Both the position numbers and the translations under genes were made by a program. 64,000 bases of DNA from Desulfolutivibrio sulfodismutans DSM 3696 (lineage in GTDB: Bacteria; Desulfobacterota; Desulfovibrionia; Desulfovibrionales; Desulfovibrionaceae): assembly GCF_013376455.1 (NCBI RefSeq), contig NZ_CP045504.1, positions 1,343,501 to 1,407,500 on the forward strand. The letters are read 5' to 3'. This document shows, piece after piece, positions 1 through 64,000 of this stretch (position 1 is the stretch's first letter; every line of letters begins with the position of its first letter). The notes under the pieces were generated by a model. The model was not told where the DNA came from, ran no database searches, and saw only the letters and a list, made by a program, of their open reading frames with translations.

Positions 1-390
1 GAGCTGCTTGGTGGTGGCCCATTCCAGCTTTTCCGGGCCGCCCTGGCGCGTGAGGATGGCCAGGGCGTAGTCCCAGGGCACGAACCGGCCCTGGGCGTTG
101 GCTGTTTCGGCAAGTAAGGCCTCGATTTTGCCCATGAGATCCGAGCGGTCATAGTCGCGCTGCGCGGGCGCGGCCCGGTCGCCGCGACGCCGGGCCGGGG
201 CGGTGAAGCCTCGCCGCGACAGGAACCGCAGCAGATCGTCAAGCTGTTTCAGATCGAGCTTGCCCGCCGAATCCGCGCCGTAACGGCCGTCGAGCATGGC
301 CCGGTAGTCTGGGTCATCCATGCCGAGTTGCTTCTTGGCGATGTGAATTTTGGCCAGCATGCCCTGGCGGCGGGAGGTCGAGCGGTTCAT
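1..390 (-). CDS. gemA: GemA / Mu gp16-like protein (DUF1018), 3' end outside window
   Basis: The first 130 residues read MNRSTSRRQGMLAKIHIAKK, then QLGMDDPDYRAMLDGRYGAD and an LDDLLRFLSRRGF segment. This is the N-terminal pattern of Mu gp16 (GemA), an early regulator reported to modulate host DNA supercoiling and gene expression. The ATG at 390-388 has GGAGG five bases upstream and overlaps the previous stop (ATGA). The frame is open to position 1, so the C-terminus is missing. Its place at the end of the early operon after gam agrees with Mu. Identity is confident at family level; function in this phage is inferred. Confidence 0.85.
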   Translation of the reverse strand, partial: MNRSTSRRQGMLAKIHIAKKQLGMDDPDYRAMLDGRYGADSAGKLDLKQLDDLLRFLSRRGFTAPARRRGDRAAPAQRDYDRSDLMGKIEALLAETANAQGRFVPWDYALAILTRQGGPEKLEWATTKQL

Positions 391-596
391 GGGAGCCTCC
401 GTAGCGCCACGTCCTCGCACCCCGGCAAGAGCGGCCGTTCCGCAACGATGTCGCCCGGGAAAAGGCACACCTCGCGGTCTGCCAATGCGCCGTCAGCACA
501 TATCTTGCGGCCAACGCCGCCGCCTCGCGAATACGTGACCATCATCACGATGCGGCCTTTGTGGCGCTTGGACATGACGTAGGGTTGGCAGGGCAT
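387..596 (-). CDS. Small phage protein, unknown (69 aa)
   Basis: This is a 69-residue ORF whose stop overlaps the gemA start and whose ATG lies one base after the previous gene's stop, so it fits the translationally coupled early operon. The N-terminus MPCQPYVMSKRHKGRIVMM is basic and followed by a glycine-rich stretch (YSRGGGVGRK) and an acidic/hydrophobic tail. I recognise no domain. An internal start at MSKRHKG is possible. Support comes from spacing and coupling rather than similarity. Confidence 0.55.
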   Translation of the reverse strand: MPCQPYVMSKRHKGRIVMMVTYSRGGGVGRKICADGALADREVCLFPGDIVAERPLLPGCEDVALRRLP

Positions 597-597
597 G

Positions 598-792
598 TCA
601 TTCTCCCTGTTTTGCGGCCCGGGCCGCGATCTCGTTGAGGCGTTCGGCGCAAATGGCCGCGATGCGCTCGGCCGCGTCCGGCTTGTCCGGATCGGCCAGG
701 AAAAATCCCACCAGCCGCCCGCGCGCCGTGTCGCGGATGGCGGCCCGGCCGGGGATGGCGCTGGTATCGACGGCGAAGCGGGGCGTGGTCAT
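598..792 (-). CDS. Small phage protein, unknown (64 aa)
   Basis: Starting at the ATG 792-790 that overlaps the upstream stop (ATGA), the product begins MTTPRFAVDTSAIPGRAAIR and ends in an Ala/Arg/Glu-rich helix with AERIAAICAERLNEIAARAA. A longer frame to 879 exists but would overlap the upstream gene by 90 bases, so the shorter start is preferred. No domain is recognised. The charged C-terminal helix could mediate oligomerisation, which is inference only. Confidence 0.55.
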   Translation of the reverse strand: MTTPRFAVDTSAIPGRAAIRDTARGRLVGFFLADPDKPDAAERIAAICAERLNEIAARAAKQGE

Positions 793-1199
793 ATCGCCAC
801 CCTGTAGACCAGCAGTTCCGCCTCCAGCTCCGCCACCAACGCCCGCAGCTCCCGGTTTTCGCTTTCCAGGGCCGCGCATCTGTCGTCATCCGACACGGCA
901 GGGACGGGGATCGAGACCGGGCCGCTTCTCAGCTCAAGGCTCCACGGCTGGGTTCCGGTCTCGCCCCCTGCCGCTGCCGGAGGTTGGGCCTCCATGGGCA
1001 TGGCGGCCGCTTCGCCCTCGCGTGGTCCGAAAGCCTTCTCAACCAGCTCAAACGGATAAAAGAATCTCCGTTGTCGCCCGCCCCACAGCCCATAGCGGCG
1101 GCCGCTTTTTCCGAGCGGATACTTGCTATCCGCCTTGCGGACGGTGCCGGACTCGCTGATTTCGTAAGCCGGGTATCCCGGGATGGTGCGCCATTCCAT
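789..1199 (-). CDS. Phage protein with NUMOD4-like motif and C-terminal coiled coil
   Basis: This 136-residue protein opens with EWRTIPGYPAYEISESGTVR, a close match to the NUMOD4 motif that usually precedes an HNH nuclease in homing endonucleases, with aromatic residues continuing to about residue 57. No HNH domain follows; after a Pro/Ala-rich linker comes a heptad-like segment (CAALESENRELRALVAELEA) typical of a short coiled coil. It may be a stand-alone DNA-recognition module. The start abuts the upstream stop at 1200. The NUMOD4 match is clear by eye; the role is unknown. Confidence 0.7.
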   Translation of the reverse strand: MEWRTIPGYPAYEISESGTVRKADSKYPLGKSGRRYGLWGGRQRRFFYPFELVEKAFGPREGEAAAMPMEAQPPAAAGGETGTQPWSLELRSGPVSIPVPAVSDDDRCAALESENRELRALVAELEAELLVYRVAI

Positions 1200-1451
1200 C
1201 TACTGCTCCCGGCGCAGGCTTTGTTCGACGAGCCGCGAGAATTCCAGCACAGCGTCCAGCTTCTCATCCTCATTCTCCGCAAAACCAAAGCCGGGAATGA
1301 GCAGCGTTTTGTTGTCCCACGCCAAGGTGGCCATACCTTCCAGGCACTCGTGGAGCTTGTGCGAATCTCCGGAAGCAATGGGCAAGGCCCCCTGCGGGCA
1401 TTCCTGGTCAACATGGATCACACCGTTGGTGAAGCAATATGCGACGGCCAT
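1200..1451 (-). CDS. Small phage protein, unknown (83 aa)
   Basis: The ATG at 1451 has GGAGAG seven bases upstream and gives MAVAYCFTNGVIHVDQECPQ, continuing to an acidic helix (AENEDEKLDAVLEFSRL). A longer frame reaching 1712 is low-complexity shadow of the neighbouring gene and is rejected. The 74-bp gap to the next upstream gene contains a perfect 7-bp hairpin (1501-1518) without a U-tract. No family is recognised; early-operon position and the ribosome binding site are the support. Confidence 0.6.
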   Translation of the reverse strand: MAVAYCFTNGVIHVDQECPQGALPIASGDSHKLHECLEGMATLAWDNKTLLIPGFGFAENEDEKLDAVLEFSRLVEQSLRREQ

Positions 1452-1525
1452 GCGTCTCTCCTGCGGCTGCTCATCAGGCCGGAACCGCCACGCCCCGGCG
1501 ACCGCCCCGCAGGGCGGTTTCGCAT

Positions 1526-1723
1526 CTATTCCATCCCGGCCATGATCTTCCGGCAGCTCTGCATGAGCGCGGCCACGGGCACGTCGGCAGCCGCCGCGTC
1601 CTTGATGGCCAGAGACAGCGCCTCGGCCCGCTTCTTCCAGGCCAGGGCCTGAGCTTCGGCCGACATCAGCACCCGCAGAGGCACCTGCCGTTCCGTCACC
1701 TCGACCGTGCATGCGTCGCTCAT
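1526..1723 (-). CDS. Small phage protein, unknown (65 aa)
   Basis: The ATG at 1723-1721 overlaps the gam stop (ATGA). The product, MSDACTVEVTERQVPLRVLM followed by a helical Ala/Lys-rich region and CRKIMAGME, has no domain I recognise. The upstream extension to 1822 lies inside gam in another frame and is rejected. Coupling to gam suggests it is expressed with it. Confidence 0.6.
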   Translation of the reverse strand: MSDACTVEVTERQVPLRVLMSAEAQALAWKKRAEALSLAIKDAAAADVPVAALMQSCRKIMAGME

Positions 1724-2253
1724 GCCGCAGCCTCCTTGATCTCTTCGGCCTTCAGCTCGTAGTAGAAGAGGTCTTTTTTCGCGCGCCTTGCCCCCACGAG
1801 TTCCAGGCGCTCGTCGGGCCACTTCACCATTTCGTCCCGGTTCAGCTCTTCTTTGACGCGGACGGCACCGGCAAACGGATCGTCGGGCTCTCCGGTAATC
1901 AACGTCTTGACCCGCTCCAGGATGCCCGCGAGAGTCCCCTTGCCCTTGGCCTTTATCTCCGTGGAGCGCCGGAAGCCGATGGTCCCGAAATTGAGCTGTC
2001 TGCTTCGCGCCTTCTCGAACAATTCATCCTTTTTCGATCCCGCGAAGGTGACCAAGGCCGCTTCAATGGCCTTTTTATCCGCCAGCTTGGCCGCCAGCCG
2101 CTCCTTGGCCAGGGCCTTCATTTTGTCGATGGTTTCGTTGAGTTTGCCTTCCTCGGCCTCCACGGCCCGCCGGATTTCCGCCAGCCGGGCCAGGGCCTTG
2201 TCCGCCGCGTCCAGATCCCCGATCAGAAAGGCCGGGTTCGGTTTCGTGCGCAT
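1720..2253 (-). CDS. gam: Gam-like host-nuclease inhibitor
   Basis: The 177-residue product matches the Mu Gam family, which binds DNA ends like Ku and protects linear phage DNA from host exonucleases. Visible hallmarks are the long helical hairpin (ALARLAEIRRAVEAEEGKLN to about residue 65) followed by the compact C-terminal part LNFGTIGFRRSTEIK and PDERLELVGARRAKKDLFYY. The length is normal for Mu Gam (about 174). The start is ATG 2253, with AAGGAGAG upstream. It sits between small early genes as in Mu-like phages. Confidence 0.9.
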   Translation of the reverse strand: MRTKPNPAFLIGDLDAADKALARLAEIRRAVEAEEGKLNETIDKMKALAKERLAAKLADKKAIEAALVTFAGSKKDELFEKARSRQLNFGTIGFRRSTEIKAKGKGTLAGILERVKTLITGEPDDPFAGAVRVKEELNRDEMVKWPDERLELVGARRAKKDLFYYELKAEEIKEAAA

Positions 2254-2264
2254 GATGTCTCTCC

Positions 2265-2447
2265 TTATTTTGCAGGGGTTGCGGCCGGGGTTTCCATGGC
2301 CACAGCTCGTTCGATCTCTTCCACGGAATCCGCCGCCTCGGTCAGCTCCGATTGGCAGACCCTCAAAAACGCCCACTCATTTTCGCCTACCTTGTCCGCC
2401 AGGACGCCCAGGCTGTTCCGCACGTTTCTGATCTTGTCCCCAAGCAT
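2265..2447 (-). CDS. Small phage protein, unknown (60 aa)
   Basis: A 60-residue acidic/helical product starts MLGDKIRNVRNSLGVLADKV and ends AVAMETPAATPAK. A GGAGG lies about seven bases before the ATG at 2447. It precedes gam by 11 bases in the same direction. No homologous family comes to mind. An ORF in another frame (2387-2584) overlaps its 5' half; this one has the more protein-like composition. Confidence 0.55.
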   Translation of the reverse strand: MLGDKIRNVRNSLGVLADKVGENEWAFLRVCQSELTEAADSVEEIERAVAMETPAATPAK

Positions 2448-2584
2448 CGCAGTCCCTCCGTAATTTCCCGTTTTGTTTCCCTGGCCTCGCGCCGCATAAG
2501 CCGCCCGGCGGTCACGGCCCGCAGTCCCATCCGCGCCCGCACGCGCCGCGCCTCACGCTCCACACACCTGACGGCCCTGGTCAT
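2387..2584 (-). CDS. Doubtful Arg-rich small ORF (65 aa)
   Basis: The ATG at 2584 has a good ribosome binding site (GGAGG six bases upstream), and the ORF would fill an otherwise unusual 105-bp gap in a tightly packed operon. Against it, 20 C-terminal residues are in the shadow frame of the downstream 60-aa gene, and the composition is extremely Arg-rich (MTRAVRCVEREARRVRARMG). It could be a small basic phage protein or an artefact. Confidence 0.3.
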   Translation of the reverse strand: MTRAVRCVEREARRVRARMGLRAVTAGRLMRREARETKREITEGLRCLGTRSETCGTAWASWRTR

Positions 2585-2945
2585 GATCTGCCTCCAGACG
2601 GTGCGGACAGGTCCGACAGGCCCGGAAAAGCCGCACGTAGGTGGGGTTTATGGGGGTGTACGGACGTTCCTGGTGCTCCCGGCACACGGCCGCGTCGATA
2701 TCGCCCAGCACCGGGCAGGCCACGGCCGTGGCCATGAGGATCTCGCGCACCCGGCGTTCCATCTTGCCCGTGTCGCCGTAGGCGTTGGCCAGCACCCGGC
2801 ACACCGCCGCAGGCGACACCCCGAGCCGCTTGGCCACGGCCCGGCCCGTGGAGGCGTCGCAGGCCGCCGCCAGGGCCTCGATCCAGTCCGGCGCGTAACC
2901 AGTCGAATCAACGTGGGCCTCGCGGGCCTTGGCCAGGGCGCTCAC
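2553..2945 (-). CDS. Phage HTH protein with Cys/His-rich C-terminus
   Basis: Starting at GTG 2945, which overlaps the upstream stop (GTGA), the 130-residue product contains a LacI-like helix-turn-helix (STGRAVAKRLGVSPAAVCRV) around residues 30-50. It then has VACPVLGDIDAAVCREHQ and LFRACRTCPHRLEA, a spaced Cys/His set that could bind zinc. Similar proteins occur between muB and gam in other Mu-like phages. The frame extends to 3221 but that part has shadow composition. A DNA-binding regulator is the inferred role. Confidence 0.7.
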   Translation of the reverse strand: MSALAKAREAHVDSTGYAPDWIEALAAACDASTGRAVAKRLGVSPAAVCRVLANAYGDTGKMERRVREILMATAVACPVLGDIDAAVCREHQERPYTPINPTYVRLFRACRTCPHRLEADHDQGRQVCGA

Positions 2946-3502
2946 GACGCCTCCTCGGCCGGGGCCGATTCGGCCATGACCTCGCCGGTATTGGCGTCCA
3001 CCAGCCGCCGGATGCGCTGGATAAGCGGCGCGCGGGGGCCAAAGCGCAACGCCTCGACGGCCACAAACCGGCCGGGCGTGGTCGGCCGCAGATAGCCGCC
3101 GCGCGCCAGCCAGGCGCAGTAGTAAACGGCCTCGGCCAAGGCCACCGGGGCCTCGGGCAGCGAGGCCGTGGCCGCAAGATCCCGCACCGAGAATTCTTTC
3201 AGGATGCCCATGGCCCGCCACATGCGCTGCCGCCCGGACGGCGGCAGGACGCGGCCGTCCTTGGCCACGCGCGGGGCGTCAACGCCCAAGTCCCGGGCCA
3301 GCCGGTACTGCCTGCGCTTCTGGCCGCGAGGCCCCATGACCATCTCACCGATCTTCTCGACGATCCCGGCCAGGACCAGGGCCTTGACGTAGTCCGTGGC
3401 CGCCGGTTCCGTGACCCCGGCCGCCCGGGACACGTCCACGAGGGTGAAGCTGCCGAGCTGGCGCATGGCGGCCCACATTTGGTCACGTTTCGAGATGGCC
3501 AT
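2942..3502 (-). CDS. Phage winged-helix-like DNA-binding protein
   Basis: The 186-residue product starts MAISKRDQMWAAMRQLGSFT and shows two winged-helix-like halves: FTLVDVSRAAGVTEPAATDY near residues 20-40, and FSVRDLAATASLPEAPVALA near residue 105. ATG 3502 is chosen because GGAGG lies eight bases upstream; the alternative GTG 3508 overlaps the muB stop but has only two bases of spacing. Proteins of this kind follow muB in several Mu-like phages. Exact role unknown. Confidence 0.65.
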   Translation of the reverse strand: MAISKRDQMWAAMRQLGSFTLVDVSRAAGVTEPAATDYVKALVLAGIVEKIGEMVMGPRGQKRRQYRLARDLGVDAPRVAKDGRVLPPSGRQRMWRAMGILKEFSVRDLAATASLPEAPVALAEAVYYCAWLARGGYLRPTTPGRFVAVEALRFGPRAPLIQRIRRLVDANTGEVMAESAPAEEAS

Positions 3503-3504
3503 TT

Positions 3505-4275
3505 TCACGACCTCCGGCGCGGGGCCTCGCCCGTATAGAGCGGACGGCCGCCCCAGGCCGCCCGGTCCATCACGTCCACGCCGTCAAGCTGCCCCTGCTC
3601 CTGGACGCGCTCCAGGTTCACGCAGATGCGCCGGACGCTGCCCCGGGCCACGGCCACCAGATCGGCCAGCAGATCGTCCGCCACCCGCACCCGGTCGCAG
3701 TACATGTCCCGCAAGGCCCGGGCGTCATCCAGGTCCGCAGGCTGGGCAGCCACCCAGTCCAGGATGCGGCCGTGGAAGCGTTCCCAGGCCGACAATTTCC
3801 CCGGAAGCTGCTCCTCGCCGATGAGCAGGATGGCCGCGCGGCTGGCCTCGTACAGGTCTCGCACCAGCTCCACGGCATTGCGGTCCACCACATGGTCCAT
3901 CTCATCGATGATCAGCGGGCGTCCGGATCTCGCCAACTGTTCGGCCGCCTGATCCACCATGGCGCTGATGGTCCGTGCAGGCTGGATGGTGCGGCCCCGG
4001 CGGATGTCCATGCTGGTAAGGATCGACTCCAGCATGGCCTTTTTGGTCCAGGAGGACCGGGCTTCCACGTAGTAGGCGTCGGTGCGCGTGGCCACGTAGG
4101 CCGCCGAGGTGGATTTGCCGTAGCCGGACGGCCCATACAGGACTACCAGCCCCGGCAGATGCCCCGGCCGCTTGGCCGCCTTGTCCAGCGCGCCCAGGCA
4201 CAAGGCCACGTTTTGCAGGGGGGCCACCCCGCCGGGCAGCGGGGCGGTGTTGACAAGCGTCTCGGATGTTGACAC
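3505..4275 (-). CDS. MuB-like transposition target-capture ATPase
   Basis: This 256-residue AAA ATPase has Walker A GPSGYGKS and Walker B PLIIDEMDH, followed by sensor-type residues LLIGEEQLPGKL. MuB polymerises on target DNA, stimulates MuA and confers target immunity. GTG 4275 is the start because AAGGAGG lies seven bases upstream; the ORF frame reaches 4314 without a better site. It is directly downstream of muA, as in Mu, separated by a short hairpin. Confidence 0.88.
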   Translation of the reverse strand: MSTSETLVNTAPLPGGVAPLQNVALCLGALDKAAKRPGHLPGLVVLYGPSGYGKSTSAAYVATRTDAYYVEARSSWTKKAMLESILTSMDIRRGRTIQPARTISAMVDQAAEQLARSGRPLIIDEMDHVVDRNAVELVRDLYEASRAAILLIGEEQLPGKLSAWERFHGRILDWVAAQPADLDDARALRDMYCDRVRVADDLLADLVAVARGSVRRICVNLERVQEQGQLDGVDVMDRAAWGGRPLYTGEAPRRRS

Positions 4276-4307
4276 GCTACGACCTCCTTGATTTTGGTCT
4301 TTCAGAG

Positions 4308-4331
4308 CGCCCACCGTTGCAGCGGTGGGCG
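4308..4331. other. Intergenic hairpin between muA and muB
   Basis: A perfect 9-bp stem (CGCCCACCG / CGGTGGGCG) with a 6-base loop lies between the muA stop and muB start. There is no U-tract on the minus strand, so it is not a normal intrinsic terminator. It may affect muA/muB mRNA stability or expression ratio. Confidence 0.5.
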
Positions 4332-4338
4332 TTCGTCG

Positions 4339-6507
4339 TTACTGCGCCCCGGCCGCCTGCCCCGGGACCATCTCCCGCAGCATGGCCTGGGCGGAACATT
4401 CCGATGTCCGGCGGTAGCTCTCCCACCACTTGCGATCCTTTTGCGTCACGGCCGTGCCCGCCTGGATGGCCGAGTCAAGCTCACGCCACCGCGCGTACCG
4501 CTGGCGCGGCGATTCCGGGAGCTGATGCACCGTGGCCGCCTGCCGCATGTCCTCGGCCAGCGCCGCCCGGGCCGTCTGTTCGGCCTCGGTGGCGGGTCTG
4601 GGCGTGGGCGCGTCCGTGGCCCGGGCCGCCTGCCCGGCCTCGCGCAGCATGGGGGTTTCGTGGGGGAGCGTGGGGGGCGGCAGCACGGTCAATTTGCCCG
4701 CCTTGGCCGCCGCGTCGTGCAGGATTTCCCGGGCAATGTCCTTCGTGGAGTGCGTTTTGCTGGAGGCCCGTAGTTTCGCCGTTTCTTCGGCCACGGCCTT
4801 TTTCTGGGCCGCCTTGGCCGCCGCGATCTCCTGCCGAGAAATGCCCGCCGTGGCGGGGTCCACCGCCCGGCAGATGAATTCCATCTCGCCCGAGGCCGCC
4901 TCGGCGAACACATACACGGCCCCCACGTCGGATTCGTCCAACAGCACCCGCACCCGCTGCCCGATGATCGGTCCCAGGGCGGCATGGATGTGCCAGCGCC
5001 CATCAATCTTGAGGCCCTTCTTGCGCACCGTGCGCCAGGAATCCCCGTCCGCCGGAGCGGAGAGCAGCACGTCCAGGGCGCGGGCGTCCGGCCGCGCCAC
5101 CGGCAACCGCCAGTCCGCCGCCACCTTCAAGGGAGACTTGCCGCCCAGCCCCTCGTGGGGATCACGGGCATAGATGTCTTCCGCCCAGCGGTCGCAAATG
5201 GCCTGGAAATCCTCCGGACTCATGTCCAGGGAGACGGTCTCCCCGGCCTTGCCCAGCCGCTGGGCAAACGACTTCCGGGCCTCGATGTCCTGGCGTTCGG
5301 CCACGTTATGGCCGATGTACCCTGGCAAAAGCTCGACCAGATCATGGGAGAATGTCCCGAAGGCCCGCTCCACATGCGGTTTTGCCTCGGGCGTGAACGG
5401 CGGGGCGATGCGTTGCGTGATGCCCAGGCCCAGCAGGGCGTCCGTGATGCGCCGGGACACATAGTCCGAGCCGTTGTCCGTCACCAGCTCCTCGGGCGCC
5501 CCCCAGGCCAGGACGGCCCGGCGCAGGCAGGCGGCCACGGCGGCGGCCGAGGACGTGCGGGAGACGTGGTAAACCACCCGACGCGAGTAAACGTCGATGA
5601 TCTGCACCACGTTGTGCCGCTTCCCGTCGGCAAGCATCACGTCGCCCTTTGTGCTGTCGATCTCCCACCGCTGATTGAGCCGCACAACGTCCGCCGAGGC
5701 CGATCCGAACGCGCACTGGTACGTGGAGCGCCACTTGTCCGGGTTGGAAATTTTAAGGAATGCCGAGGAGTTGGCGCGCTTCCAGGTTTCCACGAACCGT
5801 TGCAGGGCGCGCAGGCTGGGAGCCTCGGCCTCGCCGAACCGGGAGATCAACCCGCGCCGGATGTGCTTGGATGAGGCGTGGGGATGGTCCGTGAGCATGG
5901 CGGTGATGAACTCGGCCACCTCCGGCCGAGAGGCCAGTCCCGAGCCGCGCCGGTGTCCGTAGTTGCCCGCCAGCCGGGCCAGACCGCCGGTGGTGAGCGC
6001 CGTTTCCCAATTGCGCAGCGTCCCCGGGGAGACGCGGGGCACGTCCTCGCGCACGTCCTGGTCCACCGCAATCTGCCCCCGGCTGTACTGCGCCGCGAAC
6101 ACCGCCCGGGCCGTGGACGGGGCCAGCCCCGACGAGGCCAGAAACTGCTGGTAGGCCGCCAACACGGCCGCCTTGGCCGACGCCCGGCCCTTGGCCGTGT
6201 CATTTAAGCACACATACCGGGCCAGCCCGGACTGCCGCGCCGCCGTGGCCGCCCGCGCGGTCAGGTTCTCGTCCAGGGAGAGCCGCAGGGCCTCCATCCG
6301 CCCGGCCGTGGCCGCCTCCGAAGCGGCCACCCCGGCCAGCGCCACCCGCACGTCAGAGGGCAGGCTGTCCAGGCGGTACAGGCGGCGGCGTCCGCCCCGG
6401 CAGGTCACCTCGTCAAACGGCCAGGACTCGGTTTCCGCCCGCTTTTGCGCTGCCCGCTCTGTCACATGGAGCGCCTGCGCGATGTTTTTTGCCGTGACCT
6501 GGTCCAT
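4339..6507 (-). CDS. MuA-like DDE transposase
   Basis: A 722-residue transposase. Residues 1-55 resemble the Mu DNA-binding winged helix (AKNIAQALHVTERAAQKRAE, ending RLDSLPSDVR). The integrase-fold core holds D284 (WEIDSTKGD), D344 (LVTDNGSDY) and E380 (KPHVERAFGTF), the DDE triad. A Mu-type C-terminal region follows. Length is close to MuA (663). The enzyme nicks prophage ends and joins them to target DNA. The start ATG 6507 sits five bases from the first 96-bp repeat, which therefore forms its 5' leader on the minus strand. Confidence 0.95.
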   Translation of the reverse strand: MDQVTAKNIAQALHVTERAAQKRAETESWPFDEVTCRGGRRRLYRLDSLPSDVRVALAGVAASEAATAGRMEALRLSLDENLTARAATAARQSGLARYVCLNDTAKGRASAKAAVLAAYQQFLASSGLAPSTARAVFAAQYSRGQIAVDQDVREDVPRVSPGTLRNWETALTTGGLARLAGNYGHRRGSGLASRPEVAEFITAMLTDHPHASSKHIRRGLISRFGEAEAPSLRALQRFVETWKRANSSAFLKISNPDKWRSTYQCAFGSASADVVRLNQRWEIDSTKGDVMLADGKRHNVVQIIDVYSRRVVYHVSRTSSAAAVAACLRRAVLAWGAPEELVTDNGSDYVSRRITDALLGLGITQRIAPPFTPEAKPHVERAFGTFSHDLVELLPGYIGHNVAERQDIEARKSFAQRLGKAGETVSLDMSPEDFQAICDRWAEDIYARDPHEGLGGKSPLKVAADWRLPVARPDARALDVLLSAPADGDSWRTVRKKGLKIDGRWHIHAALGPIIGQRVRVLLDESDVGAVYVFAEAASGEMEFICRAVDPATAGISRQEIAAAKAAQKKAVAEETAKLRASSKTHSTKDIAREILHDAAAKAGKLTVLPPPTLPHETPMLREAGQAARATDAPTPRPATEAEQTARAALAEDMRQAATVHQLPESPRQRYARWRELDSAIQAGTAVTQKDRKWWESYRRTSECSAQAMLREMVPGQAAGAQ

Positions 6508-6512
6508 ATGTA

Positions 6513-6608
6513 CCGCTCGTTCCCTTGAAAGTTTCCCGTGCCCCCTGCTAGGAGGGGACTTGGCTATCGGAGTTGCTCAACCCCTGACCGCACAGGAGGC
6601 ACGGAAAT
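6513..6608. repeat. 96-bp direct repeat, copy 1 (leader of 61-aa ORF)
   Basis: This copy is 94/96 identical to 6948-7043. It starts CCGCTCGTTCCCTTGA and ends CAGGAGGCACGGAAAT, so it carries the ribosome binding site and the first bases of the start codon of the plus-strand ORF at 6607. An arm TTCCCGTGCC near its start can pair with GGCACGGAA next to the RBS, enclosing a smaller hairpin at CCCCCTGCTAGGAGGGG. A structured leader is inferred. Confidence 0.9.
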
Positions 6609-6792
6609 GGCTTTTTCAGATGATGCGTTACTTACTGTTGCAAAAGAAATTTTCCTTTCCAGGGCCGAACCTCGAAACTACGTTCAGAAATCAAAAAACG
6701 AAGACGAATATCTAAAACGAACACGTCAACTCGCTGATGATTTCAATTCGTTCTATCGCGCTCTTCGCGACAGACTGTCTGATGTACAGTAA
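6607..6792 (+). CDS. AT-rich small phage cargo protein, unknown (61 aa)
   Basis: ATG 6607 follows AGGAGG by six bases inside the end of repeat copy 1. The product starts MAFSDDALLTVAKEIFLSRA, is charged and helical, and ends FYRALRDRLSDVQ. It runs opposite to the early operon and is much more AT-rich than its surroundings, so it looks like a moron (late-acquired cargo). No family is recognised. Its last 50 bases overlap the convergent ORF at 6743-6931. Confidence 0.6.
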   Translation: MAFSDDALLTVAKEIFLSRAEPRNYVQKSKNEDEYLKRTRQLADDFNSFYRALRDRLSDVQ

Positions 6793-6931
6793 CCGTAAAA
6801 ACGGCTCCTGACTCTTCGTATCTTCTGTTTAAGGCGGCCAGCACAAGGTTGACCGCCTTGAAAATATTTTCCTCGACATCATACGTTTTCAGAATTTCAC
6901 TGACTCGCGTTCTCGCTTCTTCAAATTCCAT
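6743..6931 (-). CDS. AT-rich small phage protein, unknown (62 aa)
   Basis: ATG 6931 has AAGGAG about eight bases upstream. The product starts MEFEEARTRVSEILKTYDVE and continues ENIFKAVNLVLAALNRRYEE, a convincing amphipathic helical protein; the last 17 residues overlap the convergent ORF antisense. Its 5' flank runs directly into repeat copy 2, mirroring how muA abuts copy 1. Function unknown. Confidence 0.5.
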   Translation of the reverse strand: MEFEEARTRVSEILKTYDVEENIFKAVNLVLAALNRRYEESGAVFTVTVHQTVCREERDRTN

Positions 6932-6947
6932 CGCTCATCTCCTTTTG

Positions 6948-7043
6948 CCGCTCGTTCCCTTGATAGTTTCCCGTGCCCCCTGTTAGGAGGGGACTTGGCT
7001 ATCGGAGTTGCTCAACCCCTGACCGCACAGGAGGCACGGAAAT
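6948..7043. repeat. 96-bp direct repeat, copy 2 (leader of 122-aa ORF)
   Basis: This is the second copy of the 96-bp leader, with two substitutions relative to 6513-6608 (A to T in the TTGAAAG part and C to T in CCTGCTAGG). It supplies the AGGAGG ribosome binding site of the plus-strand ORF at 7044. The downstream coding sequences of the two copies are unrelated, so the repeat is a shared leader and not a gene duplication. Confidence 0.9.
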
Positions 7044-7412
7044 ATGCTTTCAGCAGAATTCGTCAGAGATACTTTGTATAATTTCACTATGTATGCTTTT
7101 AGCGACTTCAACGCCGATACAAAGAAAACACCTTTTAAGCAAAAAGCGTGGAATTCAGTCTTGGAAATGCTTGAAAAAGAATCATTCATAACCGCAGAAG
7201 AAGCCACCATGCTTCCAAAGAAAAAAAAGAAAGCGTTACATGACATCATAATTGCATACATTACTTTTCTTTCTCTTCCTGATTGGCCGCCATTTCCGCA
7301 GGATTTTCTTGACGGTTCTTCCGAAAGGAAACTAAATACTCCAATTCTTCGGTATATGAGGACGCATTCTGACCAGATTTTAGACTATTACAGACAAGCT
7401 CACGGATATTAG
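7044..7412 (+). CDS. AT-rich small phage cargo protein, unknown (122 aa)
   Basis: ATG 7044 lies directly after repeat copy 2, with GGAGG eight bases upstream. The 122-residue product starts MLSAEFVRDTLYNFTMYAFS, has a Lys-rich central segment (LPKKKKKALHDIIIAYITFL) and ends MRTHSDQILDYYRQAHGY. It is AT-rich and on the strand opposite to the early operon, so cargo acquired by the phage is likely, for example exclusion or anti-defence. No family is recognised. Its 3' part overlaps a convergent ORF. Confidence 0.65.
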   Translation: MLSAEFVRDTLYNFTMYAFSDFNADTKKTPFKQKAWNSVLEMLEKESFITAEEATMLPKKKKKALHDIIIAYITFLSLPDWPPFPQDFLDGSSERKLNTPILRYMRTHSDQILDYYRQAHGY

Positions 7413-7464
7413 GAAGGCAAGGGAACTGTTGTCGTGCGGCCGCCCGGAAAGCATCCTCGTGCAT
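7261..7464 (-). CDS. Small phage protein, possibly remodelled at its 3' end (67 aa)
   Basis: ATG 7464 overlaps the upstream stop (TGATG) and has AAGGAGG ten bases upstream, so translation probably starts here. The product MHEDAFRAAARQQFPCLPNI runs into sequence antisense to the AT-rich cargo ORF (7261-7412). I infer that insertion of the cargo replaced the original 3' end, leaving a hybrid C-terminus. No function is recognised. Confidence 0.45.
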   Translation of the reverse strand: MHEDAFRAAARQQFPCLPNIRELVCNSLKSGQNASSYTEELEYLVSFRKNRQENPAEMAANQEEKEK

Positions 7465-7670
7465 CACGCCGCCTCCTTCCTTTTTCCCAGGTACTCGACC
7501 GGACACCCGATCTGCTCCAGGTAGTTGCGCACCACGTCCGCCCGACGCCTCCCGGCCAGAAAATGCGACACCAGACTGTGGTCCACGCCGACCGCCCGGG
7601 CCACATCCGAAATCTTGGTCCCGCGCAGCACCAGCCACGCCTTGACCTTACGACCCTTCACGTCCGCCAT
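7464..7670 (-). CDS. Small HTH regulator (Ner/Cro-like)
   Basis: The 68-residue protein is almost entirely a helix-turn-helix: ISDVARAVGVDHSLVSHFLA at about residues 20-40, then GRRRADVVRNYLEQIGCPVE. Size and position as an early regulator next to the repressor resemble Ner of Mu, which dampens early and repressor transcription, but sequence alone does not prove that role. It overlaps the upstream gene by 23 bases. Confidence 0.75.
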   Translation of the reverse strand: MADVKGRKVKAWLVLRGTKISDVARAVGVDHSLVSHFLAGRRRADVVRNYLEQIGCPVEYLGKRKEAA

Positions 7671-8112
7671 TGATCCTCTCCAAAAGTTCGCGCTTTTTGC
7701 GGCCGCGCCGCCGCTCCTCGACCGCCAGCCGCCCGTACTCGTAGACCGCCGCGCCCTCGGGCGTGAGCCCCAGCCACCCGGCGGGCAGCGCCGCCTGGAG
7801 GATACCCGCGTCGCCCAGGATGAGCCCCAGAGCCGCCAGATAATCCAGCGGGATGCGCCGTTCGGCGGCCTTGGACTCGGCCGTCCAATTGTTGATGTGA
7901 TGGATGCTGATGGAGTCGCCCGTCAGGCGGGAGAGTTCATTGGCGACGTATTCCCGGGTGAGGCCCGAGCGGTCCAGGGCGGCCCGAAACGCCTCCTGGA
8001 CGGCATCCCTGCGGCGCAGGCTCCCGGCCGGAAGTCCGGCCGTGGGCAGGCTGGTCAACGGCAGGGTGAGCTGCACCAGGCCCTTGTCCAGATTTCGCAC
8101 ACATTTTGCCAT
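7648..8112 (-). CDS. First early-operon protein, probable DNA-binding regulator
   Basis: The 154-residue product is the first gene leftward from the operator region. It has a central helical segment, TREYVANELSRLTGDSISIH followed by HINNWTAESKAAERRIPLDY, resembling DNA-binding domains seen in the same place in other Mu-like phages, and a basic C-terminus (EERRRGRKKRELLERI). Being first in the operon, it may be directly controlled by the repressor. Family name not certain. Confidence 0.65.
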   Translation of the reverse strand: MAKCVRNLDKGLVQLTLPLTSLPTAGLPAGSLRRRDAVQEAFRAALDRSGLTREYVANELSRLTGDSISIHHINNWTAESKAAERRIPLDYLAALGLILGDAGILQAALPAGWLGLTPEGAAVYEYGRLAVEERRRGRKKRELLERINGGREGS

Positions 8113-8158
8113 TGCCCGCCCCTGAAATTCGGTCTAAAAACCGGGTGAAGTGGTCAGG

Positions 8159-8176
8159 TTTGTGACCCGTCACAAA
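8159..8176. promoter_or_regulatory. Palindromic operator candidate 1
   Basis: TTTGTGACCCGTCACAAA is a perfect 18-bp palindrome (8-bp arms, 2-bp centre) in the divergent region between the repressor and the early operon. It is 47 bases upstream of the first early gene, a suitable place for an operator. Confidence 0.65.
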
Positions 8177-8185
8177 GACTTTTGG

Positions 8186-8220
8186 ACAAACTTTCGTGAG
8201 TTGTCAACACGAAAGTTTGT
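8186..8220. promoter_or_regulatory. Palindromic operator candidate 2
   Basis: A perfect inverted repeat: ACAAACTTTCGTG, a 9-base spacer, then CACGAAAGTTTGT. The spacer contains TTGACA on the minus strand (8207-8202), a possible -35 for the early promoter that a bound repressor would block. A weak plus-strand promoter for the repressor (TTGGCA at 8237, TAAAAT at 8262, 19-base spacing) lies just beyond. Confidence 0.7.
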
Positions 8221-8280
8221 TTCGGGCTTTCAAAAGTTGGCAAGCTGCGGTGGGCATTCTGTAAAATCTATTATCCCGGC

Positions 8281-9036
8281 ATGTTAGAGAAAAATATGAA
8301 CGATAAAACCCCTTCGGGCTTGCCTTCGGGCTTGCAGGCGGAAAGCCCGAACCAAGAAAAGTTTGCCTCACGTCTGCGGTCAAAGCGGGAAGAGTTGGGT
8401 TTGACCCAGCAAGATTTGGCAACAAAGATAGGGGTTAGTCTGACGTCCATTCAGAATTATGAGGCCGGACGCATCCCGCGTGGAGAGCACCTCATTGCCC
8501 TTTCCAGAGAGTTATCATGCTCAATTGATTGGATTTTAACAGGGGATACGTCGCTCTCAACGCCAAAAGGCAGCCAGGAGGCCGACCAAGCGCCAGCAGA
8601 AGACGTACAGAGAAGTGGCTACACCCTGATTCCAAAGGTAAAAGCAAGGCTGAACGCTGGAACCGGAAGCCTGGAGACGAGCGCGGAAACCATAGGCCAT
8701 TATGCGTTCAAGACACAATTCCTCAAACGGAAAGGAAACTCCACGAGAATGGTCCTCATGGACATCCACGGCGACAGCATGAATCCAGTATTGGAAGATC
8801 GAGACACTGTATTGATTGACGAAAGTCAAAACGAAATACTATCCGGCTGCATGTTCGCTGTCGGAGTCGATGACGCGGTATTTGTCAAATACGTGGATTG
8901 TGAGCCAGGAATGCTGATTCTGCGCAGCCGTAACGAGCGTTACAAGCCCATCGAAGTTCCCATGACCGGCGATCTGGCGGACACCGTCCGCATCATCGGC
9001 CGCGTGGTCTGGTCCTGCCGGGAGTACGGCGGCTAA
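8281..9036 (+). CDS. LexA/CI-like phage repressor with S24 self-cleavage domain
   Basis: The 251-residue protein has an XRE-type HTH at about residues 35-90 (LGLTQQDLATKIGVSLTSIQ) and a C-terminal S24 peptidase-like domain. An Ala-Gly pair in KARLNAGTGS is a candidate autocleavage site. The nucleophile is the Ser of HGDSMNPVL and the general base the Lys of AVFVKYVD. It therefore resembles SOS-inducible repressors and not the Clp-controlled Mu repressor. Start 8281 has no clear RBS and could be leaderless; ATG 8296, with a weak AGAGAA, is an alternative. It is divergent from the early operon. Confidence 0.88.
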   Translation: MLEKNMNDKTPSGLPSGLQAESPNQEKFASRLRSKREELGLTQQDLATKIGVSLTSIQNYEAGRIPRGEHLIALSRELSCSIDWILTGDTSLSTPKGSQEADQAPAEDVQRSGYTLIPKVKARLNAGTGSLETSAETIGHYAFKTQFLKRKGNSTRMVLMDIHGDSMNPVLEDRDTVLIDESQNEILSGCMFAVGVDDAVFVKYVDCEPGMLILRSRNERYKPIEVPMTGDLADTVRIIGRVVWSCREYGG

Positions 9037-9039
9037 CCG

Positions 9040-9232
9040 TCAAAACTATCCGTCGCAACCGCGCCAAAAATTCAAAACTAAACGTCGTCGGCGTCTTCAC
9101 GCGCCAGTCCATCGCGCCCCCGGCCCTTCACCCCGAAACCCGCACCATTAGCCGGTTTTCGTCCCGCTATGTCCCGCTTCCTCCCGGCATATCCCGGTTT
9201 CCCCGCTAGTCAAATCTATGTGTCACGGCACA
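9040..9232. other. Prophage end with three transposase-binding-like sites
   Basis: TCAAAACTATCCGTCG (9040), TCAAAACTAAACGTCG (9072) and TCAAATCTATGTGTCAC (9210) share one orientation. Two are 32 bp apart and the third lies about 140 bp away at the outer side, which mimics the L3-L2-L1 layout of Mu attL. Between them is a run of TCCCG motifs at about 10-bp spacing (9151-9197). On the minus strand the outer edge would begin TGTGCCGTGACAC or TGCCGTGACAC, with the TG expected of Mu-type ends. Confidence 0.6.
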
Positions 9233-9541
9233 ATAAATCAGGGGGGTGCCTTACGCACGATGACGTTCTGCTGACTCTCCGATCCTCCAATAGCTTTATA
9301 TCATAGAATTATTTTTTCTCGACATCGCCCCGGCGTTTCAGGCATCCTGCCAATGGGTCAGGTGAATCACATGGGTGGTGCGATCTGGGGGTTTGTCAAC
9401 GGGGAGCTTCCTGCTGGTTCACAGTGTTCCCGACCACCCCGGCATGGGTGGTGGTTACCTAAGCAAAATCAAAACGTAGTTGATATCTATCTTTGCAGAT
9501 GCTTCGATTTGAGCGTCATATTGTGAAGGCAAGGTGACTAA
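9233..9541. other. Non-coding flank of prophage end
   Basis: I see no gene here. The stretch shows a direct repeat CATGGGTGGTG (9370 and 9443), the second copy forming a hairpin with ACCACCC at 9434. It becomes AT-rich before the abi gene and contains an AAGGTG ribosome binding site for it. Confidence 0.5.
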
Positions 9542-10480
9542 ATGCATGACGAAGAATTAGCAGAGAATAAAGTTACCGAAATAACTCGTCGCAATATCTT
9601 TGATTATCTATCGATACAACGTATATATTGGTCTGGTCGTCTTGATGAAACAAATTTTCTTGCTCGACTGTTTGATCTCCATACATTGCCGTCGACAGAT
9701 ACTAGATTTCAGAATGCTTTTGGTGACATTTGGCAACATCGAATAAATAATAATGATTGGGAAGACGATTGGATTTTTACTGATTCACGGTTTAGCTTGT
9801 TGCGATGCAAAGATGAGCTGTTTCTTAAGTTCTTATGTGAAGTGATTCATCCTGTGGTTCGACCAGACAGTGATGAAGCTACCCGAATATGCGAAGAGTT
9901 TAATAACCATCTCAAGCATGATGGCTACCATATAGCGGAAACTACAAGGATTTCAGGAAAGCCGGTCTTTACCGCAAAGGAACTTATCCACCTACGCACT
10001 CCAAGTTTAGAGACTGCTAAGCAATCATTCAAAAACATTGACGAATCGTACTTAAGTCAGCAAATAACTCGAATGGAGACAGCAATAGTTCCTGATCCTG
10101 GACTTGCAATTGGAACGGCAAAAGAGTTGATAGAAACGATTTGTAAGACGGTCATTGTCAGACATGGCGAATCATATCCTGATAACTCGAAAATTCCAAA
10201 TCTAGTTCGGCAAACAACAAAGCTGCTAAAACTTACTCCAGATAGTATTTCAAACGAAATTAAAGCTGCTCAAACTATAAAAAGTATCCTTGGTAGCCTT
10301 GCCATAATAACTCAAGGAATGGCTGAACTCAGAAATAGTTATGGAACAGGGCATGGTAAAGAGGCTGGGACAAAAGGCCTCACTACACGTCATGCAAGAC
10401 TTGTCGTTGGAGCAGCAACAACTCTAGCAGTTTTTTTATGGGATACTTACATAGAGAAACAAGATCAACATAAATATTAG
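9542..10480 (+). CDS. AbiJ-type abortive infection protein
   Basis: The 312-residue AT-rich gene has two recognisable parts. The N-terminal half (YWSGRLDETNFLARLFDLHT, then LPSTDTRFQNAFGDIWQHRI and FLCEVIHPVVRPDSDEAT) resembles the AbiJ N-terminal domain 3. The C-terminal ~70 residues carry the Abi_C signature (ELRNSYGTGHGKEAGTKGLT, TRHARLVVGAATTLAVFLWD). Such proteins abort phage-infected cells. It lies just outside the inferred prophage terminus, and its codon usage differs strongly from the chromosome, so horizontal acquisition is likely. Confidence 0.82.
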   Translation: MHDEELAENKVTEITRRNIFDYLSIQRIYWSGRLDETNFLARLFDLHTLPSTDTRFQNAFGDIWQHRINNNDWEDDWIFTDSRFSLLRCKDELFLKFLCEVIHPVVRPDSDEATRICEEFNNHLKHDGYHIAETTRISGKPVFTAKELIHLRTPSLETAKQSFKNIDESYLSQQITRMETAIVPDPGLAIGTAKELIETICKTVIVRHGESYPDNSKIPNLVRQTTKLLKLTPDSISNEIKAAQTIKSILGSLAIITQGMAELRNSYGTGHGKEAGTKGLTTRHARLVVGAATTLAVFLWDTYIEKQDQHKY

Positions 10481-10585
10481 TTGTTTGCTCAGAAATAATA
10501 ATCCCCTGACAGCGCCCCCCGGCCGGGACGTCCACATCACCGCCCGCGCCCCTGAAACACAAAACCGGCCTCACCGTCGGCGCCC

Positions 10586-10646
10586 GATGAAAGCCAACTT
10601 TAACCCCCTCCCGCAGGATTAAAGTTTTTGGCCGATTTCTTTCATC
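10586..10646. repeat. Composite inverted repeat downstream of abi
   Basis: GATGAAAG (10586) pairs with CTTTCATC (10639), and inside it ACTTTAA pairs with TTAAAGT. The nested arms could fold as a long cruciform or hairpin about 105 bp after the abi stop. It lacks a terminal U-run directly after the stem, so a terminator role is uncertain; it may be an element remnant. Confidence 0.5.
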
Positions 10647-10705
10647 GCCCCACCTCCGTCCGCTTCGTCCGGCCCAATCAATACGTGAGGACGGCTCCCT
10701 GGCTT

Positions 10706-11968
10706 GAGACCGCTGCACAATCCTCTGATGTCGTTACGGAATTCTCTCGAAAGGTCTCGGTCGTCTGTTTCCGCCGTCGTTTAGCCGACAGCGCTGATCT
10801 TGTTTCACCTTGAGGCGGCGTTCGTCACTCCTTAGCGTAAGTGTTCCTCAACATCCCGCTTTGAGCACCGCTTTTTTCAAGTTGAAAGCCATAGCGTTGA
10901 GTAAAAATTCAAGTTCAACCTTGGCTACCCCCAGGTAACGCGTCCGGAAGAAGCCATAACCTCTTTTGAGCGTTCCGAAAGCCCGTTCCACCCTCGACCG
11001 GACGCTGCTAACTTGACGATTTGCCGCTTTTTCGGCGGGGTTCAGCGCACGGTTGCGAGCGGCCTTATGCATGATGCCGTCGGCAAGTCTCCGAGCTTGG
11101 AGCACATGCCTGTTCAACTGGCTGCTGTATCCCTTGTCCGCATAGATGCGGCCCCCTGGCATGGGGCCAATCTCATCAAGAATATCCACGAATTCCTGCG
11201 TATCCGAACGGTTGGCGGGCGTGACATGGCCGCCGAGGAGAAAGCCGTCCCGGCTGTCCGTGGCCGCATGGACTTTGTAGCCGTAATAAGCCCGGTTCCC
11301 TTTGCGCAACCAGGCCGCATCGGCGTCATCGGAGTAGCTGATGGTTACGTCCGACGCCTCGTCGTCATCTTCCTCGCGATCTTCGGGAAGAATATCGATT
11401 ACTTTGAGGGGGCGGCGCGAGGAGGTGATGACGCTCGCGTCCACGATGGCTCCTTCACGTACCAGTAAGCCGCGCCGCTGGAGTTGATGGTTGAGTTTGT
11501 CCAGAAGCCGCTTCAAGACGTTTTTTTCAAGCAGGCTCTGCCGAAACCGGCAAATGGTCGAGGAATCGGGCACCTCGTCATGATCAAGGGAAAGGCCCAC
11601 GAATCGGACAAAGGACAACCGATCGTACAAGCATTCCTCCACCGCCGCGTCGCTCAGGTTGTACCACCTCTGGAGCAGAAGGATTTTAAACATCGGCAAC
11701 GGTGCATATGCAGGATTACCAACGGCATTGACGACTCGGCTGAGCTTTTTTCGAAGAAGCTTCTCAAACGGCTTCCAATCAATGAGGCGATCAATCTCAT
11801 CCAGAAAGCATTCCTTGTGCCTGCGATGGGACACGACGTAGTCGGCAATACCGGGCTTTTTGGAATTGCGCTCGCTCATGATCGCCTCCATCATTTTTGA
11901 TGGAGAAAATATAGCATAATTGCCTAAAATTACAATAGAATTGTGCCATTTTCCCGTGCAACGGTCTC
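10706..11968. mobile_element. IS5-family insertion sequence, intact (1263 bp)
   Basis: The ends carry imperfect inverted repeats, GAGACCGCTGCAC at 10706-10718 and the complement of GAGACCGTTGCAC at 11956-11968 (12 of 13 matching). The identical pentamer GGCTT flanks both sides (10701-10705 and 11969-11973), fitting a 5-bp target duplication. The single transposase gene is full length. The GAGACC...TGCA end is typical of IS5-related elements. Intact ends suggest a recent insertion. Confidence 0.88.
10848..11879 (-). CDS. IS5-family DDE transposase
   Basis: The product is 343 residues from ATG 11879, chosen for GGAGG five bases upstream over the in-frame ATG 15 bases earlier. It has the DUF772 N-terminal domain (PMFKILLLQRWYNLSDAAVE, VPDSSTICRFRQSL). 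The catalytic core follows with Asp in GAIVDASVITSSRR, Asp in RIYADKGYSS and Glu in VRSRVERAFGTLKRGYG. All catalytic positions and the C-terminus are intact. It acts on the terminal repeats at 10706 and 11968. Confidence 0.95.
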   Translation of the reverse strand: MSERNSKKPGIADYVVSHRRHKECFLDEIDRLIDWKPFEKLLRKKLSRVVNAVGNPAYAPLPMFKILLLQRWYNLSDAAVEECLYDRLSFVRFVGLSLDHDEVPDSSTICRFRQSLLEKNVLKRLLDKLNHQLQRRGLLVREGAIVDASVITSSRRPLKVIDILPEDREEDDDEASDVTISYSDDADAAWLRKGNRAYYGYKVHAATDSRDGFLLGGHVTPANRSDTQEFVDILDEIGPMPGGRIYADKGYSSQLNRHVLQARRLADGIMHKAARNRALNPAEKAANRQVSSVRSRVERAFGTLKRGYGFFRTRYLGVAKVELEFLLNAMAFNLKKAVLKAGC

Positions 11969-12050
11969 GGCTTGTGCGTTCCCGGGCATCCGGGCGAACG
12001 CGCCCGGCATCCTCTTGCCGCGCCCCAAACGCGGCTACGCCGCCGATTGC

Positions 12051-12914
12051 TCAGTCCTTTCTCTTGCGCCGCAGTCGAAACCACCGCCCATACTTTTTCG
12101 GGGCGTGCCCCTGCCGCCAGATGCGCAGAAAATGCCCGCCCCAGAGGATGACCGCCGTGCTGTAGTGCAGCCACAAAACGAACAGCACCGCCCCGGCCAA
12201 CGACCCGTAGACCATGTTGTAGCGCGGCATGGCCGTCACGAACCAGGTGAAAACCGCCGTCACCGCATAGGCCGCCACGGCCAGCCCCAGGCACAGCGGT
12301 CCCGCCGCCCGCAGCGGCCGGATATGCGGCAGGCCCAGGGCATAGATGCAAAAAAACAGCGTGGCCAGGCAGCAAAGCGACCATACCACTCGCAAGGCCT
12401 CCCCCCACAGCCGCCCGCTGGGAAAAATCTCCTCCGAGGTATTGGCCAGGACCAAAAGCCCCGTAAGCACCGCCGTCAAAAGCCCGCTGACCACCGGTCC
12501 GCCCAACCAGGCCGCCGCCCGCCGCAGCAGCGGCGCCCGCTCCTCGCCGCCCTTCCAGGGATGCCGCAAGGTGGCCCGCAGCGCCGAAAAAAACAGGCAG
12601 GACGTCCAGGCGATAAAGACCAGGCTCGGCCAGCGCAGATGCGGCGCGGCCCACACCAATCGCCGCATGCGCCCGACCAGCAGATCGTCCGCCCACGGCG
12701 CCACCTCGCCCAGATGCCGCTTCACCAGGAGCTGGGCCTCCCAGGTATCCCCCACCAGCATCCCATGCAGGGAAATGAGCAAAAATCCCATGGGGATAAA
12801 CGAGATCAGGGCGTAAAACGCCAACGCCGCCGCTTGGGTCAGGCCCTGGTGGCGAAAAAAATCCCGGGTGGCCGCCCGGGCGGTGCGGAGGATATCGAGT
12901 GCGGTCGTATTCAT
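12051..12914 (-). CDS. YihY/BrkB family inner-membrane protein
   Basis: The 287-residue protein starts with the family pattern DFFRHQGLTQAAALAFYALI and has about six hydrophobic segments, a later one being GSLAAGAVLFVLWLHYSTAV-like near residue 240. YihY/BrkB proteins were once annotated as ribonuclease BN, but that is wrong; the true function is not established. The basic tail (WFRLRRKRKD) is likely cytoplasmic. The next gene rightward, flgE, is separated by its terminator, so this gene is probably transcribed from its own promoter. Confidence 0.85.
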   Translation of the reverse strand: MNTTALDILRTARAATRDFFRHQGLTQAAALAFYALISFIPMGFLLISLHGMLVGDTWEAQLLVKRHLGEVAPWADDLLVGRMRRLVWAAPHLRWPSLVFIAWTSCLFFSALRATLRHPWKGGEERAPLLRRAAAWLGGPVVSGLLTAVLTGLLVLANTSEEIFPSGRLWGEALRVVWSLCCLATLFFCIYALGLPHIRPLRAAGPLCLGLAVAAYAVTAVFTWFVTAMPRYNMVYGSLAGAVLFVLWLHYSTAVILWGGHFLRIWRQGHAPKKYGRWFRLRRKRKD

Positions 12915-13013
12915 GGCTCCTCCTTCCCTGCCGCATTTCGCCGTGTTTGAAAAGCGACGGACAAGGGAGCAGGCCCCACGGCTGATCCGCCCAACGGTAC
13001 GCCCTTTTGCGCA

Positions 13014-13055
13014 AAAAGGCCCGCCCCCGCCATGGGAGGGCGGGGACGGGCCTTT
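13014..13055 (-). terminator. Intrinsic terminator of the hook operon
   Basis: A long GC-rich stem (AAAGGCCCGCCCCCGCC with GGGCGGGGACGGGCCTTT) and a short loop lie 23 bases after the flgE stop. On the minus strand the stem is followed by TTTTTGCG. Confidence 0.85.
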
Positions 13056-13077
13056 CGACGAGAGGGAGGTCTGCCGG

Positions 13078-14742
13078 TTACCGCTTGAGCTGGATGACTT
13101 CCGCCAACATGGTGTCCACTGTGGTGATGGTCTTGCTGTTGGCCTGGAAGCCGCGCTGGGTGAGGATCATGTCCACCATTTCCGAAGCCAGGTCCACGTT
13201 CGAGGTCTCCAGGGTGTTGCCGGAGATCGTGCCCAGGCGGCCGGTATTGGCCCGGCCGGTGGTGGGCTGCCCCGAGTCGATGGTCTCGGTGAACAGGTTG
13301 CTTCCGGCCCGGCTCAGGCCGTAGGAGTTACTGAAATCCGCCAGGGCGATGGCGTAGAGCTCCATGGTCTGTCCGTTGGAGAACGTCCCGGTGAGCACGC
13401 CGTCCTGGTCCACGGACACCCCGGTGAGCATGCCTGCGGTATAGCCGTCCTGGGAGTTGAACAGGGTGGTCGAGGACGTGCTGTTACTGGTGGTGATGTT
13501 GGAGTTGAACTTCGTGGTGGCGGAATTAAAACCCGTCAGGTTGGTCTGCGAAGTCCCGACGCCGGCGGCGGTGGTGGCTCCGCCCACGAATCCGCCTGTA
13601 TTGCGGATGCCCATGTTCAGGGCGATGTTGATGGCGTTGGCTGAATCGGTGGCGCTGCCGTTGGACACGGACCTGAAGTTGGCCGTGAACACCGGATAAC
13701 CGCTCGTACTGATCTCGGCGGGTTCCCATTCCGTGAGGTTGACCCCTCCGCCGGAAACCGTGGCCGTGGAACTCAGGGTATAGGCGCTGGTGTTTTCCAG
13801 GTTGCCCGAGGCATCAAAGGTCAGGGTGCCCATCATGAGCAGTCCGGCCGTGGCGGTGGTGCTGACCGCGAGCCCCCCGTTGCTGTCGGGCAGGGTCCGG
13901 CCGTCTTCCAGGGGATCGCAGGTGACGATGTATTCCCAGTAGGACTTGCCGCCGGAATTGCTGACCGTGACCTTGTCGTAATAGATGGTGATGTTGTGGG
14001 ACGTGCCGTTTTGGTCGTAGACCTTCATGGTGGTCTGATAGGCGAAGGCCGTATCGGCCAGGGCATCTTCGTCGTCAAGCACATTCTGCCCGTCCCACTG
14101 GGTGGCCATGGCGAAGAAGGGGTCCGTGGTGCTGGTGGCATGATCCGTCTCGGCCGAGTCGAGCTGGGTGGTGACGGTCATGTTCTGGGTGGCCTGGGCC
14201 GGAATCTGGAACTGGTCGAGCTTGATGTCCTTGATGGATCCCTTGATGGGCACCTGGGTGGTGGTGATGCCCAAGGCCTCGTTGCTGCGCACCTTGGCGC
14301 TATCCACTTCCCAGCCCTGGACCACATAGCCGTTGGTATCGACAAGATATCCGTCGTTGTCGAAGCGGAAGTTCCCGGCCCTGGTATAATAGGACGTCAG
14401 ATTCCCGCTGCTTAAGGCCTGCCCGTTTTCACCGGTGGAGGTCTTTTCCTTGACGATGTAATAACCGTTGCCGCCGATGGCCATGTCCAGGGCGTCGGTG
14501 GTGGTCTCGAAACCGCCCTGGCTCAGGTCGGCATAGACGGCGCCGATGGTCACGCCGGTGCCGATCTGGGCGACGCCGGCCGACGTCCCGATATTCTGGC
14601 TGATGAGATCCTCGAAATACATGTTGGATCCCTTATAGGCCACGGTGTTCACGTTCGCTAAATTGTTGCTGATAAGCCCCATCCGCTGCCCATGGGCAAG
14701 CAGTCCCGTCACCCCGGCCCACATGGAAGAACTCAGTCCCAT
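13078..14742 (-). CDS. flgE: Flagellar hook protein FlgE
   Basis: The 554-residue product begins with the flagellar rod/hook signature (SSMWAGVTGLLAHGQRMGLI, SNNLANVNTVAYKGSNMYFE) and ends with the matching C-terminal helix (SNVDLASEMVDMILTQRGFQ, ANSKTITTVDTMLAEVIQLK). These two ends pair to form the tube core. The large Ser/Thr/Ala/Gly-rich centre is the variable outer domain. GGAGG stands seven bases before the ATG. Downstream of flgD and fliK in one operon, it supplies the hook subunit. Confidence 0.96.
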   Translation of the reverse strand: MGLSSSMWAGVTGLLAHGQRMGLISNNLANVNTVAYKGSNMYFEDLISQNIGTSAGVAQIGTGVTIGAVYADLSQGGFETTTDALDMAIGGNGYYIVKEKTSTGENGQALSSGNLTSYYTRAGNFRFDNDGYLVDTNGYVVQGWEVDSAKVRSNEALGITTTQVPIKGSIKDIKLDQFQIPAQATQNMTVTTQLDSAETDHATSTTDPFFAMATQWDGQNVLDDEDALADTAFAYQTTMKVYDQNGTSHNITIYYDKVTVSNSGGKSYWEYIVTCDPLEDGRTLPDSNGGLAVSTTATAGLLMMGTLTFDASGNLENTSAYTLSSTATVSGGGVNLTEWEPAEISTSGYPVFTANFRSVSNGSATDSANAINIALNMGIRNTGGFVGGATTAAGVGTSQTNLTGFNSATTKFNSNITTSNSTSSTTLFNSQDGYTAGMLTGVSVDQDGVLTGTFSNGQTMELYAIALADFSNSYGLSRAGSNLFTETIDSGQPTTGRANTGRLGTISGNTLETSNVDLASEMVDMILTQRGFQANSKTITTVDTMLAEVIQLKR

Positions 14743-14787
14743 TGTATACCTCCTCTCTTCGTCACCACAAAAATATGAAATCCGTTA

Positions 14788-15489
14788 TTATGTTGTTGCT
14801 TCTTCAGTTTCGGCTGCATCTTCATCAACGATTTCCGTGATGTTGCTAAAGGATACCAGAACATCGCCGACCCGCAGGTAATAGGTTCCGTCGGAGCTCT
14901 CAACACCTGTGACCTTGCCTTCAATCTCGGTGCTGGCCACACCGGCGTTGCCGTCGGCATCCTGGGTCATGATGGTCACCGTGTAGACGCCGTCGTCCAT
15001 GACGTTGCCGTCGCTGTCCTTGCCGTCCCAAACGAAATCGTATTCGCCCGCGTTCATGCCGCCCAGATCCACCGTGCGCACCACATTGCCATCCTCGTCG
15101 AGCACGTTGGCAAGGACCGTCTCGGCGTCGTCCGCAATCGTGTAGTGGATGGTGCTGGCCTCTCCTTCCTCAAGCTGGATCGTCTCGCCCGAGGCCCGGA
15201 TGGTCTTGCCGATGAACTGGACCGCCGAGAACATCTGATTTTCGAGGACATTCTCATTGAGCTCGGTGATGCCGGTGCTGATGTTGGTGAGCTGTTCCAG
15301 GCTGGAAAATTGCGCCAACTGGGCCACGAAATCCTGATCGTCCATGGGATCGAGGGGATCCTGATAGGTGAGCTGGGTCAAAAGGAGCTGTAAAAAGGCC
15401 TCCTTCCCCAGATCCGTGGTCGACGAGCTGGTGGTTGTTGACGTATCTGTCGTATACGAGGAGTCAAGAAGGCTCGAGACTGAAGACAT
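14788..15489 (-). CDS. flgD: Flagellar hook capping/scaffold protein FlgD
   Basis: The 233-residue product has the FlgD N-terminal signature (FLQLLLTQLTYQDPLDPMDD, QDFVAQLAQFSSLEQLTNIS) followed by Ig/Tudor-like C-terminal domains (YDFVWDGKDSDGNVMDDGVY). FlgD caps the growing hook and guides FlgE assembly. The start is ATG 15489, with GGAGG six bases upstream; GTG 15495 lies within the RBS spacing and is rejected. An acidic tail (DEDAAETEEATT) is unusual but harmless. It lies between fliK and flgE. Confidence 0.95.
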   Translation of the reverse strand: MSSVSSLLDSSYTTDTSTTTSSSTTDLGKEAFLQLLLTQLTYQDPLDPMDDQDFVAQLAQFSSLEQLTNISTGITELNENVLENQMFSAVQFIGKTIRASGETIQLEEGEASTIHYTIADDAETVLANVLDEDGNVVRTVDLGGMNAGEYDFVWDGKDSDGNVMDDGVYTVTIMTQDADGNAGVASTEIEGKVTGVESSDGTYYLRVGDVLVSFSNITEIVDEDAAETEEATT

Positions 15490-15506
15490 AACCACCCTCC
15501 AGGATG

Positions 15507-17402
15507 TTACGCAAAAACGTCCACACCTTCGTTGCGCGTCGCCATGGCGGAAGATACCGTATCCGACGCCACATCTGACGACCCAGCCGCGCCCATCCCC
15601 AAAATCCTCATGGCGGTGCGCCGCATATCCAATTCTTCCTGCTGCCGCCGGGCCTCATTGTGCTGATTCGCTCCCTGCCAGGAGGACTGATCCTGCTGCT
15701 GGGCCAGGCCGGTCTGCACATCAAGCTTGCTGACCTTGAGCCCCTGCTGTTCGAGACTCTCGCGGACCTTCACCATGTTTTCGCTTAAAATCTTGGCCGC
15801 TTCCGGGGTCTCGGCCCGAATGACCGCCTGGACGTCCTTGTCCTTGACCGTCAGCATCACGCTGACCGAGCCCAGTTCATCCGGCGTCAGGTTCAGGGTG
15901 AGGCGATTCGCCCCCTGCCCCAGATTCTTGAGCATCCCGCTTTCGACCTGGCGCAGAACGTCGGAGGAGACGGAAGAATTCGTGCCCTGGGAATTTTCTG
16001 CCTGGGCCATGCGCGGGGAGACCTGGGAGGCAGTGGCGCCCGCCAGGGCGTCCTTAAGCGTCGCCTCCGTCCCCGAGAACCTGGTCGCGCTGGCATCCAG
16101 GCCGATCTTGCTCCAAAATCCTGTCCAGTCGGCATCCGTGGAGGACGCGCCGGAATCCTTCTGCGCCGCCGTAGCTCGTCCCTTCGCGCCCCGCTCGTCC
16201 GTGGTCCCGTTCGGATTTCCGCCTGCGCTCCCATTCCCCGAAAAGCCCTTCCCGTTTCCGGTTGCGCCGGACTGGCCCTGGAGATTGACCCCCTGGGCAT
16301 CCCCGGACAGCGTCACGCGCCTGTTGACAACCCCTTGGCCGTCCGTGGCGTCCTGGGTCTGCCCCTTTCCGACCTTTCCCGAAGCCTCTGCCTCTTCCGT
16401 GAAGGCAAAGGCCATATCTGCCACGCTCTTCGTGCCCGACGACGTGCTCCCGTCGCTATTATCAGCCCCGCGCGAGGCCATTTCCCGGGCCAGCATGGCC
16501 TTTCTGGCCACCTGGTCCTCCCGGGAATCGGAAAGGGTCTGGCCAAATTCCCGCTTCTGGGCCGCCACGAACACCTGGGAGGCCAGTTCCTTCATCTCGG
16601 CCAGGGCCTTGCTTTCGGAAGCGGCCTGATCCTTGACCTCGGCGGTGATGGCCAAAAGGGCGGTCTTGATGTCCCGACCGACCAGTTCGCTGTCCTCCAA
16701 ACGGGAAAAGAGCGCCGACAACCGGGTCTGGGCGCTCGTGGACAACCCCAGAGCCTGGGCCAGGGCCTGGGCCTCACCCGGAGTGACGGTCAGAGTAGTC
16801 TCGGCCGACAGGGACGACAGCTTGGAGGAGATGGTGCTCCAGGCCTTGGTGGTCTGTCCCTGCTCCAACTCCGTCAACAACTCGGACGATTCGCCGGGGG
16901 TAAACCCGATCTTGCCCAGAAAGCTCTGCACCTGGCGTTTGCTCTCCGCACTCAGGGCCCCAGGCTGGCTGCCGACGATCTTGTCCTGCAAAAAGGTCAT
17001 GAACGAACCCCAGGTCATCCCCTGGGGGGTATCGATCCGGGCCTCAAGCTCCTCGATGTCCTTGTCGCTGATCCCGCTCTTGGAAAGGCTGGCCTTGAGT
17101 TGGGCAAAATCTTCCTTGGTCATGCGCACGTTGTTGGGATCGGAAACCACATTTCCGATTCCGGCGGACAGCAGCCCGGCGGTGGCCAGGGTGGCGGTGT
17201 TGGCCGCGTCGGCGGAAGATTCGGTCTTACTACTGGTCGTACTGGTATTTTGCCCTGAAGAATCAGTGGTTTCGGCCAGACAGGCGTCGAAATACGAGTT
17301 GAAGGCCTCGGCCTGCTTGCGATAGTCTTGGGGGTCAAGCCCACCAAGGGTCGCAAGCCCCGCCTTGGCTCTGGTTTCGTCTGATGAGGGCAAAATCTGC
17401 AT
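15507..17402 (-). CDS. fliK: Flagellar hook-length control protein FliK
   Basis: From ATG 17402 (AGGAG seven bases upstream) the protein has 631 residues. The long, low-complexity N-terminal and central part is Gln/Ser/Ala-rich, as in molecular rulers. The C-terminal FliK domain is clear: LTLNLTPDELGSVSVMLTVK, then AVIRAETPEAAKILSENMVK and ESLEQQGLKVSKLDVQTG. FliK measures the hook and switches export from hook to filament substrates. First gene of the fliK-flgD-flgE operon, it follows a candidate sigma-54 promoter. Confidence 0.93.
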   Translation of the reverse strand: MQILPSSDETRAKAGLATLGGLDPQDYRKQAEAFNSYFDACLAETTDSSGQNTSTTSSKTESSADAANTATLATAGLLSAGIGNVVSDPNNVRMTKEDFAQLKASLSKSGISDKDIEELEARIDTPQGMTWGSFMTFLQDKIVGSQPGALSAESKRQVQSFLGKIGFTPGESSELLTELEQGQTTKAWSTISSKLSSLSAETTLTVTPGEAQALAQALGLSTSAQTRLSALFSRLEDSELVGRDIKTALLAITAEVKDQAASESKALAEMKELASQVFVAAQKREFGQTLSDSREDQVARKAMLAREMASRGADNSDGSTSSGTKSVADMAFAFTEEAEASGKVGKGQTQDATDGQGVVNRRVTLSGDAQGVNLQGQSGATGNGKGFSGNGSAGGNPNGTTDERGAKGRATAAQKDSGASSTDADWTGFWSKIGLDASATRFSGTEATLKDALAGATASQVSPRMAQAENSQGTNSSVSSDVLRQVESGMLKNLGQGANRLTLNLTPDELGSVSVMLTVKDKDVQAVIRAETPEAAKILSENMVKVRESLEQQGLKVSKLDVQTGLAQQQDQSSWQGANQHNEARRQQEELDMRRTAMRILGMGAAGSSDVASDTVSSAMATRNEGVDVFA

Positions 17403-17427
17403 GGTCGGTCTCCTGGGGCCAAGAAAA

Positions 17428-17443
17428 TTCAAGAGCCGTTCCA
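17428..17443 (-). promoter_or_regulatory. Candidate sigma-54 promoter for fliK-flgD-flgE
   Basis: On the minus strand TGGAACGGCTCTTGAA matches the -24/-12 pattern TGGCACG-N4-TTGCW at exact spacing, with two mismatches. It ends about 25 bases before the fliK ATG. Sigma-54 control of hook genes is common in polar flagellates, so context supports it. Confidence 0.5.
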
Positions 17444-17469
17444 AAAAAAAACAGCCTGGAATTCCAGGC
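17442..17469 (-). terminator. Intrinsic terminator of the glycosyltransferase operon
   Basis: A perfect 16-bp palindrome GCCTGGAATTCCAGGC is followed on the minus strand by TG and nine T residues. It ends the 22431-17510 operon and insulates it from the hook promoter, which it overlaps by two bases. Confidence 0.8.
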
Positions 17470-17509
17470 CATTTCAAATCTCACCACCCCCTCGGGGCAC
17501 TTTTTTCCC

Positions 17510-18919
17510 TCAGTCGGAAGTGCCGGAGGTCGCCTGCGCCACCTGGGACACCCTCTCCAGGCATGTCCGACCCGCTTGGCGGGAAAAATCGCCATTTTGC
17601 AAAAAAATATGCAGGTATCCGGTCAGGGGGCGCACAAAGGGAGGAAACCCGGCCCAAAACGACTCGTCGGAGAAATCCCCCCGCCCCGATATCCCGGCCC
17701 GCAGAAATCCCCCCAATCGCGGCAGGGTTCGGGCAAAGGCCGCGGCCAGCCGGGGCAGGCTGCGCGCCAGCTCCTCCCATGCCTTGTGCGGCCGGGACAT
17801 GTCGCCTACGCCGAAAAAATGCCCGAACATTTCCGACCAGAACCGTCCCAGGGCCTCCTCGGCCAAGGGCGGCCGTCCGGAAACGGCCTCAAGCCGGTAC
17901 ACCCCCCGGCCATCCCGGCCCACTTGAAAAAGATCCATCCCCGACAACCCCGTCCCGGCAAGACGTTGGCTCTCGCCCCGCACCATGCGCCAGGCGGCAT
18001 AGGCCACCCGGGCCGGATCGAAGGCCGCACGGCACGGCATGGGCGACCGGGAGCATTCCCAGCAGCCCCGGCAACTCACCGCGCCGCGCAAAACGAAATG
18101 CCCCGGCTGGTACGGTCCCGTCTCCCACGGGTTCACCGGCCCCATGGACAGGTTGAGCACCCGGCATCCCGTCCAGGCCGCCAGATGCATGGGACCGGTA
18201 TCCGGGGTGATCAACAGATGAAAGGTCTGCAACACCTTGGCCAGTTCGGCCAGCCCCAGCCGCCCGCAATATTCGAGGGCCGCCCCGCCGCACAACCGCT
18301 TGACCTCCCGGCCAAGCTCCCGTTCCGCCGGACCTCCCAAAAGCACCGGTTTGAGCCCGCGGCGGGCCAACTCCCGGGCCAGGGTTCCCCAAAAGGCCGC
18401 ATCCGGACGTTTTTCCGGCTGGCTGGCGCCGAGAAACACCCCCACCCGGCCGTCATGCCGCTCCAACTGGCGCGGCGCGTCCCAGCGCGTCGCCGCGATC
18501 ATCGCCAGGGGGATCACGTCCAGGGCGTTGAGGTCCGCCCAGTGGAAGCGGTTGTGGCGGTTGTTGCGCACCAGCGAGGCCCGGTAGAGCTGCCAGTCCC
18601 CGTGCATCCTGAGCACGCCGCCCTCCTCCATGACCAGGCCCGCCTTGCGCGGCGCAGCGGCCTTCCCGGCCAATTCCGCCGCCTCGGGCCGATGGCTCAG
18701 ATTGATCACCATGTCATATTCCTGGGCCGCAACCCGGTCGCCGCCATCCCAGCCCACATAGTCCACGGTCGGCCCCAGGACGGACAACGGCCCAAAAAAC
18801 CCAGGTTCGCCCACCACCCGGATCGCCGCCCCGGGATAGGCCCGGCCCAGCCATAAAAACAGCGGGAAAGACAGGATCAGGTCGCCCATCCGCTGCATCT
18901 GGAAGACCAGAATCCTCAC
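17510..18919 (-). CDS. Glycosyltransferase family 9 (heptosyltransferase-like)
   Basis: The 469-residue product starts VRILVFQMQRMGDLILSFPL at GTG 18919, overlapping the upstream stop (GTGA) with GGAGGG upstream. Family GT9 marks are the N-terminal nucleotide-sugar fold, VGVFLGASQPEKRPDAAFWG, LLGGPAERELGREVKRL and the acceptor-site segment LLITPDTGPMHLAAWTG. Heptosyltransferases normally act on LPS; here the gene sits with two other glycosyltransferases between chemotaxis-like and flagellar genes, so transfer to flagellin is possible. The C-terminal ~150 residues extend beyond usual GT9 length and are unassigned. Confidence 0.85.
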   Translation of the reverse strand: MRILVFQMQRMGDLILSFPLFLWLGRAYPGAAIRVVGEPGFFGPLSVLGPTVDYVGWDGGDRVAAQEYDMVINLSHRPEAAELAGKAAAPRKAGLVMEEGGVLRMHGDWQLYRASLVRNNRHNRFHWADLNALDVIPLAMIAATRWDAPRQLERHDGRVGVFLGASQPEKRPDAAFWGTLARELARRGLKPVLLGGPAERELGREVKRLCGGAALEYCGRLGLAELAKVLQTFHLLITPDTGPMHLAAWTGCRVLNLSMGPVNPWETGPYQPGHFVLRGAVSCRGCWECSRSPMPCRAAFDPARVAYAAWRMVRGESQRLAGTGLSGMDLFQVGRDGRGVYRLEAVSGRPPLAEEALGRFWSEMFGHFFGVGDMSRPHKAWEELARSLPRLAAAFARTLPRLGGFLRAGISGRGDFSDESFWAGFPPFVRPLTGYLHIFLQNGDFSRQAGRTCLERVSQVAQATSGTSD

Positions 18920-20649
18920 GCCTGCCCTCCCGTCTCGCCCGGCGCGGCCGCAGCCATGTGCATCTGTTCCGCAATCCAGGTCCATTTGACGGCGGCGTCC
19001 AGGCGGGCGGCCTGGAAGGCGGCCTCGGCCATGGCCGCGAACTGGTCCCGGGAATAGAACTGGTGCAGCTTGAACTGGTTGGCGAAGCCCATGGAATACT
19101 GGCTGCCGCCGGGTCGGCCCTGGCTGCCCGTGCGCTTGCGGTGCAGGACGCGCAGATGCCCCTGGTAGATGGGGATATGGCCAGCCAACAGACAGCGGAA
19201 ATCATGGTCCAGATCATCGTATTGGGAGGGCGACAGGCGGATGTCGAAGTCGCCCGCCGTGCGCAACAAGGCGGTGGAAAACAGGTGGCAGCAGCCGGTG
19301 ACCGAGGCGCAGGGCCGCAGATAGTCGAAGCGGCCCGTGTCCAGGGAATGCAGATGGGCCCGGGAGGTCGTAAAGGCCCGGGAAAATGCAGGCCCGCCGG
19401 GCGTTTCGGGCAGGGGTTCGAGAAACAGATCCGCGCTTTGGATGTGGGCGGGATGGGCCGCGTCCACCACCCGGCATCCATAGACCCCGGCGGCGGGGAA
19501 GGCCTGGACGGCGGCGGCGAGTCGGCCCAGGAAATCCCGGGGGACATCGGCGTCGTCGTCGAGGTAGGCGGCATAGGCCGCGCCCTGGGTCGCCGGATGG
19601 CGCGCCAGCCAGTTTCGGGCCGCTGGGGCCCCGATGTTGACCGGCAGGTCGACACGCGAAAGCACATCCGGACCCAGCCGGTCGCGCCAGGCCGTGATCA
19701 CGTCGGCCGTGGCGTCGGCGGACCCGTTGTTCAGGACCACGATGCGCGTTCCCGGGGCAAAGGACAGGTCAGCCCCGGCCAGGCTGGCCAGGGTGTTGTC
19801 CAGATCGGCGGCCTTGTTGCAGGTATAGAGCAAAAGGGCCAGTCCGCCGGAAAGGGTCGCCCTGGCCCGGTCCAGGCCAAGCGCCAAGTCGTGCAGGCGC
19901 AAAAGCGTGGTCACATTGAACGGATGCGCGGCGAAATCCCGGCCGAGCAGGGAAACGGCCTCGTCGCGGCGTCCCAGCCGCAACAGGGCCTCGGCCCGAA
20001 TGCGCCGGGCAGGCCCCATGGGAAGGACAGCCCAGGCCGCGGCATACCGGCGTTCGGCCAGGGCGAAGTCGCGGTGCAGAAAGGCCGCTTCGGCATCGAT
20101 CCAATCCGCCAAAAAAGCCAGCGGGGCCAGATCGCCCTGCGGGCAATGGCGCAGATGGGCGGCGGCCCTGGCGGCCGCGTCGAAATCCCCGGCCGCCAGG
20201 GCCAGGGCGGCCAGGTGGCGCAGCCAGTGGAGGTTGCCGGGCTCGGCCTCCAGACGGCCGAACAGGAAGGCCATGGTCTTGTCGTGCTCGCGTCGTTCCA
20301 GGAGCCGGGCGAAATAGCGGGCGTCGGCAGGCGGCCTGTCCTGGCCGGACACGGCCGCCAGAACCCGGCGGCGGGCCTCGTCCAGGAAGGGCCGGGCGGC
20401 GTCCAGGGCCAGGACGGAGGCGGCCAGGGAGCCGTTTAAGGGGTCGGCCTCCCAGGCGGCCTGGCGCAGGTCGTAGGCCAGACGAAGCAACTCCCGGGGC
20501 GGCATGCCGCCCTGCGCGGCGTCTGGTCCGCCAGCCAGGGCCTCGGCCAGGGCGGCGGCCCGGAGAAGCTCCGGACTGCCGTCGCCGCCCACCAGCAGGG
20601 CGCGCAGCAGGGGTTCGGGAACGGTGGAGGCGGGCGCGAAGACATCCAT
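18916..20649 (-). CDS. Family 2 glycosyltransferase with helical N-terminal half
   Basis: The 577-residue protein has an N-terminal ~260 residues of Ala/Arg-rich repeated helices (TPR-like; for example RHLAALALAAGDFDAAARAA). A GT-A domain follows: GLALLLYTCNKAADLDNTLA, IVVLNNGSADATADVITAW and the metal-binding AYLDDDADVPRDFLG. It would add a sugar from a nucleotide donor to a protein or glycan acceptor. The TPR-like region may bind the acceptor. It overlaps the GT9 gene and follows the CgeB-like gene by three bases. Confidence 0.85.
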   Translation of the reverse strand: MDVFAPASTVPEPLLRALLVGGDGSPELLRAAALAEALAGGPDAAQGGMPPRELLRLAYDLRQAAWEADPLNGSLAASVLALDAARPFLDEARRRVLAAVSGQDRPPADARYFARLLERREHDKTMAFLFGRLEAEPGNLHWLRHLAALALAAGDFDAAARAAAHLRHCPQGDLAPLAFLADWIDAEAAFLHRDFALAERRYAAAWAVLPMGPARRIRAEALLRLGRRDEAVSLLGRDFAAHPFNVTTLLRLHDLALGLDRARATLSGGLALLLYTCNKAADLDNTLASLAGADLSFAPGTRIVVLNNGSADATADVITAWRDRLGPDVLSRVDLPVNIGAPAARNWLARHPATQGAAYAAYLDDDADVPRDFLGRLAAAVQAFPAAGVYGCRVVDAAHPAHIQSADLFLEPLPETPGGPAFSRAFTTSRAHLHSLDTGRFDYLRPCASVTGCCHLFSTALLRTAGDFDIRLSPSQYDDLDHDFRCLLAGHIPIYQGHLRVLHRKRTGSQGRPGGSQYSMGFANQFKLHQFYSRDQFAAMAEAAFQAARLDAAVKWTWIAEQMHMAAAAPGETGGQA

Positions 20650-20652
20650 GGC

Positions 20653-22431
20653 TCATCCTGTGGCGAAAAGGCGGCGCATGACGGCGAAAAGCGTCTCCAT
20701 GCGCCGGTCGTAGGTGTGCTCGGCCAGGATGCGGCGTCTGGCGGCCAGGGCGATGCGGCGACGTTCGCCGGGACGCCCCAGATAATGGCGGACCAGGTCC
20801 GGCAGTTCGCCCGGGTGGGCATAGACGGCCGATTCCCGGCCCGGATCGAACAGGGCGTCCATCTGCGGCTGGCGGTCGGTGAGGAGAAACGCGCCGCAGG
20901 CCGGCACGTCGAAAACCCGCTGGTTGACCGCGCCCTTCATCTGGCGGCTGGTGATGTTGAGGTTGACCTCGCTGCGGGGATAAAAATCGGGCAACTGGTC
21001 GTAATAGGCCATCTCCGGCAGCCGCCGCCACCGGCGCCCCTCGTCGGCAAAGGTTTCCAGCCAACCCGCGTCGCCCACGATGGTGGGGAAAAAGGGAATG
21101 ACCCAGGCCAGGCAGTCCCGGCGGTACAGACGCGTGGCCTCCCAGACCACGGCGGTCTCGAAGGCCAGGGTGCGTTCGGGGCCGGAAAGGGCTTGGTAAT
21201 GGGCAAGCATCTCCGGATGCCGGGAGGCCAGAAAGGCAGGCACGGATCGATCGGGGCTTTGGCCGAAACCGCAGGCGATGTCCGACAGCTTTGCCGCCAG
21301 ATCGGGATGGGGCGCGGCGTGGGCCAGCCGAGTCCGGGTCTTGGCCAGCATGGAGTTGCCCACGAAGGACACCCGGGCGGCCAGGGCATGGCCGGGATCA
21401 TGGTCCTTTTTCGGCCGGAAGCGGGTCACGTCGGCGGCCAGGGGCAGGTGGAAGACGTCGCCGCAGCCGCTTTGCGCCAAAAAGGGCACGGTGTCCGCGT
21501 CCCAGGTGAAGGCCGCCGCATGGCTCGGGAAGGGCCGGACGTAGTTTCCCAGGATCAGTTCCGGATTGTCCGCGAACCAGGAGGCCAGGGGCAGTTCCAG
21601 GCGGGACAACAGATCCGTGAGGTACCCCTCGCGATCCAGGCCCAGATGGTTGAAGGTCAGGATGAAATCGGGCCGGAAATCGGCCACGTCCGCCGCGACC
21701 CGGGCCAGGAAGGCCTCGGCGTCCAGTTCGTCCGCGCCGACCTGGGCATACCGGCAGGGCACGCCCAGGCGGCCGCAGGCGGCCACGACCTCGCCGGAGA
21801 GAAAAAGCCGCGAGGTAAGAAGCAACACTCGGGGCGCATCCCCGGCAAACCGGGGATACCGGCAGGCGGAAAAAGGATCGCGGCCGGGTCTGGCGGCCGG
21901 GGCGGCGGCCCGGGTCCGGGAGTTGAGCCCGCGCAGGACGGCCCCGTAATAGCCGGGGTCCAGGCGCTGATAGGCGGGCAGGACCAGGGGGGCGGGGACG
22001 CGCCCCGTTGCGGCGCACAGGGCGTCAATCGCGGCCAGGACCGCCTCCGGGTCCGGGTCGTCGAACCACACCACCCGGGGATCGGCGGCGGCGGCCCGGC
22101 CAAGCCCCGTGATGTCCAGGAGCGGGGCCTCGCGGTCCACCACGGCCAGGCGCGGCAGCACATGGGGGGCGGCGGCGGCCGGGGCGTCCCCGAGCAGGGC
22201 GGCCAGGGCATGGCCCAGCCCGGACCCGACGAGCACCGGCAACACGGCTGACCCTCCGGAGGAGGCGACAAGGGGGGATTTTGCGGCGAGGCTGTCCAGG
22301 AGGCGCAATTCGCCGCTACGGGCGCTTCGGCCGAAAAGATGGCGGGTTTTTCCGGCCTGGGTCAGCCGGATGTCCGTGAGCGCGCCGTCGTGGCTGACGG
22401 CCGCCGCCTCATAGGGCCAGGGATCGGTCAT
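20653..22431 (-). CDS. CgeB-like glycosyltransferase (GT4-type)
   Basis: The 592-residue protein has a poorly conserved N-terminal region. The middle looks like a GT-B fold (PRVLLLTSRLFLSGEVVAAC). The C-terminal Glyco_trans_1_2 domain is clear: YPRSEVNLNITSRQMKGAVN, RVFDVPACGAFLLTDRQPQM and RIALAARRRILAEHTYDRRM. Such CgeB-like enzymes are common next to flagellar genes in Desulfovibrio-type bacteria and are suspected to glycosylate flagellin; that link is inference here. First gene of the three-gene glycosyltransferase operon. Confidence 0.82.
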   Translation of the reverse strand: MTDPWPYEAAAVSHDGALTDIRLTQAGKTRHLFGRSARSGELRLLDSLAAKSPLVASSGGSAVLPVLVGSGLGHALAALLGDAPAAAAPHVLPRLAVVDREAPLLDITGLGRAAAADPRVVWFDDPDPEAVLAAIDALCAATGRVPAPLVLPAYQRLDPGYYGAVLRGLNSRTRAAAPAARPGRDPFSACRYPRFAGDAPRVLLLTSRLFLSGEVVAACGRLGVPCRYAQVGADELDAEAFLARVAADVADFRPDFILTFNHLGLDREGYLTDLLSRLELPLASWFADNPELILGNYVRPFPSHAAAFTWDADTVPFLAQSGCGDVFHLPLAADVTRFRPKKDHDPGHALAARVSFVGNSMLAKTRTRLAHAAPHPDLAAKLSDIACGFGQSPDRSVPAFLASRHPEMLAHYQALSGPERTLAFETAVVWEATRLYRRDCLAWVIPFFPTIVGDAGWLETFADEGRRWRRLPEMAYYDQLPDFYPRSEVNLNITSRQMKGAVNQRVFDVPACGAFLLTDRQPQMDALFDPGRESAVYAHPGELPDLVRHYLGRPGERRRIALAARRRILAEHTYDRRMETLFAVMRRLFATG

Positions 22432-22472
22432 GCGCGGCGCGGTCCATATGCCGGGGCGCGGAACAGGCGTTT

Positions 22473-22814
22473 TCAGGACAAAAGCGCCGCCACGTCCTCT
22501 TCGTTTTCAACCACCTGAAAATACGACAACAGTTGCACGAGCCCCAGGGTCTTCCGGACTTTCGGGCTCAACCGGCACAGGTAGCAGGCCTTCCCGATGC
22601 TGCGCATGCGGGTGTTCACGGACACCAGAAAGCCGATGCCGGAACTGTCCATAAAGCCCACCCCGGACAGATCCAAGACCACCGCCGCCACCTCGTTGTC
22701 GGCCAGCTCCGCCTCCAGGTGGCGTTTGAGCTCCGGGGTCACGTCCAGGGTGATCTCGCCGTCGTATTTGAAATACAAGGCGTTCTTTTCACGCGAAACC
22801 GTCAGCTTTTCCAC
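22473..22814 (-). CDS. STAS-domain anti-sigma factor antagonist
   Basis: The 113-residue STAS protein has the signature VAAVVLDLSGVGFMDSSGIG, where Ser57 or Ser58 is the expected phosphorylation site. Antagonists of this class bind a partner HATPase kinase when unphosphorylated. The gene overlaps the kinase-like gene upstream by 13 bases, so the pair is co-expressed. No sigma factor gene adjoins it, so the final target is unknown. Confidence 0.9.
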   Translation of the reverse strand: MEKLTVSREKNALYFKYDGEITLDVTPELKRHLEAELADNEVAAVVLDLSGVGFMDSSGIGFLVSVNTRMRSIGKACYLCRLSPKVRKTLGLVQLLSYFQVVENEEDVAALLS

Positions 22815-23218
22815 GAATTTGTCCCTATTTTCTTATGAATGGCCACGATGTTTTCCTGTCCCTCGGAGCGAACCGCCACGGCATCGGAAAGCCGGGAGAT
22901 GATGAACAGTCCCCGGCCGCCCTCGGCCTCGGGCGCGGGATTCACGAACCGCACAGGGCCCTCGAACCCGTACCCCCAGTCCACGATGTCCAGGTCCACG
23001 CTCTCTCCGGGGGAAACCGCCAGCCGCACCTCCAGCCGCCCTTCCCCGCCGCGATAGGCATGGCGGGCCACGTTGGCGCAGGCCTCGGTGAGCATGATGT
23101 CCAGGTCGTGCAGGATGTTCTGGTCGGCAAGATACTGCCCGAGAAAACCCACCACCTCCCTGGCCAGCCCACGGCTCTGCTCGGGTGCGGAGTGGGCCGC
23201 AAAGGTGCGGCGGATCAT
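22802..23218 (-). CDS. RsbW/SpoIIAB-like anti-sigma kinase
   Basis: From ATG 23218 the 138-residue product has the GHKL ATPase motifs: N-box MLTEACANVARHAYRGGEGR, G1 DIVDWGYGFE and G2 EAEGGRGLFIISRLSDAV. It would phosphorylate the adjacent STAS protein and sequester a target. The frame reaches 23320, but the extension is rich in rare residues and lacks an RBS. It is followed after a 142-bp gap by dtd upstream, probably a separate transcript. Confidence 0.88.
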   Translation of the reverse strand: MIRRTFAAHSAPEQSRGLAREVVGFLGQYLADQNILHDLDIMLTEACANVARHAYRGGEGRLEVRLAVSPGESVDLDIVDWGYGFEGPVRFVNPAPEAEGGRGLFIISRLSDAVAVRSEGQENIVAIHKKIGTNSWKS

Positions 23219-23360
23219 GGTCGTCCCCCGACAGCGGACGCGTTTGAACCGGGATGCGGGCAAGGCCCGTGCGTAGCTTCCATGTATCGGATCATTTCGC
23301 CAAAAATCCCGCGCCGTCAACAGGCAGGCCCCTGCGGCGATTCATTTCTCCACGGCGGGA

Positions 23361-23834
23361 TCATCCGCCCAAAAAATCCCCGGCATCCAAGACCACGGTC
23401 ACCGGTCCCCGGTTGACAAGGCCCACGTCCATGTCCGCGCCGAAAACCCCGGGAAAAAAACGCCCCGGACACCGGGCCGCAAGGTCGGCGCACAGGCGGT
23501 CATACAGATCCTTGGCCAGGGTCGGCGCCGCAGCGTCGGTGAAGGACGGCCGACGACCCCGGCGGCAGTCGGCGTACAGGGTGAACTGGGACACCACCAG
23601 GAGTTCGCCGCCAAAGTCCGCAAGCCCCAGGTTCATTTTGCCCGCCGCATCCGGAAAGACGCGCAGGGACAAAAGCTTGTCCAGCATGACGCCCCACACC
23701 CGCGACCCGGGCAGTTCCGGGCCGTCCTCTCGGCCGAATCCGGCCAGGACCAAAAGCCCCGGCCCGATGGCCGCCACCCGCTCGCCCGAGATGTCCACCT
23801 GCGCGGACGAAACCCGCTGCACCACGAAACGCAT
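23361..23834 (-). CDS. dtd: D-aminoacyl-tRNA deacylase
   Basis: The 157-residue product is full-length Dtd: MRFVVQRVSSAQVDISGERV at the start, the catalytic SQFTLYADCRRGRRPSF motif and the C-terminal NRGPVTVVLDAG motif. It removes D-amino acids and glycine mis-charged onto tRNAs. The start codon overlaps the queD stop (TGATG), so dtd is the last gene of the dnaE-queD-dtd run. Confidence 0.95.
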   Translation of the reverse strand: MRFVVQRVSSAQVDISGERVAAIGPGLLVLAGFGREDGPELPGSRVWGVMLDKLLSLRVFPDAAGKMNLGLADFGGELLVVSQFTLYADCRRGRRPSFTDAAAPTLAKDLYDRLCADLAARCPGRFFPGVFGADMDVGLVNRGPVTVVLDAGDFLGG

Positions 23835-24265
23835 CAGCCCGCAGGCTCCATGCCCGGCTCCATATAGGTGGCCTTGCTCGACGCCTTTTCGGACACGGAG
23901 ACGCTTTGAAGCGTCACCTGCGGGTTGTCTGCCAGCTTCTCCCGCAGGCCCTCGAAGATATAGCGGGCCAGAAGCTCCGAGGACGGGTTGCGTTTTTGGA
24001 AAACGGCCAGCTCATTTAAGTGGCGATGGTCGAGTTCGGCCACCACCGCGCCCAGCCGGTTCTTGAGTTCCTTGAAATCCATGAGGATGTCCACCTTGGG
24101 TTCGAGCTTTTTGCCCGAAACCACGGCCTCCACGGCGAAATTGTGGCCGTGCAGATTCTCGCAGGGGCCGCCGTAGTGGCGCAGACAGTGGGCCGCCGCG
24201 AAATCCATGCTCACCGTGAGCTGGTAGAGGCCCCGCCCATGGGACGGAAACGGTGTGGCGATCAT
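23834..24265 (-). CDS. queD: 6-carboxytetrahydropterin synthase QueD
   Basis: The 143-residue product has the QueD/PTPS zinc ligands in FAAAHCLRHYGG and the catalytic Cys in CENLHGHNF, plus LDHRHLNELAVF and the terminal EKASSKATYMEP. It turns dihydroneopterin triphosphate into 6-carboxytetrahydropterin for queuosine synthesis. The ATG at 24265 lies 12 bases after the dnaE stop; the frame open to 24412 is inside dnaE and rejected. The folE2 gene that would supply its precursor is at 52459. Confidence 0.93.
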   Translation of the reverse strand: MIATPFPSHGRGLYQLTVSMDFAAAHCLRHYGGPCENLHGHNFAVEAVVSGKKLEPKVDILMDFKELKNRLGAVVAELDHRHLNELAVFQKRNPSSELLARYIFEGLREKLADNPQVTLQSVSVSEKASSKATYMEPGMEPAG

Positions 24266-24276
24266 GCGTTTTTCCC

Positions 24277-27200
24277 TCAGGCCCGGGCCGGGCCAGTTGC
24301 GTTTTCTCCGGCCCCGGCCGCGTCCCGGCAGGAGGCCTCGAACTCGTCGAGCTCCTGGCGCAGATCCGGGCAGCGGCGCACGCAAAAGGCGTCGCCGAAG
24401 CGCAGGCGGCATTCGGCCCTGGGGTAGACGATGACCAGATGCACCCGGCAGTTGCCGGGATATTTGGCCAGGATGGGGGCCAACCCGTCCAGGGGAAGCT
24501 CGCCCCCGCCGCAGGCGTCAAGCCGCACATGCACCGGGTCGGCGCTGTCGTTGGCGGTCTTGGACAGATGCTCCACGGCCGCCGCCTCGATTTTGACCAG
24601 TTTTTTGCCGTCGTCACCCCCGCCGCCCTCGTAGGTGCTGATCTTTCCGGTGATGCACAAGGGGGCGTCCACGGACAAGAGTTCCCGGGACTTCTCGAAG
24701 ACCTCGGGGAAAAAGGTGATCTCGGCCTCGCCGGTTAAGTCCTTCACCAGCCCAAAGGCCATCTTGCCGCCCTTTTTGGTCACGATTTCCTTCAGCGACA
24801 CCACCATGGCCGCCACCTTGACCTCGGTTCCCGGCGACAGGTCGGCGCACTGCACAAGCGACGGCAGGCGCATGGCCCGGATGTCGCGGATGTAGGCCAG
24901 AAGCGGATGCCCCGTGAGATAGAACCCCAGGGCCTCCTTCTCGAAGGCCATCTTCTGTTCGTGGCCCCATTCCGACAGGGTGGCCTCGGGGCAGTCGACG
25001 CCAAGGCCGGTAGTGGGCGCGGGCTTGGTCGGCATAAGCGCCATAAGCGAGAGCTGGTTGGTGGCCCGGTCGGCGGCCCGCTTCTGGCCGATGGCCACGG
25101 CCTGGTCCAGCCCCGCGAAAAGCCCGGACCGGGTGCAGCCGAAGCCGTCGCAGGCCCCGCTTTTGATCATGTATTCCAGCACCCGTTTGGTCACCTTGCG
25201 CAGGTTGACCCGGCTGGCCAGATCCAGAAGCGAGGTATAGGGGCCGTTTTTGTCGCGCTCGGCCACGATCTCGGAGATGGCCTCGCGGCCCACGTTCTTG
25301 ATCCCGGACAGGCCGTAGAGGATCTTGCCGTCCTTGACCGAAAAATCCGCCTGGCCGGCGTTGACGTCCGGCGGCAGCACCTCGCTCTCCCGCTCCCGGC
25401 AGTCGGCGATGTATTTGAGGATTTTGTCCTGGTTGTCGATGTCCGAGGTCATCAGCGCAGCCATGTAGGCCACGGGATAGTGGGCCTTCAGGTAGGCCGT
25501 ATGGTAGGAGATGAGCGCGTAGGCCGCGCTGTGGGACTTGTTGAAGCCGTATTCCGCGAACTTCTCCATGAGATCGAAGATCTCAGTGGCCTTTTTCTCG
25601 GGGATGCCGTTCTCTTTTGCCCCGTCCACGAAGCGGCTGCGCTGCTTGGCCATCTCGTCCGCGTTTTTCTTGCCCATGGCCCGGCGCAACAGGTCGCCGT
25701 CGCCCAGGCTGAAGCTGGCCAGGACCTGGGCGATCTTCATCACCTGTTCCTGGTAGACGATGACCCCGTAGGTGGGGCCAAGGGTCTCGGCCAGAAGCGG
25801 ATGGGGATATTCCACGGGCTCTTCGCCGTGCTTGCGGCGGATGAACTGCTCCACCATGCCCGACCCCAGGGGGCCCGGCCGGTACAGGGCCAGCATGGCG
25901 ATGATGTCCTCGAAGCAGGTGGGCCGAAGCATCCGCAGGTATTTGCGCATGCCCTCGCTTTCCACCTGGAAGATGCCGTCCGTGTCGCCCCGGGAGAAAA
26001 GCTCATAGGTGTCCGGATCGGTCAGGGGCAGGGTGTCCAGATCCGGCGGCTCCTCCCCGCTTTGCCGGATGATCTCCAGGGCGTCCTGGATGACGGTCAT
26101 GGTTTTAAGCCCCAGAAAGTCGAACTTGACCAGCCCCACCTTCTCCACCCGCTTCATGTCCCACTGGGTCACGATTTCGTCGTTTTTCCCTTTGTAGAGC
26201 GGGACGTATTCGTTCATGGGCTTGTCGGAAATGACCACCCCGGCGGCGTGGGTCGAGGCGTGGCGGCACAGCCCCTCCAGACGTCGCGAGACGTCGATGA
26301 GCCGGGCGATACGCGGGTCGGCGGCGGCCATCTCGCGCAGCTTGGGCTCCTGGGCCAGGGCCTTGTCGATGGTCATCTTCAGGTCTTCCGGGATGAGCTT
26401 GGCGATGCGGTCCGTCTCGCCAAAGGTCATGCCCAACGCCCGGCCCACGTCGCGCACCACGGCCTTGGCCTTCATGGTGCCGAATGTGGTGATCTGGGCC
26501 ACGGAGTCGCGGCCGTACTTCTCGGTGACGTAGCGGATGACCTCCACCCGGCGGCGTTCGCAAAAATCCACGTCGATATCCGGCATGCTGACGCGCTCGA
26601 TGTTCAGGAAGCGCTCGAACAGCAGGTCGTACGGCAGCGGGTCCAGGTTGGTGATGCGCAGCGCATAGGCCACCAGCGACCCGGCCGCCGAACCGCGCCC
26701 CGGCCCCACCGGGATGCCCTGGGCCTTGGCCCAGTTGATGAAGTCCTGCACGATGAGGAAATAGCCGGGAAAGCCCATGCGCCTTATGACGTCGAGCTCA
26801 AGCTCCAGGCGCTCCCAATATTTGTTCTCCTCCACCCCCGGCATCTTGGCCAACCGCCGCGTCAGGCCCTCGCGGGCCATGGCGGCCATGGTCTCGTCCA
26901 GATCCTTGCCCTCGGGCGGGGTGTAGGCCGGAAAATGCAGCGACTTGAGATCGAGGGACAAATTGATGCGCTCGGCGATGGCGCAGGTGTTGGCGATGGC
27001 CTCGGGCACATGGGCGAACGCGGCGGCCATCTCGTCCGGGGAGCGGTAATAGAGCTCCTTGGTGGTGAAGCGCATGCGCTTTTCGTCGTCCACGCAGGCC
27101 GCCGTCTGGATGCACAATAAAATATCGTGGGCCTCGGCGTCCGAGGCGCGCAGGTAGTGGCAGTCGTTGGTGGCCACCAGCGGCAGCTTGGTCTCGTGCG

Positions 27201-27780
27201 AAAGCTCAATGAGCATGTCGTTGACCTTGGCCTGCTCGGGCAGATCGTTGGCCTGAAGCTCAAGATAAAAGCGATCCGGAAAAAGCGCCGCATACTGCCG
27301 GGCCTGCTCCCGGGCCGCGTCCATGCCCTCGCGAAGGAAGGCCTGGTTGATCTCGCCCTTGAGGCAGGCCGAAAGCGCAATAAGCCCCTCGGAATGGGCG
27401 GCCAAAACGGCCTTGTCCACCCGGGGCTTGTAGTGGAAGCCCTCGAAATAGCCCATGGTCACGAGCTTAAGGAGGTTGCGGAAGCCGACGTCGTTTTGGG
27501 CCAGGAGGATCAGGTGCCACCCGGCGTCGCGGGGGGAGCGGGCGTCCTTTTTGGCCATGCGCTCCTTGGCCACGTAGACCTCGCAGCCCACGATGGGCTT
27601 GAGCTCGGCCTTTTTGGCGGCCTCGTAAAAGACCAGCCCGCCGTGCATGTTGCCGTGGTCGGTGATGGCTGCGGCCGGACAGCCGAAGTCCTTGGCCGTC
27701 TTGACCAGGTCGCCGATGCGGATGGCCCCGTCAAGGAGGCTGTATTCCGTGTGGCAATGCAGATGGACGAAATCGGCCAT
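24277..27780 (-). CDS. dnaE: DNA polymerase III alpha subunit
   Basis: The 1167-residue replicative polymerase has the PHP domain at the N-terminus (VHLHCHTEYSLLDGAIRIGD), the palm with catalytic aspartates in MPDIDVDFCERRR near residue 400, the finger motifs and a C-terminal OB-fold (VKVAAMVVSLKEIVTKKGGK). Length is normal for DnaE1. ATG 27780 is chosen over a TTG four codons upstream. It is followed closely by queD and dtd, and a 7-bp inverted repeat ACTGCCA/TGGCAGT lies in the AT-rich leader near 27910-27945. Confidence 0.97.
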   Translation of the reverse strand: MADFVHLHCHTEYSLLDGAIRIGDLVKTAKDFGCPAAAITDHGNMHGGLVFYEAAKKAELKPIVGCEVYVAKERMAKKDARSPRDAGWHLILLAQNDVGFRNLLKLVTMGYFEGFHYKPRVDKAVLAAHSEGLIALSACLKGEINQAFLREGMDAAREQARQYAALFPDRFYLELQANDLPEQAKVNDMLIELSHETKLPLVATNDCHYLRASDAEAHDILLCIQTAACVDDEKRMRFTTKELYYRSPDEMAAAFAHVPEAIANTCAIAERINLSLDLKSLHFPAYTPPEGKDLDETMAAMAREGLTRRLAKMPGVEENKYWERLELELDVIRRMGFPGYFLIVQDFINWAKAQGIPVGPGRGSAAGSLVAYALRITNLDPLPYDLLFERFLNIERVSMPDIDVDFCERRRVEVIRYVTEKYGRDSVAQITTFGTMKAKAVVRDVGRALGMTFGETDRIAKLIPEDLKMTIDKALAQEPKLREMAAADPRIARLIDVSRRLEGLCRHASTHAAGVVISDKPMNEYVPLYKGKNDEIVTQWDMKRVEKVGLVKFDFLGLKTMTVIQDALEIIRQSGEEPPDLDTLPLTDPDTYELFSRGDTDGIFQVESEGMRKYLRMLRPTCFEDIIAMLALYRPGPLGSGMVEQFIRRKHGEEPVEYPHPLLAETLGPTYGVIVYQEQVMKIAQVLASFSLGDGDLLRRAMGKKNADEMAKQRSRFVDGAKENGIPEKKATEIFDLMEKFAEYGFNKSHSAAYALISYHTAYLKAHYPVAYMAALMTSDIDNQDKILKYIADCRERESEVLPPDVNAGQADFSVKDGKILYGLSGIKNVGREAISEIVAERDKNGPYTSLLDLASRVNLRKVTKRVLEYMIKSGACDGFGCTRSGLFAGLDQAVAIGQKRAADRATNQLSLMALMPTKPAPTTGLGVDCPEATLSEWGHEQKMAFEKEALGFYLTGHPLLAYIRDIRAMRLPSLVQCADLSPGTEVKVAAMVVSLKEIVTKKGGKMAFGLVKDLTGEAEITFFPEVFEKSRELLSVDAPLCITGKISTYEGGGGDDGKKLVKIEAAAVEHLSKTANDSADPVHVRLDACGGGELPLDGLAPILAKYPGNCRVHLVIVYPRAECRLRFGDAFCVRRCPDLRQELDEFEASCRDAAGAGENATGPARA

Positions 27781-28047
27781 ATGGGGGAACAACCTGATGG
27801 GAAAGGTTTTTTTGAAAACGGCGCGCTCGCCGTGACCGGTATCGGGAAAACATAGCCCATTTCATCCGGGAAGGGAACGGGCCGGGGCGCCGACGGTGCC
27901 AGGCGAATACTGCCACTGTACAATATTTCTAATTATTATGGCAGTTATATATGCCTTTACAACGAACGACCATGCAGTATTTTCGTGCTATGCATTCTTA
28001 CCGCCAAGACAGACTGCACTTGCTGAATAATTCAAAAATCAATAGTC

Positions 28048-28761
28048 TCAAACGACACGAGTAGTGACCCATCCCCCAAACAAATATGTCTGATAGAATC
28101 GTATTGGAGTTGCAAAACCTGCTTCAGCTAACATCAAGATCAACTCTTTTTCTGTGATGAAATCCACGTCACTATAGACATGGTTACGGTCGCGTATCAA
28201 CTCTTCATCAGATACACCATGCAACGCATAGGATCGTAACCACACATCCATCAGTGTCGCAAATTCCGGAGAAGTCTTATCCCCAAAAAGATCGGCGAAA
28301 ACGAGTACGCCGCCAATCTTCAAATTCGCTGAGATCGACCTAAAATAGGAAAGCTTTCCTTCTCTACATTTTATGAAGTGAGAGACAAAGATAGACGACG
28401 CTGCATCACACGGTGTAGATAATTTACAATCCTGCAAACGACCATTAAAAAATGTAACTCTCTCATTCAAACGAGCTTCGGCCGCATTATCTTGGCAAGC
28501 GTTTATCATATTTGATGAACTATCTACCGCTACAAATCTCCAAGATGGAAACATCTTTCCAAGCGACATGATTTCAGCACCTGTCCCAGCTCCAGAAGAA
28601 AGAAAGAGAGCATCCTTGGGCAACCCTTGAAACCAGGGAAGAATCATCCGATGCAGGGCATCATAACTAGGACAGAACATCCGAATCCTGCGATCATATT
28701 TTTCCGAAAGACTTTTATCAAAATGTCGTTCTACATTAAACTCACCATTCAATTTTGTCAT
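28048..28761 (-). CDS. Class I SAM-dependent methyltransferase, AT-rich orphan
   Basis: The 237-residue product from ATG 28761 shows the SAM-binding Rossmann motif DALFLSSGAGTGAEIMSLGK, the acidic end of strand 2 RFVAVDSSSNMINAC and a later GGVLVFADLFGDK. The substrate is unknown; UbiE/small-molecule enzymes are the closest type. The gene is clearly AT-rich compared with dnaE beside it and lies alone between two GC-rich blocks, so recent acquisition is likely. The frame extends to 28803 with other possible starts. Confidence 0.75.
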   Translation of the reverse strand: MTKLNGEFNVERHFDKSLSEKYDRRIRMFCPSYDALHRMILPWFQGLPKDALFLSSGAGTGAEIMSLGKMFPSWRFVAVDSSSNMINACQDNAAEARLNERVTFFNGRLQDCKLSTPCDAASSIFVSHFIKCREGKLSYFRSISANLKIGGVLVFADLFGDKTSPEFATLMDVWLRSYALHGVSDEELIRDRNHVYSDVDFITEKELILMLAEAGFATPIRFYQTYLFGGWVTTRVV

Positions 28762-29001
28762 AACATATCCAAATATAAACGGAGTTTGCATTCTACATTG
28801 CACTATAAACTTATGTAAATTTAAAAATGCAACGACATAGCATCAATCTCTCCTCAAAATACGCAACTATCCGCAAGCAATACCTGAACGTCTCAGCATG
28901 GCACAGCCTCTCTCCTCCGCAAAACATAACTCGCGTTTCCGTGGCCAAAACCGAGGGAATGCCAAAAACTGCCCTGCATGCGCTTGCGTGCCACGGAGCG
29001 C

Positions 29002-29460
29002 CTAGGCTGCCGCCTCCCAGCGCTGCAACTCCACCATGTTGCCCTCGGGGTCGCGGGCGTAGACGCAAAAAAGCCGCCCCACTCCGGGGATGTCGCGGTC
29101 AATGGACTCGCCCACCAGGCTTCCGCCGTGGGACAGGAAGGCCTGGGTCACGGCCGCCACGTCGTCAACGGCAAAGGCCAGATGCGCCAGCCCCGGGGTG
29201 TTGGGGGCCATGACGGGGCCTTGCGGCATGTCGTCGTAGGAGAAAATTTCAAGCGTCGGGCCGGACTCGCCATGCCCGGGCAGGCGAAGGTGCATGCCGC
29301 GCAAACGGCTGCCGGAAAGCCCGGTCAGGGCGTCCAGCCACGCCCCGGACAGGTCGCGCTCGGGCGGCACGGGCGTGCAGCCGAGCACCTGTTCATAAAA
29401 GCTGGCCAGCCTGCGCCAGTCCTTGGCGATGATGTTGGTGTGGGCGTAGCGGACGGGCAT
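29002..29460 (-). CDS. VOC/glyoxalase-like protein, copy 1
   Basis: The 152-residue protein has the vicinal-oxygen-chelate fold signatures: RYAHTNIIAKDWRRLASFYE at the start, the HLRLPGHGESGPTLEIF metal-site strand and PGLAHLAFAVDDV, RDPEGNMVELQRWE at the end. Metal ligands would be the first His, a central His and the terminal Glu. Substrate unknown. It is a paralogue of 30809-31258, on the other side of ppa. Confidence 0.88.
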   Translation of the reverse strand: MPVRYAHTNIIAKDWRRLASFYEQVLGCTPVPPERDLSGAWLDALTGLSGSRLRGMHLRLPGHGESGPTLEIFSYDDMPQGPVMAPNTPGLAHLAFAVDDVAAVTQAFLSHGGSLVGESIDRDIPGVGRLFCVYARDPEGNMVELQRWEAAA

Positions 29461-29816
29461 GGGGCGCTCCTTGTGTTGGGAGCGCAGGATGCGCCGAACG
29501 GATGGCGGGAGTCAAGGCGAAGGGGCGAGGGCGCGTTGCAAGGCGAAGCGGCGACCCGGACAGACAAATATCGCAGGCTTCAGCATTCCGTGGTCCTCAT
29601 GTGCGGAGAGATCATTTTCCTTCCATCGCCCTCCCCCTTCGCGTCCGCCCCCCGGCGGCACGAAACACCGCCGCATCGGGAGGCCGCCCGCCCTGGCCCA
29701 TGCTTTCGACGGCGGGCTGGCGTAATGATGTTGTGTCACAGCCAGGACCGGGCAGAACGGACCACGTCCGGCCCATGAACGGTCAGCATTCCGAGCAGCA
29801 GCCCGGCACGCCACGC
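29461..29816. other. Intergenic stretch, no gene seen
   Basis: Between the first VOC gene and the ppa terminator I find only shadow frames with biased composition. No hairpin or repeat beyond the terminator at its right edge stands out. Confidence 0.5.
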
Positions 29817-29873
29817 AAAAGGCGTCTCCCCGGGGCGGGACGAACGGATCGCCCGACCGGGAAGACGCCTTTA
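29817..29873 (-). terminator. Intrinsic terminator of ppa
   Basis: A long stem (AAAGGCGTCT paired with AGACGCCTTT, continuing CCCGG/CCGGG) lies 36 bases after the ppa stop, followed on the minus strand by TTTTGCG. Confidence 0.8.
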
Positions 29874-29908
29874 TCTTCATGCCGCTTTACGCCAACAAAC
29901 CGGAAACG

Positions 29909-30436
29909 CTAGACGCTCTTTTTCCAGCGTTCGATGCATTCCTCAATCACCTTGTGCGCCTTTTCCGCGTCGCCAAAGCCCTGGACCTTGGTCGTGCCCG
30001 GCTTTTTGAGATCCTTGTAGTGCGAAAAATGGTGCTCGATCTTTCGTTTCCACTGCTCGCCAAGATCGGCCAGCGAGGCGATGCGGTTTCCCGTGTTCCG
30101 GTCATCGGCCGGAACGCAGATGACCTTGTGGTCCATTTCCTTGTCGTCCTCGAATTCCAGCACGCCGAGAACCCTGGCCTGCGCCGCAACCCCCACGGGC
30201 ATGGGTTCGTCGGTGATGAAAAGCACATCCAGCTCGTCCCCGTCGTCGTCCAGGGTCGCCGGAATAAAGCCGTAGTTCACGGGCTTGGCGAAGATCGCCG
30301 GTTCAACCCTGTCGAGCACCATGATTTTTCTTTTTCGATCATACTCGACCTTGTGGGCCGACCCCATGGGGATCTCGATCACGACATTGATGATTGTGTC
30401 CTTGGCATACGGGGTCAAAATGGCGTTGTAGTCCAT
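29909..30436 (-). CDS. ppa: Inorganic pyrophosphatase (family I)
   Basis: The 175-residue enzyme hydrolyses pyrophosphate. Family I motifs are NVVIEIPMGSAHKVEYDRKR, KPVNYGFIPATLDDDGDELD with the metal-binding aspartates, and VPADDRNTGNRIAS. The start is ATG 30436, with AAGGAG upstream; GTG 30442 is inside the RBS spacing. In sulfate reducers pyrophosphatase pulls sulfate activation by removing the PPi made by ATP sulfurylase, which fits the inferred host. Confidence 0.96.
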   Translation of the reverse strand: MDYNAILTPYAKDTIINVVIEIPMGSAHKVEYDRKRKIMVLDRVEPAIFAKPVNYGFIPATLDDDGDELDVLFITDEPMPVGVAAQARVLGVLEFEDDKEMDHKVICVPADDRNTGNRIASLADLGEQWKRKIEHHFSHYKDLKKPGTTKVQGFGDAEKAHKVIEECIERWKKSV

Positions 30437-30657
30437 GGTCACTCCTTCAGATCGGTAACGTGTTGATTTTCATATTGATACGATCATTCCGCCCGTGCTG
30501 TTCCCAGTATATTGATTATGAACTTCAGAATCAATACCAATTATTATTCGCGATCCATTTCGCCGCTACGGAGCGGCCGGGCGGCCTACGCCTCAAAACG
30601 ACGGCCTCCGCAGCCGCGCTCTACCGCCGCAGCACGTTGCGACTGCCGACGCGGCGC
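30437..30657. other. Leader of ppa, no gene seen
   Basis: An AT-rich stretch at 30450-30560 upstream of ppa probably holds its promoter; the rest has only shadow frames. No riboswitch-like structure was recognised. Confidence 0.45.
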
Positions 30658-30709
30658 AAAAAAAACGGAACCGGGCGCATGCCGTCGGGATATCCCGTGA
30701 CATGCGCCC
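30658..30709 (-). terminator. Intrinsic terminator of the second VOC gene
   Basis: A perfect 9-bp stem GGGCGCATG/CATGCGCCC encloses the inner palindrome CGGGATATCCCG; on the minus strand it is followed by GGTTCCG and eight T residues. Confidence 0.75.
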
Positions 30710-30808
30710 GCGCATCACCGTCGTGTGATCCGCGCCGCGCGGTCTCACGCCAGAAAAATCCTCGAGTGCATCCGAATACAAATCCTCGCCCGGCTCACCG
30801 GACGCCCG

Positions 30809-31258
30809 CTAGTCCCAGCGCATCAGCTCCACGATGTTGCCCTCGGGGTCGCGGGCGTAGGCTGCCGACAACCGCCCCACGCCGGGAACCTCTTTCACGA
30901 TGGATTTTCCCACAAGGCTGCCGCCGTTGGCCACAAAGGCCTTGACCGCCGCCTCTACATCGTCCACGGCAAAGGCCAGATGGGCCATTCCCGGGGTGTT
31001 GGCATGCATGACCGGGCCTTCGGGCATGTCCTCGTAGGTCAGGATTTCAAGCATCGGGCCGGAGTCGCCGTGGCCGGGCATGCGCAGATTGACGCCGTGC
31101 AGGCTGCATCCGGACAGGCCGACCAGGTCGTCGAGCCAGTCTCCGGAAAGGACGAGTTCGGGGGCCAAGGGCGTACAGCCCAGTGCAATTTCATAGAACC
31201 GGGCCAGGGCTTTCCAGTCTTTGGCGACAATGTTCGTGTGAGCGAACTGGGTAGGCAT
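30809..31258 (-). CDS. VOC/glyoxalase-like protein, copy 2
   Basis: The 149-residue paralogue of 29002-29460 has the same landmarks: FAHTNIVAKDWKALARFYEI, NLRMPGHGDSGPMLEILTYE, PGMAHLAFAVDDVEAAVKAF and RDPEGNIVELMRWD. About half the residues are shared. It has its own terminator and its promoter region lies between it and the divergent DinB gene. Substrate unknown. Confidence 0.88.
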   Translation of the reverse strand: MPTQFAHTNIVAKDWKALARFYEIALGCTPLAPELVLSGDWLDDLVGLSGCSLHGVNLRMPGHGDSGPMLEILTYEDMPEGPVMHANTPGMAHLAFAVDDVEAAVKAFVANGGSLVGKSIVKEVPGVGRLSAAYARDPEGNIVELMRWD

Positions 31259-31382
31259 GACGTACTCCTTTTGTTTGGAGGAAAATGCACCCCATGGGAA
31301 GATGCGTCAATATGCCAATCGCAGAAAACGACGTGCCACGGCCCCGGCATCCATCCTCTTTCACAGCATCAGGAGGCGCGAC

Positions 31383-31898
31383 ATGAAGAACCTTTTCGTC
31401 ACCCTGGCCGGGTACAACGCCTGGGCCAACTTTCTTCTCTTCGAGCATCTTTCCGGGCTGTCGGCCGAGGACTTCGCCGCGCCCCGGCCCGTGAATTTCG
31501 GCTCCCTGGCGGGCATCGCCAACCATGTGCTTTTGGCCGACCGGGCGTGGCTGTCCCGTTTTACCGGATCAGGAGGCAGCCCCACAGCCATCGACACCAT
31601 CCCCTATCCCGGGTTTGCGGACCTGCTCGCCGCGCGCCGGGCCGAGGACGCCCGCATCGTGGCCTTCGCCAAGGAGCTGGACCCGGCCCGGCTGAAGGGC
31701 ATCCTGCACTACCATACCATGGACGGCCGCCCCATGGCCCTGCCCATGGCGGCCATGGTGGCGCACTTTTTCAATCACCAGACGCACCACCGGGGCCAGA
31801 TGCACGCTATTCTTTCCGAATGCGGCGTCCGGCCCCGGGATATCGATCTGGTGTTTTATCAGCGGCAACTGTCGGAAATGAAAGAAGCGGAAGGATGA
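31383..31898 (+). CDS. DinB family metal-binding protein
   Basis: The 171-residue protein starts MKNLFVTLAGYNAWANFLLF with AGGAGG seven bases upstream. DinB-fold metal ligands are visible: His in ANHVLLADRAW and two in FNHQTHHRGQMHAIL. DinB/YfiT-like proteins are four-helix metalloproteins, often thiol-dependent enzymes or detoxification factors; the substrate cannot be read here. It diverges from the second VOC gene and stands alone on this strand. Confidence 0.88.
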   Translation: MKNLFVTLAGYNAWANFLLFEHLSGLSAEDFAAPRPVNFGSLAGIANHVLLADRAWLSRFTGSGGSPTAIDTIPYPGFADLLAARRAEDARIVAFAKELDPARLKGILHYHTMDGRPMALPMAAMVAHFFNHQTHHRGQMHAILSECGVRPRDIDLVFYQRQLSEMKEAEG

Positions 31899-31949
31899 TC
31901 GCGGCGCGGCCGGGCCGCCGCAACGCGGCCCGGAGGGTCGATGTGGCGG

Positions 31950-32162
31950 TTACGGCCTGGGGGATTCTTTCGTCGCGGGCAGGACCAGCCTCGCCCGGGT
32001 CCAGTCCGGCAGCATGGCGGCCTCGTCCTCATCGTCCGCCACCAGCCGCTCCACATCGGCGTCCGTGGTCGCGTCGAGTCGATGCAGGTCGGTGCGGCTT
32101 TCGGCGCGCCTGGCGCGAAGCTCCTCAGCCGTGTAGTTGGCGGTTCGCCTGACGTTTTTCAT
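31950..32162 (-). CDS. Orphan, truncated BrnA-like antitoxin
   Basis: The 70-residue protein reads MKNVRRTANYTAEELRARRA, ESRTDLHRLDATTDADVERL and then DEAAMLPDWTRARLVLPATK. This matches the N-terminal part of BrnA antitoxins. The usual continuation (a ribbon-helix-helix segment starting near VSLRLD) is absent because the frame stops right after PATKESPRP. No brnT toxin lies upstream; hypE ends 20 bases before. It is probably a remnant or a solitary regulator. Confidence 0.55.
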   Translation of the reverse strand: MKNVRRTANYTAEELRARRAESRTDLHRLDATTDADVERLVADDEDEAAMLPDWTRARLVLPATKESPRP

Positions 32163-32181
32163 GGCCCCTCCGCGTGAACGC

Positions 32182-33186
32182 TCAACAAATCCTCGGCAAC
32201 TGCTCCCCTTCGAGCATACCGAGGAGCCGCTGCCCGCCGAGGGGCGTGGTCATCACCACCTTGCCCGGATAGTCGGCCCGCACCTCGCCGATGCGGCAGG
32301 CCCCGCGCCCCAGCGCGTCGGCCCGCATCACCGCCAGGGCCGCCTCGGCGTCGGCCTCGGGCACGATGCAGATGAATTTGCCTTCGTTGGCCAGATACAG
32401 CGGGTCAAGCCCCAAGACGGCGCAGCCCCCGGCCACGGCCGGGTCCACGGGAATGCGCGACTCCTCGATAAAGCACCCCACGCCCGACTGCCCGGCAATC
32501 TCATTGAGCGTCGTGGCCAGCCCGCCGCGCGTCGGGTCGCGAAGCACATGCACGTCCGGCACGGCGTCCAGCACCTTGCCCACCAGAAAATTGAGCGAGG
32601 CGCAGTCGCTGACCACCGGCGACTCAAAGGACAATCCCTGCCGCGTGGACAAAATCGCCAGCCCATGGTCGCCCATGCTGCCGGTCAAAAGTATCGCGTC
32701 TCCTGGCGCGGCCCGGCGCCCGCTCGGGGCCGGGCTGACCCGCACCGTTCCAATGCCCGTGGTATTGATGAATATTTTGTCCGCCGCGCCGCGCGGCACG
32801 ACCTTGGTGTCCCCGGCCACGATGCGCACCCCGGCCTCACGCGCGGCGCGGCCCATGGAGACCACGACCCGCTCCAGGTCGCCCAGGTCCAGGCCCTCTT
32901 CCAGAACAAACCCGCAGGTCAGAAAAAGCGGCGTGGCCCCGAGCATGGACACATCGTTCACCGTTCCGTGCACGGACAACGCCCCGATGTCACCGCCCGG
33001 AAAAAAGATCGGGTCCACGGTGAACGTGTCCGTGCTCACCGCCAGCGGCCCGGAAATGTCCAAATATGCCGCGTCGTCCATGACGCGTAAAATCTCGTTG
33101 TCGAAATGCCGCATGAACATCTCGGCGACCAGACGCTGCGACGCCTTGCCGCCGCTGCCGTGATCCAAAAGAAGTCGTCCTGACAT
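32182..33186 (-). CDS. hypE: Hydrogenase maturation protein HypE
   Basis: The 334-residue protein has the PurM-like fold: LLLDHGSGGKASQRLVAEMF, DDAAYLDISGPLAVSTDTFT, GDIGALSVHGTVNDVSMLGA and the ATP-binding DPTRGGLATTLNEIAGQSG. The C-terminus ends LPRIC; the terminal Cys receives the carbamoyl group from HypF and is dehydrated to thiocyanate, the source of the CN ligands of [NiFe] hydrogenase. It is downstream of hypC-hypD but separated by 210 bases with large palindromes. Confidence 0.97.
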   Translation of the reverse strand: MSGRLLLDHGSGGKASQRLVAEMFMRHFDNEILRVMDDAAYLDISGPLAVSTDTFTVDPIFFPGGDIGALSVHGTVNDVSMLGATPLFLTCGFVLEEGLDLGDLERVVVSMGRAAREAGVRIVAGDTKVVPRGAADKIFINTTGIGTVRVSPAPSGRRAAPGDAILLTGSMGDHGLAILSTRQGLSFESPVVSDCASLNFLVGKVLDAVPDVHVLRDPTRGGLATTLNEIAGQSGVGCFIEESRIPVDPAVAGGCAVLGLDPLYLANEGKFICIVPEADAEAALAVMRADALGRGACRIGEVRADYPGKVVMTTPLGGQRLLGMLEGEQLPRIC

Positions 33187-33204
33187 AGTGTGCGCCTCCG
33201 GCGG

Positions 33205-33252
33205 CCGGGGGGAGAAGCCCCTTTTTTGAAAAAAAGGGGCTTCTCCCCCCGG
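33205..33252. repeat. Large perfect palindrome between hypD and hypE
   Basis: The arms are 23 bp and perfectly complementary (33205-33227 and 33230-33252, beginning CCGGGGGGAGAAGCCCC), with a two-base loop and an A/T-rich tip. Symmetric T- and A-runs are at the tip, not after the stem, so it is not a simple terminator. Confidence 0.8.
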
Positions 33253-33281
33253 ACCCCCCTCTTCACCAAAAAACTTTCATA

Positions 33282-33321
33282 GCGCGGCGGTACCGGGGCT
33301 TACGCCCCGATACCGCCGCGC
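33282..33321. repeat. Second long hairpin between hypD and hypE
   Basis: GCGCGGCGGTACCGGGGC (33282-33299) pairs with GCCCCGATACCGCCGCGC (33304-33321) with one mismatch and a 4-base loop. It follows the first palindrome after 29 bases. Confidence 0.8.
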
Positions 33322-33396
33322 GGCCACTCACACCATCTCCCGCTGCAAGGCGCGAAGCCCGCGCGGGGGGTCCGGGGGGACAAAAGTCCCCGCCTC

Positions 33397-34488
33397 CTAC
33401 GCCTCCAGGCGATATTTGAAATACGCCGCGCAACCGCCTTCGGTGGACACCATGCACGGTCCCACAGGCGTGGCCGGGGTGCAGGCCTTGGCGAACAGCG
33501 GACATTCATTGGGCGGCATCTTGCCCTTGAGCACCTCGCCGCAGCGGCACCCGGGCAGCGGCGGATGGTCCTTGAGGGTGATGCCCAGCACCTTGAAGGC
33601 GTCGAATGCGGCATAGGGCTCGGCAATGGCCAGCCCGCTTTGAGGCAAAACGCCCAGGCCGCGCCACAGGGCGTCCACGGGGGTGAAGACCTCGGCCATG
33701 ACCGCCAGGGCCTTTTGGTTGCCGTGTTCGGGCACCACCCGGGAATATTGGTTGATGACCGCCGGGGCGTTGTCCCGGCGCATGCGCACGATGTGGATGA
33801 GGGCCTGGAGGATGTCCAGGGGTTCGAACCCGGTGATGACCGAGGGCACGCCATATTCCGTGGCCAGGAAGGCGTAGGGGTCGACGCCGATGATGGCCGA
33901 GACGTGTCCGGGCAGGATGAAGGCGTCCACCCGGGCCTCGGGGTCGGCCAATAGCGCCCGCAGGGCCGGGGGCACGAGCTTGTGGAAGCTCATGACCAGG
34001 AAGTTGTCGAGGGACTGTTCCCGGGCCAGCCGGATGGTGGCGGCCACGGTGGGCGCGGTGGTCTCGAAGCCGATGCCCAAAAAGACGACTGTGCGGTCGG
34101 GGTTGGCCTTGGCCAGGGCCAGGGCGTCGAAGGGGGAATAGACGACCTCCACCCGGGCCCCCTCGGCCGAGGCGGTCTTGAGGTTTGCGCCTTTGGGGCC
34201 GGGCACGCGCATGAGATCGCCGAAGGTGGCCACGATGACGTCGTCACGGGCGGCCAGTTCGAGGAAGGCGGCGACTTCGGACTCGTGGGTGACGCATACC
34301 GGACAGCCCGGGCCGGTCAGGTGGGTGATGGTCCCCGGCAGAAGCGAGCGCAGGCCGCTTTGGAAGATGGCCACGGTGTGGGTGCCGCAGACCTCCATGA
34401 AGCGCATGGGGGTCGTGGCCTCTTCCGTGAGCCGCCCAAGCAGGCTGCGACACAGGGCCGGATCCTTGAAGGCGTCAAAGGAGTTCAA
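33397..34488 (-). CDS. hypD: Hydrogenase maturation protein HypD
   Basis: The 363-residue iron-sulfur protein has the conserved MEVCGTHTVAIFQSGLRSLL, HLTGPGCPVCVTHESEVAAF, FLGIGFETTAPTVA and the cluster-binding C-terminal set GCRCGEVLKGKMPPNECPLF, PCMVSTEGGCAAYFKY. With HypC it assembles the Fe(CN)2CO unit. There is no ATG or GTG at the right place; TTG 34488, with AGGAAGGG seven bases upstream, gives LNSFDAFKDPALC and overlaps hypC by 14 bases, implying coupled translation. Confidence 0.95.
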   Translation of the reverse strand: MNSFDAFKDPALCRSLLGRLTEEATTPMRFMEVCGTHTVAIFQSGLRSLLPGTITHLTGPGCPVCVTHESEVAAFLELAARDDVIVATFGDLMRVPGPKGANLKTASAEGARVEVVYSPFDALALAKANPDRTVVFLGIGFETTAPTVAATIRLAREQSLDNFLVMSFHKLVPPALRALLADPEARVDAFILPGHVSAIIGVDPYAFLATEYGVPSVITGFEPLDILQALIHIVRMRRDNAPAVINQYSRVVPEHGNQKALAVMAEVFTPVDALWRGLGVLPQSGLAIAEPYAAFDAFKVLGITLKDHPPLPGCRCGEVLKGKMPPNECPLFAKACTPATPVGPCMVSTEGGCAAYFKYRLEA

Positions 34489-34702
34489 GGTTGAGCCCTT
34501 CCTGAAAGAGCTTGATGGTCTCCAGGGCGTCCTCGCGGTCCAGGCGGCGCAGGGCGAATCCGGCGTGGACGATGACGTAGTCGCCAATGGCCGGGGCCTC
34601 ATCGATGATGTCCAGGCGGACCTGGCGCTTGACGCCGCCTATTTCCACGTCGGCGACGTTATCGGCAATGCTGATAATTTCCATGGGAACGGCAAGACAC
34701 AC
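34475..34702 (-). CDS. hypC: Hydrogenase maturation chaperone HypC
   Basis: The 75-residue protein starts MCLAVPMEIISIADNVADVE (GTG start, GGAGG eight bases upstream). The Cys immediately after the start is the essential residue that binds iron during [NiFe] hydrogenase assembly. Length is typical. It is first in hypC-hypD-(hypE); no hypA, hypB or hypF lies in the window. The nickel regulator nikR is at 53386. Confidence 0.96.
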   Translation of the reverse strand: MCLAVPMEIISIADNVADVEIGGVKRQVRLDIIDEAPAIGDYVIVHAGFALRRLDREDALETIKLFQEGLNLELL

Positions 34703-34896
34703 GGCGATTTCCTCCGAGATGACGGTTCAGTGATGCGAGGGCAATGTACAAAGATAAACCCGGCAGGCCGCGGCGTAAAGCCTCTCCGGGGAAAAAAGCG
34801 GGAATACGGGCTGTTGCGGCGGTTTCGGGGTACGAACGGACGCGGCGTATGCCGACTTCAAACACGCACCCGCAGGCAGGGGCGAACGGGGCGGAC

Positions 34897-35676
34897 CTAC
34901 CAGGCCGGGGTATCCTGGCCGTGGTAATAGAATTCCACGCGCCGGTTCTTGGCCCGGGCCTCGGGTGAGGTGGGGGGCACCAGGGGTTGGCTGTCGCCGT
35001 AGCCCACGGCGCGCACCCGGGTGGGCGGGATGCCGCCTTTTTCCACGATATAACGCACGATGGCCGCCGCCCGGGCCGAAGACAACTCCCATTTGGAGGG
35101 ATAGAGCCCGCCGCCCGACTCGCCGTCGTCGGCGTGGCCCCGGACCACGAGGTCAATCTTGTGGGCCTTTAGGATGTCGATGATGCCCTGGAGCATCTTG
35201 TCCGAGCCGGGCTTGAGGGTGGCCGAGTTGGGATCAAAAAGCACGGGGCTGTTGACGTTTAAGAGCACGCCCGAAGAGTCGGAACTCACGCCCGAGGTCT
35301 GGCGCAGGTTGGGGTCGTTGGCGATGATCTCCTTGATCATCAGCGCCACTTCGTAGCGCAGCTTGTTTTCCTGGGAGAGTTTGAATTCCGGCCGCCCCAC
35401 CTTGGCGTCCTTGGCCATGAAGGTCGGGATCTTCTCCAGGTTGACCACCTTTTCCTTGGTGGGCGCGTTTTTGTCCTGGAAGACCAGGGCCAGCTCGTTT
35501 TTCTGTTGCGGTTTCAGCGATGCGATCAGCCACAGAAGCAGGAAAAAGGCCATCATGGCCGTCACGAAGTCGGCATAGGCCACCTTCCAACTGCCGCCGT
35601 GGTGGGCCTTGTGCCCGCCGCCGCCCTTTTTGACGATGATGATCGGGCTTGGTTCGCCCGTCTTACTTTTTGCCAC
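34897..35676 (-). CDS. motB: Flagellar motor stator protein MotB
   Basis: The 259-residue protein has one transmembrane segment with the proton-binding Asp in WKVAYADFVTAMMAFFLLLW, a plug/linker, and a C-terminal OmpA-like peptidoglycan-binding domain (RGHADDGESGGGLYPSKWEL, GYGDSQPLVPPTSPEARAKN). It anchors the stator to the cell wall. It overlaps motA by 14 bases. Confidence 0.95.
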   Translation of the reverse strand: MAKSKTGEPSPIIIVKKGGGGHKAHHGGSWKVAYADFVTAMMAFFLLLWLIASLKPQQKNELALVFQDKNAPTKEKVVNLEKIPTFMAKDAKVGRPEFKLSQENKLRYEVALMIKEIIANDPNLRQTSGVSSDSSGVLLNVNSPVLFDPNSATLKPGSDKMLQGIIDILKAHKIDLVVRGHADDGESGGGLYPSKWELSSARAAAIVRYIVEKGGIPPTRVRAVGYGDSQPLVPPTSPEARAKNRRVEFYYHGQDTPAW

Positions 35677-36517
35677 GCAAGGCTCCTTCCAGATCCTCGA
35701 AGGAGGGGCGCACGTCTTCGGGCACGGCCCGGCGGCCCATTTCCACGGAAAGCATGGGGGAAAAGCCGCTTTGCATGCCTAAAAGCGCTTCCTTGGCGCA
35801 GGCCAGAAAGGCCATTTTGCCGCCCGCCTGATGTTCGACGTTGGAGGCGATGGGCCCCACGAAGCCGTAACACATGAGAATGCCCAAAAATGTGCCGACC
35901 AGGGCCGCGCCGATGCTGTGCCCCAGCACTTCGGGGGGCTCGTTGATCTTGCCCATGGTCAGGACGATGCCCAAAACGGCGGCCACGATGCCCAGGCCCG
36001 GCAGGGAGTCGGCCACCTTGTTGATGGCCGCCGGGTGAATGAGTTCGTGGTGTTCGATGGTGCTGATGTCCAGGCTCATGAGGGCGTCGAAGCGGTGGGT
36101 CTCGATGCTCTCGGAGATGAGCACCTTGACGTTGTCGCAGATGAAGTCGCGCAGGACGTGGTTGGCGGCCACGGACTTGAAGCGGCCGAAGATGGCGCTG
36201 CCGTCGGGCTTGTTGACATGCGCCTCCAGGGCCACGATGCCCTCGCGGCGGGCGATGTTCATGATCTCGTAAAGCAGGGTCAGCAGATCGAGAAAATCCG
36301 AGTTTGAGGCTTCCTTGGCGGTGAAGACGGACAAGGCCTTTTTGATGGAGCCGATGACCACGGACTTGGGTGAGGAAATGAGAAAGGAGCCCAGGGCCGC
36401 GCCGCCGATGATGAGCAGCTCGATGGGCTGGAAAAGGGTATGCATGCTGCCGCCTTCGAGCATATAGCCGCCGAAGACCGCACCAAGAACCACCACAATG
36501 CCGATTATCGCGAACAT
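35663..36517 (-). CDS. motA: Flagellar motor stator protein MotA
   Basis: The 284-residue protein has four hydrophobic segments: MFAIIGIVVVLGAVFGGYML at the start, IELLIIGGAALGSFLISSP, LPGLGIVAAVLGIVLTMGKI and GAALVGTFLGILMCYGFVGP. The large cytoplasmic loop carries charged residues that touch FliG (for example REGIVALEAHVNK). With MotB it forms the ion channel that drives flagellar rotation. Confidence 0.95.
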   Translation of the reverse strand: MFAIIGIVVVLGAVFGGYMLEGGSMHTLFQPIELLIIGGAALGSFLISSPKSVVIGSIKKALSVFTAKEASNSDFLDLLTLLYEIMNIARREGIVALEAHVNKPDGSAIFGRFKSVAANHVLRDFICDNVKVLISESIETHRFDALMSLDISTIEHHELIHPAAINKVADSLPGLGIVAAVLGIVLTMGKINEPPEVLGHSIGAALVGTFLGILMCYGFVGPIASNVEHQAGGKMAFLACAKEALLGMQSGFSPMLSVEMGRRAVPEDVRPSFEDLEGALRGKK

Positions 36518-36949
36518 ATAGATTCAGCCATCCCGAAGTCGCATCGTTACGCGAGACAAAACCGCTGGATCCCCTGCCGCACCCGGAGTCGACATGTCAC
36601 AGGACCGGGGACAGGGAACACGGCGGGACCGCCCATCAACGGATTCTGCCTGGCCAAGGGACTTGGCGCAATGAAACCGCCATCGGGTTCCCCGCAAAAG
36701 AAAGCCGGAGAAATGGCTGCAACGAAGGGGAAGGCGAGACAAGATCCCCAGCCGGAGCCAGCCGACACGCGCCGCTCCATACCCAAAAAAGACCGTCCCT
36801 TTTCCCGGAGGACGGAGCTTTCCCCGCGTTCACGGCGAACGCGGACAAGCCCCTACAGACGCCTGCGATCCTATACGAAAAAAAAGTCGCGTGAAACAGA
36901 AAAAATGCCCCCGGCCACGGCCTGCCGCGTGTTCCCGGGAGGCGGCGGT
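36518..36949. other. Intergenic stretch, no gene seen
   Basis: This 430-bp stretch lies upstream of motA and after the hybrid kinase. Frames on both strands are biased shadows. I see no convincing promoter match or terminator. Confidence 0.45.
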
Positions 36950-39802
36950 TCACCCGGCGCGCGGCTGTGCCGCCGCCCCCCCGGCCGTGCCCAACCCCTC
37001 GACGCCTCCGGCCACGGCCTCCATGGCCTGGGCAAGGCTTTCCATAAGGACTCCGGCTTCCTCCAGACGGCCGCTGTCCAGGGACTCCTCCATGGCCCAG
37101 GCCATGTCGCGCACCTCCACCGCCGAGACGTTCCCGGCCGCGCCGGCCAGCTTGTGGGCCACGTCCCGGGCCTGGTCCGCCCGCCCATGGGCCATGGCCT
37201 GGCGCATCTGCCCCAGATATTCCCGGCCGCTTTTGGCGAACCCGGACAGGATGCTGCGATAGATCGCGGCCTTGCCCCCCAGACGATACAAGCCCTCGTC
37301 CACGTCGAGGCCGGGAACCCCGCGCAACCACGCCTCATCCGACAACGGCCCCTGGCCGGGACCGGGAACCGCATCCCCGGAAGGGCCGGCGTGATCCCCT
37401 GGGGCGGTCTCCTGGCGGCGCCAGTGCCCGGCCCAGGTGGCGATGACGGCGAAAAGGCGTTTCCGATCCAGAGGCTTGGTCAGATAGTCGTTCATTCCGG
37501 CGTCCAGGCAGCGCTGCCGGTCGCCAGGCAGGACATGGGCGGTCATGGCCACGATGGGCGTCTGCCCGCCCTGGGGCAGGGCGCGGATCCGCCTGGCCGC
37601 CTCATAGCCGTCCATCCCGGGCATGGAAACGTCCATAAAAATCATGTCAAAAGGTTCCCGGGCGGCCATCTCTTCGGCCTGGCGACCGTTTTCGGCCATG
37701 CTGGCGACAATGCCCGCGTCGGCGAAGATCTCCCCCGCCACCAGCCGGTTGGTGGCGTTGTCCTCGGCCAGCAAAACCCGCAGCCCCGGGAAGGACGGTT
37801 CCGGTTCCTGCGCCGGAAGCCCGGAGAGCGGCGCGTCCGGGTCGCCGTCGGACGGGGCGAGGCCCATGGCCTGGGACAGGCCGAGCGCAAGCCCGGCCAA
37901 TCCCACTGGTTTCTCCAGAAAGTACCGGGCCCCGGGATAGGCGTCGAACAAGGCCTCCCGGGCCTTTCCGGTCGGCGTGAGCACAATCGTCGACGCGAAG
38001 CGGGCGAAAAGTCCGGACAATCCGTCAGCCCCGCCCGCCGACAGGTCGGCCAGCAGGACGCCGTCCACAAGGACCGCATCAAACGCGGGCCCGGCCTCGG
38101 AAATCCTGGACAACAATTCCTTCCCGGTCGCCGCCTGCTCCGTCGTGGCCCCGAAACGCCGCAGGGCCTTGTCCATGGCCACGCCCAACCCCTGATTGGC
38201 CGTGGCCACCAGGATGCGGCGGCCCTCGAACCGGGAGGCCGCCTCCCGCACGCCCGGCAGGACCGTGGAATCCTTGTCCAGGATCACGGTGACCACAAAC
38301 TCGCTGCCCCGGCCGACGTCGCTTTTCACCCGCACGTCGCCGCCCATGAGCCGGGCGATATCCCTGGCGATGGACAACCCAAGCCCTGTGCCGCCGTGCT
38401 TGCGGGTCACGGAGCCGTCGGCCTGGGTGAAGGCCGCGAAGACGCTGTCCAACTTTTCCGCGGGGATTCCCGAACCCGTGTCGCGTACGCCAAGGACGAT
38501 CTCCACCTGGCTGTCCATCTCCCGGGACAGGGAGGCCCGGATGGCCACCTCGCCGCGTTCGGTGAATTTGAAGGCGTTGGAGACCAGATTGACCATCACC
38601 TGGCGCAGGCGCAGGGGGTCGCCCAGAAGGGCGTCGGGCACGTCGGGATCGACTTCGAGGATCAGTTCCACGTCCCTATCGGTCATCGCCCCCCGAAACA
38701 GATCAAGCACCTCGTCCAGGACGTCCGACAACCGGAAGGCGATGCGCTCCATGGTCATTTTCCCGGCCTCGATCCGGGAAAAATCCAGGATGTCGTTGAT
38801 GACCCGCAAAAGGGACCGGCTGGAGGCCCGGATGACGGAAAGGTATTGCCGCTGCCGGGGCGACAGGGGGGTTTTGAGGGTCAATTCGGCCATGCCGATG
38901 ACCGCGTTCATGGGGGTTCTGATTTCGTGGCTCATGTTGGCTAGAAATTCGCCCTTGGCCTGGTTGGCGTCCTCGGCGATCTTCTTGGCCCCGGCCAGTT
39001 CCAGGGTACGGCGGTTGATCAGTTCCTCCAGGCGTTCCCCATGCAATTTGAGGGTTTGTTCATTCTGGCTGATGATGACCAGCATTTCGTTGAAGGTGTC
39101 GGACAGGCTCCCCAACTCGTCGCGGCGGTCGGCGGGAAAGCGCAGGGAATAGTCCCGGCGCTGGCTTATGCGCCTGGCCACCCGGCGCATGTGGTCCAAG
39201 GGGTCGAGGATGGCGGATTTGACGAAAAAAAAGATCAGCGCCACCAACACGATCTCCAGCAGGAAGGTGCGCAGGACGTTTGCCGCCACGGTTTCAAGCA
39301 GATCCTGCTCCATGTGCCGGGTGTGGACGAAGACGTTGAGGCTCCCCAGATTCCTGCCGTCCATCTCGATGCGCCTGGTCCGGCCGAACACCCCGTCTTC
39401 TTCCCACAGGGAATTTACCTCATGCAAGGCGCCGCCGTCGCGGCGGCTCCCGGCCAGCACGCTTTTGCCGTCCTCGTCGAGCACGATCACGGCGAACAGA
39501 TTGCCGTTGGCCATCTCCGTCTCGAGGATCCGGGAGATCTCCCTGGCGTCCACGTTCCACATGGGAGACAACAGGATGTGGGAAAGCCGCTCGGTGACCC
39601 TGTCGGCCAGAAGCCGCAATTCCGCCATGCGGGCGGCCTTGACGGCATGATAGTCGTAGAGGCTGAACGCCGCCAGAACCAGGGTGAAGGCCACCACTAA
39701 AAGCAGGCTCAGCTTGACCTGGAGCCTGTCCAGGAAACGCACCGGCTCACCTTCCCTCCCGGCCCGCCCCCCCGGCGGCGGCGTGTCGCCTGCGGCCTTC
39801 AC
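36950..39802 (-). CDS. Membrane hybrid histidine kinase (HisKA-HATPase-REC-REC-HPt)
   Basis: The 950-residue protein has transmembrane segments at about 28-47 and 176-195 around a periplasmic sensor domain, then HAMP (~197-250), HisKA with H292 ([14 protein letters not shown]), HATPase ([39 protein letters not shown]), a first receiver that lacks the usual acidic pair, a second receiver with the phospho-Asp in [18 protein letters not shown] (~723), and HPt ([20 protein letters not shown], His ~883). Start GTG 39802 overlaps the upstream stop. The ligand and output regulator are unknown; nearby motA/motB do not prove a motility role. Confidence 0.93.
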
Positions 39803-40155
39803 GCCACCTCCTCCACGTCCAGGGCATTGAAGCAGGCGGGGGGGATGAGTTCCTGATGCACCGCAAAGCGGGCCTTTTTGCGGGCTTCGTCGGCGTCCTT
39901 GGCCTCGACCTCCACCCGCCCCGCGACCTCCCGCTCGATCTTGGTGCGATAGGCGACCTCGAAGGTTCCGCCGTCCGGGCCGGGCACGATGGACAGGGGC
40001 TCGAAATAAAAAACGGGTTCATCGCCCGGGGCGTCGGGATGCAGCCTGGCCTGGGCCGCAAACATGGCCCGGCCCTTGCTTTCGGCGCTCACGACCTCCA
40101 CGCCCTCCCGGTCCTCCAACATTTTTGTCTCATAGCGCACGGCAAAACGCTTCAC
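39799..40155 (-). CDS. Unknown small protein upstream of the hybrid kinase
   Basis: From GTG 40155 (AAGGAG nine bases upstream) the 118-residue product starts [20 protein letters not shown] and ends [20 protein letters not shown]. Its repeated beta-type pattern ([20 protein letters not shown]) suggests a small alpha/beta domain. No signal peptide. The stop overlaps the kinase start, so it is co-translated and may serve the same pathway. I recognise no family. Confidence 0.65.
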
Positions 40156-40292
40156 TTTTGTCACTCCTTGTCGGCAGGACGCGCGCACCGGAATACGGAC
40201 GCCGTCTTTGCGTTTTTCGCGTGGAGTTGCTAGGGTCATGCCCACGCGGGTTGCGGCGGGAAACACCCCGCCCCCTCGAAACAGTCACCCCG

Positions 40293-40940
40293 ATGCCTGA
40301 AAAACCATTCTCCGACGCCCACTCCGGGACTTCCCCGGAGTCCCGTCCCGAGGCCATGTCCGGGGCATATGCGCCCGTTGTCTCCTTCGTGCCCACCACG
40401 GCCCAGTGTCTGGCCCTGTGGGACGCCTACGACATGCTGCCCAACATCCGGTCCCACAGCCTGACCGTGGCCTGCATCGCCGAGACCCTGGCCCGGTCGG
40501 CGGCGGCGGCGGGACTTCCCGTGGACGTGGACGCCGTGCGGGCCGCAGCCCTTTTGCACGATCTGGCCAAGACCTACACCATCCGCCACGGCGGCAACCA
40601 CAGCCAGCTCGGCGGGGCCTGGGTCCAGGAATTGACGGGAAATCCGGCCCTGGCCCAGGGGGTCATCCACCATGTCCACTGGCCGTTTTCCGTGGACATC
40701 AGGGCCCATTTCCTGCCCCTGATCATTATTTACAGCGACAAGCGGGTCAAGCACAACCGGGTGGTGAGCCTGACCGAACGATTCGAGGATCTGCTGCACC
40801 GGTATGGGGCCACACCAGACATTCGTCAACGCATCGGCCGCTCCTTCGCCCAGGCCCGGGAGATCGAGGACGCGCTGATACAAACCCTGGGATTTCAAAC
40901 TGATGCGGATATTGCTCATTGCCGGGGGCTGGTCGAGTGA
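40293..40940 (+). CDS. HD-domain metal-dependent phosphohydrolase
   Basis: The 215-residue product has the HD superfamily pattern: first His in [20 protein letters not shown], the HD doublet in [20 protein letters not shown], and later histidines [12 protein letters not shown] with an Asp in [11 protein letters not shown]. It probably hydrolyses a nucleotide phosphate (YqeK-like enzymes have this layout). Start ATG 40293 is a choice; other in-frame ATGs exist and no RBS is strong. It overlaps the next gene by 38 bases. Confidence 0.78.
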
Positions 40941-41835
40941 ACGTGAGGTGGCGTTGTCCGGGGCGCAAAAAATCCGGCAATCCCTCCTAAACCTCGGACA
41001 CGAGGTGCGTTTTCTGGACCCGGCCGAGGCCTTCGACGACATCGCCGCCGCTGCGGCCGAGGCGGATTTCGCCTTCATCAACCTGCATGGCGCGCCCGGC
41101 GAGGACGGCCTCATCCAGGCCATGCTCGACGCCGTGCGCCTTCCCTATCAGGGAAGCGGGCCGGCCGGGTCGTTTCTGGCCCTGTCCAAGGCCGCCGCAA
41201 AGCAGATCTACCGGGCCCGGGGCCTGGCCACCCTGCCCTGGGAATTTCTGCCCGCGCCGCCCGACCCCACATTTTCCCCGCGTTTCGAACCGCCCTATTT
41301 CGTCAAGCCCAACCTGGGCGGCTCCAGCGTCCATGCCGGACCGGCCGCCGACCGCCAAGCCCTTTTCGCGGCCCTGGCCCCCATTTTCCGCAGCGGCGAC
41401 GCGGCCATCGTGGAACCCGCCGTCACCGGCATGGAACTGACCTGCGCCGTGCTCGGGGAGACGCCCCTGCCGCCCATCCTCATCCGGCCCAAATCGGGCA
41501 GCGGCTTTTTCGACTACACCGCCAAATACGCCCCGGACGGCGCCGACGAACTCTGTCCGGCCCCCGTGTCCCCGGAACTGATCCACCGCCTGGAGGAAAC
41601 CGCCCTGGCCGCCCACCGGGCCCTGGGGCTTACCGGCTACAGCCGCTCGGATTTCATCCTGTCCGGAACCGACCTTTTCCTTTTGGAAACGAACACCCTG
41701 CCGGGCATGACCCCCACCAGCCTCTTGCCTCGGGCGGCGGCGGCGGCAGGGATGTCCTTCGAGGATCTGCTGGCCCGGCTTATCGAACTGGGCATGGCCC
41801 GGGGCCGCCACGGCCATGAGCACAGCGTTTCCTGA
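40903..41835 (+). CDS. D-alanine-D-alanine ligase family protein
   Basis: The 310-residue ATP-grasp enzyme has the N-terminal [38 protein letters not shown], the glycine-rich loop [14 protein letters not shown], and the metal/substrate site [20 protein letters not shown]. The family joins two D-alanines for peptidoglycan. Length and motifs are complete. It lies outside the usual mur/fts cluster, so it could be a second Ddl; gene symbol ddl is likely but paralogues cannot be excluded. Confidence 0.88.
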
Positions 41836-42050
41836 CCTTGCTCGGCGTATTGCAAAAAATTTTGCATTTCCGGAGTGTCGCCCAGTCATCGTAGCGCCCC
41901 GGCCCGGCCAACGCCACGGGCCGGGACTGGTCTGCCGCAGCCACGCAGACTGGACGAACCCGGGTTGTGCAGTATATGAAAAAAAGTTGACCGGCCCACC
42001 GGCCGCTTTTCCTGCCGCAAGGCCGCACCACCTTTTTCTCGGAGAATCGC

Positions 42051-43178
42051 ATGAAAGCCATCCTCGCCCTGGAAGACGGCGCCCTTTTTCCCGGTGAATC
42101 CTTCACCGGCCAGGGCGCGGCCGGAGGGGAAGTGATCTTCAACACCGGCATGACCGGCTATCAGGAGGTTTTGACCGACCCCTCCTACCACGGCCAGATG
42201 GTGTGCATGACCTATCCGCACATCGGCAACTACGGCGTCAATCCCGCCGACGTGGAATCGGCCAAAATCCATGTGGCCGGATTCATCGTCAAGGAATGCT
42301 GCAAGACGCCCTCCAACTGGCGGGCCACGGCCACGCTTCCCGAATACCTCACCCGGCAGGGGGTCATGGGCATCGAGGGCATCGACACCCGGGCGCTCAC
42401 CCGCCATCTGCGCTTAAACGGGGCCATGCGCGGCTATATCTCCACGGACGTGTCCGACCCCCAGGCCCTGGTGGCCAAGGCCAGGGCCCTGCCCTCCATG
42501 GAGGGACTGGGGCTGGCCGACCGGGTCACCTGCGACGGCCCCTACCGCTTCGACGGCGAAAAGCCTGTGCCCGTGACCCTTCCCGACGGCGCATACGCCT
42601 GGCCGGGCCCCGGGCCCCGGGTGGTGGTCTACGACATGGGCATCAAGTGGAACATCCTGCGCCTTCTGGCGGACCAGGGCTTCGACGTTTTGGCCGTGCC
42701 CTCCACGTTTACCGCCGACCAGGTCAAACGGCTGTCTCCCGACGCCGTGTTTTTGTCCAACGGTCCCGGCGACCCGGCGGCCCTCACCGGACTGGTCGCG
42801 GCCACGGCGGTTTTGGCCGACACCTATCCCACGGCGGGCATCTGCCTGGGACACCAGCTTTTGGGGCTGGCTCTGGGCGGCACGACCTTCAAACTCAAGT
42901 TCGGGCACCACGGCCTGAACCACCCGGTCAAGGATCTGGAGACCGGACGCATCGAGATATCCTCCCAGAACCACGGATTCTGCGTGGACATCGCCAGCTT
43001 AAAAAACGTACGTCTCACCCATATCAATCTGAACGATCAGACCCTGGAAGGTTTTGCTCACGAGATAAAACCCATTATCGCCATCCAGCATCATCCCGAA
43101 GCGGCCCCGGGCCCCCACGATAGCCGGTTCTTTTTCCGGCGGTTCCGGGAGATGGTCCGGGAACACACCGGGAAATAG
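42051..43178 (+). CDS. carA: Carbamoyl-phosphate synthase small subunit
   Basis: The 375-residue glutaminase subunit has [40 protein letters not shown], and the class I amidotransferase site with nucleophile Cys in [17 protein letters not shown] and the His-Glu pair in [16 protein letters not shown]. It supplies ammonia to CarB for pyrimidine and arginine synthesis. carB is not next to it; a TPR gene follows after 15 bases. CGGAGAATC before ATG serves as the RBS. Confidence 0.97.
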
Positions 43179-43193
43179 GCGCAAGGCAACCCC

Positions 43194-44009
43194 ATGTCTG
43201 CGGAACTCTCCAAGGCTCGGGCTCAGATATCGGCCATCGGCACCCATCTCAAGCAGGGGAAGGTGTTCCCGGCGGCCACCGCGTTGTACGAGGCCATAAA
43301 TAGCATCCTGCGCTCCCAGCTCATGAAGTCCGAGCGGGAAGAATTCGCCCGGATGATCACCGACGCCGTCTACCTGCTCAATAACGACAAGGGGTTCCGC
43401 TCCTCCTACCCCCTGCTCATGCAGTACCATCCGGGCCAGGAGAAACAGTTAGCGGAGATGCTGCGCGACGTGCTCCAGGAGTTGCAGCACACGGCGGTGT
43501 CCGAGGCCAAGGACATCATCCAGGAAAAAAGTCAGCGCCGCGAGGCCAGCCTGGAGCGCGGCCGCCTGCTGCTGGCCGAGCAAAAGCACGACGAGGCCCG
43601 GGAGGTTCTGGAAAAGCTGGCCAAGGAGCACCCCGACGACTCGGACTTAAAGGCCCGCATCGCGGATCTGTTCATCAAGGGCGAGCTCTACGAGGACGCC
43701 TTCACCTACCTCAACGAGGCCCTGGACCTCTCGCCGGACCAGATCCATCTGTACAACCGCATCGGCATCGTGCTGCGGCGTCTGAAAAAGTTCGACGTGG
43801 CTGAGAAATATTTCATCCGCGCCGTGCCCTACGCCAAAAACGACGCCAACCTCTATTTCAACCTGGGCCGGGTGTATGTGGACTGGGGGAGGTTCGACAA
43901 GGCTGAGAAGGCGGCGCGCATCGCGCTACGCATCACGCCTGCCTTTGACGAGGCCAAAAAGATGCTCAATTTTTCGCTCAAGCGGCAAAATAAGCCCGTG
44001 GAGCCGTAA
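43194..44009 (+). CDS. TPR-repeat protein
   Basis: The 271-residue protein has a helical N-terminal domain (SKARAQISAIGTHLKQGKVF) with a possible coiled coil (TAVSEAKDIIQEKSQRREAS) and at least three TPR units from residue ~115 (RGRLLLAEQKHDEAREVLEK, LFIKGELYEDAFTYLNEALD, FNLGRVYVDWGRFDKAEKAA). No signal peptide, so it is likely cytoplasmic. It starts 15 bases after carA and may share its transcript. Partner proteins unknown. Confidence 0.85.
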   Translation: MSAELSKARAQISAIGTHLKQGKVFPAATALYEAINSILRSQLMKSEREEFARMITDAVYLLNNDKGFRSSYPLLMQYHPGQEKQLAEMLRDVLQELQHTAVSEAKDIIQEKSQRREASLERGRLLLAEQKHDEAREVLEKLAKEHPDDSDLKARIADLFIKGELYEDAFTYLNEALDLSPDQIHLYNRIGIVLRRLKKFDVAEKYFIRAVPYAKNDANLYFNLGRVYVDWGRFDKAEKAARIALRITPAFDEAKKMLNFSLKRQNKPVEP

Positions 44010-44019
44010 GGCCCGGCCT

Positions 44020-45039
44020 TCACTCGGCGCTGTTGCGCATTTTTCGCGACGCGCCAACCCCCAGGCCTTCGGCCGAGGCATCGCCAAAGGCCAGAAAGGT
44101 GACCATGTTTTTCCCGGAATTTTTCGACCGGTACAGGGCCTGATCGGCCCGCTTCACCGTCTGCTCCATGATCTCGGCCGCCGTCAGGCGATTCCCGGAA
44201 AACGTCGCAAAAGAGCTCACCCCGAAGCTGGCGGTGATGTTGAGGCAGCCGCTTTCCAGGCCGATGAAACAGCCCTCCACGTTTTTTTGCAGCTTCTCGG
44301 CCACGGCCGCCCCGGCCTCGCGCCCGGTCTCGGGCAGAAGCACGATGAACTCCTCGCCCCCGTACCTGGCCAGGACGTCCGCGCCGCGCAGGGTCCGGCC
44401 GAGATTCCGGGAGAACTCCCGCAGCACCGTGTCTCCCACGGCGTGGCCATGGCGGTCGTTGATGCTCTTGAAGTTGTCGATATCGAGCATGATGATTGAA
44501 ACCGGTCGGCGATGGCGCAGGGCGCGGCGGAATTCCTTCTCGGCGATGGTGAAAAAATAGCGCAGATTGTACAGGCCCGTGAGGCTGTCGGTGATGGCCA
44601 ATTGGCGATATTTGCTCTCGCTGGCCCGCAGGGCCGCCTGGGACTGGTCCAGCTTTGCGACCATGGCGTTGAAGGTCTGGGAGAACTCCCCCATGAAATC
44701 GACTTGTTGGGAAAAATCCCCTTCGGCCACGCGCGAGGCCTGCCAGGCTAGGTGGCGCAGATTGCCCTGGAGCATCTTCAGCGCTCCGGCGAACGCGCCG
44801 CGCACGGGAAGCGTCCCCGACAGGTCGCCCTCGGCCAGCCTGACCGCAAAGGCGCTGACCTCCACCAGCGACGAGGCCAATTCCCGCAGGCCTTCCACCG
44901 CCTCCAACTGGGGGGGAAACTCCGGTGGCGACAAGGGGTCGCGCACGATCCCGGCCAGATAGCGAACGACCTGGGCCGCCGCCAGCATCTCCCGGCCGGA
45001 CTCCCAGCCGTCACCAGTCGTATGCGGCAAGACGTTCAT
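44020..45039 (-). CDS. Diguanylate cyclase (HAMP-like + GGDEF)
   Basis: The 339-residue protein begins MNVLPHTTGDGWESGREMLA. Its central part resembles HAMP linkers (FAVRLAEGDLSGTLPVRGAF, ASRVAEGDFSQQVDFMGEFS) without transmembrane segments, followed by a GGDEF domain: LAITDSLTGLYNLRYFFTIA and active site RYGGEEFIVLLPE. An inhibitory I-site RGAD lies five residues before GGEEF. It makes cyclic di-GMP. It starts four bases after the V4R gene, so the two form an operon and possibly a sensor pair. Confidence 0.92.
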   Translation of the reverse strand: MNVLPHTTGDGWESGREMLAAAQVVRYLAGIVRDPLSPPEFPPQLEAVEGLRELASSLVEVSAFAVRLAEGDLSGTLPVRGAFAGALKMLQGNLRHLAWQASRVAEGDFSQQVDFMGEFSQTFNAMVAKLDQSQAALRASESKYRQLAITDSLTGLYNLRYFFTIAEKEFRRALRHRRPVSIIMLDIDNFKSINDRHGHAVGDTVLREFSRNLGRTLRGADVLARYGGEEFIVLLPETGREAGAAVAEKLQKNVEGCFIGLESGCLNITASFGVSSFATFSGNRLTAAEIMEQTVKRADQALYRSKNSGKNMVTFLAFGDASAEGLGVGASRKMRNSAE

Positions 45040-45043
45040 GGTT

Positions 45044-45565
45044 CTACCCGCCGACAATCTCGGCCGTGAACCGGCATGTCCGGTCACCGGTACACCAACA
45101 GTCGATCTCTTTGACCACAAACCGCTCCCCGGTGAAGCTATCCAGAAGCGCCGCCAAAAAGCCCTCGTCGTACACGCAGACCTCGTAATCGAGCTCCGGC
45201 AGCCCCGAGCAGTCCAGATCCTCGGAAACGGTGATGACGAAGGATTTTTTCTCCAGGTCCGCCTTCTCCACCCGCACGATCCCGATGCCCATCTCCCTGA
45301 GGGTGGTCTGCACGGCGCTAATAAATGTCCCGAACTCCTTGATCCCGGTGAAAAACTTCCGGTAGAATTCCTGTCCGGCCAGATATCCGGACTCGTAGAA
45401 GATGGTGTCCGTCTTCACCGTGCCGCAGTGCCTCTCGATGACGTCCCGAAAGGCGTATTGCATGAGCCGGTAGACCTCCAGCCGGGTCGTGGGGCCCAGG
45501 TTGGGCCGTCCGATGTCCAGGTTGCCGATCAAATCCCACGAAAAAGCGTACTTCCGGTCCTGCAT
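45044..45565 (-). CDS. V4R-domain protein, probable small-molecule sensor
   Basis: The 173-residue product from ATG 45565 (AGGAG five bases upstream) has the V4R fold: LEVYRLMQYAFRDVIERHCG, FYESGYLAGQEFYRKFFTGI and the C-terminal zinc-site region VVKEIDCWCTGDRTCRFTAE. V4R domains bind small hydrophobic or aromatic ligands and resemble H-NOX/TRAPP folds. Being immediately upstream of a diguanylate cyclase suggests it controls its activity. Confidence 0.85.
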   Translation of the reverse strand: MQDRKYAFSWDLIGNLDIGRPNLGPTTRLEVYRLMQYAFRDVIERHCGTVKTDTIFYESGYLAGQEFYRKFFTGIKEFGTFISAVQTTLREMGIGIVRVEKADLEKKSFVITVSEDLDCSGLPELDYEVCVYDEGFLAALLDSFTGERFVVKEIDCWCTGDRTCRFTAEIVGG

Positions 45566-45671
45566 GCTGGCTCCTGTCTCCACGGCGTTTCTCTTTCGAT
45601 CTCCGGCCCGGGCGAAGGCCCCTCCCTCCCGAAAACGAAAAACCGGCGGCAGCGTCCCGGCGCATTCCGCT

Positions 45672-46529
45672 TCACAGGCCTGGGGCGGCCATATCCGGCA
45701 ATCCCCAGGCCCCGGCCAGCCGGTCCCGGGCCTCCCGGGGAAGCTGCACCATGACCGGCGACTTGGCGGCATCGAGAAGCCGCAACAACTCCGCCACCCG
45801 GCCGGGCTCCATGGCCGTGCACCCGGCCGTGGGGGAATCGGGGCCGCGCCAGGAATGGATGAAGATGCACGATCCGGCCCCGGGCGCGACGGGATCGGTG
45901 TTGTGGGCCACGAACAGGCCGTTTTTATACAGGCCGTCGGCGCGCAACATGCGATCCGGCCCGGACCAGTCCGCAGGACCGGCCGTGCTCTCGTCGAAAA
46001 CCATGTTGTATTTCCGCGAGTCCGGATTCTCCACGCAGATGGTGTCGGCGGTGACGTGATGCATGGGCATTTTCGGCGAAAACCCCAGGGCCTTCGGGTC
46101 GTAGGAAAAGCCCATGGTCAGGGCGAAGGCCCCGGCCGGGGCCTTGCCGTCACCCTCGTGTTTGGCCGGGATGCCGGGCAGGGACGGGCCGTGGCCATGC
46201 AGTCCCCGGCCAAAGGCCAGGCCGGTGCGGCCCACGGTGACCGGGAAGGGCCCAATCACCTGCCGCCAGGGCGCGCCATCGCCGTCGCGTTCGAAAAACG
46301 CCAGGACGCCGGTAATGCTGTCGTAGTCGCGGGTGACGACCAGCACGAGTTGACGGGAATGGTCCAGGGGATGCACCCGGGCCAGATCGTCCAGACCGGC
46401 CGGGGCGGGTCTGGCGACGGCCGCCGGGGAGGGCGGCGCGGCCGGGGCCGTGGGCTTTTTGGCGCAGGAAACCGCCAGGGCCAGACACATGGCCGGCAGG
46501 ACGGCCGCAACACATCGAAATCCGTACAT
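45672..46529 (-). CDS. L,D-transpeptidase-like (YkuD) lipoprotein
   Basis: The 285-residue protein has a lipoprotein signal (MCLALAVSCAKKPT, lipobox Cys at about residue 22) and a catalytic motif with His and Cys in CIFIHSWRGPDSPTAGCTAM, as in YkuD enzymes that cross-link peptidoglycan with L,D bonds. KHEGDGKAPAGAFALTMGFS matches the substrate-loop region. It is exported and anchored in a membrane. Upstream is a divergent DMT transporter fragment. Confidence 0.85.
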   Translation of the reverse strand: MYGFRCVAAVLPAMCLALAVSCAKKPTAPAAPPSPAAVARPAPAGLDDLARVHPLDHSRQLVLVVTRDYDSITGVLAFFERDGDGAPWRQVIGPFPVTVGRTGLAFGRGLHGHGPSLPGIPAKHEGDGKAPAGAFALTMGFSYDPKALGFSPKMPMHHVTADTICVENPDSRKYNMVFDESTAGPADWSGPDRMLRADGLYKNGLFVAHNTDPVAPGAGSCIFIHSWRGPDSPTAGCTAMEPGRVAELLRLLDAAKSPVMVQLPREARDRLAGAWGLPDMAAPGL

Positions 46530-46765
46530 CGCAAGCCCTCTCACGTTCGTCTGTGCCCCCCGCCAGATACGGCCAAGGACGGCTGAAGCCGGGGGGACGG
46601 ATGCAATCACAATGCAAACAAACCATACCCCGCGCCAAGAAGCAAGCAGGTCCGGCCACGATTCCTCCCAAAGCCTCCCCGGGCGGCCCGCCCTGGCCGC
46701 CGTGACAACCGACCCGATTTATGCGACATCCCCCGCCCCGGACATCTCACAACCCAAAACGCGCC

Positions 46766-47649
46766 ATGTGGATCACCCATCTCAAACTCCTGGCTTCGGT
46801 CGTCTTCTGGGGAGGCACCTGGATTTCCGGGCGGCATCTGGCCCAGGCCATGGGACCGTTCTCCGCCGCCTTTTTGCGCTTCGCCCTGGCCTCGGCCTTT
46901 CTTGTGTTCCTGACGCGCCGCCTGTCCGGGGGGTTCGCCCTGCCGAAGCGGCGCGATCTGCCGGGCCTGTTCCTTCTGGGCCTGACCGGGGTCTTCGGCT
47001 ACAACGCCTTTTTTTTCGCGGGACTTCAAACCGTGCCCGCCAGCCGGGCCGCGCTGATCGTGGCCGCCATCCCCACCGTGGTCTCCCTGTATTCGGGGCT
47101 GGCCCTTCGCGAACCCTTCGGCTGGGTGCGCATTGCGGGCATCGTTTTGTCGTTTGCCGGGGTGGGCGTGGTTCTGGCCGGGGGCGACCCGGCGGCGCTT
47201 TTGCGCGGCGGGGCCAGCCCCGGCGATCTGCTCATCCTGGGGTGCGTGGCCTGCTGGTCGGCCTATACCCTGGCCGGGCGGTCGGTCATGGCCCGGGTGT
47301 CGCCCCTTGGCGCCGTCACCTGGTCCTGCCTGCTGGGGGGGCCTTGCTTTTCCCCCCGGCCCTGGGCGGCGGACTTTTTGCGGACATGGCCCGGGCCGGT
47401 CTGGCGGACTGGCTGCACCTGGGCTTTTTGGGGATCATGGCCACGGGATACGGCTTTTTCTGGTATTACGAGGGGATAAAAGCCCTTGGGGCCTCCCGGG
47501 CCGGTGTCTACATCAACCTCGTGCCCGTGGTGGCCGTGCTGCTCGGCATCATCCTTCTGAACGAGCCCCTGGGCTGGCCCCTGGCCGCCGGAGGCCTCAT
47601 GGTCCTTTTCGGGGTGCGCCTGGCCCAACGACCAGCCAGACGGGCATAG
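46766..47649 (+). pseudogene. EamA/DMT-family transporter with a frameshift in a G7 run
   Basis: Two frames together encode one ten-helix transporter. The first (46766 to ~47335) reads MWITHLKLLASVVFWGGTWI, VFGYNAFFFAGLQTVPASRA and the second EamA repeat start. The second continues from ~47340 with PPALGGGLFADMARAGLADW, HLGFLGIMATGYGFFWYYEG and a complete C-terminus. They join only if the G7 tract at 47335-47341 is read as eight (or five) G. This may be inactivation, length variation, slippage or a sequence error. Confidence 0.85.
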
Positions 47650-47749
47650 CGTCCCGGTCCCCGGCCCGCAGCAGCTTGACTTCCCACGCCTCCGGGGCCA
47701 CCACCAAGGAAACGACGTCCCTTACGCCGAATCCCAAGGGAGGCGACCC

Positions 47750-49957
47750 ATGACGCCCACACGCAAAAAAATCCTGGCTCTGGCCCTGTGCGTTGTCGCC
47801 CTGCTCGGTTCCGCCGCGCTTATGGTGCGGCTGGTCATCGACCCGGCCGCCTTCGCCCCTATCGTGGCCGGTTTCGTGCAACGGACCACGGGATTGTCCC
47901 TGACCATCACCGGCGGTCTGGGACTGACCTTTTTCCCCTGGCCCGGCATCGAGCTGCGCGGCGCAAGCCTGTCCGATCTCCCGGGCTTTCCCGGCGAACC
48001 CTTCGCCAGCGTGGACTCGGCGGACATCAAGGTGCGGCCCCTGGCCCTTTTGCGCGGCGACCTCGAGGTCGAGGGGCTGCGCCTCTCGGGGCTGCGGGTC
48101 CGCCTGATCCGGGACAAAGACGGCCGGGAAAACTGGAAGGCCCTGCCCATCGCCAAGGTATCCGTGGAAAAGGATCATGTGGTGGTGGTCAAGACCGACG
48201 GCCAAAGCGCCTCGTTCCGCTATCTGGTGCAGACGGCCGAGATGATCGACGCCGGGGTGGCGTTCGAGGACCGGGCCGCCGGGACCGCGTTCTCGGTGAC
48301 GGACGTGAACATCCAGGCCAAGGATATCCGCCCCGGACAGGCCTTTGCCGCCCGGATGTCCCTGGCCGCCGCCTCCGTGAAACCGGAACTTGCGGCCAAA
48401 GTGACGCTTTCCGGGCAATCCATGGTGGATCCCCAGGCCATGCACTTCGCTGTAAGCGACGCCACGCTTCGCCTGGAGGGTCGGGCCACGGGCCTGCCGC
48501 TGGCCGCCTACGTCCTCGAAGGCCGGGGCAGCCTGGACTTCTCCGCCGACACAAGCCGTCTTGTCGGCCGCGGCCTGTCCCTGTCCGGCACGGTCTCGGG
48601 CGGCCGGTTCCCGGCGGACGGGCTCACGGCCAGGCTTGATGGCTTCGACTTCGACCTGGACTCCGGCGCAGGGACGCTGTCCTGCCCGAAATTCTCCCTG
48701 GCCCTGCCCCAGACCGGATTTTCGGCCACGGGCTCGGTCCAGGCGACGCATCTGCATGACACCCCGCGGGGCGCCCTGTCCCTGACCGCCCCACCCTTCG
48801 ACCTCAAACCGCTTTTGGCCGGATTCGGTTCGCCCCTGCCGCCCCTTGCAGACAAAAACGCCCTGTCCAAGGTGGGGGGTACGATCCGGGCCGCCTCTGC
48901 GGACAACGCCGAGGCCCGCCTGGAGGCCGAGGTCTCCATGGACGGTTCCCCCATCCGGATCACGGCCCAGACCACCACCTCCGGCCCGCTGCGCATGGCG
49001 GCCGCCGTGGCCGTCAAAACCCTGGCCCTGGACGGCTATCTGCCCCAGACCGGCCCGGCTGCGGGCAAGCCCGCCGCTGCGGCCCACGCGGCAGCCGATG
49101 CCCCGCCGACCTTCCCCGGTCCTGGCGGGGCCATCGACCTGCGCCTGACCGCCGAACGGCTGGACGTGAAAAAACTCTCCCTCACCGGCCTGGACGCCGC
49201 TGCCGTCCTTCGCCCGGGAACCGCCGAGGTCAGCCGCTTCCGGGTCGGGCTGGCCGGGGGCAGCCTGTCCGGGAGCCTGCGCGCCGATCTGGCCGCCCCG
49301 GCCCGAACCGCCTCCCTGCGCCTGGAGGGGAAAAACCTGGCCGCCGGTCCCCTGCTTCTGGCCCTTGTCGGCCGACAGCCGCTCACGGGCACGGCCGCCT
49401 TTTCCGCCGACCTGTCCACCCAGACCCGCGATCCGTCGGCCATCCTGGGCGCCCTGTCCGGGAAGGCGGCCCTCTCCCTGACAAACGGCCGCATCCTGGG
49501 CCTCAACCTGTCTCCGGAGATTCTATCCTCGCCCATGCGCCTTCTGACCTTCGGCCTGGGCGGCGGGCAGGAGGCGGCAGGCCAGGGCGGCGGCGGAACC
49601 CAAATTACCTCGGCCCGGCTTTCCGCAACCATCCAGAACGGCCGGGCGACCACCAAAGACCTCCAGGTGCTGGCCCCGCCCCACAAGGTCACGGGCCAGG
49701 GCACGGTGGATTTGCCTGGCAATACGCTGGACATGCGCCTTCTGGCCCAGGTGTCCGGGGTGGCCGACATCCCCGTGGCGGTCACGGGCAGCCTCGATTC
49801 CCCCACCGTGACCCCGGACCTTGCGGCCATCCCGGCCGAGGCCGTGACCGGCGCGGCGGGCGCGGCGCTCAAGGCCGTCACCAACCCGGGCGGGACGGCC
49901 AAGGGCATACTGGACGCCATCAACCCGCTCAACCTGTTGCCTCAAAAGAAAAAATAA
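47750..49957 (+). CDS. AsmA-family envelope protein
   Basis: The 735-residue protein has an N-terminal membrane anchor (ILALALCVVALLGSAALMVR) and then the AsmA pattern: TTGLSLTITGGLGLTFFPWP, GIELRGASLSDLPGFPGEPF and VEGLRLSGLRVRLIRDKDGR. The C-terminal half is beta-rich and includes the conserved LSGKAALSLTNGRILGLNLS. AsmA-like proteins form long grooves that move phospholipids between membranes. GGGAGG lies seven bases before ATG. The first 60 bases upstream separate it from the broken transporter. Confidence 0.9.
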   Translation: MTPTRKKILALALCVVALLGSAALMVRLVIDPAAFAPIVAGFVQRTTGLSLTITGGLGLTFFPWPGIELRGASLSDLPGFPGEPFASVDSADIKVRPLALLRGDLEVEGLRLSGLRVRLIRDKDGRENWKALPIAKVSVEKDHVVVVKTDGQSASFRYLVQTAEMIDAGVAFEDRAAGTAFSVTDVNIQAKDIRPGQAFAARMSLAAASVKPELAAKVTLSGQSMVDPQAMHFAVSDATLRLEGRATGLPLAAYVLEGRGSLDFSADTSRLVGRGLSLSGTVSGGRFPADGLTARLDGFDFDLDSGAGTLSCPKFSLALPQTGFSATGSVQATHLHDTPRGALSLTAPPFDLKPLLAGFGSPLPPLADKNALSKVGGTIRAASADNAEARLEAEVSMDGSPIRITAQTTTSGPLRMAAAVAVKTLALDGYLPQTGPAAGKPAAAAHAAADAPPTFPGPGGAIDLRLTAERLDVKKLSLTGLDAAAVLRPGTAEVSRFRVGLAGGSLSGSLRADLAAPARTASLRLEGKNLAAGPLLLALVGRQPLTGTAAFSADLSTQTRDPSAILGALSGKAALSLTNGRILGLNLSPEILSSPMRLLTFGLGGGQEAAGQGGGGTQITSARLSATIQNGRATTKDLQVLAPPHKVTGQGTVDLPGNTLDMRLLAQVSGVADIPVAVTGSLDSPTVTPDLAAIPAEAVTGAAGAALKAVTNPGGTAKGILDAINPLNLLPQKKK

Positions 49958-49983
49958 AAGCCATCCCGAATTGCTCCGGGATG
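49950..49983 (-). terminator. Weak terminator downstream of ridA
   Basis: CATCCCG/CGGGATG form a 7-bp stem with an 8-base loop; on the minus strand it is followed by GCTTTTATTTTTTC. It overlaps the asmA stop region and lies about 95 bases after the ridA stop. Confidence 0.5.
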
Positions 49984-50078
49984 ACCCTCATATCGACCTC
50001 TACCCCGTGCGGACGTCCCAAGTGGGGCCGCGCCCCCTTGGCCGCCGGAGGCTTACCCTCCGGACGCTCCCGCCACGC

Positions 50079-50465
50079 CTACGGCTTCCTGGCCACCACT
50101 TCCAGCTCCACCAGCACGTCCTTGGGCAGCCGGGCCACCTCCACGCAGGAACGGGCCGGATAGGGCGGGGTGAAATACGAGGCATAGACCTCGTTGATGC
50201 GGGCGAACTCGTTCATGTCCTTGATGAAAAGCGTGGACTTGACCACATGTTCAAGTCCGAGTCCGGCGGCCTCAAGCACGGCCTGCACGTTTTTAAGGCT
50301 CTGGTGGGCCTGCTCCACCACGCCGCCGTCCACGATGCCGCCCGTTACGGGGTCCGTGGGGGTCTGTCCGGACACGAACAACAGTTCCCCGGCCCACACC
50401 CCCAGGGAATAGGGGCCGATGGCCTTGGGGGCCTTGTCCGCAACCACGATCTTTTTCTCAGCCAT
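50079..50465 (-). CDS. RidA family enamine/imine deaminase
   Basis: The 128-residue protein is a full-length RidA/YjgF member: APKAIGPYSLGVWAGELLFV, GQTPTDPVTGGIVDGGVVEQ and the active-site Arg in YPARSCVEVARLPKDVLVEL. It hydrolyses reactive enamine and imine intermediates such as 2-aminoacrylate made by PLP enzymes. It follows a Sel1 gene by 15 bases on the same strand. Confidence 0.93.
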   Translation of the reverse strand: MAEKKIVVADKAPKAIGPYSLGVWAGELLFVSGQTPTDPVTGGIVDGGVVEQAHQSLKNVQAVLEAAGLGLEHVVKSTLFIKDMNEFARINEVYASYFTPPYPARSCVEVARLPKDVLVELEVVARKP

Positions 50466-50480
50466 TCCCGTACTCCTTGT

Positions 50481-51152
50481 TCATTGCGTCGCGCCCTGAG
50501 CCTGGAATTTCCCCCCCGGGCGTTTGCGTTTGGGTTCCCACTTGGCGATCATCTGGCCCACGCTCTCCACCTGGGACGGCTCCATCACGGCAAATATCCG
50601 GTCACGCACGGCCTGGGCGTATTTCTGGTCTTCCTCGGGGATGTTCCCGGCCCGCACAGCCAATTCGGCCCAAAAAAAGGCCTTCATGTCGTTTTTGGCC
50701 ACGCCCTGGCCGGAAAAAAACAGTTCGGCCAAAAGGGCCTGGGCCTGGGGCTTGCCGAAAAGCGCCGCCTCCTGGAGCCACTTGGCCGCCTCGTCGAAAT
50801 TCTGAGGCGCGCCCTGGCCGTAATAATACAGCTTTCCCAGCAGGTATTGGGCGTCGAGGGAGCCGCGATCCGCCGCCCGGCGGAACCACTCGACAGCCTT
50901 GCCCTGGTCCTGGGGCACGCCCTGCCCGGCATAGTACATGGCCGCCACCTGATTTTGCACGGTGACGTCCCCGGCCTCGGCCAGGGGCAAAAACTCCCGA
51001 AACGCCGTGGAATAGTCGCCCTCGCGGTAGGCCCGCTTGCCCTCTTCCAGCCCGGCCTGGGCCGGGATGGCCGAAAACGAGGCAAGATACGCCAAAAGGA
51101 GCGCGCCGAGAACGTATCGGCCGCGCCTGCGGGATGCGGGGAAAAGCCTCAT
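50481..51152 (-). CDS. Sel1-repeat protein, exported
   Basis: The 223-residue product from ATG 51152 has a signal peptide (RYVLGALLLAYLASFSAIPA, cleavage near AQA) and at least three Sel1 repeats: AMYYAGQGVPQDQGKAVEWF, LGKLYYYGQGAPQNFDEAAK and LAELFFSGQGVAKNDMKAFF. Sel1 repeats mediate protein interaction, often in the periplasm. A start at 51200 would overlap the upstream gene. The last ~40 residues are basic. Partner unknown. Confidence 0.87.
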   Translation of the reverse strand: MRLFPASRRRGRYVLGALLLAYLASFSAIPAQAGLEEGKRAYREGDYSTAFREFLPLAEAGDVTVQNQVAAMYYAGQGVPQDQGKAVEWFRRAADRGSLDAQYLLGKLYYYGQGAPQNFDEAAKWLQEAALFGKPQAQALLAELFFSGQGVAKNDMKAFFWAELAVRAGNIPEEDQKYAQAVRDRIFAVMEPSQVESVGQMIAKWEPKRKRPGGKFQAQGATQ

Positions 51153-51159
51153 GGCCGGT

Positions 51160-52242
51160 TCAGCACTCCGTGGATTTTTCCAGGGCGCCGTCTGCCGCAA
51201 CGGCCCCGGCCCCCACGATGAAGTGGCGGTAGATGAAGACCGACACGGGCACGCCTAAGAGCATGCCCCACAATCCGAAAAAGACATGGCCGAGATAGAC
51301 GATGATCAGGATCAAAAGCGGGCTGATCTTGAACACCACGGAGATGATCCGGGGATTGAGGACGTAGGCCTCGAAAAGATGCACCAGCACGACCATGACC
51401 AGCGCCCAAAAAACAAGCGTCGGGCCGCCGGAGTTGAACGCCACGAGCAGGATGGGCGCCGAGGAGATGAACACCCCCAGGACCGGGATCAGGCCGCAAA
51501 AAAAGACCACCGTGCACAGCAGCACGATGGGATGGATGCCCAGCACCCACAGCCCCACTGCGGTCATCATGGTGTTGGCCAGGGCGATGAGCATCTGGGC
51601 CTGGAAGGCCGTGCCCACGGTCATGGCGAACTGGGCCACGCTCTCGGCCATGATCTCGTAGAAATCCTTGAGCCGGGAGGTGCGCAGGGCCGCCGTCTGG
51701 CGGCGCAGGGCGGGAAAGTCGAGCAGGATGAGGAAGCTGAACAGGGTGCCCAGAAGGAAATAGGACACATAGCTGGTGACCTGGTTGAACCAGCCCACCA
51801 CCACGTTGAACAGTCCTTCCAGGTCCGTGCCAGCGATGTTTTCCACGGACAAAAATTTTTTGATGCGCACCACGGGCACGGCCATGTCCGGCGACTGCAC
51901 GGCGGTCTTGTCCAGGAACTGGGACAGTTTGTCCATCATTTCCGGGAGCTTTTGCACAAAGGACCGGGTCTCGAAGACCAGCTTCGGCAACACGAACGAC
52001 AGGATGGTGACGATCACGGCCAAAAAAATCAGATAGACGGCGATGGTCCAGACCACGCGGTGTATCCGGGTCCGGGAGCACAGCCAATGGATGACGTTGT
52101 TGAAGGTGAAGCACAGGATAAACGTGATAAAAAGCAGCCCGAACAGGCCATAGGACCGGGCCACATAGACCAGGGCGAAAAAAAGAACCCAGATGAAGAT
52201 CATCTTGTTGGTTCGGATGAACTGGACAATGTCGAAGGGCAT
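51160..52242 (-). CDS. AI-2E family membrane transporter
   Basis: The 360-residue protein from ATG 52242 (AGGAAG upstream) has about seven or eight hydrophobic segments: IFIWVLFFALVYVARSYGLF, FLIFLAVIVTILSFVLPKLV, and the family-type HPIVLLCTVVFFCGLIPVLG plus LLILIIVYLGHVFFGLWGML. The family includes exporters such as YdiK/TqsA and ion antiporters; the substrate cannot be read from sequence. Followed by the Sel1 gene after 7 bases. Confidence 0.9.
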   Translation of the reverse strand: MPFDIVQFIRTNKMIFIWVLFFALVYVARSYGLFGLLFITFILCFTFNNVIHWLCSRTRIHRVVWTIAVYLIFLAVIVTILSFVLPKLVFETRSFVQKLPEMMDKLSQFLDKTAVQSPDMAVPVVRIKKFLSVENIAGTDLEGLFNVVVGWFNQVTSYVSYFLLGTLFSFLILLDFPALRRQTAALRTSRLKDFYEIMAESVAQFAMTVGTAFQAQMLIALANTMMTAVGLWVLGIHPIVLLCTVVFFCGLIPVLGVFISSAPILLVAFNSGGPTLVFWALVMVVLVHLFEAYVLNPRIISVVFKISPLLILIIVYLGHVFFGLWGMLLGVPVSVFIYRHFIVGAGAVAADGALEKSTEC

Positions 52243-52458
52243 GGCGCGCTTCCTATCACAAAGCGGGTTACCAGACAATGACGGCGAAAACGCCGTACCA
52301 TTCGAGGGGGAAATCCGTCCTGAACCTTTCCGACCTCGCAACGGCCGAGAAAAGATCAATCATTGCTTGCTCTTGTTTCACAGCAGACAGGCCGCTTCGA
52401 TCCGACCGGTCTGTTTTCCAGTAAGCAGTTCAGTCCTCGGCCATGGCGGCGGTGAAAA

Positions 52459-53247
52459 TCATGCTGGGGACGGCGGCTCTTTGCGGCCTTCGATTCCGGC
52501 GAAGGCGTTGTGATTGTGGATGGATTCATGACTCTCCACCTCCACGGAAAACCAGGCCACGCGCGGATGCCCCGACAGGGCGTTGGCTACGGCCCGGGTC
52601 ACGTCTTCCACAAAGGCCGGTTTGGCGAAGGCCGCCTCGGTGACGAACTTCTCATCCTCGCGTTTGAGCAGGGCGTGCACCGGAGAGGACGCCGCGCCCT
52701 CGGCGATCTCGATAAGCTCCTCCAGCCACACGAATCCCCGCCCCCGGCAGCGGATGCGCACCACGGCCCGCTGGCTGTGCGCCCCCTGGTCGGAAATGGC
52801 CAGGGAGCACGGACACACGGTCATCACCGGCACGTCCACCCCAAGGGTCAGGGTGAAGGCCCCGCCCGAAAGCTCGCCCGACACCATGCACTCGTAATCG
52901 AGCAGTCCCGCAGCCCCGCTCACCGGAGCGGCCTTTTTGGCGAAATAGGGGAATCGGAAGGTCAGATGGGCGTTCCCGGCCTCCAGACGGCGGGCCAGAT
53001 CCAGAAGAAGCACCTTGAAGGCCCCATAATCCAGAACCCCGGCCCAGCTTTCCAGGGCCTCCACAAAGCGGCTCATGTGGGTGCCCTTGAAATCGGCGGG
53101 CAGATCCACGGAAAGCTCCACGCTGGCCACCGTGTGCTGCCGCCCGCGCTCCCGGTCCCGGACCAGCAGAGGAAGCTTGATGCCCCGGATCCCCACCCTG
53201 TCCAGGGGGATGGGCACCTCGGCGGGCCCGCTTTGCACGTCTTGCAT
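52459..53247 (-). CDS. folE2: GTP cyclohydrolase FolE2 (type IB)
   Basis: The 262-residue enzyme starts [20 protein letters not shown] with the family pattern, and shows the metal-binding Cys region [20 protein letters not shown] and C-terminal [20 protein letters not shown]. It opens GTP to dihydroneopterin triphosphate, the first step for folate and for queuosine (via QueD, at 23834). The type IB enzyme is less dependent on zinc than FolE. Start ATG 53247 has GGGAG upstream. It precedes no obvious folate genes. Confidence 0.95.
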
Positions 53248-53385
53248 GTCTGCTCCCGGTTGGCGTTTCAAGAGGATGGCCCGGGAGCGGCTGGCGAAAA
53301 CATCCCCGGCTCCGGGCGAGGGGCCATGATAGACCACTATCGCCCGGGAATCGACCCCCCGGAATGCGCCTGCCGGGATGATCAG

Positions 53386-53805
53386 CTAGACGATATCCTG
53401 GCCGGTGGTGGTCAGGGTCAGCTTGCCGTGCTTGACGCCCTTGGTGGAGATGAGTTTTTGCGACAGTTTCTGGATCTGCTCCCCGGGGCCGCGCAGGATG
53501 AGCACCTCCAGGCAGTTGTGATGGTCCAGATGCACGTGCAGGGCCGAGAGGATCAGGTCGTGGGTCTCGTGCTGGATCTCCGTGAGGCGCTGGGCCAGGT
53601 CGCTTTGATGGTGGTCGTACACCAGCGACAACACGCCCGCGATCTCCCGGTCGGTCTGCTCCCATTCCTTTTGCACCAGGACGTTGCGGATGAGGTCGCG
53701 GATGGCCTCGGAGCGGGTTTGGTAGCTTTTGTCCTGGCACAGCAGGTCGAACTTCTCCAACAGTTCGGAGTTGAGCGACACGCCGAAACGGATGGTCTTG
53801 CCCAT
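53386..53805 (-). CDS. nikR: Nickel-responsive regulator NikR
   Basis: The 139-residue protein has a ribbon-helix-helix N-terminus ([40 protein letters not shown]) and an ACT-like C-terminal domain with the high-affinity nickel ligands in [17 protein letters not shown]. With nickel it represses nickel uptake. In a hydrogenase-making organism this balances nickel supply. No nik transporter is next to it; a methyltransferase gene ends 20 bases upstream. Confidence 0.96.
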
Positions 53806-53824
53806 GTCTGTTCCTCCGGCGACC

Positions 53825-54544
53825 CTAACGGGTCAGCTCCCACAGGTTGACGGTGGTCTGGTAATGCTGAAACGGCACCTTGGCCGAAAACAGGCGCGTG
53901 ACCTGGAAACCCGCCGCTGCAAATCCGGCCCACACCGGCTCGGACACCTTGCGCTCGGGCTCGGCCAGCCAGATGCGGCCTCCCGGGGCCAGAAGCGTGG
54001 GAAAAAGCGGGGCCAGGGGGGCGTGAAACCGGGTTTCGTACAGGATGTCGCTGCCCCACAAAAAGGGAAACGTGCCGGGACGAAAGGCCGGGGCGCGCCA
54101 GTCCATGCGCGTGAAAAACGGTACGTCCAAAAGATTGCGGGCGGCGTTTTTCCTTGCCTGGGCCACGGCCCGCCACTCGTAGTCCATGGCCGCCACCCGG
54201 GCCCCGGCCGCCGCACCGGCCATGGCCGAAAGCCCCAGGCCGCAGCCCAGCTCCAGGCACAACTTTCCGCAAATGTCCGCACGTCTGGCAAAAAGCCATT
54301 GGCACAGAAGCAGGCTGGCGGGCCACAGCTCGGCCCAATAGGGCATGCGCTCGTCCTCGCCGAAATCCTCGTCTCCAACCCTGGCCCACAGGGCTTCCAT
54401 GTCCTCTTCCCGGGCCAGGCGAAAGACCCTCCCGTTCAGCCGGATCTCCAACACCTCCCCGGCCCAGGCGGGCGGGGGGCCGTCGAACACGGGGGCGAAC
54501 CCCGCAGGGATCTGCGGCGGGAAGGCGTCGAGTGCGTTTTTCAT
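53825..54544 (-). CDS. Class I SAM methyltransferase (protein-lysine type)
   Basis: The 239-residue protein has the pattern of lysine methyltransferase-like enzymes: [20 protein letters not shown], the SAM motif [39 protein letters not shown] and the post-motif [18 protein letters not shown]. The substrate is unknown. It is 20 bases upstream of nikR in the same direction; a shared transcript is likely. Confidence 0.82.
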
Positions 54545-54844
54545 GGCGTATCGCCCTGGAAATCACCTTTTCTCCACCAGCAAGGCCAAAATCCGACACA
54601 CGAATGGGGCCGCTGGTTCAAAAAGGTGTTACTCCCAAAACCGGACGCCTGCAAGCGCCACGGCGCAAAGTACGGACAACAACACTGCCACGTCCGGGCC
54701 AAGCCCCCGCTTTTCGCCCATTTTCAGGCAACGGGCGCGACGCTGGCGGGTTGTGTTTTTTGGGCCACTTGATACAACCCCCCCATGTCCGCCGTCATGA
54801 CCGCTGCTTTCGGCCTGCCTATGCCCAACCTATCGAGGAACCCT

Positions 54845-55273
54845 ATGAAACTGTCCCTTGCCGCCGCATCGTCCCTTCTCAAAGTCGGAATCGCCGCCCT
54901 ATGCCTCGGCGCCTTTCTCCTGGTCCTGCCGCAGACCGAGGCCCGGGCCATGGCCAAACGTCCGGCCAAGACCCCGGCCATGGAGCAGGCCGACACCCTC
55001 ATGCCCGAGACCCTGAAGGCCGATGTGGACCGCATGGCCGGTGAATACCGGGAAATCAAGGGCCGCCTGCAAGAGGCGGACAACCGGCTCATCGATGTCG
55101 AACGCCGCATCGCGGCCGAGACCACCCAGGCGGGCAAGGACGCCCTGTCGTCCCTGCACGCGGACGTCAAGGCCGAACAGGCCCGGCTCATCCAGGAGGC
55201 CGAGGAAAAGAAAATCGAGCTCGACTACCTGCGTGAGGTGCTTAAGACCAAGATCAAGGAATATCGGGACTAG
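54845..55273 (+). CDS. Small exported coiled-coil protein
   Basis: The 142-residue product from ATG 54845 (GAGG seven bases upstream) has a signal peptide (VGIAALCLGAFLLVLPQTEA) cut near ARA, then a single long coiled coil (YREIKGRLQEADNRLIDVER, LHADVKAEQARLIQEAEEKK). No other domain. Similar small periplasmic coiled-coil proteins are often of unknown use. The upstream frame to 54785 lacks an RBS. Confidence 0.72.
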   Translation: MKLSLAAASSLLKVGIAALCLGAFLLVLPQTEARAMAKRPAKTPAMEQADTLMPETLKADVDRMAGEYREIKGRLQEADNRLIDVERRIAAETTQAGKDALSSLHADVKAEQARLIQEAEEKKIELDYLREVLKTKIKEYRD

Positions 55274-55332
55274 CCGTCCCGTAGCGGCCGCGCCTGCGGG
55301 CGTTGACCGGAAAGACCGTACCGAAAACGGCC

Positions 55333-55358
55333 CGTCCCGGAAGGGGCAGGACGTTTTT
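55333..55358 (+). terminator. Probable terminator of the coiled-coil gene
   Basis: CGTCC and GGACG form a short stem with an 11-base loop, followed by TTTTT, 60 bases after the stop. Confidence 0.45.
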
Positions 55359-55473
55359 CCGCCGCCGGGGCGCGATTCCATGCCAGGACCGCGCCCCGGG
55401 GCCGTTTTCCCGCCTCAAGCCCGGGGCCCCCGCCTTCCGGCCGGGGATACGCCGGAACGCGACGGCCGTCCGG

Positions 55474-56520
55474 CTATCTGGCCGCCTCCCCCTGCCCGTC
55501 CTGCAACAGCAGCATAACCGGGCTCGTATTCACGGGCGGCGTCTCTCCCAGGTCGCGCACGCAGCGTACGAACACGCTGGAGTCCGTTTTCAGCTTCATA
55601 TGCGTCTGGCCGCTATATCCGACCCAATACCATGCGTAGCCCACATCCTCGGCATACGTCGATCCTGACCAGTAGGAAGCGCCGTAGCTGGGTTCCGTAA
55701 AAAGCGGATCCATGGCCGGAGCGCCCCGGGAATAGTCCGCGATGGACTGCAATTCCCGGATGTTGGGCAGCCGCCAGTCGGTACGGCCCGCCGTGGTCCG
55801 GGCCTCGCAAGAGGCCAGGGCCTGCTTCCAGGTCATGCCCGCCGCGCTTGCCGACTGCTCCCAGACCAGGGCGTTGGCCGCGTCGGTGAGCGTGCCGTCG
55901 CCGTTGTCCGTGATCGCCGCCGCAGGCACGGTCCCGCCCCGGACGCACCGGACCCGTAGCGAGCCCTCGGGCGCCGCATACCACGAATAGCCCACGCACA
56001 TCATGGCCCGCCACTGATTGCCCGACACGAATGCCGTCGGCGTGGCGGTCCACCAGGGAGCGGACACGGAATTGGGAAACGCGGCGGTGTCCACGGCCGG
56101 CCTGGCCTTGGCTGCGTCCACCAGGGTCAGGGTCTCGGCCAGGGTGGACAGCCGCCAGTCCTCATGGCCGCCCAGGACAAGCGACCCGCAGTACGCCTGG
56201 GCCTCGGCCAGGGTCCGATAGGTCGTCTCCATGGGCTGCTGCCACATAAGCCCGGTGTTCTGGTCCGTAACCGTGCCGTCGCCGTTATTGTGATAGGATA
56301 GCCCGGCCCCCTTCCGGTAGTTTCCGTCCTGCCCGTAGTACTCCTCCCCGGGTTGCGGGCAGGGTATGGCTACAGTGTCGTTGTAGCAGGAGGAAATCCC
56401 GGTGGCGGGCAACGTCCAGGCCCGGGCGGGTCCGGACAACGTCAGGTGGAAAAGGGCCGTGAACAACACCAAAATCCGCCATGGCCGGGAGCATGGCGCA
56501 TGGCCGCACGAGCACGACAT
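55474..56520 (-). CDS. Secreted DUF1566 (Lcl-type) protein, copy 1
   Basis: The 348-residue protein has a signal peptide and two DUF1566 repeats: NGDGTVTDQNTGLMWQQPME with LVLGGHEDWRLSTLAETLTL, then NGDGTLTDAANALVWEQSAS with AGRTDWRLPNIRELQSIADY and a closing FVRCVRDL. The domain is the C-lectin-like fold also found in Lcl adhesins. It is exported and may bind surfaces or glycans. It is a paralogue of the gene at 56716, 195 bases upstream. Confidence 0.85.
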   Translation of the reverse strand: MSCSCGHAPCSRPWRILVLFTALFHLTLSGPARAWTLPATGISSCYNDTVAIPCPQPGEEYYGQDGNYRKGAGLSYHNNGDGTVTDQNTGLMWQQPMETTYRTLAEAQAYCGSLVLGGHEDWRLSTLAETLTLVDAAKARPAVDTAAFPNSVSAPWWTATPTAFVSGNQWRAMMCVGYSWYAAPEGSLRVRCVRGGTVPAAAITDNGDGTLTDAANALVWEQSASAAGMTWKQALASCEARTTAGRTDWRLPNIRELQSIADYSRGAPAMDPLFTEPSYGASYWSGSTYAEDVGYAWYWVGYSGQTHMKLKTDSSVFVRCVRDLGETPPVNTSPVMLLLQDGQGEAAR

Positions 56521-56715
56521 GGAGAACCTCCCGGTTTGCGATGCGTCCGGGATACGTACACCAGTCCAGCTGGGTCTTCAACTCCACTGGCGACACGGAG
56601 CGAAAACGACATGCAACGCCGGGTCGTGTTCCGGTGGAACGGGTTGCACGGTCTTGGCCTGCATGGATCGGAACGAAAACGGCATGCGGGAACCGGGGAT
56701 TTACCGGGTCGCGAA

Positions 56716-57687
56716 TCACTCCTCCTGCAAGAGGAGCAGGAGCGAGGCGGCCTGCTGCGCCCCGGGCGCAGACGGCAGGCGCACGCACCGCGCGTACAGG
56801 GCCGCGGTCTTGTCCTCCCCGGCGGAAAAGCCGCTTTGGAAGTTCACGTGCCAGGCCACCCCCGGATACGTGTCCACGGTGGAGGACGTCCAGGTGTCGA
56901 ATCCGGCGCTCACCAGGGCCGCAACGTTCAGGGCCGGATCGTACAGGGCGTAGTCCGCCAGGGTCCGCAACTCCATGACGTCCGGCAGCCTCCAATCCGA
57001 ATACCCGCCCGTGGTCCTGGACTGGCAGTAGGCCAGGGCGGCCTGCCAGTTCATGGCCGAGGCGCTGCCCGTGCGCTCCCACATCCGGCCTGTGGCCGCG
57101 TCGGAAACGACCTCCCCGTTTACCGTGTAGGACGGCCCGGCCAGCCCCCCTCCCCGTACGCATCGGGTGTAGAACCCCTCGGCCGCGCCGTAGAACTGGG
57201 AAACGCCGTACCCGAAATGCACGTCCCAGTATGCGTCGGCATAGCCCAGGTAGGTGGCGCCCGACCAATACTGCCCTGTCGAGCCCACAAGCGGCGCGGC
57301 GAAGGCGGGCTTGTTCAGGCTGTAGTCGATGATGGTGATCAGTTCGCGCTGGGCGGGCAGACGCCAGTCGGTCTGGCCGCCCAGATCCAGGTCCGCGCAG
57401 TAGGCGACGGCGGCGGCATGGGTCCGGGCCACGCCGTCCGGCGTCTTCTGCCAGATAAGCCCGGTGACCTGATCCGTCACGGTGTCGGCGGTCTGGGCGT
57501 AGGTGTGGGGCGTGCCGGGGAAATTCCCGTTCTGTCCGTAGAAGGCCTCTCCGGACGAAGGGCAGGGAATTTCCGCCGTGGCGTCATAACAGGCCGCGAT
57601 GCCCGTGCCCGGAACGGACCAGGCCGACGTCTGGGAGACCGACGCCAGGAACCACAGCACCGCAAGGAAAGCCGCGTGTATCCGCAT
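56716..57687 (-). CDS. Secreted DUF1566 (Lcl-type) protein, copy 2
   Basis: The 323-residue paralogue has a signal peptide (FLAVLWFLASVSQTSAWSVP), and two DUF1566 repeats with VTDQVTGLIWQKTPDGVART, LDLGGQTDWRLPAQRELITI and TGGYSDWRLPDVMELRTLAD. It ends SLLLLLQEE, similar to the LLLQDG tail of copy 1. Both share the mature start W(T/S)xPxTGIxxCYD. Tandem duplication is likely. Function unknown; adhesion is a family-level guess. Confidence 0.85.
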   Translation of the reverse strand: MRIHAAFLAVLWFLASVSQTSAWSVPGTGIAACYDATAEIPCPSSGEAFYGQNGNFPGTPHTYAQTADTVTDQVTGLIWQKTPDGVARTHAAAVAYCADLDLGGQTDWRLPAQRELITIIDYSLNKPAFAAPLVGSTGQYWSGATYLGYADAYWDVHFGYGVSQFYGAAEGFYTRCVRGGGLAGPSYTVNGEVVSDAATGRMWERTGSASAMNWQAALAYCQSRTTGGYSDWRLPDVMELRTLADYALYDPALNVAALVSAGFDTWTSSTVDTYPGVAWHVNFQSGFSAGEDKTAALYARCVRLPSAPGAQQAASLLLLLQEE

Positions 57688-57899
57688 GCTCCACCTCCGA
57701 TTGTGACTCTTCTTCGGCGTCTTCTCTCTATCCTATTTCGGCCCTACACGTCCATCTCTCTCCGTATCGTCATTGTCTGTTTGCAAGTCATCCAGAAATT
57801 ATTTCGCAAAACATGTGCGCATAACAAAAAAATTCTTCTCCCAGACTCATCGCTAAATCGTTTATTGTCACACGGCGTCCCGAAAACGGCAGGCTCTCC

Positions 57900-58142
57900 C
57901 TAGCTGCCCGCCTCCCGAATGATCTTCAACACGGCATCCCTCCGCAGTTCGAGAATCAGCATGAACACCTCGCTGCCCCTGTGCCGTCTTTCCCACCATT
58001 CGGGATCGGCCAGGGCCAGGATGGCGTCGGCCGCCGCCTCGCGTTTTTCGCGCGGCACGGCGCGCAGCCGGGTCAGGCACATCTCCCGGGCGTCGGCCAC
58101 TTTGTCCGTCCGTGTCAGCATATCCTCGCCGTATTTTTTCAC
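57900..58142 (-). CDS. Small unknown cytoplasmic protein (80 aa)
   Basis: From GTG 58142 (GGAG six bases upstream) the product starts VKKYGEDMLTRTDKVADARE and ends FMLILELRRDAVLKIIREAG, all helical and charged. ATG 58121 is an alternative start. I recognise no family. The frame open to 58454 has shadow composition. Confidence 0.6.
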   Translation of the reverse strand: MKKYGEDMLTRTDKVADAREMCLTRLRAVPREKREAAADAILALADPEWWERRHRGSEVFMLILELRRDAVLKIIREAGS

Positions 58143-58459
58143 TGGCCTCTCCAAAGCTTGCGGTTGCGGGCGTTCCCGGAGACACGGCAGGGCGGTTCGG
58201 AGTGGATCAAAAGGGGCCCGGCCAAAGAGATGCGCATGGCAGGGAGATATCCGGGCTCCGTCGAAAAGGGAAGGTCCGGTGGACCGGGGTTGGCGCGGGA
58301 TCATGGAAATCACTGCGACCGCCGGGAGACAATCGCCAAAAATCATGCCGGAAATCCGTCTTCCCGGTGAAATGGCGACATCTCCCCTTGTCCTGGAAAA
58401 GTTCTTCCGGCACAAGGGCCATACGCCATGACGGTTCCTCCTCGAATTGGCCATGGCCA
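58143..58459 (+). other. Untranslated-looking stretch leading into a plus-strand terminator
   Basis: No convincing gene lies here, but the stretch ends in a strong plus-strand terminator, so it may be transcribed. The only plus frame worth noting is a 42-codon one starting MEITATAGRQSPKIMPEIRL at about 58303, without a good RBS. Confidence 0.35.
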
Positions 58460-58497
58460 GGCCCGGCAGGGAACGCCGACCCTGCCGGGCCTTTTTT
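58460..58497 (+). terminator. Strong intrinsic terminator without an assigned gene
   Basis: GGCCCGGCAGGG and CCCTGCCGGGCC form a perfect 12-bp stem with an 8-base loop followed by six T residues. No plus-strand gene ends within 3 kb upstream. Confidence 0.85.
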
Positions 58498-58572
58498 CAG
58501 CCGACAACGGCAAACCAGACTGTCCATCCTCCTGCGATCCTGTTCGATACGCGGGCACCAGGCGCATGAACA

Positions 58573-59304
58573 TCACTGAGCAGAGATGTAATGGTTCCGA
58601 TTCCCCTGCACCTGGAATATGCGATCATCCCGCGTCCTTTCCCATGCATCGGGGGGGTCGGCGGCAGCCCATTCCAGAAACATTGTTTTCTGCGAATCCT
58701 CCAACGCAATCCCATACGTCTCGGCCATGTAAAGCCATACCCTCGCCACATCTCCGCGTATCGCAGGCCTTGGTTCCGCAAATCCATCCCTTATTTCAAA
58801 GTCACATTGACCATAGACTCGTTCCTCACCATCGACAATTCCATACGGATGATTTGACCTATTATTATTAAGCTCTCCAATACTTGGAGCCAGATTATGT
58901 AAATCAGCTTCAATTGCCTTAAATAAGGCATCAACTTTTGAACAGCATTTTCTTCCTTTGTATGTCCTTCCATGTTTAACACAATTAACATTTCCACTTG
59001 TCCAACATTCTTTCATGTGTCCAAAATAGTATGCAGGTACAATATGTTCCCATTCAAGTCTCGACCCGCGCTTCCTGTCACTTTTACACACATATCCACA
59101 CTCTTCATTATGAATTCTTCCACCGGAACGACCAGCCCTTTCATAACTGCAATCACAATAGAGCGTCTTCATGTGATCCATATAAATCTTCTCGCGTGCA
59201 ATCTGTTTCGCTGCATCGAACGATGAAATCGGATCCCTCGGAGACTCGGCCCAGGAAACAGCACACAATGCACTTAAGATCATAAAAATTCGAATGATTT
59301 TCAT
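58573..59304 (-). CDS. Secreted endonuclease I family protein
   Basis: The 243-residue protein has a signal peptide (MKIIRIFMILSALCAVSWAE). The endonuclease I fold follows: YCDCSYERAGRSGGRIHNEE, the catalytic SRLEWEHIVPAYYFGHMKEC with His of the beta-beta-alpha-metal motif, and ADLHNLAPSIGELNNNRSNH, with several disulfide-type cysteines. EndA/Vvn enzymes cut extracellular or periplasmic DNA. ATG 59304 has GGAG seven bases upstream. The gene is AT-rich compared with its neighbours. Confidence 0.92.
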   Translation of the reverse strand: MKIIRIFMILSALCAVSWAESPRDPISSFDAAKQIAREKIYMDHMKTLYCDCSYERAGRSGGRIHNEECGYVCKSDRKRGSRLEWEHIVPAYYFGHMKECWTSGNVNCVKHGRTYKGRKCCSKVDALFKAIEADLHNLAPSIGELNNNRSNHPYGIVDGEERVYGQCDFEIRDGFAEPRPAIRGDVARVWLYMAETYGIALEDSQKTMFLEWAAADPPDAWERTRDDRIFQVQGNRNHYISAQ

Positions 59305-60165
59305 TTCAGCACTCCTGCTCATTGTTGTTACACGCAAAAGCCGGGCGCCAGCCATAAAAATCAGGCAAATTTTAATTTCTCAAGTTTGCCCTTATCCTGG
59401 AATTACCTCACTCCGATTGAATGACAAGGAATAATCGCACATTCGAATATATGCCTTGATATTTAATGGCATATCATATCAAAATTGCACTCAAAACAAT
59501 TACTATGTTTTATACGTTGGGCACCAACTTCCTTCAAAAATACAAATTTACGTCTTATCATGGCAAAGTTATTAGAAAATTATTACACGCCTCGCTTTTT
59601 ATCATACCAGAAACGATGGTTGAAAAGACAGGCGAGAGACAAAAAAGGGACATCGCGCGGATGCCCCTTTGCGCATCCCCACAGATTGTGGCCGTGTTTG
59701 TATTCAGCCGGACCTGACCGGACCAATCCTCGACATTTCACCGTATTTTCGCATGTCCCAGGTTGCTGACAGGAAATTCTCCGCAATCTCAACCCAGAGG
59801 ACAGGATGTGTCCTCCGTCCCGGGAATTCTGCAAAACCGGGTTGGAGGACGGCAATTTTCAGGCACATTCGAACGCCAGAACCAGGTGCTCCTGCAGAAA
59901 CGCCCCTCCTGCGAACCGGCAGCCCCCCCGTTGCCCACCGATAAACCCAATCGCCGAAATTCACGGCCGCAAGCAGCACGCAGCCGTCTGGGCCACATGG
60001 GGACGCTTGCCGGAATCCCAGATTGACGCTGACGGGAATTTGCGTAGAGAGAGAAGCTGGCGCAGGCGGTGAAGCCGGGAAGCTACGGACTCGTGGCCGC
60101 TTGAGAAAAAATTGGGTTGTGCAGGGACAACGGAGCGTTTCCCAGGCAGGAATGAACGAGGACAT
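59305..60165. other. 860-bp stretch without recognisable gene
   Basis: The left half is AT-rich and contains short frames of no clear coding character; the right half (59700-60150) is GC-rich with shadow-like frames on both strands. A minus-strand terminator at 59635-59670 suggests that part may be transcribed leftward. Possibly decayed DNA. Confidence 0.45.
59635..59670 (-). terminator. Minus-strand intrinsic terminator without an assigned gene
   Basis: AAAGGG-A-CATC pairs with GATG-C-CCCTTT around a GCGCG loop; on the minus strand the stem is followed by TTTTTTGTC. Confidence 0.55.
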
Positions 60166-60996
60166 ATGACCGAGATCAATATTTCGGATCTGTTTCAGGC
60201 CGCAATCCGGGTGAAACGATCAGAGATCACTGCGGAGATCTATTCCTGGAGCAGGGGCATGGTCCAATCGGGCCCATTCCGGGGCATGCGTATTCTCCAG
60301 GCCTCATCCTGGGGGGACGGCGACCTCTGTCCCAAGATTCTCGGAACATACGAATCCGAACTGCATTCCTGCCTGAACCTCTGGATCAAGACGCCGCCTG
60401 ACAGCGTCATCAATATCGGCTGCGCCGAGGGGTATTACGCCGTAGGCCTGGCGAGGCTTTTCGACCGGGCAATCATCAAGGCCTTCGACATATCGCCAGC
60501 CGCCCGGGATCTGTGCCAACGCAACGCAACGCTAAACCGCGTCCAGGACCGAATCATCGTCGAAGGGCTGTGCTCGCCGGATATTCTGGATGGCGCGTTG
60601 CGCGGTTCCCTGCGCCCGGCGGTCGTCTGCGATTGCGAAGGCGGCGAGTTGGAATTGCTCGACCCGGTGCGTGCGCCGGGTCTTTCCCGGTGCAATATTC
60701 TGGTGGAATGCCATGACTTCGTGAATCGTTCCATCAGCGAAACGCTTGTGGCGCGGTTTCAGGAATCACACGTCATCGACGTCATCCCCGAAGGCCCGCG
60801 CGACCCCAACCGCTTCACACCGCTACGCCGCATGCGCAGCATGGACCGGTGGCTGGCGCTCTGCGAGTTCCGGCCGGAATCCATGAACTGGCTTTTCATG
60901 CGCCCACGGAACGTCGCCCCCACCGAGGTCGCAGACAAAAAGACCGGACAGCTCCACCAGGATTCAATCCAGGAAGAACCATCCGGTATTCTTTGA
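60166..60996 (+). CDS. SAM-dependent methyltransferase (FkbM-like)
   Basis: The 276-residue protein from ATG 60166 (GAGG four bases upstream) has the SAM motif SVINIGCAEGYYAVGLARLF, the acidic loop IKAFDISPAARDLCQRNATL and CDCEGGELELLDPVRAPGLS, where an FkbM-like Glu-Gly-Glu pattern occurs. Substrate unknown. It ends next to the convergent tRNA-Leu gene. Confidence 0.72.
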   Translation: MTEINISDLFQAAIRVKRSEITAEIYSWSRGMVQSGPFRGMRILQASSWGDGDLCPKILGTYESELHSCLNLWIKTPPDSVINIGCAEGYYAVGLARLFDRAIIKAFDISPAARDLCQRNATLNRVQDRIIVEGLCSPDILDGALRGSLRPAVVCDCEGGELELLDPVRAPGLSRCNILVECHDFVNRSISETLVARFQESHVIDVIPEGPRDPNRFTPLRRMRSMDRWLALCEFRPESMNWLFMRPRNVAPTEVADKKTGQLHQDSIQEEPSGIL

Positions 60997-60999
60997 AAT

Positions 61000-61082
61000 T
61001 GGTGCGAGAGGGGGGACTCGAACCCCCACGCCGAAGCGCTGGAACCTAAATCCAGTGCGTCTACCAATTCCGCCACTCTCGC
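61000..61082 (-). tRNA. tRNA-Leu (anticodon UAG)
   Basis: Read on the minus strand the gene starts GCGAGAGTGGCGGAATTGGT and ends with acceptor CTCTCGC followed by discriminator A and an encoded CCA. The anticodon stem CTGGA/TCCAG holds loop TTTAGGT with anticodon TAG. An 11-base variable arm region (CGCTTCGGCGT) fits a class II leucine tRNA, and the T arm is GGGGGTTCGAGTCCCCC. Confidence 0.97.
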
Positions 61083-61157
61083 ACGCGCGAAGCGGTCCCC
61101 TGTAGCGCATCCGGCCCGGCCGGACAACTCTCAAATGCCCCGGTCGCGAAAACGCCC

Positions 61158-62558
61158 CTACAGCGCCGCCAGGAGCAACTCCAGCTTGGCCAGGACGTCC
61201 GCCGCATCACGGCCTAAAATCCGGATCATGGGCTCCTTGCCCGCCTCGCCCGGGTCGCACACCGCGTCCACGGCCCCCGGGTCGGGATGGGCCGAAAGGG
61301 CCGCGTGGGTACCCCATTCCAGGCTGCTCCCCTCGCGCTCCTTGATCTCCCGGGGTTCATCGGCCCGGTTGAACCAGGCCGCCGCAAGCCCGGCCCGGGA
61401 CAGGGCCGCCAGGGTGCGGGCATTGTAACGGACGTTGACCGCGCAGGCCACGTCCGGGACCACCGCCGCCGCCGCCAAAACCACCTTGGCCATATGCGAG
61501 GAGGCCCCGAAGGCCGGGCCGGCCGGGATGTAGACCGAGCCGTCGCGGCCCCGGGTGATGCGCCCGGCAAAGGCCGCCACATCGCCCACAGCCGCAGGCC
61601 AGGGCGCGGCCAGGGCCAGGTTCATGGACACCTCGGGCACAAGCGACGCCAGGCCCGGCATGGCCAAAAGCCGCCGCGCCGCCTGGCGCAGCTCGTCCAG
61701 GACGAACAGTCTGACCCGGGTGCGCAGATACGGGGCCAGATGATGCGGCGGCCCGGTTCCGGCCCCCAGATCGTAGGCCGCCCGCAGGCACAGATGCAGA
61801 TAGTCCCTGGCCTTGGCCACGGCCGTCTCCAGGTCCGCCCCCAGGGCCAGTTGCGCGGCGATGGCCGCCGAGAGGGTGCAGCCCGTGCCGTGGGTGTTTT
61901 TCGTGGCCACATGCGGCCGGGAGATCTCCACCTCGCGGCCGCTTGAAAAAACCAGCAGGTCCGTGACCATGCCGTCATTTTGTGCGCCGTGGCCGCCCTT
62001 GAGCAGCACCGCGTCCGGCCCCTTGCGGCCCATACCACGCATGTCCAGGATGCGCCGGGCGGCCTGCCGGGCCGATTCCCGGTCGCACACCGCGATCCCG
62101 GTCAATTCCAGGGCCTCGGGCAGATTGGGGGTGACCAGGGCGGCCAGGGGGATCATGCATTCCCGCAGGGCGCTTACGGCCTCGGGCTCAAGCAGCCTGG
62201 CCCCGGACTGGCTGACGCACACGGGATCGACCACCAGGGGGAAGCCCGCCCCGGCCAATCGCTCGGCCACGGCCTCAATGATGGGCGCGCAAAAAAGCAT
62301 GCCGGTCTTGGCCGCCCGGATGGGAAAATCGGACAAGACGGCATCAAGCTGGGCGGCCGCGAACTCCGGCGGCGGGGCGTGGATGCCGGTGACCGCGGTG
62401 GTGTTCTGGGCCGTCAGGGCGGTTATGACCGAAAGGCCGTAGGCCCCCTGCATCATGAAGGTCTTGAGGTCTGCCTGGATGCCCGCCCCGCCGCCGGAGT
62501 CGGAACCGGCCACGGTCAGGACGCAGGGAGGGGACAACGTGGGTTGGATGCGGTTCAT
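61158..62558 (-). CDS. ThiD-ThiN fusion: HMP-P kinase / thiamine-phosphate synthase
   Basis: The 466-residue protein has two enzymes. Residues 1-~265 are Thi[41 protein letters not shown] and the phosphate-binding [20 protein letters not shown]. Residues ~285-466 match ThiN, the alternative thiamine-phosphate synthase: [40 protein letters not shown] with the key Arg, and [20 protein letters not shown] with the key His. Together they phosphorylate HMP-P and join it to the thiazole phosphate. No TPP riboswitch lies upstream; the gene overlaps the previous stop (ATGA). Confidence 0.92.
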
Positions 62559-63526
62559 GCGCCGGATTCCTCCTCAAGCCCTTCGTCGCTTTCACGAATC
62601 TTTCTGATGCTTAAGCCGCTTCGGGCCAAAACCAGCACGCCCAGAAGCGTCACCGGGATGTATTGCAGCATGTGCAGCACCACACCGGCGGCCAGGGCCT
62701 GCTCCTTGTCCACGCCGAAAAGTCCCAGGGCGAAGACCACCGCCGCCTCGAAGACCCCGAAGGCCCCGGGCGAGGACGGCATGGCCATGCCCAGGGCCGA
62801 CAGGACGAAGACCGCCATGGCCTGCCCGGCCGTCAGGGGCAATTGGGCCGCCCACAACAGGAAAAAATAGGTGACGGCCGCATAGAGCAGCCAGCACAGG
62901 GCCGTGTACAGCCCGAGCACGACCAAATAGCCCGGGGTCACCCCGTGCAGGATCTGCAGCTTGATGTCCGCCAAAAAGGCCGACAACCGGGCCGAGGGCA
63001 TGAGGTCGATGATCCGGCCCACCAGGTTCGGGAAGGCCCGGACCATGAACAGCGCCGCCCAGATGCCGCCCACCACGGCGGCCAGGGGCACGAAGGCCAG
63101 GTTGACCTTGAAATGGGCCGCCACCACAAGGCCCATGGCCAACAGGGCGTTGAGATCGAAAAAGCGCTCCCAAAAGACCATGGTCACGCCCTTGGACAGG
63201 GAAAAGCCGCCCGCCCGGCGCAGGTAAAAGGCCTTGGCCAACTCCCCGAGCTTGGCCGGGATGATGTTGTTGATGGCCATGCCCAGGAAAAAGGCCTTGG
63301 TGCACAGCCACACCCCGGCCGAATAGCCGGTGAGGAAGTTGAAGCGCAGGGCCATGGCCCCATAGCTCAAAAACGAAAAGGCCCCGGTGAAAAACAGCGG
63401 CCACAACGCGTAGCCGGACAAGGCCTGCCACAGGAGGGCGAAGTCGATCCCCCAGAAGGCGTAGACCAGACAGGCCGCCACCAGCCCGAAGCGCAGGGTG
63501 AAACTGACGGTTTTTTTTACGAGCAT
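62555..63526 (-). CDS. UPF0104 / LPG-synthase-like membrane protein
   Basis: The 323-residue protein has at least seven hydrophobic segments: [40 protein letters not shown] and the family-type [40 protein letters not shown]. The C-terminal part contains [20 protein letters not shown]. The family (PF03706) includes the flippase part of MprF and AglD-like proteins; the substrate is unknown. The start at 63526 lies after two hairpin elements and it is translationally coupled to thiDN. Confidence 0.88.
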
Positions 63527-63601
63527 GCGTCTTTTTCCGTGGATGCGGCGTCTCCGGGCATGGTTCTCCGGGAAACCGCCGCACCCCGGCTAGCGGTTTG
63601 G

Positions 63602-63686
63602 TTCTTAAAAAATACGCAGGCATTTTTAAGAAAAAATTGACTACAGACTGTTGCTTCAACAGTCATGTCCGCCCAAGTCGAGGACA
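63602..63686. repeat. Three-hairpin element, unit 1
   Basis: Hairpins TTCTTAAAAA/TTTTTAAGAA (63602-63632), GACTGTTG/CAACAGTC (63646-63664) and TGTCC/GGACA (63666-63686) follow each other. The same architecture with compensating changes appears at 63813-63902. Confidence 0.7.
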
Positions 63687-63812
63687 CGGCCCTCATGTTG
63701 CGTTCGGTCATTTCCGTTATGGTCTGGCAAATAGCAACATCTTGAATTTCTGATTTTTCTTCACAAAAAAACAAAAAACGTCTTTGTGTGGACGCCACAC
63801 CAGTGGCGCCTC

Positions 63813-63902
63813 CTTGAAAAATACGCCCGTCTTTTTCAAGAAACAAAGTCTTTCATCCCGTTGTTTCAACGGTCGCGTCCTCCCCTATCGGGGATGCGAC
63901 GC
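63813..63902. repeat. Three-hairpin element, unit 2
   Basis: Hairpins CTTGAAAAA/TTTTTCAAG (63813-63840), CCGTTG/CAACGG (63858-63872) and GCGTC/GACGC with inner CCCC/GGGG (63875-63902). The shared loop-side motif AATACGC and spacing match unit 1. The third hairpin touches the stop codon of the partial gene at 63902. Confidence 0.7.
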
Positions 63903-64000
63903 TAGCGGTTGAACTTCTCCTGGAGCCGGAAACGCAGATGCGTAAAACGCTTTTCAGACCCGGATTTGCCCAGGCCCACGGCCAGGGCCCGCTTGGGGGC
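63902..64000 (-). CDS. C-terminal end of an unidentified protein (partial)
   Basis: The minus strand from the window edge is open to TAG at 63904-63902 and encodes a basic tail, ending GKSGSEKRFTHLRFRLQEKF-NR. Composition and codon usage are coding-like. Only 32 residues are present, so the family cannot be named. Confidence 0.6.
   Translation of the reverse strand, partial: APKRALAVGLGKSGSEKRFTHLRFRLQEKFNR

Follow-up and report, generated by a model that had tools for sequence, protein, structure and literature searches.

A leader sequence at the ner-muA junction probably marks a slot for exchangeable small genes in Mu-like phages of the Desulfovibrionaceae

Why does a Mu-like prophage carry almost the same 96 bp twice, each time directly in front of a small gene, when the two genes have no sequence in common? 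The question is raised by a 64,000-nt stretch of the genome of Desulfolutivibrio sulfodismutans DSM 3696 (NZ_CP045504.1, positions 1,343,501 to 1,407,500 of the forward strand; the whole stretch is referred to as the window), in which the repeat sits between muA and a ner-like helix-turn-helix (HTH) gene and belongs to the early region of a Mu-like prophage whose repressor is of the S24 type. The features of this region, in window coordinates, are the following.

4339..6507, minus strand: muA-type transposase gene, 722 aa, neighbour of the slot (Pfam rve 6.9e-16, Mu-transpos_C 8.3e-9)
6513..6947, plus strand: 435-bp unit, missing in the sister prophage (alignment of the two prophages)
6513..6608, plus strand: leader copy 1, preceding ORF1
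6525..6554, plus strand: promoter-like blocks of copy 1, TTGAAA, an 18-nt spacer and TGc-TAGGAG, conserved across leaders
6533..6547, plus strand: left arm of the inverted repeat of copy 1, within the promoter-like spacer
6593..6607, plus strand: right arm of the inverted repeat of copy 1, holding AGGAGG and extending to the start codon
6607..6792, plus strand: ORF1, 61-aa cargo, a predicted three-helix protein for which no family was found
6743..6931, minus strand: 62-aa ORF in the early (muA) direction, overlapping the 3' end of ORF1 (no family match in Pfam, PHROG or PADLOC)
6948..7043, plus strand: leader copy 2, preceding ORF2 (TTGATA 6960-6965, TAGGAG 6984-6989, arms 6968-6982 and 7028-7042)
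7044..7412, plus strand: ORF2, 122-aa cargo
7464..7670, minus strand: 68-aa ner-like HTH gene, the other neighbour of the slot (Pfam HTH_3 2.3e-4, under the cutoff; phrog_1468, transcriptional repressor, 3.7e-6)
7648..8112, minus strand: 154-aa transcriptional regulator gene of the early operon (phrog_2345, 1.1e-18)
8281..9036, plus strand: S24-type phage repressor (Peptidase_S24 1.3e-17, HTH_3 7.9e-16)

The repeated leader and the 435-bp unit

The two leader copies are identical at 94 of 96 positions, as a preliminary description of this DNA had reported, lie 435 bp apart from start to start, and form by far the longest repeat in 4500-9500, where the nine other repeat families measure 20-34 nt at 71-88% identity. 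The same description had each copy ending at the start of a plus-strand ORF, and this is the case: the ATG of ORF1 (6607-6609) shares the final two bases of copy 1 and that of ORF2 (7044-7046) lies immediately 3' of copy 2. The two ORFs, said to be unrelated, indeed gave no match to each other in protein comparison. Regarding the opposite edge, which was described as abutting the start of a minus-strand gene, the wording fits muA, whose start codon (6505-6507) is 5 bp from copy 1, and is only approximate for the 62-aa ORF, whose start (6931) is 16 bp from copy 2. The base composition of the cargo departs from that of its neighbour in the manner of morons, with G+C contents of 0.38-0.41 (ORF2 0.38, ORF1 0.41) against 0.70 for muA; that of the 62-aa ORF is 0.45. 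A terminator-like site (6844-6860) follows ORF1; two such sites were found in 6350-8300, and shuffled sequence gave 2.8. A minus-strand ORF (10848-11894) past the prophage on its repressor side reads by eye like an IS transposase.

A third copy of the leader occurs in the same genome, 2.1 Mb away, within a second Mu-like prophage (the sister prophage) with the gene order muA, one leader, ORF2 and HTH gene. Its leader is identical to copy 1 at 96/96 positions, the DNA from ORF2 through the HTH stop codon agrees with that of the window at 418/420 positions, and the 154-aa gene at 414/442. The alignment of the two prophages has a single clean 435-bp gap between the leader repeats, and the 435-bp unit is therefore a real unit of insertion or deletion; the earlier proposal that such a unit can be deleted or swapped agrees with a sister prophage that lacks exactly one. 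ORF1 has one copy in its own genome and none in the other loci fetched for comparison, and tandem cassettes were seen at the window locus alone among the loci examined. The near identity of the two copies and the sister prophage without one unit would also suit a plain recent tandem duplication without function, a reading that is nonetheless very improbable, given that many phages retain diverged, covarying leaders at this site in front of different cargo (see below).

The two resident prophages have diverged strongly in the N-terminus of MuA (~6360-6466), in part of the ner-like HTH gene (~7547-7666) and in the operator and repressor N-terminus (~8107-8630), the remaining DNA of 5800-9070, the 435-bp unit apart, being mostly 90-100% alike per 40 bases; judged from this alignment, parts of the immunity region seem to have been exchanged separately between them. 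A third, distant muA of this genome (G000:C1:840453-842486, 27% identity) had no leader found upstream. The IMG/VR contig 2901954164_000005 (loci L006, L008, L011 and L200) was not counted as independent because it reads like the sister prophage.

Relatives without cargo show where the insertion lies. In L009, a metagenomic relative with a muA 88% identical, the stop codon of the HTH gene and the start of muA overlap, with nothing between; L010 has, by reading, a short gap between HTH gene and muA and no leader; in the phages HS6 and MuM16-1 the repressor/ner gene and the transposase gene overlap, and in phage RC1 a short gap follows a hypothetical gene. Since the ner and muA genes overlap or adjoin in relatives, the cargo is an insertion at the ner-muA junction; it lies, as morons do, between genes that are adjacent in L009, L010, HS6 and MuM16-1, and is oriented against the early operon. 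Small ORFs in the early direction with Shine-Dalgarno-like (SD-like) sequences are frequent between the HTH gene and the cargo. One viral locus, L105, has an extra plus-strand gene (~7800-8470) between muA and the leader, with a membrane-anchored look by eye.

Leaders and cargo in related phages

The decisive check, named beforehand, was whether the leader precedes different ORFs elsewhere, and it does so at the same place in other phages. Diverged leaders were found at the ner-muA junction in 15 genomes of 11 genera, which we take to belong to the Desulfovibrionaceae, and in viral contigs. Out of 53 muA-upstream regions 17 bear a leader, 14 detected by score and three by eye (G039, G022 and, the weakest, G174), and none was found in the other 36, either in the scan or in a looser-score rescan of all 53, which added none. 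G174 scored just 5.4 in that rescan, so that score alone fails to separate leaders from the rest. Pattern searches independent of muA gave matches in 7 of 348 genomes of the order and 4 of 282 of the family, each of them by its position a known leader beside muA, and the reversed-pattern controls gave 1 and 0 matches. As a DNA query against 288 genomes, the window leader matched only a 24-nt chance stretch outside its own genome; no relative was found, at that sensitivity, by blastn of the repeat region against phages, blastn of the cassettes against plasmids or tblastn of ORF2 against phages. Among viral contigs, four of six matches to a TCCGG-type pattern are leaders, and of the 72 viral muA loci scanned (from 80 kept) seven have a leader, three of these being new (L129, L130 and L135), and 65 have none.

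Several candidates were rejected. L005 is a chance match of 24 nt inside an apparent regulator gene (by eye), L059 was likewise set aside as chance, and L102 and L103 fall within a coding stretch read by eye as terminase. High inverted-repeat scores without leader anatomy were obtained for L086 (10.6), L049 (9.9), L143 (9.8) and three loci at 8.9, and in the looser rescan for L076 (10.2), where the inverted repeat lies, by eye, inside the HTH gene.

Rfam 15 gave no match over the window leaders at the gathering score, and the Rfam matches in the other loci searched are hammerheads, away from the leader. As a separate observation, the early strand of these Mu-like prophages repeatedly carries type II hammerhead ribozymes (RF02276), at the following positions among others.

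Window 1461-1525, minus strand: one hammerhead
L004 2084-2148, 2629-2693 and 2973-3037, minus strand: three hammerheads
L046 2988-3053, plus strand: one hammerhead

Hammerheads are also present in L100, L105, L129 and L056. The sister prophage has three in all, and in G259 and G264 one is located within the ner-muA slot itself. A literature search, drawing on sources available in part, returned no paper on hammerheads recurring in Mu-like prophages.

Regarding the cargo, G259 and G264 have ORF2 homologues (~40%) in this position, preceded by a diverged leader, and the leader of G269, 95% like that of G259, precedes an unrelated 139-aa ORF. Comparison of the 23 cargo proteins that reach 30 aa (20 proteins in 13 groups, then extended by L129, L130 and L135) gave 16 groups without cross-match at E 1e-3, two of which, IMG56 and G178, are doubtful; G200 and G022 (20 and 15 aa) lay outside this comparison. 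Leaders 93-95% alike precede unrelated cargo in the pairs G259/G269 and G224/L105, as do those of G155c, L100 and L101 (85-90% alike) and of L129 and L130 (71/77 identical). Conversely, related cargo stands behind leaders only 58% alike in G224/L100 (cargo 57%) and 65% alike in G269/L105 (31%, E 1.5e-18); in G268/G174 the leaders are 68% alike and the relationship of the cargo is weak (27%, E 4e-5). From these two patterns together it follows that cassettes swap. No convincing plus-strand cargo follows the leaders of IMG56 and G022, and behind intact arms G178 and G200 (loci L092 and L084) have only short or interrupted ORFs of 36 and 20 aa, perhaps representing decaying cargo.

The preliminary description suggested exclusion or anti-defence functions for such cargo, and the searches did not bear this out. 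No cargo protein among those searched matched Pfam above the cutoff, PADLOC gave weak matches only (best E 0.0044), and the sole strong PHROG match was that of the L129 cargo to phrog_22129 (1e-10, unknown function), the others being weak (E 0.0019 or worse); each cargo protein was compared with some or all of these libraries. ORF1 is modelled as three helices; for ORF2 the best AlphaFold model reached pLDDT 86.6 (the other four 52-68), and fold searches with it returned nothing at E<=0.001. No anti-CRISPR family appeared among the Pfam, PHROG and PADLOC matches. ORF1 and ORF2 have no HTH family match, and the layout is not that of acr-aca, the ner-like HTH gene being on the other strand and the plus-strand repressor lying beyond two opposite genes. 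An integron cassette was rejected, as TIGR02249 gave 19 sub-threshold matches in the genome and no integrase above the cutoff. By analogy with phage Fc02 (see below), exclusion would be a candidate role for the cargo, as would counter-defence.

Taken together, the leader probably marks a slot for accessory genes (morons) between ner and muA in Mu-like phages of the Desulfovibrionaceae. Towards muA the slot would be bordered by a constant element, the leader of ~75-92 nt, which would supply promoter-like blocks and a ribosome-binding site (RBS) to any small ORF downstream. As its reading direction opposes that of the early operon, the cargo would be expressed in the lysogen. The window would hold two tandem cassettes, one of which may be deleted or swapped by homologous exchange between leaders.

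Leader anatomy and the strand of the hairpin

Read on the cargo strand, the leader consists of a TTG block (-35), a spacer that is also the left arm, an extended -10, a loop, and a right arm that holds the SD sequence and runs up to the start codon. TTG is present in 17 of 20 leaders and TA follows after 17-18 nt in 17 (both in 15, with three leaders lacking each); TG precedes TA in 14 of 20. The set of 20 omits the near-identical WIN2, G000b, G264, G269 and L104, the last being the same as G155c. The loop carries AACC in 16 of 20 leaders and 11 of 14 clusters, a number reached by 0 of 1000 shuffles (mean 4.2). The -10 block of the window leaders, TAGGAG, is weak, and a consensus promoter scan of 6350-8300 found none, so that it is the conservation of the blocks across leaders that points to promoter activity. 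Thus, the idea of a portable promoter and 5'UTR placed between muA and the regulators holds as regards a portable 5' unit for cargo, the promoter part of it being left without a hit in the consensus scan.

That a leader segment can pair with the RBS was also part of the preliminary description. In copy 1 the pairing exists, with 13 Watson-Crick pairs between the arms, and is imperfect on the plus strand, where two C.A mispairs occur. The proposed covariation check was positive at the sequence level: in 14 leaders the own arms pair with -336 kcal/mol against -264 when permuted (sd 14; 0 of 20,000 permutations; 5e-5 inside the CCGG group), and in 20 leaders with -497 against -366 (sd 18; 0 of 20,000), in permutations that ignore kinship among leaders. 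The own partner arm is not always the best one, ranking 1 to 12 of 14 in the smaller set, and double changes that keep a pair can be read in the close leaders G259/G268 and WIN1/IMG56. The 14-leader sets used for covariation and RBS opening predate L100, L101, L105, L129, L130 and L135.

What the arms do may first be considered on the cargo RNA, where a fold-back in the style of T4 I-TevI would protect the cargo by confining translation to RNA that starts at the embedded promoter. As the left arm is the promoter spacer, it would lie 5' of the predicted transcript start, and the RBS would be hidden solely in read-through RNA, an arrangement that matches that of T4 in the available part of the account (PMC2988022). 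By computation, opening the RBS takes 10.0 kcal/mol in read-through RNA; RNA that begins at the predicted start needs 4.1, and shuffling the left arm lowers the cost to 5.1. The RBS is harder to open in read-through RNA in 14 of 14 distinct leaders (p=1.2e-4; the energies were calculated for the 18 leaders known at that stage, and the test used the 14 distinct ones). However, the C.A mispairs weaken exactly this helix and the folding z-scores are weaker on the cargo strand, so that fold-back protection is regarded as possible but rather unlikely. The RBS hairpin claimed earlier for the cargo RNA is thus retained for read-through RNA only, the RNA of the opposite strand pairing better both by mispairs and by fold stability; by these two measures the pairing is not maintained on the mRNA strand, as it would be in a fold-back leader.

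The asymmetry between strands is as follows. Read on the cargo strand, the mispairs of the 20 leaders comprise 31 C.A and 3 G.U, and the C.A positions become wobble pairs when the early strand is read. The early strand is favoured by 12 of 14 leader clusters and the cargo strand by none (p=5e-4 in a sign test that takes clusters as independent), and without the central SD column the ratio is 19:3. Mean folding z-scores are -2.8 on the cargo strand and -4.2 on the early strand, which folds more strongly in 16 of 20 leaders (p=0.001); for the two window copies they are -1.3 and -2.2 on the plus strand and -2.9 and -3.3 on the minus strand. In G174 neither strand folds better than its shuffles (z +0.8 and +1.3). 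The leader of G022 has lost its SD and has no clear -10 and no cargo, while its stem is intact, and the stem is therefore not kept solely for cargo translation.

These observations, together with the frequency of the loop motif (AACC/GGUU) above shuffles, favour a hairpin working on early-strand RNA, where it would either tune or stabilise the muA mRNA or act as a cis-antisense element that turns cargo off at induction. On that strand the same sequence would fold into a stronger stem-loop that in most cases lies directly upstream of muA and has complementarity to the cargo mRNA at its 5' end. Against this, the leader stays beside its cargo in G039 and L105, ~215 and ~850 nt from muA, and thus follows the cargo; the GGUU motif is often predicted to be paired, for which reason a kissing-loop form of antisense was rejected; the SD constraint together with G+C drift could yield part of the asymmetry; and the sign test rests on the independence of the clusters. 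An early-strand role is accordingly considered plausible, if somewhat short of evenly poised.

Alternatively, the arms might be half-sites of a DNA operator for a phage regulator (the ner-like HTH protein, the 154-aa regulator or the repressor), as the left arm occupies the usual operator place between -35 and -10 and HTH genes are adjacent. The loops of 23-49 nt (17 leaders) show no obvious helical steps, however, the arms vary in length yet remain matched, and a mispair asymmetry is unexpected for DNA, which makes an operator unlikely.

The stem may be used on both strands, the direction of its action being suggested by mispairs and folding energies, and an early-message role, perhaps antisense to cargo, merits weight equal to that of fold-back. 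In its most elaborate form, the leader would be an antisense switch that works across phages and independently of the cargo: a stable stem-loop in the early lytic message would be complementary to the cargo 5' end including the RBS, induction would silence the exclusion or defence gene of the lysogen before it harms its own phage, and the same arms would block translation of fortuitous read-through. This combined scheme is put forward as speculative and is thought improbable as a whole.

Known systems and the meaning of the slot

Morons, promoter-led accessory loci and fold-back leaders are already known; a covarying portable leader marking one slot across many Mu-like phages was not found in the open-access literature searched. 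Morons and regions of genome plasticity of Mu-like phages have been described (Cazares 2014, PMC4378225), and in the available part of that work they are, as here, small AT-rich genes between genes adjacent in relatives, some being expressed from the repressed prophage; inspection of their flanks revealed no common recombinase target there, whereas here the conserved leader forms a constant border. In the phage Fc02, plasmid-borne expression of gene 10, which follows ner, and of olg1 on the opposite strand led to the exclusion of superinfecting phages (PMC9936078). Small genes at the ner side of the early operon thus occur on both strands there, one opposite the early operon, as in the present case; the portion of that report at hand describes no leader family.

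In archaeal viruses, too, one upstream regulatory sequence is common to unrelated small genes and served as discovery bait (PMC11065993); the accessible sections concern diverse anti-defence genes with archaeal promoters, early in the lytic cycle, and describe no covarying hairpin. The BstA/aba system resembles the leader in having a short element that overlaps the start of a prophage defence gene, but aba is, in the text available, tied to one protein family (PMC8585504), whereas here the cargo changes. Hairpin leaders are found on T4 I-TevI, e and soc, and for I-TevI the promoter is placed so that only the longer RNA hides the RBS, according to the part of the source available (PMC2988022).

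A fold-back combined with a stable stem-loop on the opposite strand is known from RNA-IN/RNA-OUT of IS10. Compared with T4 and IS10, the present leader is portable across unrelated genes and its pairing fits the opposite strand better.

The entry of variable genes into Mu-like phages, as for morons, has been called mysterious in the accessible part of one account (PMC4378225). With a leader on one side and a ner-like gene on the other, the slot would offer a concrete route, namely homologous exchange between shared borders. The leader would also serve as bait for small genes without a family, with 16 unrelated groups here (two doubtful) as candidate exclusion or counter-defence genes, paralleling the shared regulatory sequence of archaeal viruses as far as the available text describes it (PMC11065993). 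The strand asymmetry of the hairpin in turn raises the question of how such genes are switched off when the prophage is induced; if the antisense reading were true, any new ORF arriving behind the leader would inherit antisense control.
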